From positions 1 through 26,128 of the IMG/VR virus record IMGVR_UViG_3300031834_000035: a DNA stretch of 26,128 nt; one strand, 5' to 3'. The notes beneath the pieces are model-generated. The model had not been told where the DNA came from, made no database searches, and was given only the letters and a program-made list of their open reading frames with translations. The translations under genes were made by a program, and so were the position numbers. The first letter of the stretch is position 1. Each line of letters opens with the position of its first letter. Below are positions 1 to 26,128 of this stretch, in pieces. This DNA comes from a virus.

Positions 1-72
1 ACAAACGGAGTTGCGGGAACAAACGGAGTCGCGGGAACAAACGGAGTCGCGGGAACAAACGGAGTCGCGGGA
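1..72 (+). repeat. Four 18-nt tandem repeats encoding TNGVAG
   Basis: Four adjacent 18-nt units (1-18, 19-36, 37-54, 55-72) of the form ACAAACGGAGTYGCGGGA differ only at one third-codon position. They are in frame with the truncated gene and more GC-rich than their surroundings. The array may extend leftwards beyond the window. Confidence 0.9.
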
Positions 73-318
73 ACATCGGCCACAGTAATACCTGGTCAAC
101 CTAAATCGGCACAACAGATAAGACAAGACTATAGACAACAAAAACAAAACGAAAGACAAGGAGCAAGAGTTGTAAGAAAAAACAAAAAAGAATTAGAAAA
201 AGAACTTAATGATTTACAAACTAATTACAGAAAATTACAAAATAAAATGACTCCGCAAGATAAACAATCATATGAGTTAAGAATTGGTCAGATACAAACT
301 GATTTAGGTAATTTTTAA
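1..318 (+). CDS. C-terminal part of a low-complexity phage protein (5' truncated by the window)
   Basis: The reading frame is open from base 1 and ends at TAA 316-318 (105 codons visible); the start lies outside the window. It opens with four 18-nt tandem units encoding the hexapeptide T-N-G-V-A-G, followed by a short S/P/Q linker and a basic, charged, probably helical tail with an alternating K/E/L/Q pattern around residues 60-80 that could form a coiled coil. Gly-Thr repeats of this kind recur in the 17312 gene (GTNGTSGTQGTSGT), so the two may belong to the same structural class. It lies 17 nt upstream of the tagged gene at 336. No enzymatic motif is visible and the function is unknown; a virion or fibre-associated role is an inference from composition and context. 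Confidence 0.7.
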   Translation, partial: TNGVAGTNGVAGTNGVAGTNGVAGTSATVIPGQPKSAQQIRQDYRQQKQNERQGARVVRKNKKELEKELNDLQTNYRKLQNKMTPQDKQSYELRIGQIQTDLGNF

Positions 319-335
319 AAAAACAAACAAAAATT

Positions 336-1184
336 ATGAAAAAAAATTTATTTCTAATCACAGAAGAAGAAAAAAGAAGAATCTTAGGCTTACACGAGTC
401 GGCAACTAAAAGAGGATATCTTTTAGAACAAGAACAAACCGTACAATATTATAAAGATCAAACAGGAAAAGTTATCAAACTTGTTGGTAATTACTCGGCG
501 CCGTTAGGATCAACACCTGCAACTCCTGAAGAGTATGCCGCTCAAAATAAAACAGTAGAAGGTGGTGGTGGACAAGGGGCTAAAGTTATTACAAATAATG
601 ACAAGTCTTACGATTATAAAGAAGAAAATGGTAAATATTATTATTCTAAAAAAGGACAAAATCAGTGGGTTGAAGCTAAAGGTGATATAAATAACCCAAA
701 ATCTTCTTTAGGGGCTATTAAAAATTTAAAGTGGGACACCGCAACACCAATGCCTTCACCAACTAATCCCACACCAGGAACACCCGCAGGTCCAGGAACA
801 CCCGCAGGTCCAGCTAAAGTAGATCCGGCCAAAGTAGATCCGGCCAAAGTAGACCCAACTCAAGTCCAATTTAAGTTGATTGAGTTAAAAGCTGATATGA
901 TTGGAAAAGGTTATAAGCAAGATACTGCTGAAGGTAAAACATATAAAGTTATTAAAAGTACCGCTTTACCATGTGGAATAACGGAAGTGCAATTTAAAAG
1001 AAACGAAGTGGAATTTACAAGTAACAACAAAACATTTGAATATGGGTATTATAAACCTAGTGAAATATACGCTGGTAACCCAAACCAAATTGGTTTCAGA
1101 AGACTAGGTGAAGGAGTCAAAGACGCAGATGCGTGTAAAAATTTTGAATCATTTGGTGATTTTGGAAGCTTAGATTTCTCTTGA
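336..1184 (+). CDS. Tagged low-complexity phage protein, putative virion-associated
   Basis: This 282-residue protein is not a recognised family. Its N terminus contains LITEEEKRRILGLHES, closely matching the RILGLH segment of the 17312 product, and then GYLLE-Q near residue 31, a plausible [LI]-x-E cleavage site for a T4 gp21-like prohead protease. Residues about 140-178 are a Pro/Gly/Ala hinge (two GTPAGP units, then three KVDPA/KVDPT units) separating an N-terminal from a C-terminal region. The C terminus, FGDFGSLDFS, resembles the ends of the 4076 and 4575 products. Composition and tag suggest a capsid-internal or structural protein; this is inference. ATG 336 follows an A-rich leader with no clear promoter, so it is probably cotranscribed with the preceding gene. 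An intrinsic terminator follows. Confidence 0.75.
   Translation: MKKNLFLITEEEKRRILGLHESATKRGYLLEQEQTVQYYKDQTGKVIKLVGNYSAPLGSTPATPEEYAAQNKTVEGGGGQGAKVITNNDKSYDYKEENGKYYYSKKGQNQWVEAKGDINNPKSSLGAIKNLKWDTATPMPSPTNPTPGTPAGPGTPAGPAKVDPAKVDPAKVDPTQVQFKLIELKADMIGKGYKQDTAEGKTYKVIKSTALPCGITEVQFKRNEVEFTSNNKTFEYGYYKPSEIYAGNPNQIGFRRLGEGVKDADACKNFESFGDFGSLDFS
779..858 (+). repeat. In-frame tandem repeats encoding GTPAGP and KVDPA
   Basis: Two copies of an 18-nt unit encoding GTPAGP are followed by three 15-nt units encoding KVDPA or KVDPT. They form a flexible Pro-rich hinge inside the 336 gene. The boundaries are approximate. Confidence 0.8.
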
Positions 1185-1219
1185 GACCCTAATAAATTTA
1201 AATAACAAACAAAAAATAT

Positions 1220-1247
1220 AACCCACTTCAAAAGAGTGGGTTTTTTA
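1220..1247 (+). terminator. Rho-independent terminator after the 336 gene
   Basis: Stem AACCCACT (1220-1227) pairs with AGTGGGTT (1235-1242) around a 7-nt loop and runs into a T-rich tract. It closes the transcript containing the first two genes. Confidence 0.9.
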
Positions 1248-1257
1248 TTTAACAAAG

Positions 1258-1265
1258 TATTTATC
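1258..1265 (+). promoter_or_regulatory. TATTTAT late-type promoter-like box before the 1270 gene
   Basis: TATTTATC ends 4 nt before ATG 1270 and follows a terminator, so a new transcript must begin near here. It is one of about eleven TATTTAT boxes placed just upstream of starts in this window and implies a leaderless or very short leader. Confidence 0.5.
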
Positions 1266-1269
1266 TTAT

Positions 1270-1650
1270 ATGAAACTGATTATAACCAAAGATCAATTAA
1301 GTCTAATCAACGAAACTTATAAAAGAGATCGTTTTGATGTTGAGTATGAGGACGAATATCCACAGTATAAGAAGTTGTTTTTAAAGACAATATCAAAAGA
1401 TGTTAAAGGGTGGGGCGACGGTGAATGGCCAGGATCAATATATTTGATGAATGAAAAGAGGGAACCTTTATTTGTTTATAGAAGACCATCAAGAACCCTA
1501 TATTATGATTATTCAATAGGTAGAGAAATGGAAGACTTCATTCCTTCGCACATAGTTTCAAGACACTTGAAAAACGCAGTTTATGATTATTTTATAAAGT
1601 TGTTTCCTGATGTTGAAATAAAAGAGGTGAATGGTGCTAATATTATATAG
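1270..1650 (+). CDS. Tagged hypothetical phage protein (126 aa)
   Basis: Unrecognised protein. It begins with the window's recurring tag, MKLIITKDQLSLINE, whose L-I-N-E end fits an [LI]-x-E prohead-protease site after residue 15. The rest is rich in aromatic and charged residues (YEDEYPQYKK, YRRPSRTLYYDY) with no signal peptide, membrane segment or recognisable catalytic motif. It is the first gene of a five-gene run (1270-3488) whose members all start with the same kind of tag and are separated by 2-8 nt or overlap, so it is probably the head of an operon driven by the TATTTAT box. A capsid-packaged role is inferred from the tag only. Confidence 0.8.
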   Translation: MKLIITKDQLSLINETYKRDRFDVEYEDEYPQYKKLFLKTISKDVKGWGDGEWPGSIYLMNEKREPLFVYRRPSRTLYYDYSIGREMEDFIPSHIVSRHLKNAVYDYFIKLFPDVEIKEVNGANII

Positions 1651-1652
1651 AT

Positions 1653-2057
1653 ATGAAAATAATAATATCTGAACAACAATATATAATGTTATCTGAGTCA
1701 AAATTAGATGGAATGCAAAATCTTATTAACATGGCTTTTGAACAAGTCAAAGAAAATTGTGAAGGTGGGTATTATGTCAGATCACACTACAATTACATAT
1801 GTGACCCAATAGAAATGATTGAAGAAATAAAGGTGGTGGATGTATCAAAAACAACTTCTATGGATTACTTTGAAAAAAAAGAATTATCATCCATACATAT
1901 AACCGTTGATATTAATCTTGATTCTATACATGAATATAATAATTTAGACAATTTTATTTATGAATTACAAGAAGAATCAAGAAATATTATAGGAGGAAAA
2001 TTAGTATCCATATCAATAGGGGGAGTAACCAATAAAAGAAAAGAATTTAATTGGTGA
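1653..2057 (+). CDS. Tagged hypothetical phage protein (134 aa)
   Basis: No family recognised. The start reads MKIIISEQQYIMLSES, the canonical form of the window's tag with M-L-S-E as the possible cleavage site. The body is acidic with a possible alternating beta pattern (HITVDINLD) and a helical stretch near residues 95-110. The gene starts 2 nt after the preceding stop, and its TGA shares one base with the next ATG (TGATG, 2055-2059), so translation of the two is probably coupled. No membrane segments or known motifs are visible. Confidence 0.8.
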   Translation: MKIIISEQQYIMLSESKLDGMQNLINMAFEQVKENCEGGYYVRSHYNYICDPIEMIEEIKVVDVSKTTSMDYFEKKELSSIHITVDINLDSIHEYNNLDNFIYELQEESRNIIGGKLVSISIGGVTNKRKEFNW

Positions 2058-2599
2058 TGAAAATAATAATATCTGATAATCAATATAATCTTATTAAAGA
2101 ATCAGTTGCTATTAAAAATATAGAGGCAATTAAAAATCATTGGAAAAACCAATTAAAGAAAGGTGAAAAAATAAGATTTGATAAAGATGATCTTGAGTAT
2201 TGGGGTATTACTAAGACTTCAGACAAAATCCGAACCCAAATAGCATTTCAAGAAATAGTTGGTGATGAGGTTTTTGCTAAAAATCTTATTAAACCATTGT
2301 TAAACAAAACATTTTCAACAAAAGATTTTAACGATAGAACTGTTGGTGGTTATGATTTTGAGTGGATAATAACTCAAATGGTATATAATGATTTTGATTT
2401 CTATTTATATGGGAAAATTTTACCTGGTGGGTCTGTTACTCTTATGGATGGTAGGTATTTATCTTTAAATGATGCTTTAGAGGATGGGGATATGTGGTGG
2501 GAAATTGAAAGTGAAGTTAAGGATGTTGCTGAAGATTGTATGAACGAAATAATTTTACCTTTTACAGGTTATCAGGTAGAAGTGTCATTAATAAATTAG
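2057..2599 (+). CDS. Tagged hypothetical phage protein (180 aa)
   Basis: No family recognised. ATG 2057 is preferred over the in-frame TTG 2051 because it restores the tag MKIIISDNQYNLIKES at the exact N terminus and couples to the previous stop. The possible cleavage site is L-I-K-E. The body contains Trp/Tyr-rich segments (YDFEWIITQMVYNDFDFYLYG, residues about 95-115) and an acidic C-terminal half. Third member of the tagged five-gene run. A virion-internal role is inference. Confidence 0.8.
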   Translation: MKIIISDNQYNLIKESVAIKNIEAIKNHWKNQLKKGEKIRFDKDDLEYWGITKTSDKIRTQIAFQEIVGDEVFAKNLIKPLLNKTFSTKDFNDRTVGGYDFEWIITQMVYNDFDFYLYGKILPGGSVTLMDGRYLSLNDALEDGDMWWEIESEVKDVAEDCMNEIILPFTGYQVEVSLIN

Positions 2600-2607
2600 A
2601 CGAGGAA

Positions 2608-2904
2608 ATGAAAATAATAATAACGGAATCTCAAGTGGCATTAATAAGAAGGTTAAGTGAGTTAGATCAAATTCTTGATACTAATATTAAAGAATTAAAT
2701 AATGATATAAAAGGTGGTGGGCCAGGTAATAAACCTGATAATTTTGGCGTTTATGAAAATTGGTTGATAAATAGAATTAAAAATGATTTTGAAGATAATA
2801 ACCCAAAGATTGAATTTCCAATTCACGATTTTAAGATGTTAGTATCAGGGCAATTTAATGATAAAATTAGAAAAGGTTTTAATAAAGTTAAAAAGAGAAG
2901 ATGA
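2608..2904 (+). CDS. Tagged small hypothetical phage protein (98 aa)
   Basis: The frame is open from further upstream (2536), but ATG 2608 is chosen because it places the tag MKIIITESQVALIRRLSE at the N terminus and follows a purine-rich GAGGAA, one of the few Shine-Dalgarno-like sequences here. R-L-S-E is the candidate cleavage site. The mature part is basic towards the C terminus (KIRKGFNKVKKRR), which could suit DNA binding inside a capsid. Its TGA overlaps the next ATG (ATGA, 2901-2904). Function unknown. Confidence 0.78.
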   Translation: MKIIITESQVALIRRLSELDQILDTNIKELNNDIKGGGPGNKPDNFGVYENWLINRIKNDFEDNNPKIEFPIHDFKMLVSGQFNDKIRKGFNKVKKRR

Positions 2905-3488
2905 AAATAATATTAACAAAAAGACAACAAAGGTTAATAATTGAAAATTTTACAGAGGAAAACCTTCGTAAGTTGTGTTATCAAATTTGGAACCAACAAA
3001 AAAAAGAAGGAGAAGAACCCAATCTTGATGACATAATTTATTCAATATCGGGAATCAATAAAAATACAAGGGAAGATTACGACACTATTAGACCAATTTG
3101 GTATGAATACAATGGAGGTTATGATGTATTATTTGAAAAACTTAAAAATAAAATTGACACTAAGGAATATAAGTTAGTTGAGGCTGAATTTGATTTGGAA
3201 ACCAAAATAAAGGTTGTCCATCTTGATATTGTAGGACATTTTGTTGAAATTATGGTTGATGTTGATCCTAGTGGAACTATAGAATTTCATGGTTGGGATG
3301 AAGAAACTGGGGAAGAATACGTGGTAAAAGACACAATAGACGCTGCTTATCATGAGGCGTTACTTAATTATGAAGGTGCCGAATTTCAAGGAATGATTAG
3401 AAGTTCAGTATATGATTTATTTTATAATTTATTAGAAAAATATGGAATTCCAATTGATGTGGATATTGACTTAAAAGAAATTTATTAA
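2901..3488 (+). CDS. Tagged hypothetical phage protein (195 aa)
   Basis: Unrecognised protein starting with MKIILTKRQQRLIIEN, a tag variant with L-I-I-E as possible processing site. It has a helical N-terminal region (about residues 20-45, with YQIWNQQKKEGEEP) and an acidic alpha/beta C-terminal half with many D/E residues (DVDPSGTIEFHGWDEETGEE). There is no signal peptide or membrane helix. It starts in a 4-nt ATGA overlap with the 2608 gene and is the last of the five consecutive tagged genes. Confidence 0.8.
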   Translation: MKIILTKRQQRLIIENFTEENLRKLCYQIWNQQKKEGEEPNLDDIIYSISGINKNTREDYDTIRPIWYEYNGGYDVLFEKLKNKIDTKEYKLVEAEFDLETKIKVVHLDIVGHFVEIMVDVDPSGTIEFHGWDEETGEEYVVKDTIDAAYHEALLNYEGAEFQGMIRSSVYDLFYNLLEKYGIPIDVDIDLKEIY

Positions 3489-3500
3489 TACTTTTTAAAT

Positions 3501-3740
3501 ATGGGACCAATCGAAAAAAAAATTTTAGAATTATTAAAAACAGAAGGACTTTCTGAAGAAACTTTAATGACTTTAACTATTTTAAAAAATCAAGTTATTG
3601 AGGATGAAAAAATAATGATTAATGAGGCATACCAAAAAGGTTATTTTGATAAAGAAATGAACCGTAGAGCCACTTGGAACTACTTTGATAGCAGATACAA
3701 GTGTTACTTCTCAAATTTTAAATTTGGCCAAATTAAATAA
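3501..3740 (+). CDS. Small hypothetical protein (79 aa)
   Basis: Unrecognised. An N-terminal Leu-rich helical segment (residues 1-35) is followed by a segment with the sequence EKIMINEAYQKGYFDKE and an aromatic, basic C terminus. It lacks the tag found on its upstream neighbours, so it is probably a cytoplasmic accessory protein and not part of the tagged set. The last codons contain the -33 element proposed for the next gene. A degenerate box, TACTTTTT, lies a few bases before ATG 3501, but it is too weak to call a promoter. Confidence 0.7.
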   Translation: MGPIEKKILELLKTEGLSEETLMTLTILKNQVIEDEKIMINEAYQKGYFDKEMNRRATWNYFDSRYKCYFSNFKFGQIK

Positions 3741-3754
3741 TTTTCGTATCTTTG
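3723..3754 (+). promoter_or_regulatory. Bacteroidota-type promoter (TTTG / TATCTTTG) for the 3759 gene
   Basis: TTTG at 3723-3726 and TATCTTTG at 3747-3754 are separated by 20 nt, matching the -33 TTG and -7 TAnnTTTG elements. The -7 box ends 4 nt before ATG 3759, so the transcript would be leaderless or nearly so. Confidence 0.75.
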
Positions 3755-3758
3755 TGAT

Positions 3759-4043
3759 ATGGAAGACTTAACTAAACTTGAATTACCAGAAATTAAAATT
3801 CTTTGTAAACAATACGGTATTGGTATTGTTGGAGATGAAAAATCTTTAATTAAAAAACTCAAATATTTCTTAGAACCTATTGGAGATGTGTTAAATACAC
3901 ATCCTGGAAGAAAATTAACTAATGGTAAAAAAATTGTTGGTGTTAAAGTTAACAACCAAGAAGAAATTAATTCTATTTATAAGAAAAAGGGTCAATTTTT
4001 ATATTATTCTTTGGGGTATCACTATTATATTGTGACAGAATAA
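3759..4043 (+). CDS. Small SAP-motif-like protein (94 aa)
   Basis: Residues about 7-38 (LELPEIKILCKQYGIGIVG, then DEKSLIKKLKYFL) fit the SAP helix-extension-helix pattern: L-x-x-L-K-x-L-C-x-x-x-G-I, then G-x-K-x-x-L-I-x-x-L. SAP motifs usually bind DNA or help nucleic-acid proteins dock. The remainder (GRKLTNGKKIVGVKVNNQEE) is basic with no enzymatic motif. The gene is transcribed alone from its own host-type promoter and stops 32 nt before the next gene, whose TATTTAT box lies in the gap. A DNA-binding phage factor is plausible; the SAP assignment is by eye. Confidence 0.72.
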   Translation: MEDLTKLELPEIKILCKQYGIGIVGDEKSLIKKLKYFLEPIGDVLNTHPGRKLTNGKKIVGVKVNNQEEINSIYKKKGQFLYYSLGYHYYIVTE

Positions 4044-4053
4044 AAAACTTAGA

Positions 4054-4066
4054 TATTTATTAAATA
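4054..4066 (+). promoter_or_regulatory. TATTTAT late-type promoter-like box before the 4076 gene
   Basis: TATTTATTAAATA lies 9 nt before ATG 4076 in the only gap between two genes of different type. It matches the recurring motif of the window. Confidence 0.5.
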
Positions 4067-4075
4067 AAAATTGGC

Positions 4076-4573
4076 ATGAAAAAACAAATAATAGAAGAGC
4101 TTAACGATATAAAGTATCTTTTTAATTACAGTATAGGTAAAGTAATTTCTGAACAAGAACAATTTGAATCCGAAGACTCTGATTTTGAAGAAATTGATAT
4201 TGATGATGAAGATGATGAAGATGATGAAGATGATGAAAATAATGATATTAATTATCTAAAAAGTGAATTTTCTGAAGAATATGGTTATGGAGATATGGAT
4301 ACAGGTGAAGATTTAGAACCTTCTTTTTATTCAGATGGTAATTTTTTAGGTATGGTAAAACCTAATCGAGATGATATGGAAGTTGATGAGGATTTAATTG
4401 AAAATAGAGAATTAGAAGTTCCAGTTAAACCTGACACAAAAACACCAACCAAACCAAAAAAACCTGGAACTCCGTATAGCCCTAAACCTGGACCAAAGAA
4501 AAACCCAAAAGCAAGAAAAGGTGATATGCCTGATTGGTTAAGTTTTGATGAACTTGGAATTGATTTTGAATAA
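4076..4573 (+). CDS. Acidic tagged protein with DDE repeat and Pro/Lys-rich tail, scaffold-like
   Basis: 165 residues. A helical N terminus ends in KVISE-Q (about residue 26), fitting the candidate processing motif. It is followed by an extremely acidic stretch containing four 9-nt repeats (DDE x4) and a disordered P/K-rich segment (residues about 120-150, TPTKPKKPGTPYSPKPGPKK). The C terminus (LSFDELGIDFE) resembles the C termini of the 336 and 4575 products. Such acidic, low-complexity composition is reminiscent of phage prohead core or scaffold proteins, but no family was recognised. It is followed 1 nt later by the 4575 gene and is probably cotranscribed with it. Confidence 0.78.
   Translation: MKKQIIEELNDIKYLFNYSIGKVISEQEQFESEDSDFEEIDIDDEDDEDDEDDENNDINYLKSEFSEEYGYGDMDTGEDLEPSFYSDGNFLGMVKPNRDDMEVDEDLIENRELEVPVKPDTKTPTKPKKPGTPYSPKPGPKKNPKARKGDMPDWLSFDELGIDFE
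4202..4237 (+). repeat. Four 9-nt repeats (GATGATGAA) encoding Asp-Asp-Glu
   Basis: Four perfect tandem GATGATGAA units in frame within the 4076 gene produce the acidic DDE run. Confidence 0.85.
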
Positions 4574-4574
4574 T

Positions 4575-5819
4575 ATGAAAAAAAATACAAATAGATTATA
4601 CACGGAAGGCATTTCCAAAAAAGACTTATTAAGACTTATGGAGGCACCTATTGACTACGAAGGACCTGAAAGAATGGCTGGAGATGTTGAGAAAAAAATT
4701 ACGGGAAAAGAAACCCCGTATCATGGATTCCCTGCAATTCCAAATATGGATAGAGACTTTATTGAGTTAATATCTTCAAAAAGATTCAAGGACTCAGTTG
4801 ATAAAGTTAGAACGGCAATGGGGGACACAAGAACAATTCAAGGTTCAAATGCTCTTATGCAATTGATGGGAACAGTTGGTCAGGCAATGCAAAAACTTGT
4901 CATGATTCAATCACAAAATAAAGAGGTACTTGAAAAATTAGCGGTTGAACTTGTTAAAAATGAGTTAGGTATACCTGATGATGCAATGCAATTCAAAGCC
5001 GAACTTGTGGGGCAACCTATGGGAGCGGCAGAAGGGATGCAAAGTGAGCCTGAAATGCCAAGTGAAGAAGAGGTTGAAGAATTAATGGGTGATATGGAAA
5101 ACTTTAATTTGGAAAGAGAAAAAAGAAGATTCATTAATTCACTTATTCAAGGTGCGGCTTTTAAAGGAGGACACATGTATAATCTTGTTAAAAATGAGAT
5201 CAATGACATTAATCCACAACTTATGAACCTATACGCTGTCACACAATCTTTAATGGAACATGCATATTGGATATTTCCTAACATGGAAGGAATGGCCGGA
5301 GGTGGTGGTGGTCAAATGGGTCAATCAGAAGTTGATGAAGAAACGGATCCACCAACAGTTAAAGCTAAGGCGGTTACATTTCCGTTGTTGGTTCACGAAT
5401 TAGTTAAAGGTGTTTATGAAATATTTGGTTCACACGGATTGCCTGATGACCCAAGACAACAAGAAATGATATTAAATGCTGAAGACACTTTACCTTCAGA
5501 AATTTGGGATTCAAGACTTGGTCCTGTATTTTGGGAAAAGTTTATGGCATCATATCCTATGGAGTTGTTTGATGAAGACAAAAAACATATACAACATTAC
5601 TTATTTATGCGATTCTCGTCATTAAATGCGGAAGAGTTTATGAGAGTTGCAAAAATGATTCTTAGTGGAGATCCTAAAGGACAACAATTTATTCAAAGAA
5701 TGGTTGATGACATCATTAAAGAATTAAAAAATCAAGAATACCGTGATGCGATGGGAGATGAGGATGATGACGATGGTGATGATTTGAGTGGGATTGATTT
5801 TAGTGATTTGGGACTTTAA
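4575..5819 (+). CDS. Large tagged phage protein, putative structural/prohead component (414 aa)
   Basis: ATG 4575 is preferred to the upstream in-frame TTG/ATG (4545/4548) because these lie inside the previous gene and 4575 gives an MKK start one base after its stop. The N terminus carries KKDLLRLME-A (about residue 22), resembling the T4-type I-A-E|A prohead-protease site. Regions in order: a compact helical region with SSKRFKDSVDKVRTAMGD (about 60-80), Gln/Met-rich helices, an acidic linker (PSEEEVEELMGDMEN), a Gly run (GGGGG, about 235-245), a second mostly helical domain, and an acidic tail ending LSGIDFSDLGL. No known family could be assigned; length and composition fit a virion or head-assembly protein. 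A terminator overlaps its last codons. Confidence 0.8.
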   Translation: MKKNTNRLYTEGISKKDLLRLMEAPIDYEGPERMAGDVEKKITGKETPYHGFPAIPNMDRDFIELISSKRFKDSVDKVRTAMGDTRTIQGSNALMQLMGTVGQAMQKLVMIQSQNKEVLEKLAVELVKNELGIPDDAMQFKAELVGQPMGAAEGMQSEPEMPSEEEVEELMGDMENFNLEREKRRFINSLIQGAAFKGGHMYNLVKNEINDINPQLMNLYAVTQSLMEHAYWIFPNMEGMAGGGGGQMGQSEVDEETDPPTVKAKAVTFPLLVHELVKGVYEIFGSHGLPDDPRQQEMILNAEDTLPSEIWDSRLGPVFWEKFMASYPMELFDEDKKHIQHYLFMRFSSLNAEEFMRVAKMILSGDPKGQQFIQRMVDDIIKELKNQEYRDAMGDEDDDDGDDLSGIDFSDLGL

Positions 5820-5837
5820 TAAGTCCCATTTTTTTTT
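5810..5837 (+). terminator. Rho-independent terminator overlapping the 4575 stop codon
   Basis: GGGACTT (5810-5816), loop TAAT, AAGTCCC (5821-5827), then a run of T. The stop codon TAA lies in the loop, so the hairpin is built from the last codons of the gene. Confidence 0.9.
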
Positions 5838-5868
5838 ATGAGGAATTTTTTTCCTATAATTATTAAAA

Positions 5869-6174
5869 ATGTTAGTTATGAAAAATATTGATTGTGAAAT
5901 ATACATAAAACAACTTATTACTTTTTTTGAAACTAATCCAGGTGATTTAATGGAACTGGTTGGGGATGTTCAAAAAGAAGACTTTTATAAGAAGTTAAGG
6001 GAAAAATGTGAAAAAAATTATGATGATGGTATAGACCATATTATAACTAGACAACAAATGATTAATATAGTTATGGAATTAAAAATTCCCGAACTATTTG
6101 AAACCCCAAACCCTAAGTCAGTTGTGGAAGGGTATATTCAAAAAACAAAGTGGGGTAAAATAATTTTAAATTAA
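5869..6174 (+). CDS. Small hypothetical protein (98-101 aa)
   Basis: Unrecognised, soluble and mostly helical, with a C-terminal basic patch (YIQKTKWGKIIL). Two starts are possible: ATG 5869 (MLVMKN...) and ATG 5878 (MKNIDCEIY...). The second resembles the MK starts common here, and the choice cannot be settled from sequence. A short AGGAA/TTCCT inverted repeat lies upstream at about 5842-5856. No tag and no membrane segment. It follows a terminator, so it must have its own promoter, but no good TAnnTTTG or TATTTAT box is visible. Confidence 0.7.
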   Translation: MLVMKNIDCEIYIKQLITFFETNPGDLMELVGDVQKEDFYKKLREKCEKNYDDGIDHIITRQQMINIVMELKIPELFETPNPKSVVEGYIQKTKWGKIILN

Positions 6175-6187
6175 TTTTTTAAAAAGT

Positions 6188-6217
6188 TTTGTATTTAATA
6201 AAAAACGCATATCTTTG
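6188..6217 (+). promoter_or_regulatory. Bacteroidota-type promoter before the 6241 gene
   Basis: TTTG at 6188-6191 and TATCTTTG at 6210-6217 with an 18-nt spacer. The start at 6241 gives a leader of roughly 18 nt, longer than for the other TAnnTTTG promoters of this window. Confidence 0.75.
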
Positions 6218-6240
6218 TAATGTGATAAACGAGAAACAAA

Positions 6241-6363
6241 ATGAAAACAATAGAACTTACTATGATGGAAATATGGCAGGCAACTAGACCCATCGTGCAA
6301 AAAAGTAAGAAATCCTACACTCGTAAAACCAAACACAAAAACAAAGAAAATAATAAACTATGA
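6241..6363 (+). CDS. 40-residue basic leader peptide or small protein upstream of DUF932
   Basis: A 40-codon frame starts with MKTIELTMMEIWQATRP and ends in a strongly basic tail (KSKKSYTRKTKHKNKENNKL). It is the first ORF after a good promoter and overlaps the next start by 4 nt (ATGA, 6360-6363), typical of translational coupling. No known family. It could be a genuine small protein or a leader ORF that sets translation of the DUF932 gene. Confidence 0.6.
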   Translation: MKTIELTMMEIWQATRPIVQKSKKSYTRKTKHKNKENNKL

Positions 6364-7118
6364 TATACACACCAGAATTAATTAAATCAATTGCACCGGC
6401 AGTTTTTGCAACATCACCATCTTCTAAAATGACGAACAAGTATGAGTTCGTACCAACCAACGAAGTTATGGAGATTTTTGACCGTGAAGGTTGGAAACTA
6501 TCATCTGTAAAACAAACAGGTAAAAGTATTCACGGAATGCATGAGTTGAAATACCGAAACAGCGAACTACCAAAAGTTGGGGACACAGTTGTTGAGGCAA
6601 TCGTTAGAAACTCTCACGATGGAACGGCAACATTCTCTATGGGATCAGGGCTATTCCGATTGGTGTGTTCAAACGGACTTACGGTTCCTACATCAGTGGC
6701 GGAAAAATTCTCTATTCGACACAATCACTTCTCATTCGACGATGTTCGAGGTTTGGCTGAGAACTTCTCTAAGAAACTCCCAAGAATTGAAGAATCTGTT
6801 ACTCGAATGATGGAAAAAGAGTTAACTGAAAAAGAAAAACTTCGTTTGATCAAAGAGGCAATTAAGATCCGTTGGGCGGTTGGAAATGGACCTGAGTCTA
6901 TTGACATCACAGACCTTCTAACACCGTTTCGACCTGAGGATGAGGGAAGTGATCTTTGGACTGTGTTTAATGTAATCCAAGAGAAAATGACTCGAGGAGG
7001 ATTTACTTACAAAACTCCAAGAGGAAGACAAACAACTCTTCGTGGGATTAAGAGTATCCAAACCACAAATCGTTTAAACACTAAACTTTGGGAGGCAGCG
7101 GAATTAATGTTGGTTTAA
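6360..7118 (+). CDS. DUF932 family phage/plasmid-like protein
   Basis: 252 residues. The diagnostic segment is VRNSHDGTATFSMGSGLFR followed by LVCSNGL (residues about 82-107), the conserved core of DUF932 (PF06067), found in phages, plasmids and prophages and of uncertain biochemical function. A helical region with many charged residues (ESVTRMMEKELTEKEKLRLIKEA, about 144-166) and a C-terminal basic segment follow. Codon use is slightly less AT-rich than in its neighbours (CGA and ACG codons frequent). It is the second gene of a two-gene operon and ends before a strong terminator. Role in phage biology unknown. Confidence 0.82.
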   Translation: MIYTPELIKSIAPAVFATSPSSKMTNKYEFVPTNEVMEIFDREGWKLSSVKQTGKSIHGMHELKYRNSELPKVGDTVVEAIVRNSHDGTATFSMGSGLFRLVCSNGLTVPTSVAEKFSIRHNHFSFDDVRGLAENFSKKLPRIEESVTRMMEKELTEKEKLRLIKEAIKIRWAVGNGPESIDITDLLTPFRPEDEGSDLWTVFNVIQEKMTRGGFTYKTPRGRQTTLRGIKSIQTTNRLNTKLWEAAELMLV

Positions 7119-7124
7119 AACTAT

Positions 7125-7147
7125 GGGGGTGAAATGCCCCCTTTTTT
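7125..7147 (+). terminator. Rho-independent terminator after DUF932
   Basis: GGGGG (7125-7129) and CCCCC (7137-7141) around TGAAATG, then TTTTTT. The extended in-frame start at 7123 lies within it, which argues against using that start for the next gene. Confidence 0.88.
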
Positions 7148-7152
7148 ACATT

Positions 7153-7497
7153 ATGGGAAAATTTAAACACGAAGAACAATTTTTAAAAAATTTAACTGAA
7201 AGAACTAAAGAGATGTCCTCAATTATGGAATTAACTGATGGACACAGTTTATCGCCATCAGAATTAAAAAACAGACCTAAATTTACCGAGTATTTTTCTG
7301 ATTCAGTACAATTTTCCGATGGAATTAGTAACTCAGAATCAATTTATGTGTATGATGAAAACATTTACATATATTTATCTAAAAGTGATCCGATGATCTC
7401 TTCTTTTTCTTGTAAAATTTATTATCCTATAAGAAAGAAAAAAGATGTTGAATTCTTTATATTAAACTTAAAAAAAATGAAAAAAAATGGAAATTAA
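7153..7497 (+). CDS. Small hypothetical protein (114 aa)
   Basis: ATG 7153 is chosen over 7123, which lies in the terminator hairpin. The product begins MGKFKHEEQFLKNLTERTKEM, an amphipathic helix, continues with a beta-rich middle (SIYVYDENIYIYLSKSD) and ends in a Lys-rich tail. No family recognised and no membrane segment. Its 3' end overlaps the thioredoxin gene by 11 nt, so the two are probably coupled. Confidence 0.7.
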   Translation: MGKFKHEEQFLKNLTERTKEMSSIMELTDGHSLSPSELKNRPKFTEYFSDSVQFSDGISNSESIYVYDENIYIYLSKSDPMISSFSCKIYYPIRKKKDVEFFILNLKKMKKNGN

Positions 7498-7804
7498 TAG
7501 TGTAGATTTAAAAGAAAAAATTAAAAATGGTGAAAAAATAATTGTGGAGTTTTGGGGCACTTGGTGCCAACCGTGCTTAGCTATGAAACCTATATTTGAA
7601 AGAGTTGCAAATAGTAATGAAAATGGGAACGTTCAAATGTATACGATGGACATTGACCTTAATAAAGAGACTGCTATTGGATTTGGTATTAGAAGTATTC
7701 CTACAATTAAAGTTTTTAATGGTGGGTCAGTTATTGACACTAAAGTTGGGGTGTTAAATGAGACATCCATAAAAAATATGGTAACAGAATTAATCAATGG
7801 ATAA
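7487..7804 (+). CDS. Thioredoxin
   Basis: 105 residues, the normal thioredoxin length. The beta strand IIVEFWGTW leads to the redox centre W-C-Q-P-C (C27, C30; classical thioredoxins have W-C-G-P-C), with the cis-Pro loop RSIPTIKVF and the C-terminal helix in place. The reduced form would transfer electrons from host or phage thioredoxin reductase to targets such as ribonucleotide reductase. No signal peptide, so cytoplasmic. It overlaps its upstream gene by 11 nt and the glutaredoxin by 8 nt, which argues for a redox operon ending at the 8086 terminator. Confidence 0.93.
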   Translation: MEINSVDLKEKIKNGEKIIVEFWGTWCQPCLAMKPIFERVANSNENGNVQMYTMDIDLNKETAIGFGIRSIPTIKVFNGGSVIDTKVGVLNETSIKNMVTELING

Positions 7805-8084
7805 GTTAGCAATACTTTTTACAATGAAAAGTTGTCCCCATTGTCAAGATTTTAAAAAAATGCTTGATGAGGCAGAATTAGATTATATTGAAAGAGACAT
7901 TTACGAATATGAGGAAGAATATAATCTGTTTGTTGAGGCAACCGATAATGAATTTGTTCCCGCATTTATGTTGATTGAAAATCCTGAAAGTGAAAAACCG
8001 TTAACTGAGTTATTTGCTCCTGACCGAGATTTTGAAGACATTGATCAAGGACTTAACATAATTAAAGAATTTTACGAAAGATAA
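7797..8084 (+). CDS. Glutaredoxin-like thioredoxin-fold protein
   Basis: 95 residues with the redox motif C-P-H-C (C13, C16) directly after a first beta strand (LAILFTMKS), and a conserved region with the T/V-P-A element (EFVPAFMLI) expected for the cis-Pro loop. Glutaredoxins usually have C-P-Y-C; C-P-H-C is typical of DsbA-like centres but also occurs in phage glutaredoxins. No export signal, so a cytoplasmic role in thiol reduction, possibly for a phage ribonucleotide reductase not present here. Coupled by 8 nt to thioredoxin. Confidence 0.88.
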   Translation: MDKLAILFTMKSCPHCQDFKKMLDEAELDYIERDIYEYEEEYNLFVEATDNEFVPAFMLIENPESEKPLTELFAPDRDFEDIDQGLNIIKEFYER

Positions 8085-8085
8085 C

Positions 8086-8115
8086 AAAACCCCCTCTTAA
8101 CGGAGGGGTTTTTTT
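8086..8115. terminator. Bidirectional terminator between convergent genes
   Basis: CCCCTC (8091-8096) pairs with GAGGGG (8103-8108), flanked by A-rich and T-rich arms. It separates the plus-strand redox operon from the minus-strand gene ending at 8114. Confidence 0.85.
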
Positions 8116-8809
8116 ATAATAATACAATATCTTTTAGTCTATCTTGAATCAAGTATGGTTTATCTAATGATTGATCTGTTATATCGTTTGTGAAGTTATA
8201 ATCAGACAGTCTTTCTTTAAACTCGGATAGATCCATATCAAAACAATCTAAAACAAGACTTTCAATAGTTTGTTTTGGGATCTGAGAATCACATACCACT
8301 TTAATTTTATAATCCTCATCTTCATTTAGTTCACTTGAATATCTAAAAGACAATTGATCTACACTCAACAAAGAATACATTTGATTAAAGATGTAATGTG
8401 AGTAATAGAATATTCCTCTACCACACCCTAAACTGTGACCATAAGGAAACTCTGATGAAATGTTTATTTCTAAAATTGGTTCATATTCTGTAACATATAA
8501 TGACTTATTAACTGTGATCCATGTTTTTAAAACATCTGTAATTTCTTGATCGTATTTAATGATGTCAATAATGTTAATGTCTTCTTTCTTAAGTGAATTA
8601 AATAACTCTTTGTTTAATTCAATAAATTCAGTTTTTAGTTCATTTAAATCCAACACTTCTTTACTCGTTGTTTGACCATTTACAACTACAAAGGTTTCAC
8701 AATCTGTTACTTGGATTACTGTGTTGTCCTTCTTATCAAATTTAGAAAGGATGTAGTCAGCAAATAGATTCACAAAGTATCTTCGTGTGTTTTTTTCTAA
8801 TTTTCTCAT
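8114..8809 (-). CDS. Hypothetical phage protein (231 aa)
   Basis: Soluble mixed alpha/beta protein of unknown family. Segments that look conserved and worth a profile search are DCETFVVVNGQTTS (about 36-49) and GCGRGIFYYSHYIFNQMYS (about 148-166). The N terminus (MRKLEKNTRRYFVNLFADYI) is basic and helical and lacks the [LI]-x-E tag. The gene is read opposite to most of the window, in an inverted island with the 8859 and 10061 genes. A TATTTATAAAT box lies about 38 nt upstream of its start. Confidence 0.78.
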   Translation of the reverse strand: MRKLEKNTRRYFVNLFADYILSKFDKKDNTVIQVTDCETFVVVNGQTTSKEVLDLNELKTEFIELNKELFNSLKKEDINIIDIIKYDQEITDVLKTWITVNKSLYVTEYEPILEINISSEFPYGHSLGCGRGIFYYSHYIFNQMYSLLSVDQLSFRYSSELNEDEDYKIKVVCDSQIPKQTIESLVLDCFDMDLSEFKERLSDYNFTNDITDQSLDKPYLIQDRLKDIVLL

Positions 8810-8846
8810 ATTTTTTATTTTTATAATTAATATGAGTTTTATTTGG

Positions 8847-8857
8847 ATTTATAAATA
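8847..8857 (-). promoter_or_regulatory. TATTTATAAAT box upstream of the 8809 start
   Basis: Read on the minus strand this is TATTTATAAAT, about 38 nt before ATG 8809 and just after the stop of the 8859 gene. The longer distance to the start makes it less certain than the others. Confidence 0.42.
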
Positions 8858-8858
8858 G

Positions 8859-9989
8859 TTAGATATAATCATCAAACATTTCGTTTATGTATTTTTGAGT
8901 TGTGGACCAATCTGGATAATCAGGAGTGTTAAAATCTATACATTCATAATCCTGATCGTAGATTAGTTGTTTCATCAAAGTAGTATAACTACCAAAATAA
9001 TCTAAATATGAATCTGAATATGATTGACCTCTATTGTTTTCTAAAAATAAAGTAATGTTTCCAACAAAATCTCTAATTTTAATATAATTTAAGTATTTGG
9101 TTACTTTTTTACCATCCGATTTGGTGGTTTCTTTTGGGACTTCATCAATTTTTCCTTCAAAGTATTCGTCTAAACCATTATATACTAATTCATATATTTC
9201 ATTTTCATATGCAGAATTATAAGCGTTCCAATAAATATTTTTTAATTCTTGACCTAACTCACTTAAATCATTTTTACATAGTTCATTTATTGCGTCGGAA
9301 TCTTTAATTAATTCATTTAAGTCTTCAGCTTGAATTTTAAAATAACCTTCAGTTCCCTGTTCTTCCGATAAACTTTCAAAAAAATCAGAGCTATAATCCT
9401 CTAAAGATAATTCAACATTACCGATTTCTTTAAAAATGGCATCTTTTAAATGAATGGTATTTTTTTCATTTAAATCGTCAATAACATCAGATGGTTTTGT
9501 ATCAACATCAAAATACCAATCGTGAAAAAAACCCTCTTCGCTAAATACTAGTTTTGCAACACCTTCAGGAGAACTATCACGACGAGAGGAACCGCAAAAG
9601 AAATCAGCTAACTCATCTCTATCATTGCCTAAATATAGGTAGAACCCATCAGGTCTAATTTCAACATCACTTAAAAGGTTGCTTGTAATAAACTTAATAG
9701 TATCTTCGTAGTTATGTTCTAAACCATGTAGTAGATAATAATTCATAAACTCTTCAGGGACAGAATTGTAGTCTAAATTAGACATAATACCATTATCGAC
9801 CAAATAATCAAACAACTCATTACTAAAATCATCAGGAGGAATCTCTCTTAAATCAAGTTCCTCTAAAAGATTGTATTTGTTAATGAATTTAAAAAAAGTA
9901 ATTATGTTATTAAAGTATGGTTTTATCTCATCTTCATACTCACCATCATTAAATGATTCTATTAAATTTTTTACCCTATCTAAACTCAT
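8859..9989 (-). CDS. Large acidic hypothetical phage protein (376 aa)
   Basis: Very acidic protein with no recognised family, signal peptide or membrane helix. The N terminus, MSLDRVKNLIESFNDG, contains L-I-E-S and may be a divergent form of the tag seen on other proteins. Clusters of D/E alternate with helical segments, and one segment (GFYLYLGNDRDELADFFCGSSRRDSSPE, about 133-160) has basic residues. The C terminus is Tyr/Trp-rich (PDYPDWSTTQKYINEMFDDYI). It sits in the minus-strand island between the 51-residue gene and the 8114 gene, with a TATTTAT box 5 nt before the start. A virion protein or host-interaction protein is possible. Confidence 0.78.
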   Translation of the reverse strand: MSLDRVKNLIESFNDGEYEDEIKPYFNNIITFFKFINKYNLLEELDLREIPPDDFSNELFDYLVDNGIMSNLDYNSVPEEFMNYYLLHGLEHNYEDTIKFITSNLLSDVEIRPDGFYLYLGNDRDELADFFCGSSRRDSSPEGVAKLVFSEEGFFHDWYFDVDTKPSDVIDDLNEKNTIHLKDAIFKEIGNVELSLEDYSSDFFESLSEEQGTEGYFKIQAEDLNELIKDSDAINELCKNDLSELGQELKNIYWNAYNSAYENEIYELVYNGLDEYFEGKIDEVPKETTKSDGKKVTKYLNYIKIRDFVGNITLFLENNRGQSYSDSYLDYFGSYTTLMKQLIYDQDYECIDFNTPDYPDWSTTQKYINEMFDDYI

Positions 9990-10002
9990 ATTTTATAAAT
10001 AT
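9990..10002 (-). promoter_or_regulatory. TATTTAT late-type promoter-like box before the 9989 start
   Basis: On the minus strand ATATTTATAAAAT leads directly into ATG 9989. The core TATTTAT (9995-10001) is 5 nt from the start, so any transcript using it would be practically leaderless. Confidence 0.52.
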
Positions 10003-10011
10003 CTATTAAAC

Positions 10012-10036
10012 AAAAAAGGTGTCCCAACGGAACACC
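10012..10036 (-). terminator. Rho-independent terminator after the 10061 gene (minus strand)
   Basis: On the minus strand GGTGTTCC, loop GTT, GGGACACC (one T-G wobble) is followed by a run of T. It separates the 51-residue gene from the 8859 gene. Confidence 0.88.
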
Positions 10037-10060
10037 CTTATCTCGATGATACAAAAAATA

Positions 10061-10216
10061 TTATCTTCTATAATATTTGTTGATGATTTTTTTCACATTC
10101 TCTTGAACATTTGAACCATTTGATGGTTGTTGAGGTTGTACTTGAGGTTGTGCTTGAGGTTGTGCTTGAGGTTGTTGAGCCTGTTGATTAGCTTTGTTTT
10201 TACATCCGCAACTCAT
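10061..10216 (-). CDS. 51-residue Cys-Gly and QPQA-repeat small protein
   Basis: The minus-strand frame runs ATG 10216 to TAA 10061. The product starts MSCGCKNKANQQ, continues with about four Q-P-Q-A/V units and ends in a basic helix (ENVKKIINKYYRR). The C-G-C pair near the N terminus could bind a metal or be lipid- or disulfide-linked, but there is no hydrophobic signal before it, so it is not a standard lipoprotein. It has its own upstream TATTTATAG box and its own terminator, which supports it as a real monocistronic gene despite its size. Function unknown. Confidence 0.65.
   Translation of the reverse strand: MSCGCKNKANQQAQQPQAQPQAQPQVQPQQPSNGSNVQENVKKIINKYYRR
10130..10177 (-). repeat. 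Four 12-nt tandem repeats encoding QPQA/QPQV
   Basis: Plus-strand units TTGAGGTTGTRC repeat at 10130, 10142, 10154 and 10166 (the last one diverged), in frame in the 51-residue gene. Confidence 0.85.
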
Positions 10217-10244
10217 GATAAGTATTTTTAAGTGGTTTATTTAT

Positions 10245-10254
10245 CTATAAATAG
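10245..10254 (-). promoter_or_regulatory. CTATTTATAG box upstream of the 10216 start
   Basis: CTATTTATAG lies about 30 nt before ATG 10216 on the minus strand. Together with the plus-strand box at 10311 it forms a divergent promoter region between 10217 and 10323. Confidence 0.45.
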
Positions 10255-10310
10255 TATACAAACAAACTTTAGTCCAAAAAAAATAAAAATCAATTATTTT
10301 TCTTTTGTTA

Positions 10311-10320
10311 TATTTATAAA
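10311..10320 (+). promoter_or_regulatory. TATTTATAAA late-type promoter-like box before the 10324 gene
   Basis: TATTTATAAA ends 3 nt before ATG 10324 and is preceded by an AT-rich, otherwise featureless stretch. Confidence 0.55.
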
Positions 10321-10323
10321 AGT

Positions 10324-11538
10324 ATGTCAATAAAGAAGTTTTTTAAAAATTATATTGTAGAACAAGATGAAAACCTTGTTTCAATTTCTCCTGAGGATTA
10401 TTTAGAAATATTGGAAAATGTTGGTGGAATTGCAGAAAGAATATCAAACCTAAAGCCGTATAGAGGTAAGGGAATTGTTATTACTGGACCAATAAATGTT
10501 AGTAATTATAAAAATATTGGGCCACTTACAGGTGTTGTAAGAGTAATGGGTAGATTAGACATTTCTCATACCAATGTTTCAAATCTCAATGGAATTAGAG
10601 TCGATGCTTATGTTAGTGATTATGGATCTTCTATGTGGAAGATTAAAATGCAAAAAGAGTTAAATGAAAAACTTTCAGATTTGGATGAAAAAAGAAGAGA
10701 AGATGAATGGAATGTTGAAAACCAAGATGATGAATCTGAAAGAACTGAAGCTGTATACAAATATTTAAATCAACATGGTGATGTGGATATGGTTGAAGAT
10801 GACGAAGGAAATGAAGTTCCTGAAGATAAGTATTATATCAATCCTAATGGAAGGGCAACCTATGGTTACGGAAAACAATATGAATGGTTAGGTGGTGGTA
10901 ATGGGTTTAATCCTAATACCTATGATGTTTATACTGAAGATGAGGCAGATAGTGCGGCAAGACAATATGTTGAACAATTAATTGATGATGCAGGAATAGA
11001 TTCGTTTAGTTCTTGGGCATTCAATGAGGCTTTAAATGATAAACAATGGTATAATTGGTTATATGATTTCTACGATGATGATGTTAGAAATTCTCCTGAA
11101 AATTTTGACATACCTTTAGAACTATCAAATCAACAAATGAAACAAGTTCAACAACTACAATCAAACATAGATTCACTTAATAAAAGATTAGAAAGTGAAA
11201 ATTTACCTGATGAAAAATATGAAGAAATTGAAGTAAAAATTGAAGGATTGGTAGAAATAATTCAAGAAATCAATGATGACCCACAAGGTGATTATGATGA
11301 AAGTTCAATTGAAAATGAAATTACAAGTAGAGTTGATGATTACCAAAACGACATTCAAGGGTTTATTGATATATATGGTTTTGATAAAAACTTTATAATG
11401 GATTTTATTGATTTAGATAAACTAACTGAAACGGTAGTAAGTTCTGACGGATATGGTAATATGTTAAATTCTTATGATGGTGATTATGATACTTTTAATA
11501 TAAATGGAACTGAGTATTATGTAATGAGGGTTCAATAG
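10324..11538 (+). CDS. Large acidic tagged phage protein (404 aa)
   Basis: Starts MSIKKFFKNYIVEQDEN; Y-I-V-E|Q at residues 10-13 fits the processing motif. The N-terminal third contains repeated short beta-like segments (GKGIVITGPINVSNYKNIGPL, then RVMGRLDISHTNVSNLNGIRV, about 49-93) that look like a small repeat or solenoid such as those in leucine-rich-like receptors. The middle is very acidic and Tyr/Asn-rich. Residues about 265-320 form a predicted coiled coil (QQMKQVQQLQSNIDSLNKRLESE). No known family and no membrane segment. It has its own TATTTAT box. A capsid-packaged or virion-associated function is inferred from the tag and promoter. Confidence 0.8.
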   Translation: MSIKKFFKNYIVEQDENLVSISPEDYLEILENVGGIAERISNLKPYRGKGIVITGPINVSNYKNIGPLTGVVRVMGRLDISHTNVSNLNGIRVDAYVSDYGSSMWKIKMQKELNEKLSDLDEKRREDEWNVENQDDESERTEAVYKYLNQHGDVDMVEDDEGNEVPEDKYYINPNGRATYGYGKQYEWLGGGNGFNPNTYDVYTEDEADSAARQYVEQLIDDAGIDSFSSWAFNEALNDKQWYNWLYDFYDDDVRNSPENFDIPLELSNQQMKQVQQLQSNIDSLNKRLESENLPDEKYEEIEVKIEGLVEIIQEINDDPQGDYDESSIENEITSRVDDYQNDIQGFIDIYGFDKNFIMDFIDLDKLTETVVSSDGYGNMLNSYDGDYDTFNINGTEYYVMRVQ

Positions 11539-11578
11539 CCCTTTATTTGTTTTATATTTTGCATTATTTTTATTTTTA

Positions 11579-12346
11579 ATGACACGAAGAAAAAAAATAG
11601 AATTTTTAATGAATACCGATTGGATGTTCGAAAAACCTATTGATAGAGAATACAAAGAATACAAACTACTTTCCTATTTCCAAAAGATGGGAGAAAAACT
11701 TGACAAGTTAGAGTTATATCCAGGTTTTATTGAATTATCACTACATTTAATGAATGTCCAAGCTCTTATGAGAGACCATAAGATTGTTTACACAGACAAA
11801 AAACTCACAAACATTGATGACGAAATTATGGTAAAAGATCTTAAAGTTAAAGATCTTCCCGATATGTCAGACGATGAATCCAAAGAATTTAAAAAAATAC
11901 TAATGTACTCAGCACCAAGAATGATGGAGTACTTTAACATTGCTAAATCAGTGTGGACAATAGTGTTTGATTCTTTGGATATGAAAGTTAAAAGAAACAA
12001 AAAAAACATTATTCATCCTAAAGGGTTCTTTTATTTTATTGATCATGAAAAAACTCATTATGTTTGGGAATATGTGATCAAAAAACAAACTAAATTAAAT
12101 CCCCAACAAATGACAAATGTAAAATTAATTTACGATCAGTCTATAAATGATTTGACTATTTCAAAAATTATTTATAATTTTTCTTCATTCGATGGTATTG
12201 ACAAAAAAATAGGACCAATCTTTTATATGAGCTCAAAGGGAATTTTTCCAATAAACGAAACCCTACTTCCAATGTTCAAAAGAAGAATTGCTGGTCACAT
12301 ATCACAAACTAAAAAATTTGAAGAATTAAAAGAAAACAATGGGTGA
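11579..12346 (+). CDS. Hypothetical phage protein (255 aa)
   Basis: Unrecognised soluble protein. The N terminus, MTRRKKIEFLMNTDWMFEKP, and the segment FIELSLHLMNVQALM (about 60-75) look like conserved positions. The body is Lys-rich with many Ile/Met residues and a helical C-terminal half. No tag, so probably not a packaged protein. The upstream 40 nt are T-rich with TTTG at 11546 and a degenerate -7-like sequence about 20 nt later; too weak to call as a promoter. Its 3' end overlaps the next small gene by 8 nt. Confidence 0.78.
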   Translation: MTRRKKIEFLMNTDWMFEKPIDREYKEYKLLSYFQKMGEKLDKLELYPGFIELSLHLMNVQALMRDHKIVYTDKKLTNIDDEIMVKDLKVKDLPDMSDDESKEFKKILMYSAPRMMEYFNIAKSVWTIVFDSLDMKVKRNKKNIIHPKGFFYFIDHEKTHYVWEYVIKKQTKLNPQQMTNVKLIYDQSINDLTISKIIYNFSSFDGIDKKIGPIFYMSSKGIFPINETLLPMFKRRIAGHISQTKKFEELKENNG

Positions 12347-12467
12347 TAAAGAAAAAAACAAAATTTTAGAATTTATTAAAAAAATGGTTGATAAATTTCC
12401 AAACGATCAGAATTTGGGTCACGAAATACGAAAGTATTATTTGACAAAAACACAAAAAAATAAATAA
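12339..12467 (+). CDS. 42-residue small hypothetical protein
   Basis: ATG 12339 (MGDKEKNKILEFIKKMVDKF...) to TAA 12465-12467. It overlaps the end of the preceding gene by 8 nt and ends 3 nt before the glutamine synthetase start, the dense packing expected of a real gene. The product is basic and helical, without a known motif. Confidence 0.6.
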   Translation: MGDKEKNKILEFIKKMVDKFPNDQNLGHEIRKYYLTKTQKNK

Positions 12468-12470
12468 TAT

Positions 12471-13592
12471 ATGAAAATTAAATTGGAATATGTGTGGTTA
12501 GATGGATATAAACCAGAACCTAACCTCAGAAGTAAAGTTAAGATTGTTGAATACAATACAGTTAAAAACGCATTTTTAGATGGGAATTTTCCTATGTGGA
12601 ATTTTGATGGATCATCAACTAACCAAGCTAAAACTGGAAACTCAGATCGTATTTTAAAACCTGTTAGACATTATATGAAAGACATGTCATCAACGGTTTA
12701 TGTTTTATGTGAGGTATTAAATCATGACGGGTCACCACACGAGTCAAATAAAAGATCAAGTATTGGTGAAGGTTTTGAAGATCTTTGGTTTGGTTTTGAA
12801 CAAGAGTATTTTATTCGTGAAGAAATTAATGGGAATATTTTAGGACATAAAAGAAATAGCCTTAAAGGACAAGGTGAGTATTATTGTGGTGTGGGACATA
12901 ATGTTGTTGGTCGTAAGTTTGTTGACGAACATACAAATATGTGTTTAGATTATGGTATTAATATTACAGGAACAAACGCTGAAGTTGCGTTAGGTCAGTG
13001 GGAATATCAGATATTATCTAAAGGTAAGTTAAAAGGAGGGGACGATCTTTGGATGACTCGTTATTTCTTACACAAAGTTGTTGAAAATTATGGTTACCAT
13101 ATTGAACTTCACCCAAAACCAATTCAAAATGGTGAATGGAATGGATCAGGTCTTCATACAAACTTCTCAACAGACATTATGAGACTTGACGGGGATGAAG
13201 AATACTTCATGGCACTACTCAACGCATTTGAATCAAGGCACAATGATCACATTAAAGCTTATGGTTCTAATAACAATCTAAGATTAACTGGGGAGTATGA
13301 AACTCAGGCAATTGATAAATTCAGTTGGGGTGTATCTGATCGTGGAGCGTCAATTAGAGTTCCTCAGGACACAGCAAAAGAATGGAAAGGATATATTGAA
13401 GATCGAAGACCAGGGTCAAATGCTGATCCTTACAAGATCATTCGTGAAATTGTTAAATCACTTGATGTTACACAACAAATATACGATACAAAAAATATGA
13501 TGACCTCATTTGTTGATATGGATGGTCTTAATGGGAAATACGGAACAATGCCCAACGATGAGTTATTAAAAGAATATAGAGAAGAAGAATAA
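12471..13592 (+). CDS. glnII: Glutamine synthetase type II (GSII, eukaryote-like)
   Basis: Catalyses ATP-dependent synthesis of glutamine from glutamate and ammonia. 373 residues, the usual size of GSII (about 350-370) and shorter than the 450-470 of bacterial GSI. Visible in order: WNFDGSSTNQA (43-53), GFEQEY (108-113, metal ligands E110 and E112), YYCGVG (137-142), E171 and GQWEYQ (175-180), NGSGLHTNFST (224-234, with catalytic-site H229), SDRGASIRVP (289-298), and YIEDRRPGSNADPY (308-321) with E310 and the conserved arginines. The key residues are therefore present, so an active enzyme is likely. Such a gene in a phage is an auxiliary metabolic gene that could raise glutamine for nucleotide synthesis during infection. 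It overlaps DUF3310 by one nucleotide. Confidence 0.92.
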   Translation: MKIKLEYVWLDGYKPEPNLRSKVKIVEYNTVKNAFLDGNFPMWNFDGSSTNQAKTGNSDRILKPVRHYMKDMSSTVYVLCEVLNHDGSPHESNKRSSIGEGFEDLWFGFEQEYFIREEINGNILGHKRNSLKGQGEYYCGVGHNVVGRKFVDEHTNMCLDYGINITGTNAEVALGQWEYQILSKGKLKGGDDLWMTRYFLHKVVENYGYHIELHPKPIQNGEWNGSGLHTNFSTDIMRLDGDEEYFMALLNAFESRHNDHIKAYGSNNNLRLTGEYETQAIDKFSWGVSDRGASIRVPQDTAKEWKGYIEDRRPGSNADPYKIIREIVKSLDVTQQIYDTKNMMTSFVDMDGLNGKYGTMPNDELLKEYREEE

Positions 13593-13861
13593 TGGATAAT
13601 GACTGTGTATGTGGCGGCACCGGACTTTGTCAGTGTCCCCCACCAAAAATAGAACAAGTAAACCATCCTCAACATTACGGAGGAGAAAATAATGAATATG
13701 AAGTTATCAAGGTGATTGACGCTTGGGATTTAGGGTTTAGTTTAGGAAATGCAATAAAATATATTAGTCGTGCAGGAAAAAAAAGAAAAGATACAGAACT
13801 TGAAGACCTCAGAAAAGCCCTTTGGTACCTCCAACACCACATCAAAAACATCGAAAAATAA
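13592..13861 (+). CDS. DUF3310 family protein
   Basis: 89 residues. VNHPQHYGG (23-31), EVIKVIDAW and the segment NAIKYISRAGKKRKDTELED followed by LRKALWYLQHHI are the signature of DUF3310, the small family that includes T7 gp1.7, associated there with nucleotide kinase activity. An N-terminal Cys cluster (CVCGGTGLCQCP, residues 5-16) may bind zinc and is additional to the core. The start overlaps the GSII stop (TAATG). The downstream membrane-protein frame overlaps its 3' end. A role in nucleotide metabolism is plausible next to GSII. Confidence 0.85.
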   Translation: MDNDCVCGGTGLCQCPPPKIEQVNHPQHYGGENNEYEVIKVIDAWDLGFSLGNAIKYISRAGKKRKDTELEDLRKALWYLQHHIKNIEK

Positions 13862-14165
13862 AACAGGGTTTAGTAAAGAAATTTCAGTTTTAGATGCTAT
13901 CACAACACCAAGTGAATTACTACGAGAAACTCTTATAAATTTTATGTGGGGGTTTCTTGGGAACTCTATTGTTGTGTTTGTAGCAAACGAACTGGACTTT
14001 TTAGTTTTAATAAACTATATTGTTTATTACATTTTAATTTCTTATATTGTGAATAGAAAGAAATATGACACAATTCTTGGAAAGTTTATAGTTCTTCCTG
14101 GATCTGCTGCGTCAGGAGCTTTTGCAGGATATAAATTAGCTCAAATAATTACAGAAATAGTTTAA
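13770..14165 (+). CDS. Small membrane protein with unresolved start
   Basis: The frame open to TAA 14163-14165 contains two or three hydrophobic segments: NFMWGFLGNSIVVFVANEL, LINYIVYYILISYIV, and a C-terminal Gly/Ala-rich stretch (GSAASGAFAGYKLAQII). From GTG 13770 it would be 131 residues, but its first 30 residues are only an out-of-frame reading of DUF3310 and look low-complexity; ATG 13944 gives 73 residues but loses the plausible amphipathic lead-in beginning about KEISVLDAITT. The segment before ATG 13944 has no ATG, so a non-AUG start near 13860-13880 is also possible. An inner-membrane phage protein of unknown function. Confidence 0.6.
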   Translation: MQEKKEKIQNLKTSEKPFGTSNTTSKTSKNKTGFSKEISVLDAITTPSELLRETLINFMWGFLGNSIVVFVANELDFLVLINYIVYYILISYIVNRKKYDTILGKFIVLPGSAASGAFAGYKLAQIITEIV

Positions 14166-14191
14166 ATAATGATAAAAAATATATTTTAAAA

Positions 14192-15043
14192 ATGATAGAA
14201 ACAGGAAAAATTATAAATGGAGATTGTATTGAGGTAATGAAAACTTTACCTGAAGGTAGTGTTGATTTGGTTGTTACATCACCACCATATAATTGTGGGA
14301 TTAAATATGATATGCACATCGATAACTTACCTATGGACCAGTATTGGGGTTGGACAAAAGAATGGTTAACAGAAACTTACCGATTGATTAAAGATGACGG
14401 TAGAGTCTCAATTAACATTCCTTACGAAGTGAATGTTCAAGATAGGGGAGGTAGAGTATTTTTTGTTTCAGAATTTTATCAAATAATGAAAGAAGTTGGA
14501 TTTAAATTCTTTGGAATTGTGGATTTAGAAGAAGATTCTCCCCACAGAAGTAAGACAACCGCATGGGGATCTTGGATGAGTCCCAGTTCTCCATATATTT
14601 ATAATCCAAAAGAATGTGTGATATTAGCATACAAAAAAAACCACATTAAAAAGGTTAAAGGTGAACCAGAATGGAAAGGAGCCCCAACTGAGATTGAACA
14701 GGAAGACGGGACATTAAAGAAAAAAATTGTATATGAAGAAAAAGATAAGAAAGAGTTTATGGAACTTGTTTTTGGTCAGTGGAATTACTTTGCAGATACT
14801 AAATCACTCACCAAGGCAACTTTCTCGATGGACATACCAACAAAGGCGATTAAGATATTGTCCTACAAAAACGATGTGATTTTGGATCCATTTGCTGGTA
14901 GCGGAACATCTATGGTGTCGGCAGAAATATTAGATCGTAGATGGTTGGGAATTGAATTAAGTCCAAACTATTGTGATGTTGCGAGAGGTAGAGTTCAGAC
15001 TTTTGTTGATGAAAAGAAACAAGTTAAAATAGATTTATTTTAA
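14192..15043 (+). CDS. Orphan beta-class DNA methyltransferase
   Basis: 283 residues. The catalytic motif IV, TSPPYN (29-34), precedes the SAM-binding motif I, DPFAGSGTS (232-240), an order typical of beta-class N6-adenine/N4-cytosine methyltransferases. GxELSPNYC (253-261) follows motif I as expected. A variable, charged target-recognition region lies between (about 115-200). No restriction endonuclease gene is adjacent, so it is an orphan and would protect phage DNA or regulate expression rather than form a restriction-modification pair. A degenerate -7-like TATATTTT lies at 14180. Its 3' end overlaps the convergent DUF192 gene by 4 nt. Confidence 0.92.
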   Translation: MIETGKIINGDCIEVMKTLPEGSVDLVVTSPPYNCGIKYDMHIDNLPMDQYWGWTKEWLTETYRLIKDDGRVSINIPYEVNVQDRGGRVFFVSEFYQIMKEVGFKFFGIVDLEEDSPHRSKTTAWGSWMSPSSPYIYNPKECVILAYKKNHIKKVKGEPEWKGAPTEIEQEDGTLKKKIVYEEKDKKEFMELVFGQWNYFADTKSLTKATFSMDIPTKAIKILSYKNDVILDPFAGSGTSMVSAEILDRRWLGIELSPNYCDVARGRVQTFVDEKKQVKIDLF

Positions 15044-15381
15044 AGCAGAGTAACTTCATTGTCTTCTTTGATATTATATTTTTTACAAGTTCCACCAGGA
15101 AGTTCAAGTACTAAATCACCATTACCTTTGTAGTTATCACAATCATTTTCAAAACAAGGTTTACAGTTGTGATGTATTTTTACAATTTTGTAATCATGTA
15201 TGTAAATAATATCTAAATGAATAACACAGTTTTTCATCCAAAAAGAATGAGGTTCGTTTTTCATAAAAAATAACATACCATCATAACCATCAAATTTTTT
15301 ACCCATCATACCCTTTTGAGCATCTTTTGAAGTTAATAGAGTTTTAACATCAAATAAGTTATTATTTATTTTTACTTTCAT
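15040..15381 (-). CDS. DUF192 family protein
   Basis: 113 residues from ATG 15381 (a longer start at 15396 would read through the promoter palindrome). The family pattern is clear: SKDAQKGMMG (18-27), GMLFFM (35-40), SFWMKNCVIHLDIIYI (46-61) and the C-terminal LVLELPGGT. DUF192 (PF02643) proteins are usually exported or lipid-anchored in bacteria; this one has no signal sequence, so it would be cytoplasmic, and a role in phage is unknown. Cys residues C78 and C83 lie in the region where many family members have a variable loop. Reads convergent to the methyltransferase and divergent from the Nudix gene. Confidence 0.85.
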   Translation of the reverse strand: MKVKINNNLFDVKTLLTSKDAQKGMMGKKFDGYDGMLFFMKNEPHSFWMKNCVIHLDIIYIHDYKIVKIHHNCKPCFENDCDNYKGNGDLVLELPGGTCKKYNIKEDNEVTLL

Positions 15382-15393
15382 ATTTATAAATAT
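15380..15393. promoter_or_regulatory. Perfect 14-nt palindrome ATATTTATAAATAT between divergent starts
   Basis: The sequence is its own reverse complement, so it presents TATTTATA/TATAAATA on both strands. It separates ATG 15381 (minus) and ATG 15396 (plus) with only 14 nt between the two start codons. It can serve both genes as a divergent promoter, with both transcripts essentially leaderless. Confidence 0.6.
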
Positions 15394-15395
15394 CA

Positions 15396-15812
15396 ATGAA
15401 TAAGTTTAGAAAAAGTGCTGGTGTCATTCTTAAATATGGGGATGAGGTTTTACTCTGTAAAAGAGGACCAAAAGAAACATTACCAAACATTTGGTCAATA
15501 CCTGGTGGTGGTATTGAAAATGGTGAATCGCCAGGTCAAGCCGCTATAAGAGAATTTCACGAAGAAACTGATATTGAAATTAATACAGACTTAGATCTTG
15601 TTGGAATTATAGATAACTTTAATGATGACGGAACCAAAAGAGGAATGATGTTTGTATTTTTACAAAATACCAAAGACAAAAAAGAACCTGATTTAAATAA
15701 TGCAACTCATGGTCATGAACATACATCTTGTAAGTATTTTAAATTATATGACATACCAAAACAAAAAGAAGTTGAACAACTTTATGATATTATTAAAAAA
15801 GTTTTAAAATAA
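15396..15812 (+). CDS. Nudix hydrolase
   Basis: 138 residues. The Nudix box reads GGGIENGESPGQAAIREFHE followed by ETDI (37-60), matching G-x5-E-x7-R-E-U-x-E-E-x-G-U with Asp in place of the usual Gly near its end. The N-terminal strand SAGVILKYGDEVLLCKR and PNIWSIPGGG are typical. Substrate cannot be told: candidates are oxidised nucleotides, ADP-ribose, NADH or capped RNA 5' ends. No signal peptide. It is expressed from the divergent palindromic box shared with DUF192. Confidence 0.9.
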   Translation: MNKFRKSAGVILKYGDEVLLCKRGPKETLPNIWSIPGGGIENGESPGQAAIREFHEETDIEINTDLDLVGIIDNFNDDGTKRGMMFVFLQNTKDKKEPDLNNATHGHEHTSCKYFKLYDIPKQKEVEQLYDIIKKVLK

Positions 15813-15836
15813 TTTTTTTAGAACCAAAAGTTTTAT

Positions 15837-15844
15837 TACATTTG
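15837..15844 (+). promoter_or_regulatory. Bacteroidota-type -7 box (TACATTTG) for the 15861 gene
   Basis: TACATTTG lies 16 nt before ATG 15861. No convincing -33 TTG at the usual distance, so confidence is moderate. Confidence 0.5.
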
Positions 15845-15860
15845 TAGAAATAATAAAGAC

Positions 15861-16136
15861 ATGATAAAAACTCCAGTAAACCACAAAATTAATATTATCA
15901 ACGAAAATTTTGGTACAATTCTATCTGAATCTTTTGTTGACCCAATTCAATTCAAGATATTTTTAAAAATGGTTGATGGTGCTTTAAATCTTAAAGAAGA
16001 TCTTTCATTTTATGATGGTAATTTGTTTTTGGTTCATATTCCACATAAAATTTTAAAAGAGTCAATTGTTTTAACAAACCTGACACCTATAACTATTGGA
16101 GAACAAGTGAGAAATAAATTAGAAACTTTGGTATAA
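15861..16136 (+). CDS. Small hypothetical protein (91 aa)
   Basis: Unrecognised, soluble. Alternating hydrophobic pattern (FKIFLKMVDGALNLKEDL, then GNLFLVHIPHKIL) suggests a compact alpha/beta fold. The segment GTILSESF contains I-L-S-E-S at about residues 20-24, but the N terminus (MIKTPVNHKINIINENF) is not the recurring tag, so I do not count it in the tagged set. Followed by the lipoprotein gene 1 nt later, so they are probably one operon from the TACATTTG promoter. Confidence 0.7.
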   Translation: MIKTPVNHKINIINENFGTILSESFVDPIQFKIFLKMVDGALNLKEDLSFYDGNLFLVHIPHKILKESIVLTNLTPITIGEQVRNKLETLV

Positions 16137-16137
16137 C

Positions 16138-16569
16138 ATGAAAAAACTTATTTTATTTATTATAGGGTTTGTTTTATTTTCTTGTAAAAAAGTTGAGGTG
16201 AAACCACAACAACCTTTAGATCCGCAACCAATTATTACCGACACAACTTTTGTTGACACAACAATAACTTTAAAAAATACTACTTGGGTAATCACTAAAG
16301 TTTTAAACACAAATTTTAATGAGGAACTAAGGTTGGACACTCTTGTTTTTTTAACCTATAACACTTATAGTTTTAATGGTGTTCAGTCAACTTATAATTT
16401 TTATCCAAATAATTTAAACTATACCTTGACATTAAATAACACACCTTGGGGACATATAAGTGGTGGTATTTATAACTACAATATAACACAAGGTGAAATT
16501 ATAAATTGTCAATTTAATAATTATTTTACAGGACAAAATGTAATAAAAGTTTGGATGATTAAAATATAG
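16138..16569 (+). CDS. Phage-encoded lipoprotein, lipocalin-like domain possible
   Basis: MKKLILFIIGFVLFSCKK is a complete type II signal peptide: basic start, hydrophobic core and lipobox L-F-S-C with the lipidated Cys at residue 16. The mature part opens with a short P/Q-rich tether (VEVKPQQPLDPQP) and continues with a Thr/Asn-rich beta pattern beginning LKNTTWVITKVLN, resembling Bacteroidota lipocalin-like lipoproteins that start L-x-x-T-W-x-L-x-x-V. Basic residues after Cys (KK) do not match the acidic surface-export signal described for Bacteroidota lipoproteins, so a periplasm-facing location is more likely. Phage lipoproteins of this type often block superinfection at the envelope; this is inference. 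Confidence 0.8.
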   Translation: MKKLILFIIGFVLFSCKKVEVKPQQPLDPQPIITDTTFVDTTITLKNTTWVITKVLNTNFNEELRLDTLVFLTYNTYSFNGVQSTYNFYPNNLNYTLTLNNTPWGHISGGIYNYNITQGEIINCQFNNYFTGQNVIKVWMIKI

Positions 16570-16572
16570 TTT

Positions 16573-16593
16573 CTTTGTTCTATCAAAACAAAG
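16573..16593 (+). other. Hairpin CTTTGTT/AACAAAG after the lipoprotein gene
   Basis: A 7-bp inverted repeat with a 7-nt loop and no T-tract, 3 nt after the lipoprotein stop. It may stabilise the transcript end, or be the first half of a 100-nt structured 3' region that finishes with the terminator at 16631. Confidence 0.5.
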
Positions 16594-16630
16594 TGGTGGA
16601 GTTAAATGGCATTTCAATGTCGATCTCTTG

Positions 16631-16666
16631 AAAGGTGGGAATTTATTTTCACCTTTTTGTTTTTTG
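16631..16666 (+). terminator. Rho-independent terminator before the 16692 gene
   Basis: AAAGGTG (16631-16637) pairs with CACCTTT (16650-16656), followed by a long T-rich stretch. The loop is 12 nt. Confidence 0.75.
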
Positions 16667-16668
16667 GT

Positions 16669-16681
16669 ATATTTATAAATA
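16669..16681 (+). promoter_or_regulatory. TATTTATAAATA late-type promoter-like box before the 16692 gene
   Basis: ATATTTATAAATA includes an exact TATAAATA, the T4 late-promoter consensus, 10 nt before ATG 16692. It follows a terminator, so a promoter is needed here. Confidence 0.62.
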
Positions 16682-16691
16682 AAAATAAGAT

Positions 16692-17303
16692 ATGAAAAAA
16701 TTAATATTAAATGAAAAACAATATAATAGACTTCAAAATATTATTATTAATAAAGCTATCATAAGTGAACAAACAAAAAGTCAAATAATGATAATCCAAC
16801 AAAGACTAAAAGAATGTTTTAGTGCCTATCTTGGAACTTCAGGGCCTAACAAAGATGGTGTTGATGGAGTTGCTGGTGATAAAACAAAAACTGCTATAGA
16901 AACATATACAAAATATCGTTTTGAACAAAATGATAATTCAGAAAATTCTGATTTAGTTACGAATCCAGATGTAGAGGCAAAAAAACAAGAAGTTTTAGTA
17001 TTCCTTAATAAATTAAAAGAGTCTAATACTAATCAAATAGTTAAAAATCAAATAGAAAAAAGTATAACCGAATTAAATAATATGAGTACAGATTCAATTT
17101 GTGAAAATAATCAATTAAAACCTGAATTGGCTAAAAAATTAGCAGAATCTAAAAAAGATCTTAATAATTATCGATCTCTTATTAACGATCCAGAAAAATT
17201 AATTGACAAAATTATTATAAACATGACTTTTATTGAAGAATATTGTCAATCAAAAAATAAATCAAGTGATGTTGTCATAGATGACTCAGGTTTACTAGCT
17301 TAA
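16692..17303 (+). CDS. Tagged protein with peptidoglycan-binding-like domain
   Basis: 203 residues. N terminus MKKLILNEKQYNRLQNI then KAIISE-Q (about residue 27) is the recurring tag with a candidate cleavage site. Residues about 34-75 (IQQRLKECFSAYLG, then DGVDGVAGDKTKTAIETYTK) match the PG-binding-1 pattern of x-L-Q-x-x-L ... D-G-x-x-G-x-x-T-x-x-A-V/I. Such domains target phage lysins or virion proteins to the cell wall. The rest is charged and helical with no catalytic motif. It is the first gene of a TATTTAT-driven pair; the second starts 8 nt later. A virion-associated wall-binding role is inference. Confidence 0.75.
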   Translation: MKKLILNEKQYNRLQNIIINKAIISEQTKSQIMIIQQRLKECFSAYLGTSGPNKDGVDGVAGDKTKTAIETYTKYRFEQNDNSENSDLVTNPDVEAKKQEVLVFLNKLKESNTNQIVKNQIEKSITELNNMSTDSICENNQLKPELAKKLAESKKDLNNYRSLINDPEKLIDKIIINMTFIEEYCQSKNKSSDVVIDDSGLLA

Positions 17304-17311
17304 AAATTACT

Positions 17312-18064
17312 ATGAGAAATAAATTTACATTAAATGAAGGTGAAGTCCAAAGAATATTAGGGTTACACAAACAGGCTATTTTAAAAGAGAATAAAATAAT
17401 CTTATCTGAGGGTAATGAAAATACCCTTTATAAAAATACTAACTACAAAACTAAAAAAGAACAAAGGTTTGCAAAAGAAAGTGATATTGCCGATGCCATA
17501 GTGATTGATCCAGGGGTCACATTTTATAAATATGGAACGGATAAAGCTGTCGCTTATAATGTTCCTATTAAAGTTAAAGTTAAGGGTGGATATACAGCAG
17601 GAAAAGCTTCATCTACCCAAAATATAACATTCTATTGCGCAAAAGGTAAATATAGATTTAGTGGTAAAAACAAAGGCGTTTTTTATTATTCTCAAACAGG
17701 TATATCTGCGGCACTTGTAAAAAATATTTGCCAAAAAGAAGGTGTATTACCTAATGGAAAAAAAGTTGATGGAACTAGTAATTACAATTCTAAAAAAAAC
17801 ACTAAAGATAAATCTAATAAAGACACTAAAGATAAATCTAATAATAATACTAAAGTTAAGGGTAATAAATATACTTTTGATTTTGATGCCATTATGAAGG
17901 CAATTAACGATACAGGAAAATGTGCCGGATCTTGGGGTTCATCCGATGGAACAAACGGCACAAGTGGAACTCAAGGAACATCAGGAACAAATGTAATCCA
18001 AAATCCGTTACCAATTAATAATAAAATATCTGCAGAACTCTATTATAAAATAATAGCACCTTAA
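17312..18064 (+). CDS. Tagged low-complexity phage protein, putative virion-associated (250 aa)
   Basis: Starts MRNKFTLNEGEVQRILGLHK, the same RILGLH region as the 336 product, then KIILSE-G at about residue 34 as candidate processing site. The middle (about 85-145) is a beta-rich domain with Cys and aromatic residues (STQNITFYCAKGKYRFSG). A Lys/Asn/Asp-rich repeat follows (three degenerate 8-residue units, NTKDKSNK-like, about 160-185). Near the C terminus is a Gly-Thr repeat (GTNGTSGTQGTSGTN), comparable to the TNGVAG repeats at the left end. No known family. A structural or packaged role is likely from tag and composition. A terminator follows. Confidence 0.77.
   Translation: MRNKFTLNEGEVQRILGLHKQAILKENKIILSEGNENTLYKNTNYKTKKEQRFAKESDIADAIVIDPGVTFYKYGTDKAVAYNVPIKVKVKGGYTAGKASSTQNITFYCAKGKYRFSGKNKGVFYYSQTGISAALVKNICQKEGVLPNGKKVDGTSNYNSKKNTKDKSNKDTKDKSNNNTKVKGNKYTFDFDAIMKAINDTGKCAGSWGSSDGTNGTSGTQGTSGTNVIQNPLPINNKISAELYYKIIAP
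17798..17869 (+). repeat. Three degenerate 24-nt repeats encoding NTKDKSNK
   Basis: Three adjacent in-frame units in the 17312 gene encode NTKDKSNK, DTKDKSNN and NTKVKGNK. The first two are nearly identical at the nucleotide level. Boundaries approximate. Confidence 0.75.
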
Positions 18065-18070
18065 TATAAA

Positions 18071-18092
18071 GGGAGTTTGACTCCCTTTTTTT
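18071..18092 (+). terminator. Rho-independent terminator after the 17312 gene
   Basis: GGGAGT, loop TTG, ACTCCC (18071-18085), then TTTTTTT. Confidence 0.92.
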
Positions 18093-18108
18093 ATGCAATT
18101 TTTTTTCT

Positions 18109-18116
18109 TATATTTG
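18109..18116 (+). promoter_or_regulatory. Bacteroidota-type -7 box (TATATTTG) for the kinase gene
   Basis: TATATTTG ends 4 nt before ATG 18121, directly after the terminator. A -33 TTG at standard spacing is not evident. The transcript would be leaderless. Confidence 0.65.
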
Positions 18117-18120
18117 TACT

Positions 18121-18510
18121 ATGGAAAAAATGATATATCTAGTTAGAGGAATACCAGGAAGTGGTAAGACAACTTTTGCAAAACAATTAACTCCAAATGT
18201 ATTTGAAGCAGACCATTATTTTTATGATAATGACGATAACTACAATTTTATTGCATCTGAAATAAAAGAAGCTCATAAAGAGTGTCAACAATATGTTGGA
18301 TATGCAATGGAGTCAAACACACCAAAAATTGCGGTTTCTAACACATTCACACAAGAGTGGGAACTTCAACCATATTATGAATTGGCAATTAAGTATGGTT
18401 ATTATGTGACCTCTATTATTGTTGAAAACAGACACGGAGGCACAAATGTACACGATTGCCCTGAAGATATGATCCAATTAATGAAAGATAGATTCAATAT
18501 AAAATTATAA
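18121..18510 (+). CDS. P-loop kinase, polynucleotide-kinase/N4BP2-like
   Basis: 129 residues. Walker A is GIPGSGKTT (10-18), preceded by a hydrophobic strand (MIYLVRG). The segment EADHYF (28-33) corresponds to the Asp of the first conserved strand, and AVSNTFTQEWELQPYYELAI then the end HGGTNVHDCPEDMIQLMKDRF match the N4BP2-like/AAA_33 kinase family, related to phage polynucleotide kinases. It would phosphorylate RNA or DNA 5' ends or a small molecule. It stops 3 nt before the metallophosphoesterase, so the two form an operon; with the ligase and cREC genes this suggests end-processing for RNA repair. Confidence 0.85.
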   Translation: MEKMIYLVRGIPGSGKTTFAKQLTPNVFEADHYFYDNDDNYNFIASEIKEAHKECQQYVGYAMESNTPKIAVSNTFTQEWELQPYYELAIKYGYYVTSIIVENRHGGTNVHDCPEDMIQLMKDRFNIKL

Positions 18511-18513
18511 GAA

Positions 18514-19167
18514 ATGAAATTTGATGACATATTAACAACGGGTGTAGTTTGGGTCACATCAGACACACACTACAACCATAAAAACATTTGTAGATCTGTG
18601 ACTAATTGGAGAACCCAAGATGGGGATGTCCCTACTTACAATACTAGAGATTTTCAATCGATAGATCAGATGAATGATGCTTTGGTAAACAATATTAACT
18701 CTAAAGTTGGTCAAGACGATACTCTAATTATGTTGGGCGATATTGCTTTTGGTGGATTTGAAAGTATTGGTAAGTTTTTAGATCGTTTGGTTTGTAAAAA
18801 CATTCATCTTGTTTTAGGAAATCACGATCACCACATTAGAAATAATCGAGAAAACATTCATGATCGTTTTATAAGTGTTAGCGATTACTTACAAGTTAGA
18901 ATTAATAATCAAGACTTTGTTTTAAGTCACTACCCATTTGCAAGTTGGAATGGGTTAAACAAAGGAGTGATTCACTTACACGGACATGTTCACTTATCTA
19001 ATCAAAACAAATGGGGTAATGGAAAACGACTAGATGTTGGTGTGGATGGTAATGGATATTTTCCTTATAAAATTACTGAGATTGTTCATATGATGGATCG
19101 TCGTGAGATTGGATCTGATTTAAGTAATGATCACCACCTTGATGGTTTAGTTGGGGTTGTAGGATAA
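18514..19167 (+). CDS. Calcineurin-like metallophosphoesterase
   Basis: 217 residues with all five metal-binding motifs of the superfamily: D17-T-H19 (SDTHYNH, 16-22), GDIAFGG (75-81), GNHDHH (102-107), H139 (LSHYPF, 137-142) and HGHVH (156-160). The fold corresponds to a small cytoplasmic phosphodiesterase. Substrate not evident; similar phage and bacterial proteins occur with kinases and ligases in RNA or DNA repair cassettes, where they trim 2',3'-cyclic or 3' phosphates. Operonic with the 18121 kinase. Strong motif match, substrate unassigned. Confidence 0.92.
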   Translation: MKFDDILTTGVVWVTSDTHYNHKNICRSVTNWRTQDGDVPTYNTRDFQSIDQMNDALVNNINSKVGQDDTLIMLGDIAFGGFESIGKFLDRLVCKNIHLVLGNHDHHIRNNRENIHDRFISVSDYLQVRINNQDFVLSHYPFASWNGLNKGVIHLHGHVHLSNQNKWGNGKRLDVGVDGNGYFPYKITEIVHMMDRREIGSDLSNDHHLDGLVGVVG

Positions 19168-19182
19168 ACTATGACTTTAATA

Positions 19183-19190
19183 TATTTATT
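19183..19190 (+). promoter_or_regulatory. TATTTATT late-type promoter-like box before the 19194 gene
   Basis: TATATTTATTAG ends directly before ATG 19194 with the core TATTTAT 4 nt from the start. It switches from the enzyme operon to a tagged gene, consistent with late expression. Confidence 0.52.
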
Positions 19191-19193
19191 AGT

Positions 19194-20441
19194 ATGAAAA
19201 ATATTGTCATAACTGAAAGTCAATTAAAAATAATTACAGAAGCTTTAGGGGTTCCAGATAATATTTTGGATGCTGCCGATATGTTATATGATGTTGTTGA
19301 ACAAGACATCAAAACAATCGATACCATTCAAGACGAGTACAACTTTGATGGAGAAATTAACTTTGAATTGGGAAATAAGAAAAAAATTAAAATTGATTCA
19401 TATACTCTTACTGTAAAAATTGAGGAGATTGAAGACGAAAAAGGAGGTGTCTTAGACATTATTTCAATGGGCATGGAAGGTGGTTTTGGGTTTAATAGAG
19501 ATGTTTATATGAAAGAAACAGAACCCTCAACAACTTTAGAGTTGAGTATAACTTTTGCTGTTGGTGAAAATTGGGAACCTGAAGGACTAATTCAAAAAAT
19601 GGAAGAAGAAAGAGATGAGCATGTTTCATCTTTATCTCATGAAATAAAACACAAATACGATAAACAGTCAAAACAATTTGGTTTAATGGGTCTTGATGCT
19701 GAATATCAAGCAACACAAAAAAGAGGTACTTTTGGAATACCTGCAATTGATAGTGTTTTTTATAGGTTTATGTATTATATCCATGCAATTGAAAACCTTG
19801 TCAGACCTACAGAAGTTGCATATTCTATGAAAAGAAAAAATATTACAAAGTCACAATTCAAAGAGTTTTTAGAAAACAATAGAGTTTATAAAGAGTTGTT
19901 AGAAATTAAAAACTTTTCATTTGATGATTTTATTTCACAATTAAAAGAACAAGAAGAAAGATTAGATGCTCTCTTGGAACACATTAATGATGATCCATCC
20001 AATATGACAATAGATGAAAAAATAAAAAGAGTTTTAGAAGTCGTTCATATTGATTTGGTAAATAATAAAATGGACTTGTTTGTAGAAATGACCTCACACT
20101 CAAGCGACGATTTTTTACGAATGGCTTTAGACATAGGGTTATTACCCCCAAACGCTGAAAAAAATATAGAAGGACTTAAAAAAACAAATGAAATTAGACA
20201 AAAGTTTTTTAATTATGTAATTAAATACCAAGAAAACCCAACTAAATTTTTTGAAAATGAGTTTAAAAGCTTTAACTTTGTTGCAAACAAAATGTTAAAA
20301 AAAATATCAAAATTATATGCTATGGCAAAAGACGATGAACAAGTTAGCGAATCAATTATTAATTGGGAACTTCATCAACAAATTATGGAAAAAAAATATG
20401 GTAAAAGAAAAATAGAAACCAAATACAAATACAAAAAATAA
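19194..20441 (+). CDS. Tagged putative zinc metalloprotease (HExxH)
   Basis: 415 residues. MKNIVITESQLKIITE-A is a clean form of the tag with I-I-T-E|A at residues 13-17. A region with beta strands follows (60-120), then SSLSHEIKHKYDKQSKQFG with HEIKH at 149-153, the zincin HExxH motif. IENLVRPTEVAYS (199-211) follows, with E207 a possible third ligand. The C-terminal half is helical and highly charged. No signal peptide, so it would be packaged in the head and delivered with DNA, where it could cut host or phage proteins. HExxH alone is short, but the surrounding L-S-H-E-I-K-H-x-Y-D context is typical. A terminator follows. Confidence 0.72.
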   Translation: MKNIVITESQLKIITEALGVPDNILDAADMLYDVVEQDIKTIDTIQDEYNFDGEINFELGNKKKIKIDSYTLTVKIEEIEDEKGGVLDIISMGMEGGFGFNRDVYMKETEPSTTLELSITFAVGENWEPEGLIQKMEEERDEHVSSLSHEIKHKYDKQSKQFGLMGLDAEYQATQKRGTFGIPAIDSVFYRFMYYIHAIENLVRPTEVAYSMKRKNITKSQFKEFLENNRVYKELLEIKNFSFDDFISQLKEQEERLDALLEHINDDPSNMTIDEKIKRVLEVVHIDLVNNKMDLFVEMTSHSSDDFLRMALDIGLLPPNAEKNIEGLKKTNEIRQKFFNYVIKYQENPTKFFENEFKSFNFVANKMLKKISKLYAMAKDDEQVSESIINWELHQQIMEKKYGKRKIETKYKYKK

Positions 20442-20444
20442 AAT

Positions 20445-20478
20445 AAACCCCACAAAAAAAGTGGGGTTTCTTGTTTTT
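20445..20478 (+). terminator. Rho-independent terminator after the metalloprotease-like gene
   Basis: AAACCCCAC (20445-20453), A7 loop, GTGGGGTTT (20461-20469), then a T-rich tract. The -33 TTG of the next promoter lies in its tail. Confidence 0.9.
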
Positions 20479-20502
20479 AATCAAAAAACTTTATTATCTT
20501 TG
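20471..20502 (+). promoter_or_regulatory. Bacteroidota-type promoter (TTG / TATCTTTG) for the 20507 gene
   Basis: TTG at 20471-20473 and TATCTTTG at 20495-20502 with a 21-nt spacer; the box ends 4 nt before ATG 20507. It decides the start: the longer frame from TTG 20471 would begin within the promoter. Confidence 0.75.
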
Positions 20503-20506
20503 TTTT

Positions 20507-20686
20507 ATGGAAACTCCCTGCAAAGAATGTCCGCACTTTATTAAGAATCGTCATAATGATATGATTGTTGAATTTGGTCGTAGGACTGGTAAGAAACATA
20601 ATTGTCATATGACCGAAGGGGTGAAAGATTTGTGGAATGTTACAGATAAAAAATTAGAATGTTATGGATCAAAAAAAAATATATAA
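20507..20686 (+). CDS. Small Cys/His-rich putative metal-binding protein (59 aa)
   Basis: METPCKECPHFIK places C-x2-C-P at the N terminus (C5, C8), with NCHM (about 32-35) and LECYG (about 51-55) providing further Cys/His ligands. This C-x-x-C-P ... C-H spacing resembles small phage zinc or iron-sulfur proteins related to DUF6283. Start set by the -7 box immediately upstream. First gene of an operon of very short genes (20507-22745). Function unknown. Confidence 0.75.
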   Translation: METPCKECPHFIKNRHNDMIVEFGRRTGKKHNCHMTEGVKDLWNVTDKKLECYGSKKNI

Positions 20687-20688
20687 AA

Positions 20689-20910
20689 ATGGATAGTAGA
20701 GAAATTATTTACGGAGTGTGTGATAAAACAGGGAAATGTGATTCCTATTTTGGGTTCTTCAAAAATGAAAAAGATGCGGAACACGAAGTTGAAATCCAAT
20801 CCAACAGGCTTAAGGAAGACTTGGGTATGATGGATATTGATATTCAAACAGACCGAGCATTATTCAATGGTAAATTAGTAATAGTAATTCATAGATACGT
20901 ATTAAGATGA
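20689..20910 (+). CDS. Small hypothetical protein, paralogue of the 23564 product
   Basis: ATG 20689 is preferred over the earlier in-frame 20659, which lies inside the preceding gene. The 73-residue product (MDSREIIYGVCDKTGKCDSY...) shares the frame IIYGV-x-D-[KR]-T with a later C-D-x-Y-F-G-[FY]-F-K-[NK]-E-K-D-A segment, and an LR end with the 23564 product. No known family. It overlaps the next start by 4 nt (ATGA). Conservation of both copies suggests the protein is maintained. Confidence 0.75.
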   Translation: MDSREIIYGVCDKTGKCDSYFGFFKNEKDAEHEVEIQSNRLKEDLGMMDIDIQTDRALFNGKLVIVIHRYVLR

Positions 20911-21209
20911 AAACAAGAGAAACTAAATTTGGAACATATATAGAAATGGAAACAGAAACAAGCACAAAATTAACTGGTGATAAGATCACAGTATTTGTAG
21001 AAAGATTGAAAAAAATTGGAATTGAGGTTAAACTTCAGGGTAATTTCCCATGGGTTTATATTAATGAAATCTGTGGTAAAAGAGTTACTGAAAAGTTTGA
21101 GGGGAATCACGGTTTTACTTTAATATTTTTACCAGGTAGAAACGATAGTCCACCATCAGAATTTACAGATATTACAGAAATTTTTAAACTAATACGAAAG
21201 TATATATGA
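20907..21209 (+). CDS. Small hypothetical protein (100 aa)
   Basis: Unrecognised, compact alpha/beta pattern: a charged N-terminal strand pair (TKFGTYIEMETE), a helix (TVFVERLKKIGIEVKLQ), then beta segments (FPWVYINEICGKRV) and GFTLIFLPGR. No catalytic motif. Four-nt overlaps on both sides (20907-20910 and 21206-21209) indicate a tightly coupled operon with the 20689 and cREC genes. Confidence 0.75.
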   Translation: MKTRETKFGTYIEMETETSTKLTGDKITVFVERLKKIGIEVKLQGNFPWVYINEICGKRVTEKFEGNHGFTLIFLPGRNDSPPSEFTDITEIFKLIRKYI

Positions 21210-21613
21210 ATAAAAAAATATATCTAGATGATGTTCGTACACCGGTAGACCCAAGTTGGATTGTTGTTCGTTCTTATGATGAATTTGTTAGTAAGATAAA
21301 TGAAATTGGTTTAGAGAACATTGAGTTAATATCTTTGGATCACGATTTGGGTGATAGTGCTATGAGAGAATGGCATTACGGTGTTGTAAAAAACTATACT
21401 ATCAATTACGATAATATAACAGAAAAAACTGGTATGGATTGCACCAAGTGGTTAGTGAATCAATGGTTAGATGGTAAACATATTGTTGAAGTTGTAGTCC
21501 ATTCGGCAAACGCTGTGGGTAGTGGTAATATGATGGGATACATCAACAACTACCGACACTTAAATAGATTGGAACAAAATTGTGTAAGAGTTAAAATTGA
21601 ACATACAGTATAA
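21206..21613 (+). CDS. cREC: cyclic-phosphate processing receiver-like domain protein
   Basis: 135 residues. LDDVRTP (7-13) and ISLDHDLGD (42-50) carry the acidic residues of the receiver-like fold, and VVHSANAVGSGNM (97-109) is a conserved H-S-A-N signature. This pattern matches the cREC family, described in RNA-repair contexts as a predicted processor of cyclic-phosphate RNA ends and distinct from two-component receivers by lacking the partner kinase and the phosphoacceptor layout. It lies directly upstream of an RNA ligase, which supports end healing before sealing. Cytoplasmic. Confidence 0.85.
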   Translation: MNKKIYLDDVRTPVDPSWIVVRSYDEFVSKINEIGLENIELISLDHDLGDSAMREWHYGVVKNYTINYDNITEKTGMDCTKWLVNQWLDGKHIVEVVVHSANAVGSGNMMGYINNYRHLNRLEQNCVRVKIEHTV

Positions 21614-21626
21614 AAAAATATAGAAA

Positions 21627-22745
21627 ATGGAAAATTTAAATAGCGTATGTTATGTTGGTGTAATCGGAGAGGTTAAACCAATAGAAGGTGCTGACAACAT
21701 AGAACTTGTGATGGTTAATGGTTGGAATGCCATAACTAAAAAAGTAGAATATAAAGTTGATGATTTGGTTGTTGTTGCAACCACCGATGCGGTTATACCA
21801 CAAAAACTTTCTGATGGATTAGGTGTTACAAGTTATCTTCGTAAAGGTCAGAGAGTAAGAACTATAAAACTTCGTAAGGTTTACTCTGAATGTTTAATAA
21901 TACCAATAGAGTTTGTTCCGGAAAAATATAGATACGATGGTTCTGACTGCATGGAGTTACTTAAAGTGTTCAAATACGAACCACCTGTTAAGATGGTTCA
22001 GTTAAGTGGGGGTAGAAAATTCAAATACCACCAAAACCCTAACTTTCATGTCTACCACAAGTTTCCTAACTTAAAAAATGCGCCTGAAATGTTTAACGAA
22101 GAAGACATAGTTACTGTTACTCGTAAACTTCACGGAACAAATGCTCGTTATGGTATTGTAAGAAAGAAAAGACTTTCATTCTTTGATAGAGTTAAAAAGT
22201 TATTTGGAAACAAATGGGTTAACTACGAATATGTTTATGGATCACACAATGTGGAGAAAGGTTCTGACTCTCAAGGTTTTTATGAAACAGATGTTTGGAG
22301 AACGATCTCAGATAATTACAAAATAAAAAATAAACTATGGGATTATGTTAAGACATTTGGTAGTCCTGACTATTTGGGTGATGGGTTAATCATCTATGGT
22401 GAGATATATGGTCATGGTATACAAAAAAATTATGATTATGGTTTAACCGATGTTAAGTTTGCTGGTTTTGATGTTGAATTAAATGGTGATTACCGACCTT
22501 ATCATGACGAAAAGAATGTCTTTGAATCGTTGGGATTACCAAGAGTTGAGGTTCTTTATTTGGGAACTTGGTGCAAAGAAAAACAAGATAAATATGTGTT
22601 CAATAACAATATAGAGGGAACCAAAGTTCCTCACGAAGGTGTAGTTGTTAAATCAGTTACAGGTGATAGGCACAAAGTTGGTAAAGTAATCAATCCTGAT
22701 TATAGTATATTCTGTGAAAAAAATAATGTAGGTGACTCACATTAA
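21627..22745 (+). CDS. RNA ligase, Rnl5-like (N-terminal OB domain + nucleotidyltransferase)
   Basis: 372 residues. Residues about 1-120 form an N-terminal OB-like module, as in the Deinococcus DraRnl/Rnl5 type. Nucleotidyltransferase motifs: I, RKLHGTN (166-172) with adenylated K167; III, IIYGEIYG (255-262); IIIa, FAGFDVE (278-284); IV, EGVVVK (337-342); V, a Lys-containing KVGKVINPDY (350-359). These residues are present, so it should be active, sealing RNA or RNA-led ends with ATP. The C-terminal 76 residues are duplicated downstream at 23033-23263. Likely partners are the cREC gene 14 nt upstream and the kinase and phosphoesterase at 18-19 kb. Confidence 0.9.
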   Translation: MENLNSVCYVGVIGEVKPIEGADNIELVMVNGWNAITKKVEYKVDDLVVVATTDAVIPQKLSDGLGVTSYLRKGQRVRTIKLRKVYSECLIIPIEFVPEKYRYDGSDCMELLKVFKYEPPVKMVQLSGGRKFKYHQNPNFHVYHKFPNLKNAPEMFNEEDIVTVTRKLHGTNARYGIVRKKRLSFFDRVKKLFGNKWVNYEYVYGSHNVEKGSDSQGFYETDVWRTISDNYKIKNKLWDYVKTFGSPDYLGDGLIIYGEIYGHGIQKNYDYGLTDVKFAGFDVELNGDYRPYHDEKNVFESLGLPRVEVLYLGTWCKEKQDKYVFNNNIEGTKVPHEGVVVKSVTGDRHKVGKVINPDYSIFCEKNNVGDSH

Positions 22746-22793
22746 CTTGACAATTTTATTTTTTTTTATTATTTTTTTTAAAAAATAAAAAAT

Positions 22794-22997
22794 ATGCAAA
22801 CATTAACATTTAACACAACAAAAAAAGAAGTAATTTTGATTAATTCACAAGGAGATATAATTTACTTTCAACACAACGTCCCAACAGTAAAAGTGATGGA
22901 CCAACATTATGAAGTTTATGTTGAAGATTTTGATGGTAAAAAAATTCCAGAATTTAGAGCTCCAATTGCTAATACAAATATGATCATTGAAAAATAA
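22794..22997 (+). CDS. Small hypothetical protein between two ligase 3' copies (67 aa)
   Basis: MQTLTFNTTKKEVILIN... is a beta-rich soluble protein without a recognised family. It is separated from the ligase by an AT-rich segment (22746-22793, T-run then A-run) and lies directly before the duplicated ligase end, so it is the cargo between the two repeats. No tag and no membrane segment. Its position suggests that it was inserted or kept when the ligase 3' end was duplicated. Confidence 0.65.
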   Translation: MQTLTFNTTKKEVILINSQGDIIYFQHNVPTVKVMDQHYEVYVEDFDGKKIPEFRAPIANTNMIIEK

Positions 22998-23003
22998 TAG
23001 GGT

Positions 23004-23132
23004 ATGGATGAGAATCAAGAACGTATAAAAAAAATGTCTTTGAATCGTTGGGATTACCAAGAGTTGAGGTTCTTTATTTGGGAACTTGGTCCAAAGAAAA
23101 ACAAGATAAATACGTATTCAATAACAATATAG
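23004..23132 (+). CDS. Possible chimeric 42-codon ORF running out of frame into the ligase fragment
   Basis: ATG 23004 begins MDENQERIKK, then reads the duplicated ligase segment in the wrong frame (MSLNRWDYQELRFFIWELG...) and stops at 23130-23132. The first 10 codons look like the start of a normal phage gene whose body was replaced by the duplicated ligase end. Probably not a functional protein; listed because it marks the recombination junction. Confidence 0.3.
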   Translation: MDENQERIKKMSLNRWDYQELRFFIWELGPKKNKINTYSITI

Positions 23133-23263
23133 AGGGAACCAAAGTTCCTCACGAAGGTGTGGTTGTTAAATCCGTTACCGGTGATAGACACAAAGTTGGT
23201 AAGGTAATCAACCCTGATTATAGTATATTTAGTGAAAAACATAATGTTGGTGACTCCCATTGA
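23033..23263 (+). pseudogene. Partial duplicate of the 3' end of the RNA ligase gene
   Basis: 231 nt align without gaps to 22515-22745, with about 15 mismatches by hand count. The frame matching the ligase (residues 297-372; NVFESLGLPRV to GDSH) is intact to a TGA at 23261-23263, but has no ATG; a TTG at 23048 is the only near start (71 codons). It holds motifs IV and V but not the catalytic lysine of motif I, so it cannot adenylate by itself. Most differences are at third codon positions; the amino-acid changes I see are two Cys to Ser (TWCK to TWSK, FCEK to FSEK) and one Asn to His. Confidence 0.85.
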
Positions 23264-23285
23264 TGGAGTCATTAACTTTTATTGT

Positions 23286-23294
23286 TATTTATAA
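23286..23294 (+). promoter_or_regulatory. TATTTATAA box before the 23307 gene
   Basis: TATTTATAAAAA lies 12 nt before ATG 23307 in the gap after the ligase duplicate. A member of the recurring motif. Confidence 0.5.
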
Positions 23295-23306
23295 AAAGAA
23301 AAAATT

Positions 23307-23567
23307 ATGGCAACATTTTGGACAAAAACGGAAATAGATTTGGATGTTAATGAAATCTATGAAAATTTATCAGATCGTGAGATTTTACAACTAGTTGATT
23401 TACTTGTTGAAGAAAATTTAGTAATCTCTACTAATACAATTAAGAGTGAAAGTATAAATTTTTTAGATGATGAGTGGAGGAAAACACTTATGGGCCTAAT
23501 AAATAATAGACACAGACTTTCAAATGAAGATGAAGAGATAATTAAATCAATTGCAAACAAATTATGA
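23307..23567 (+). CDS. Small acidic hypothetical protein (86 aa)
   Basis: MATFWTKTEIDLDVNEIYENLSDREILQLVDLLVEENLV has a beta start followed by a helical segment with hydrophobic i/i+3/i+4 spacing; the rest is helical and charged. No known family and no tag, even though a TATTTAT box precedes it. Ends in a 4-nt overlap with the next gene (23564-23567). Confidence 0.7.
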   Translation: MATFWTKTEIDLDVNEIYENLSDREILQLVDLLVEENLVISTNTIKSESINFLDDEWRKTLMGLINNRHRLSNEDEEIIKSIANKL

Positions 23568-23812
23568 TAGTAAAAGACAACGACCTGATATATGGGGTTT
23601 ACGATAGAACAAGAGGTATCGGAGGATGTGATGACTATTTTGGATATTTTAAAAAAGAAAAAGATGCAAAAAATGAGATGAAAATCCAATTTGAACATTT
23701 AAAAAGTAAAAACCCAAAAGAAACTTTTAAAATATATAAAGACAGAACGGTTAGGGTAAAAGAAAAAACAGAAGAGATTTTAATAATTATACACCCAATT
23801 TTATTACGGTAA
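23564..23812 (+). CDS. Small hypothetical protein, paralogue of the 20689 product (82 aa)
   Basis: Aligns with the 20689 product along its length: LIYGVYDRT with IIYGVCDKT, GCDDYFGYFKKEKDAKNE with KCDSYFGFFKNEKDAEHE, and a shared LLR/VLR end. The intervening helix has diverged and contains more Lys. Function unknown. It lies after the ligase fragment, so both the ligase end and this gene have second copies in this 3-kb region. Translationally coupled to the 23307 gene (ATGA overlap). Confidence 0.75.
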   Translation: MIVKDNDLIYGVYDRTRGIGGCDDYFGYFKKEKDAKNEMKIQFEHLKSKNPKETFKIYKDRTVRVKEKTEEILIIIHPILLR

Positions 23813-23852
23813 AAGTATAATATTGTAACAAACCACAAAAAAATAATTAAAA

Positions 23853-24860
23853 ATGACAGATAAAACTTTAGAAGAGATGAACGAAGAATTGACCAAACTT
23901 ATGGATGATATAGAAGATAGGCATATTGATGGTGTTGAATACTCATTACATAATAAAGAATTTAATGGATCAAATAAAAAAAATGAAAATTCGGCAACTC
24001 CAACATGTTGGGGGACATTACCTGACGAGGAGTTTGTTCCGGCTTTTAAATCGGTAGATAAAGTCCCTGCCGGTATTTATGAAATAGTGTATAATAGATC
24101 TTTAAACCAACACACAATAAAAAAACAACCATTCAAAACAGATGAATTATACCAATTACCTTCATACGAGATCCAAGACATCCTCAGGGATATCCAAAAT
24201 TTTTGGGATCGTCGTGACAAATATAGAGAATATAATTTTGTTCATAAGCGTGGGATTCTAATGTATGGCGAACCAGGATGTGGTAAGTCAGGAATCATTC
24301 AGTTAATTTCAAAACAACTAATTGAAAACGATGGGATTATTTTAAACATTAAAGATCATGACGATGTTGAATACTTTATTGATTTTATTGCAACATTTAG
24401 AAAGATTGAAGCTCACAGACCTTTAATTGTTTTGTTAGAAGATATTGATTCAATTGCGGGCGAAAATAATCATGCGACAAGTAAATTATTAAACATTCTT
24501 GATGGTGTAAAACAAATTGAAGATGTTGTTTATATTGCAACAACAAACTACCCTGAGAAATTACAAGAACGAATTACAAACAGACCTTCTCGTTTTGATA
24601 GACGATACAAAGTAGAACTTCCAAACAAAGAGATTAGAGATGCATACATTCGTCACAAATTGACAGATGAAGATCTTACAAATGTTGATATTAACGAATG
24701 GGTAAAAAGAACTGAAGGTATGTCTCTTTCACACTTGAAAGAAGTTGTAATTTCAACTATAGTTATGGGAAGAGAGTTTGAAGAGGTCATGGATAACCTT
24801 GAAGGATTAAAGAAAGCCCCAACAATTAAACCATCAAGTAAATTAGGATTTGGACGATGA
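23853..24860 (+). CDS. AAA+ ATPase
   Basis: 335 residues. Walker A GEPGCGKS (139-146), Walker B IVLLEDID (192-199), sensor-1 ATTNYPE (229-235) and the arginine-rich RPSRFDR (244-250) with the expected R-x-D-R finger. This resembles the FtsH/BCS1-type classical AAA clade. An N-terminal segment (about 1-130) without recognisable motifs could be a substrate-recognition domain. Residues 285-310 form the helical lid region. Roles might include remodelling of proteins or complexes during infection. A weak -7-like TAATATTG lies at 23818-23825. It overlaps the small membrane gene by 4 nt. Confidence 0.9.
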   Translation: MTDKTLEEMNEELTKLMDDIEDRHIDGVEYSLHNKEFNGSNKKNENSATPTCWGTLPDEEFVPAFKSVDKVPAGIYEIVYNRSLNQHTIKKQPFKTDELYQLPSYEIQDILRDIQNFWDRRDKYREYNFVHKRGILMYGEPGCGKSGIIQLISKQLIENDGIILNIKDHDDVEYFIDFIATFRKIEAHRPLIVLLEDIDSIAGENNHATSKLLNILDGVKQIEDVVYIATTNYPEKLQERITNRPSRFDRRYKVELPNKEIRDAYIRHKLTDEDLTNVDINEWVKRTEGMSLSHLKEVVISTIVMGREFEEVMDNLEGLKKAPTIKPSSKLGFGR

Positions 24861-25009
24861 AAAAAGGAATATATTATTTACCGTTGTGTTTGATATTACT
24901 ATTTGTAATGGTCGGGACATTTTATGTTGGTGATTATTTAGGATTTGTAATGTCAATAATATCAATTTTATTGTTAGGTGAAGTTTATTATCTAAGATTT
25001 ATAAAATAA
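24857..25009 (+). CDS. 50-residue membrane protein with two TM segments
   Basis: MKKGIYYLPLCLILLFVMVG begins the first TM (about 5-23), and GFVMSIISILLLGEVYYL is the second (about 29-46). ATGA overlap (24857-24860) with the AAA+ gene implies coupled expression, so it may anchor the ATPase at the membrane or act as a small membrane effector. No known family. There is no strong terminator before the next gene. Confidence 0.7.
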   Translation: MKKGIYYLPLCLILLFVMVGTFYVGDYLGFVMSIISILLLGEVYYLRFIK

Positions 25010-25047
25010 TTTATAAAATTTCCCTATATCAAAAAGGTGGGGTTTTA

Positions 25048-25056
25048 TATTTATAG
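25048..25056 (+). promoter_or_regulatory. TATTTATAG late-type promoter-like box before the 25060 gene
   Basis: TATTTATAG lies 3 nt before ATG 25060 (core TATTTAT 5 nt away). Confidence 0.5.
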
Positions 25057-25059
25057 AAT

Positions 25060-25578
25060 ATGAAAAGATTAATAGAAAGAATTATCAGAGAATATCTTTT
25101 GGAGGAAAGAAAATTCCCCAAACAAAAAGGTAGTGAAGTCTATGATAAAAGGTTATATAGTATCATATCCACATACCATCAGTGGTTTGATAGGCATGGA
25201 GATAATTCGTATGATCAAAATATTGATTTATTTTATGAAAAAAATAATTCAGATAACAATTATAGGATTGGTGTTAGTGATAGGTTATTAATACCATTAA
25301 TTAAAAAAAATATTGGTAAGATTATTGATAGTTTTAAAATGCACAATCCTTGTAATAAAAGAATTATTTTTACAAATAAAATATTAAATAATGAGAATGA
25401 AGAATATTTTGATTTTACAGAGTTTATTATCCAAAAAGATGAGAATGAATTAAAAATTGTTAGTTCTGCTTTTTCTGAAGACGGTAACTTTTTATATTTT
25501 GGTGTTAGACCAAGAAGTAAAAAAGAAAATTTAAAAGAAAATTCATGTAAAAGTGGAGATATAGTTGTAGAATTATAA
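25060..25578 (+). CDS. Tagged hypothetical phage protein (172 aa)
   Basis: MKRLIERIIREYLLEER is a basic amphipathic helix ending Y-L-L-E|E, which fits the tag. The body is an alpha/beta protein with a Tyr/Trp/His-containing segment (STYHQWFDRHGDNSYD, about 37-52), and a C-terminal part with Glu/Lys-rich linker (RPRSKKENLKENSCKSGD). No catalytic motif recognised. It is monocistronic: a TATTTAT box upstream and a TATCTTTG promoter immediately downstream. A virion-internal role is inferred from tag and promoter. Confidence 0.75.
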   Translation: MKRLIERIIREYLLEERKFPKQKGSEVYDKRLYSIISTYHQWFDRHGDNSYDQNIDLFYEKNNSDNNYRIGVSDRLLIPLIKKNIGKIIDSFKMHNPCNKRIIFTNKILNNENEEYFDFTEFIIQKDENELKIVSSAFSEDGNFLYFGVRPRSKKENLKENSCKSGDIVVEL

Positions 25579-25594
25579 AAAAGTATTATCTTTG
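25565..25594 (+). promoter_or_regulatory. Bacteroidota-type promoter (TTG / TATCTTTG) for a candidate noncoding RNA
   Basis: TTG (25565-25567) and TATCTTTG (25587-25594) with a 19-nt spacer, the best-spaced promoter of the window. No ORF starts downstream before the terminator at 25698. Confidence 0.7.
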
Positions 25595-25599
25595 TAAGA

Positions 25600-25731
25600 C
25601 AATTGATTGTTATTGGTTCAATCATTAAAAAATACCAATCGTAGGGTGTCTGGCGTAATCCGACACAGGTTGAAAATCCCACCCTTAGGTAAAATCAATC
25701 CCCACTGAAATATGTGGGGATCTTTTTTTTT
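25600..25731 (+). ncRNA. Candidate structured small RNA (promoter, hairpins, terminator)
   Basis: Between a strong promoter and an intrinsic terminator lie about 130 nt with no plausible ORF but several inverted repeats: GATTG/CAATC (25605-25609, 25619-25623), which competes with ATTGGT/ACCAAT (25612-25617, 25634-25639); AGGGTG/CACCCT (25643-25648, 25680-25685), which competes with an inner GTGTC-T-GG/CC-GACAC hairpin (25646-25666); and the terminator. The competing pairings suggest a two-state RNA, but they may be chance. No tRNA cloverleaf or known riboswitch class was recognised. An RNA of this length in a phage could be antisense, decoy or regulatory; only the architecture is supported. 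Confidence 0.45.
25698..25731 (+). terminator. Rho-independent terminator of the candidate RNA
   Basis: ATCCCCAC (25698-25705), loop TGAAATAT, GTGGGGAT (25714-25721), C, then nine T. Confidence 0.93.
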
Positions 25732-25735
25732 AGAT

Positions 25736-25759
25736 ACCCCATCTTAATTGATGGGTTTT
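25736..25759 (+). terminator. Second hairpin with short T-tract
   Basis: CCCATC (25738-25743), loop TTAATT, GATGGG (25750-25755), then TTTT. It follows the previous terminator by 4 nt and may be a back-up terminator or part of the next RNA element. Confidence 0.55.
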
Positions 25760-25766
25760 AGGGCCG

Positions 25767-25786
25767 TTATCCGTTAGGGTAACGAT
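25767..25786 (+). other. 8-bp hairpin CGTTATCC/GGGTAACG
   Basis: Inverted repeat with one T-G wobble and a 4-nt GTTA loop, lying between two terminator-like hairpins. It is too short to be an obvious regulatory element but is unlikely to be coding. Confidence 0.55.
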
Positions 25787-25791
25787 TTAAA

Positions 25792-25819
25792 GGGGGAATT
25801 CGCTACTCCCCCTTTTTTT
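25792..25819 (+). terminator. Rho-independent terminator before the 25848 gene
   Basis: GGGGGA (25792-25797) and TCCCCC (25807-25812) around ATTCGCTAC, followed by seven T. Third terminator-like hairpin in about 125 nt. Confidence 0.88.
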
Positions 25820-25835
25820 ATTTAATTCTTTTATT

Positions 25836-25843
25836 TATATTTG
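25836..25843 (+). promoter_or_regulatory. Bacteroidota-type -7 box (TATATTTG) for the 25848 gene
   Basis: TATATTTG ends 4 nt before ATG 25848, right after the terminator, giving a leaderless transcript. No clear -33 TTG. Confidence 0.65.
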
Positions 25844-25847
25844 TATT

Positions 25848-25931
25848 ATGACAATTGGAACCATATTGTTTATTGTTTTAATCCTATGTATTGGGATATG
25901 GGGTAAACACGGAAAACACTTTAAAAAATGA
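25848..25931 (+). CDS. 27-residue single-TM peptide
   Basis: MTIGTILFIVLILCIGIW is one hydrophobic helix followed by a basic C-terminal tail (GKHGKHFKK), which should face the cytoplasm. Its -7 box and a 4-nt overlap (ATGA) with the HAD gene support translation. Possible roles include a small membrane effector or a leader coupled to the next gene; none can be assigned. Confidence 0.6.
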   Translation: MTIGTILFIVLILCIGIWGKHGKHFKK

Positions 25932-26128
25932 AAGTAATATTTTTAGATAACGATTCCGTAATTTGTCTATCCAATAATTGGGGTGGAAGAACAAAGAAAT
26001 GGGCAAAATACCGAAGAGCAAATCCTGACAGTAGTGATGAAAAAAAAAATGCTCCTGTATCTGTACGATTTGATGACTTTGATAAAAAGGCAATTAAAAT
26101 CCTTAATGAGATACTTGAAGAAACAGGA
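25928..26128 (+). CDS. HAD-superfamily phosphatase-like protein, RNA-repair type (3' truncated by the window)
   Basis: The first strand VIFLDNDSVICLS has the HAD nucleophile and acid/base Asp pair (D7, D9), with Ser where most HAD proteins have Gly. A later segment FDDFDKKAIKILNEILEETG matches the helix preceding the second motif in phage HAD proteins of the type found in RNA-repair enzymes (HAD_SAK). 67 codons are visible, and the remaining motifs lie beyond the window. Expected function: removal of phosphates from RNA or nucleotide ends, in keeping with the kinase, cREC and ligase genes. Overlaps the 25848 gene by 4 nt (ATGA). Confidence 0.7.
   Translation, partial: MKVIFLDNDSVICLSNNWGGRTKKWAKYRRANPDSSDEKKNAPVSVRFDDFDKKAIKILNEILEETG

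Follow-up and report, generated by a model that had tools for sequence, protein, structure and literature searches.

In the virus genome analyzed here, the 3' end of an RNA ligase gene is present twice, with a small foreign gene between the two copies. We consider it very probable that this structure is the footprint of a horizontal insertion of the small gene, in which recombination was homologous within the ligase gene and illegitimate at the other end. The window, by which we mean the whole stretch of DNA analyzed, is a virus record of 26,128 bases; all the features of the event lie on its plus strand.

The ligase gene and its duplicated 3' end

The ligase gene (21627..22745) is intact and encodes a DRB0094/Rnl5-like protein of 372 aa with an N-terminal OB-fold and a nucleotidyltransferase part. 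A family search matched the protein to PF21189 (1.8e-14) and PF09414 (2.1e-14), both above the cut-off, and a PHROGs search matched it to phrog_968 (5e-54). The ligase is a relative of the DRB0094/Rnl5 type and no strict member of it, since the score against the TIGR02306 equivalog (87.8 bits, 6e-25) was under the cut-off of 151. The nearest solved structure was that of the Naegleria gruberi RNA ligase. All matches to the ligase protein among isolated phages were less than 60% identical, with 23-28% in the rows listed, and the whole region had no match in isolated-phage DNA. A search of bacterial genome contigs did not find the ligase, and no close named relative or host emerged from the isolated-phage DNA and protein searches.

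A repeat search of the window identified a gap-free direct repeat of 234 nt with 94% identity at an offset of 518. Copy 1 (22510..22743) is the true 3' end of the ligase, as indicated by the repeat search and by codon comparison, while copy 2 (23028..23261) is a remnant of this end. Apart from this pair, the longest direct repeat of the window had 65 nt and 77% identity; a 234-nt repeat at 94% cannot be chance. The original prediction of a gap-free 231-nt repeat at this offset, with about 15 mostly synonymous mismatches, was confirmed at a length of 234 nt with 15 mismatches. When synonymous and nonsynonymous changes were counted, 12 of the differences were at third positions and all synonymous, and the other three were the replacements C316S, C363S and N366H, which include the two Cys to Ser changes that had been claimed.

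The segment between the copies

Judged from its counterparts in related phages, the segment between the copies is foreign and consists of a 67-aa gene and the first ~10 codons of a 106-aa neighbour gene. It opens with a noncoding leader (22744..22793, AACTTGACAATTTTATTTTTTTT...), and the same leader lies between a ligase scar and the 67-aa gene in four other contigs (L031, L034, L035 and L048). The accessory gene itself (22794..22997) has 41 relatives in IMG/VR, L002 (described below) included. Beyond it, at 23004, begins the 106-aa gene (MDENQERIKKM...), which is cut after ~10 codons, so that a 42-aa chimeric ORF (23004..23132) runs out of frame into copy 2. The 106-aa gene is intact in L003, L030, L031 and others, and the intact gene, MDENQERIKKMYLRINSEPN..., follows the 67-aa gene in L003, L030-L035 and others; the two genes are thus adjacent elsewhere in related phages. 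Family searches, PHROGs included, gave the 67-aa protein chance-level hits only and no match at a meaningful E-value, and it had no match in isolated phages. A mobile intron or homing gene was rejected as a candidate, as the inserted gene had no homing-endonuclease match and the ligase is uninterrupted.

The last 12 nt of the repeat, GTGACTCACATT (22732..22743), end with the first base of the stop codon of the ligase, and relatives that lack the ligase carry the identical sequence as a ligase scar ahead of the 67-aa gene. This scar is 12 nt long in L031, L034 and L048 and ~60 nt long in L035, while in L030 it precedes a 1-kb gene which in turn precedes the 67-aa gene. Together with L039, these ligase-less contigs retain 12 nt or ~60 nt of the ligase end directly in front of the 67-aa gene or of the gene upstream of it, and the ligase has apparently been lost at least twice at this spot. 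Whole-record searches of the scar-bearing contigs found no ligase besides the scar of L035, and as the records may be fragments such absence is no proof.

The illegitimate joint and the proposed route

At the right end of the insert (23028..23043), the donor sequence AAAAAAATGTATTTGA of the 106-aa gene and the ligase sequence AAAAGAATGTCTTTGA (22510-22525) share a 16-nt microhomology with 14 of 16 positions identical, and the product reads AAAAAAATGTCTTTGA before it continues as ligase sequence. Only one place in the ligase gene reached a score of 14/16, and a sample of 200,000 random donor/ligase position pairs contained none that did. The A-rich microhomology that the original prediction placed at the junction is real, and it is longer than was stated.

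These joints suggest the following route. During a co-infection, DNA of a related phage with the order ligase 3' end (or scar), 67-aa gene and 106-aa gene would have recombined with this phage. On the left side, homologous exchange would have occurred inside the ligase 3' end; on the right side, an illegitimate event at the 16-nt microhomology would have joined the start of the donor 106-aa gene to ligase position 22510. With this joint placed ~231 nt before the end of the ligase, that end would now be present twice. Copy 1 would complete an intact ligase, and copy 2 would be left as a remnant whose terminator-like hairpin closes the new unit of ligase and 67-aa gene. For a single crossover, the donor molecule would have had its small-gene end already joined to the ligase end, as in a circle or a concatemer.

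Relatives with and without the duplication

The duplication and the joint were found in a second contig, L002 (IMGVR_UViG_3300031746_001195), in the same form as in the window. Relative to the window, its copy 1 is 98.3% identical, its spacer is 97.6% identical with a 7-nt insertion, and its copy 2 is 100% identical. Over 12.7 kb the two contigs differ in 24 alignment columns, mostly at 18139-18553, in copy 1 and in the spacer. The patch at 18139-18553 has 11 differing sites in 0.4 kb, with hardly any elsewhere in the 12.7 kb, and probably arose when an allele of the kinase-like gene was recently exchanged. No contig in IMG/VR beyond the window and L002 had the junction pattern; the two represent one lineage and the event was seen once.

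A third contig, L001 (IMGVR_UViG_3300032275_000015), has a single ligase end. Here the flank of copy 2 follows immediately on the complete copy 1, so that precisely 518 bp are missing. It has zero differences to the window over 23262-26128 and one substitution over 18055-22743. Separately, at window position 17980, L001 has an 18-nt insertion within a 250-aa protein, beside a low-complexity stretch. The other relatives with a complete ligase, L003-L024, likewise have a single ligase end and no duplication.

The original prediction had raised the prospect of an assembly artefact, which here would mean the merging of two co-existing strains. The contigs are metagenomic records from IMG/VR and L001 shows that a single-copy form exists, both of which would suit such an error. 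However, L002 is a separate contig that shares the joints and yet has a 7-nt indel and other differences of its own, and it would not be easy for an assembler to invent one donor-ligase joint twice. The contigs are likely fully independent of each other, and we regard an artefact as extremely unlikely.

The right-hand flank of the event carries an 86-aa gene (23307..23567), which lies directly 3' of the single-copy ligase in L001 and L021; family searches with its protein gave weak chance-level matches only. This flank bears on whether the ligase 3' end and the 67-aa gene were duplicated in tandem within one genome, after which the second 67-aa gene was lost and mutations made the copies diverge. 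Such a history would leave the A-B-A order and a microhomology joint, as seen here. On the other hand, there was no trace of a second spacer past copy 2, where the sequence is the native flank of L001 and L021, and a simple tandem duplication was rejected on this ground. Moreover, all states of copy 1 and all but one of those of copy 2 occur in intact ligases of other phages, which argues for allele exchange and not for divergence after duplication. The 67-aa gene was also undetected in several single-copy relatives (L001, L004, L005, L006 with 292 kb, L008 and L013; these records may be fragments). A tandem origin is thus very unlikely.

Allele pattern and the donor

The tree of the 228-nt segment was poorly resolved, and we therefore used the patterns at informative sites. 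Outside the joint, 14 sites were informative. From left to right, L003 shared the state of copy 2 at nine of them and then that of copy 1 at the remaining five (222222222|11111), a single-switch pattern with a chance of 2/C(14,5)=0.001 by a statistic chosen after the sites were viewed. Up to 22702, the first four fifths, copy 2 was 98.9% and copy 1 94.1% identical to L003, while over the last 41 nt copy 1 was 97.6% and copy 2 85.4% identical. Just upstream of copy 1, the window at 22327-22509 was also nearly identical to L003. The original prediction of a recombination remnant, possibly with donor DNA from a related phage, was supported to this extent by comparison with related-phage ligases: the spacer is donor DNA and copy 2 matches the L003 lineage over its first four fifths, while the relation is reversed over the last 41 nt.

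A single crossover, at some point between 22695 and 22711, with a donor in circular or concatemeric form may have produced the reciprocal pattern. We give this reading about even chances, as the identical pattern would result if copy 1 had later received a conversion patch, and as the stretch just upstream is L003-like as well. In L003 itself, a 1-kb gene lies between the ligase and the 67-aa gene. The order full ligase, AACTTGACAATTTT leader, 67-aa gene and intact 106-aa gene did not occur in any contig found, and the direct donor was thus unseen.

Within the insertion explanation, a variant is that the donor was a ligase-less phage of the L031 type with only the 12-nt scar and that short matches served for both joints. 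One way to this would be template switching, with a single replication fork going back into the ligase at an upstream point and so copying the ligase end two times. In favour of this variant, a gap-free alignment of 297 nt shows 98.0% identity between the window and L031/L032 across the leader and the 67-aa gene. In addition, copy 1 of L002 becomes L003-type only at its last A (22739), which would place the switch in GTGACTC. Against this variant, it leaves unexplained why most of copy 2 is so like L003 (98.9%) and copy 1 less so, and copy 1 of the window and of L001 is L003-like at five sites, not one. We hold it to be the rather unlikely form of the insertion.

The coding status of copy 2

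Copy 2 is open in the ligase frame (23033-23260), and the original prediction that it lacks an in-frame ATG and motif I proved correct. Its translation begins at ligase residue 297, past motif I (KLHG), so that the motif I lysine of the nucleotidyltransferase is missing, and it retains EGVVVK (motifs assigned by eye). The sole start listed for this frame was the TTG at 23048. The only upstream ATG, at 23004, reads copy 2 out of frame and meets a stop at 23132.

It had also been proposed that copy 2 is a selected C-terminal fragment, that is, a retained and translated part of the ligase with its own function. The open frame, the dN/dS of 0.06 between the copies and the identity of copy 2 in the window and L002 would all accord with this. 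However, the low dN/dS and the synonymous bias can be traced to alleles that pre-existed in full-length ligases and not to selection on the fragment, and copy 2 is confined to one lineage and absent from L001. The proposal was rejected on the missing ATG and the out-of-frame upstream ATG, and we give it almost no credence. Copy 2 is a by-product of the insertion and, from its reading frames, is probably untranslated. As a warning for similar cases, a gene fragment is not necessarily under selection when dN/dS between such copies is low.

The hairpin and the proposed later history of the site

Where copy 2 passes into its flank, the sequence forms a terminator-like hairpin, GTGACTCCCATTGATGGAGTCAT (23246..23276, -16.5 kcal/mol), at what is the native place of this hairpin behind the ligase. 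Most single-copy relatives have a comparable hairpin made of the last ligase codons and the flank (-15.8 kcal/mol in L007 and -17.3 in L005). At copy 1 the hairpin is lost (-3.3 kcal/mol), whereas at copy 2 it is kept and in L001 it is weaker (-10.7 kcal/mol). The ligase and the 67-aa gene may accordingly be co-transcribed, with the copy-2 hairpin as a putative terminator.

The site appears to have changed further since the insertion. In L002, the four sites of copy 1 at 22712-22730 are of the copy-2 type while 22739 is not, a pattern consistent with gene conversion from one copy to the other. In L001, an A at 22739 occurs together with the flank GATGGAGTC, a combination that was unique among the relatives. 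We infer that L001 lost the 518-bp insert again by annealing of the copies, because a donor-type A at 22739 next to the recipient flank GATGGAGTC is just what annealing would give. L001 could also be a pre-insertion genome; the uniqueness of its combination, which weakens the hairpin, speaks against this. More generally, we propose tentatively, and with some doubt, that the ligase end is a recurring exchange site, at which genes were slotted in or the ligase was lost repeatedly, and that partial duplications let a new gene be excised and its gain be reversed. The cases in point are the window with L002, L001, the L031 type, L035 and the differing downstream genes of other relatives.

Other genes of the window

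Upstream of the ligase, 18121-21613 encodes a kinase-like P-loop protein, a phosphoesterase and a cyclic-phosphate-processing receiver domain (PF20274, 1.2e-21), a possible RNA-repair neighbourhood. The small genes at 20689-20910 and 23564-23812, which flank the ligase region, are paralogues with 41% aa identity (77% at the DNA level over 65 nt), and both start with a DLIYGVYD-like motif. A glutamine synthetase-like gene at 12471-13592, assigned by eye and matched in PHROGs to an unknown family only, is a possible auxiliary metabolic gene. A short N-terminal tag of the type MK-[IL]-I-[IL]-[ST]-E-x-Q-...-[IL]-x-E or ...RILGLHE recurs in many proteins (336-1184, 1270-1650, 1653-2057, 2057-2599, 2901-3488, 16692-17303, 17312-18064 and 19194-20441). 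By eye, the tag recalls the capsid targeting sequence, with its LxE cleavage site, of T4 internal head proteins.

Comparison with known systems

Phages of the T4 type reportedly carry promoter-terminator stem-loops (PeSLs). The hairpin described here is like them in being a terminator-like stem-loop after a gene at what may be a recurring boundary of gain and loss, and it is present in most single-copy relatives. It differs in that its 5' arm lies in the ligase coding sequence, and the likeness is to the stem-loop part, without the promoter part.

The closest known process to the insertion in the window is homology-facilitated illegitimate recombination (HFIR), which combines homologous exchange at one end with an illegitimate joint at the other. 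It is known from S. pneumoniae, Acinetobacter and P. stutzeri, and from conjugation in E. coli (PMC3240628). When HFIR was selected at lacZ in E. coli, most clones held a partial lacZ duplication, of 109-950 bp in the sequenced clones, which arose by single crossing-over with a circularised donor that was missing part of the fragment (PMC3240628). The anatomy of these duplications is that found here: the window has ligase 3' homology on the left with one switch relative to L003 (the direct donor not being found), foreign DNA between the joints, and a short-homology illegitimate joint that cuts the 106-aa gene. The difference is that HFIR was described in bacterial transformation and conjugation, whereas the event here would have taken place between phage genomes, as read from their sequence only.

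HFIR has also been proposed for the stepwise insertion of modules with leftover genes in Vibrio (PMC5361080). In the T6SS effector-immunity arrays of V. cholerae, as here, a conserved stretch anchors the module, the other end is non-homologous and the old sequence is displaced downstream (PMC5361080). The remnant there is a whole gene that is possibly active, whereas that of the window is an apparently untranslated gene end. The lambda Red system recombines sequences with 22% divergence efficiently, and the same study cites RecET acting on 5-13 bp (PMC2327257). The likeness lies in the mosaic exchange between diverged co-infecting phages. Phage mosaicism by homeologous and illegitimate recombination is already well established (PMC2327257). 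What stands out here is the resolution: both joints, the likely donor group, an insert-free genome and a sister genome are all visible, and a route of phage gene gain becomes readable base by base.
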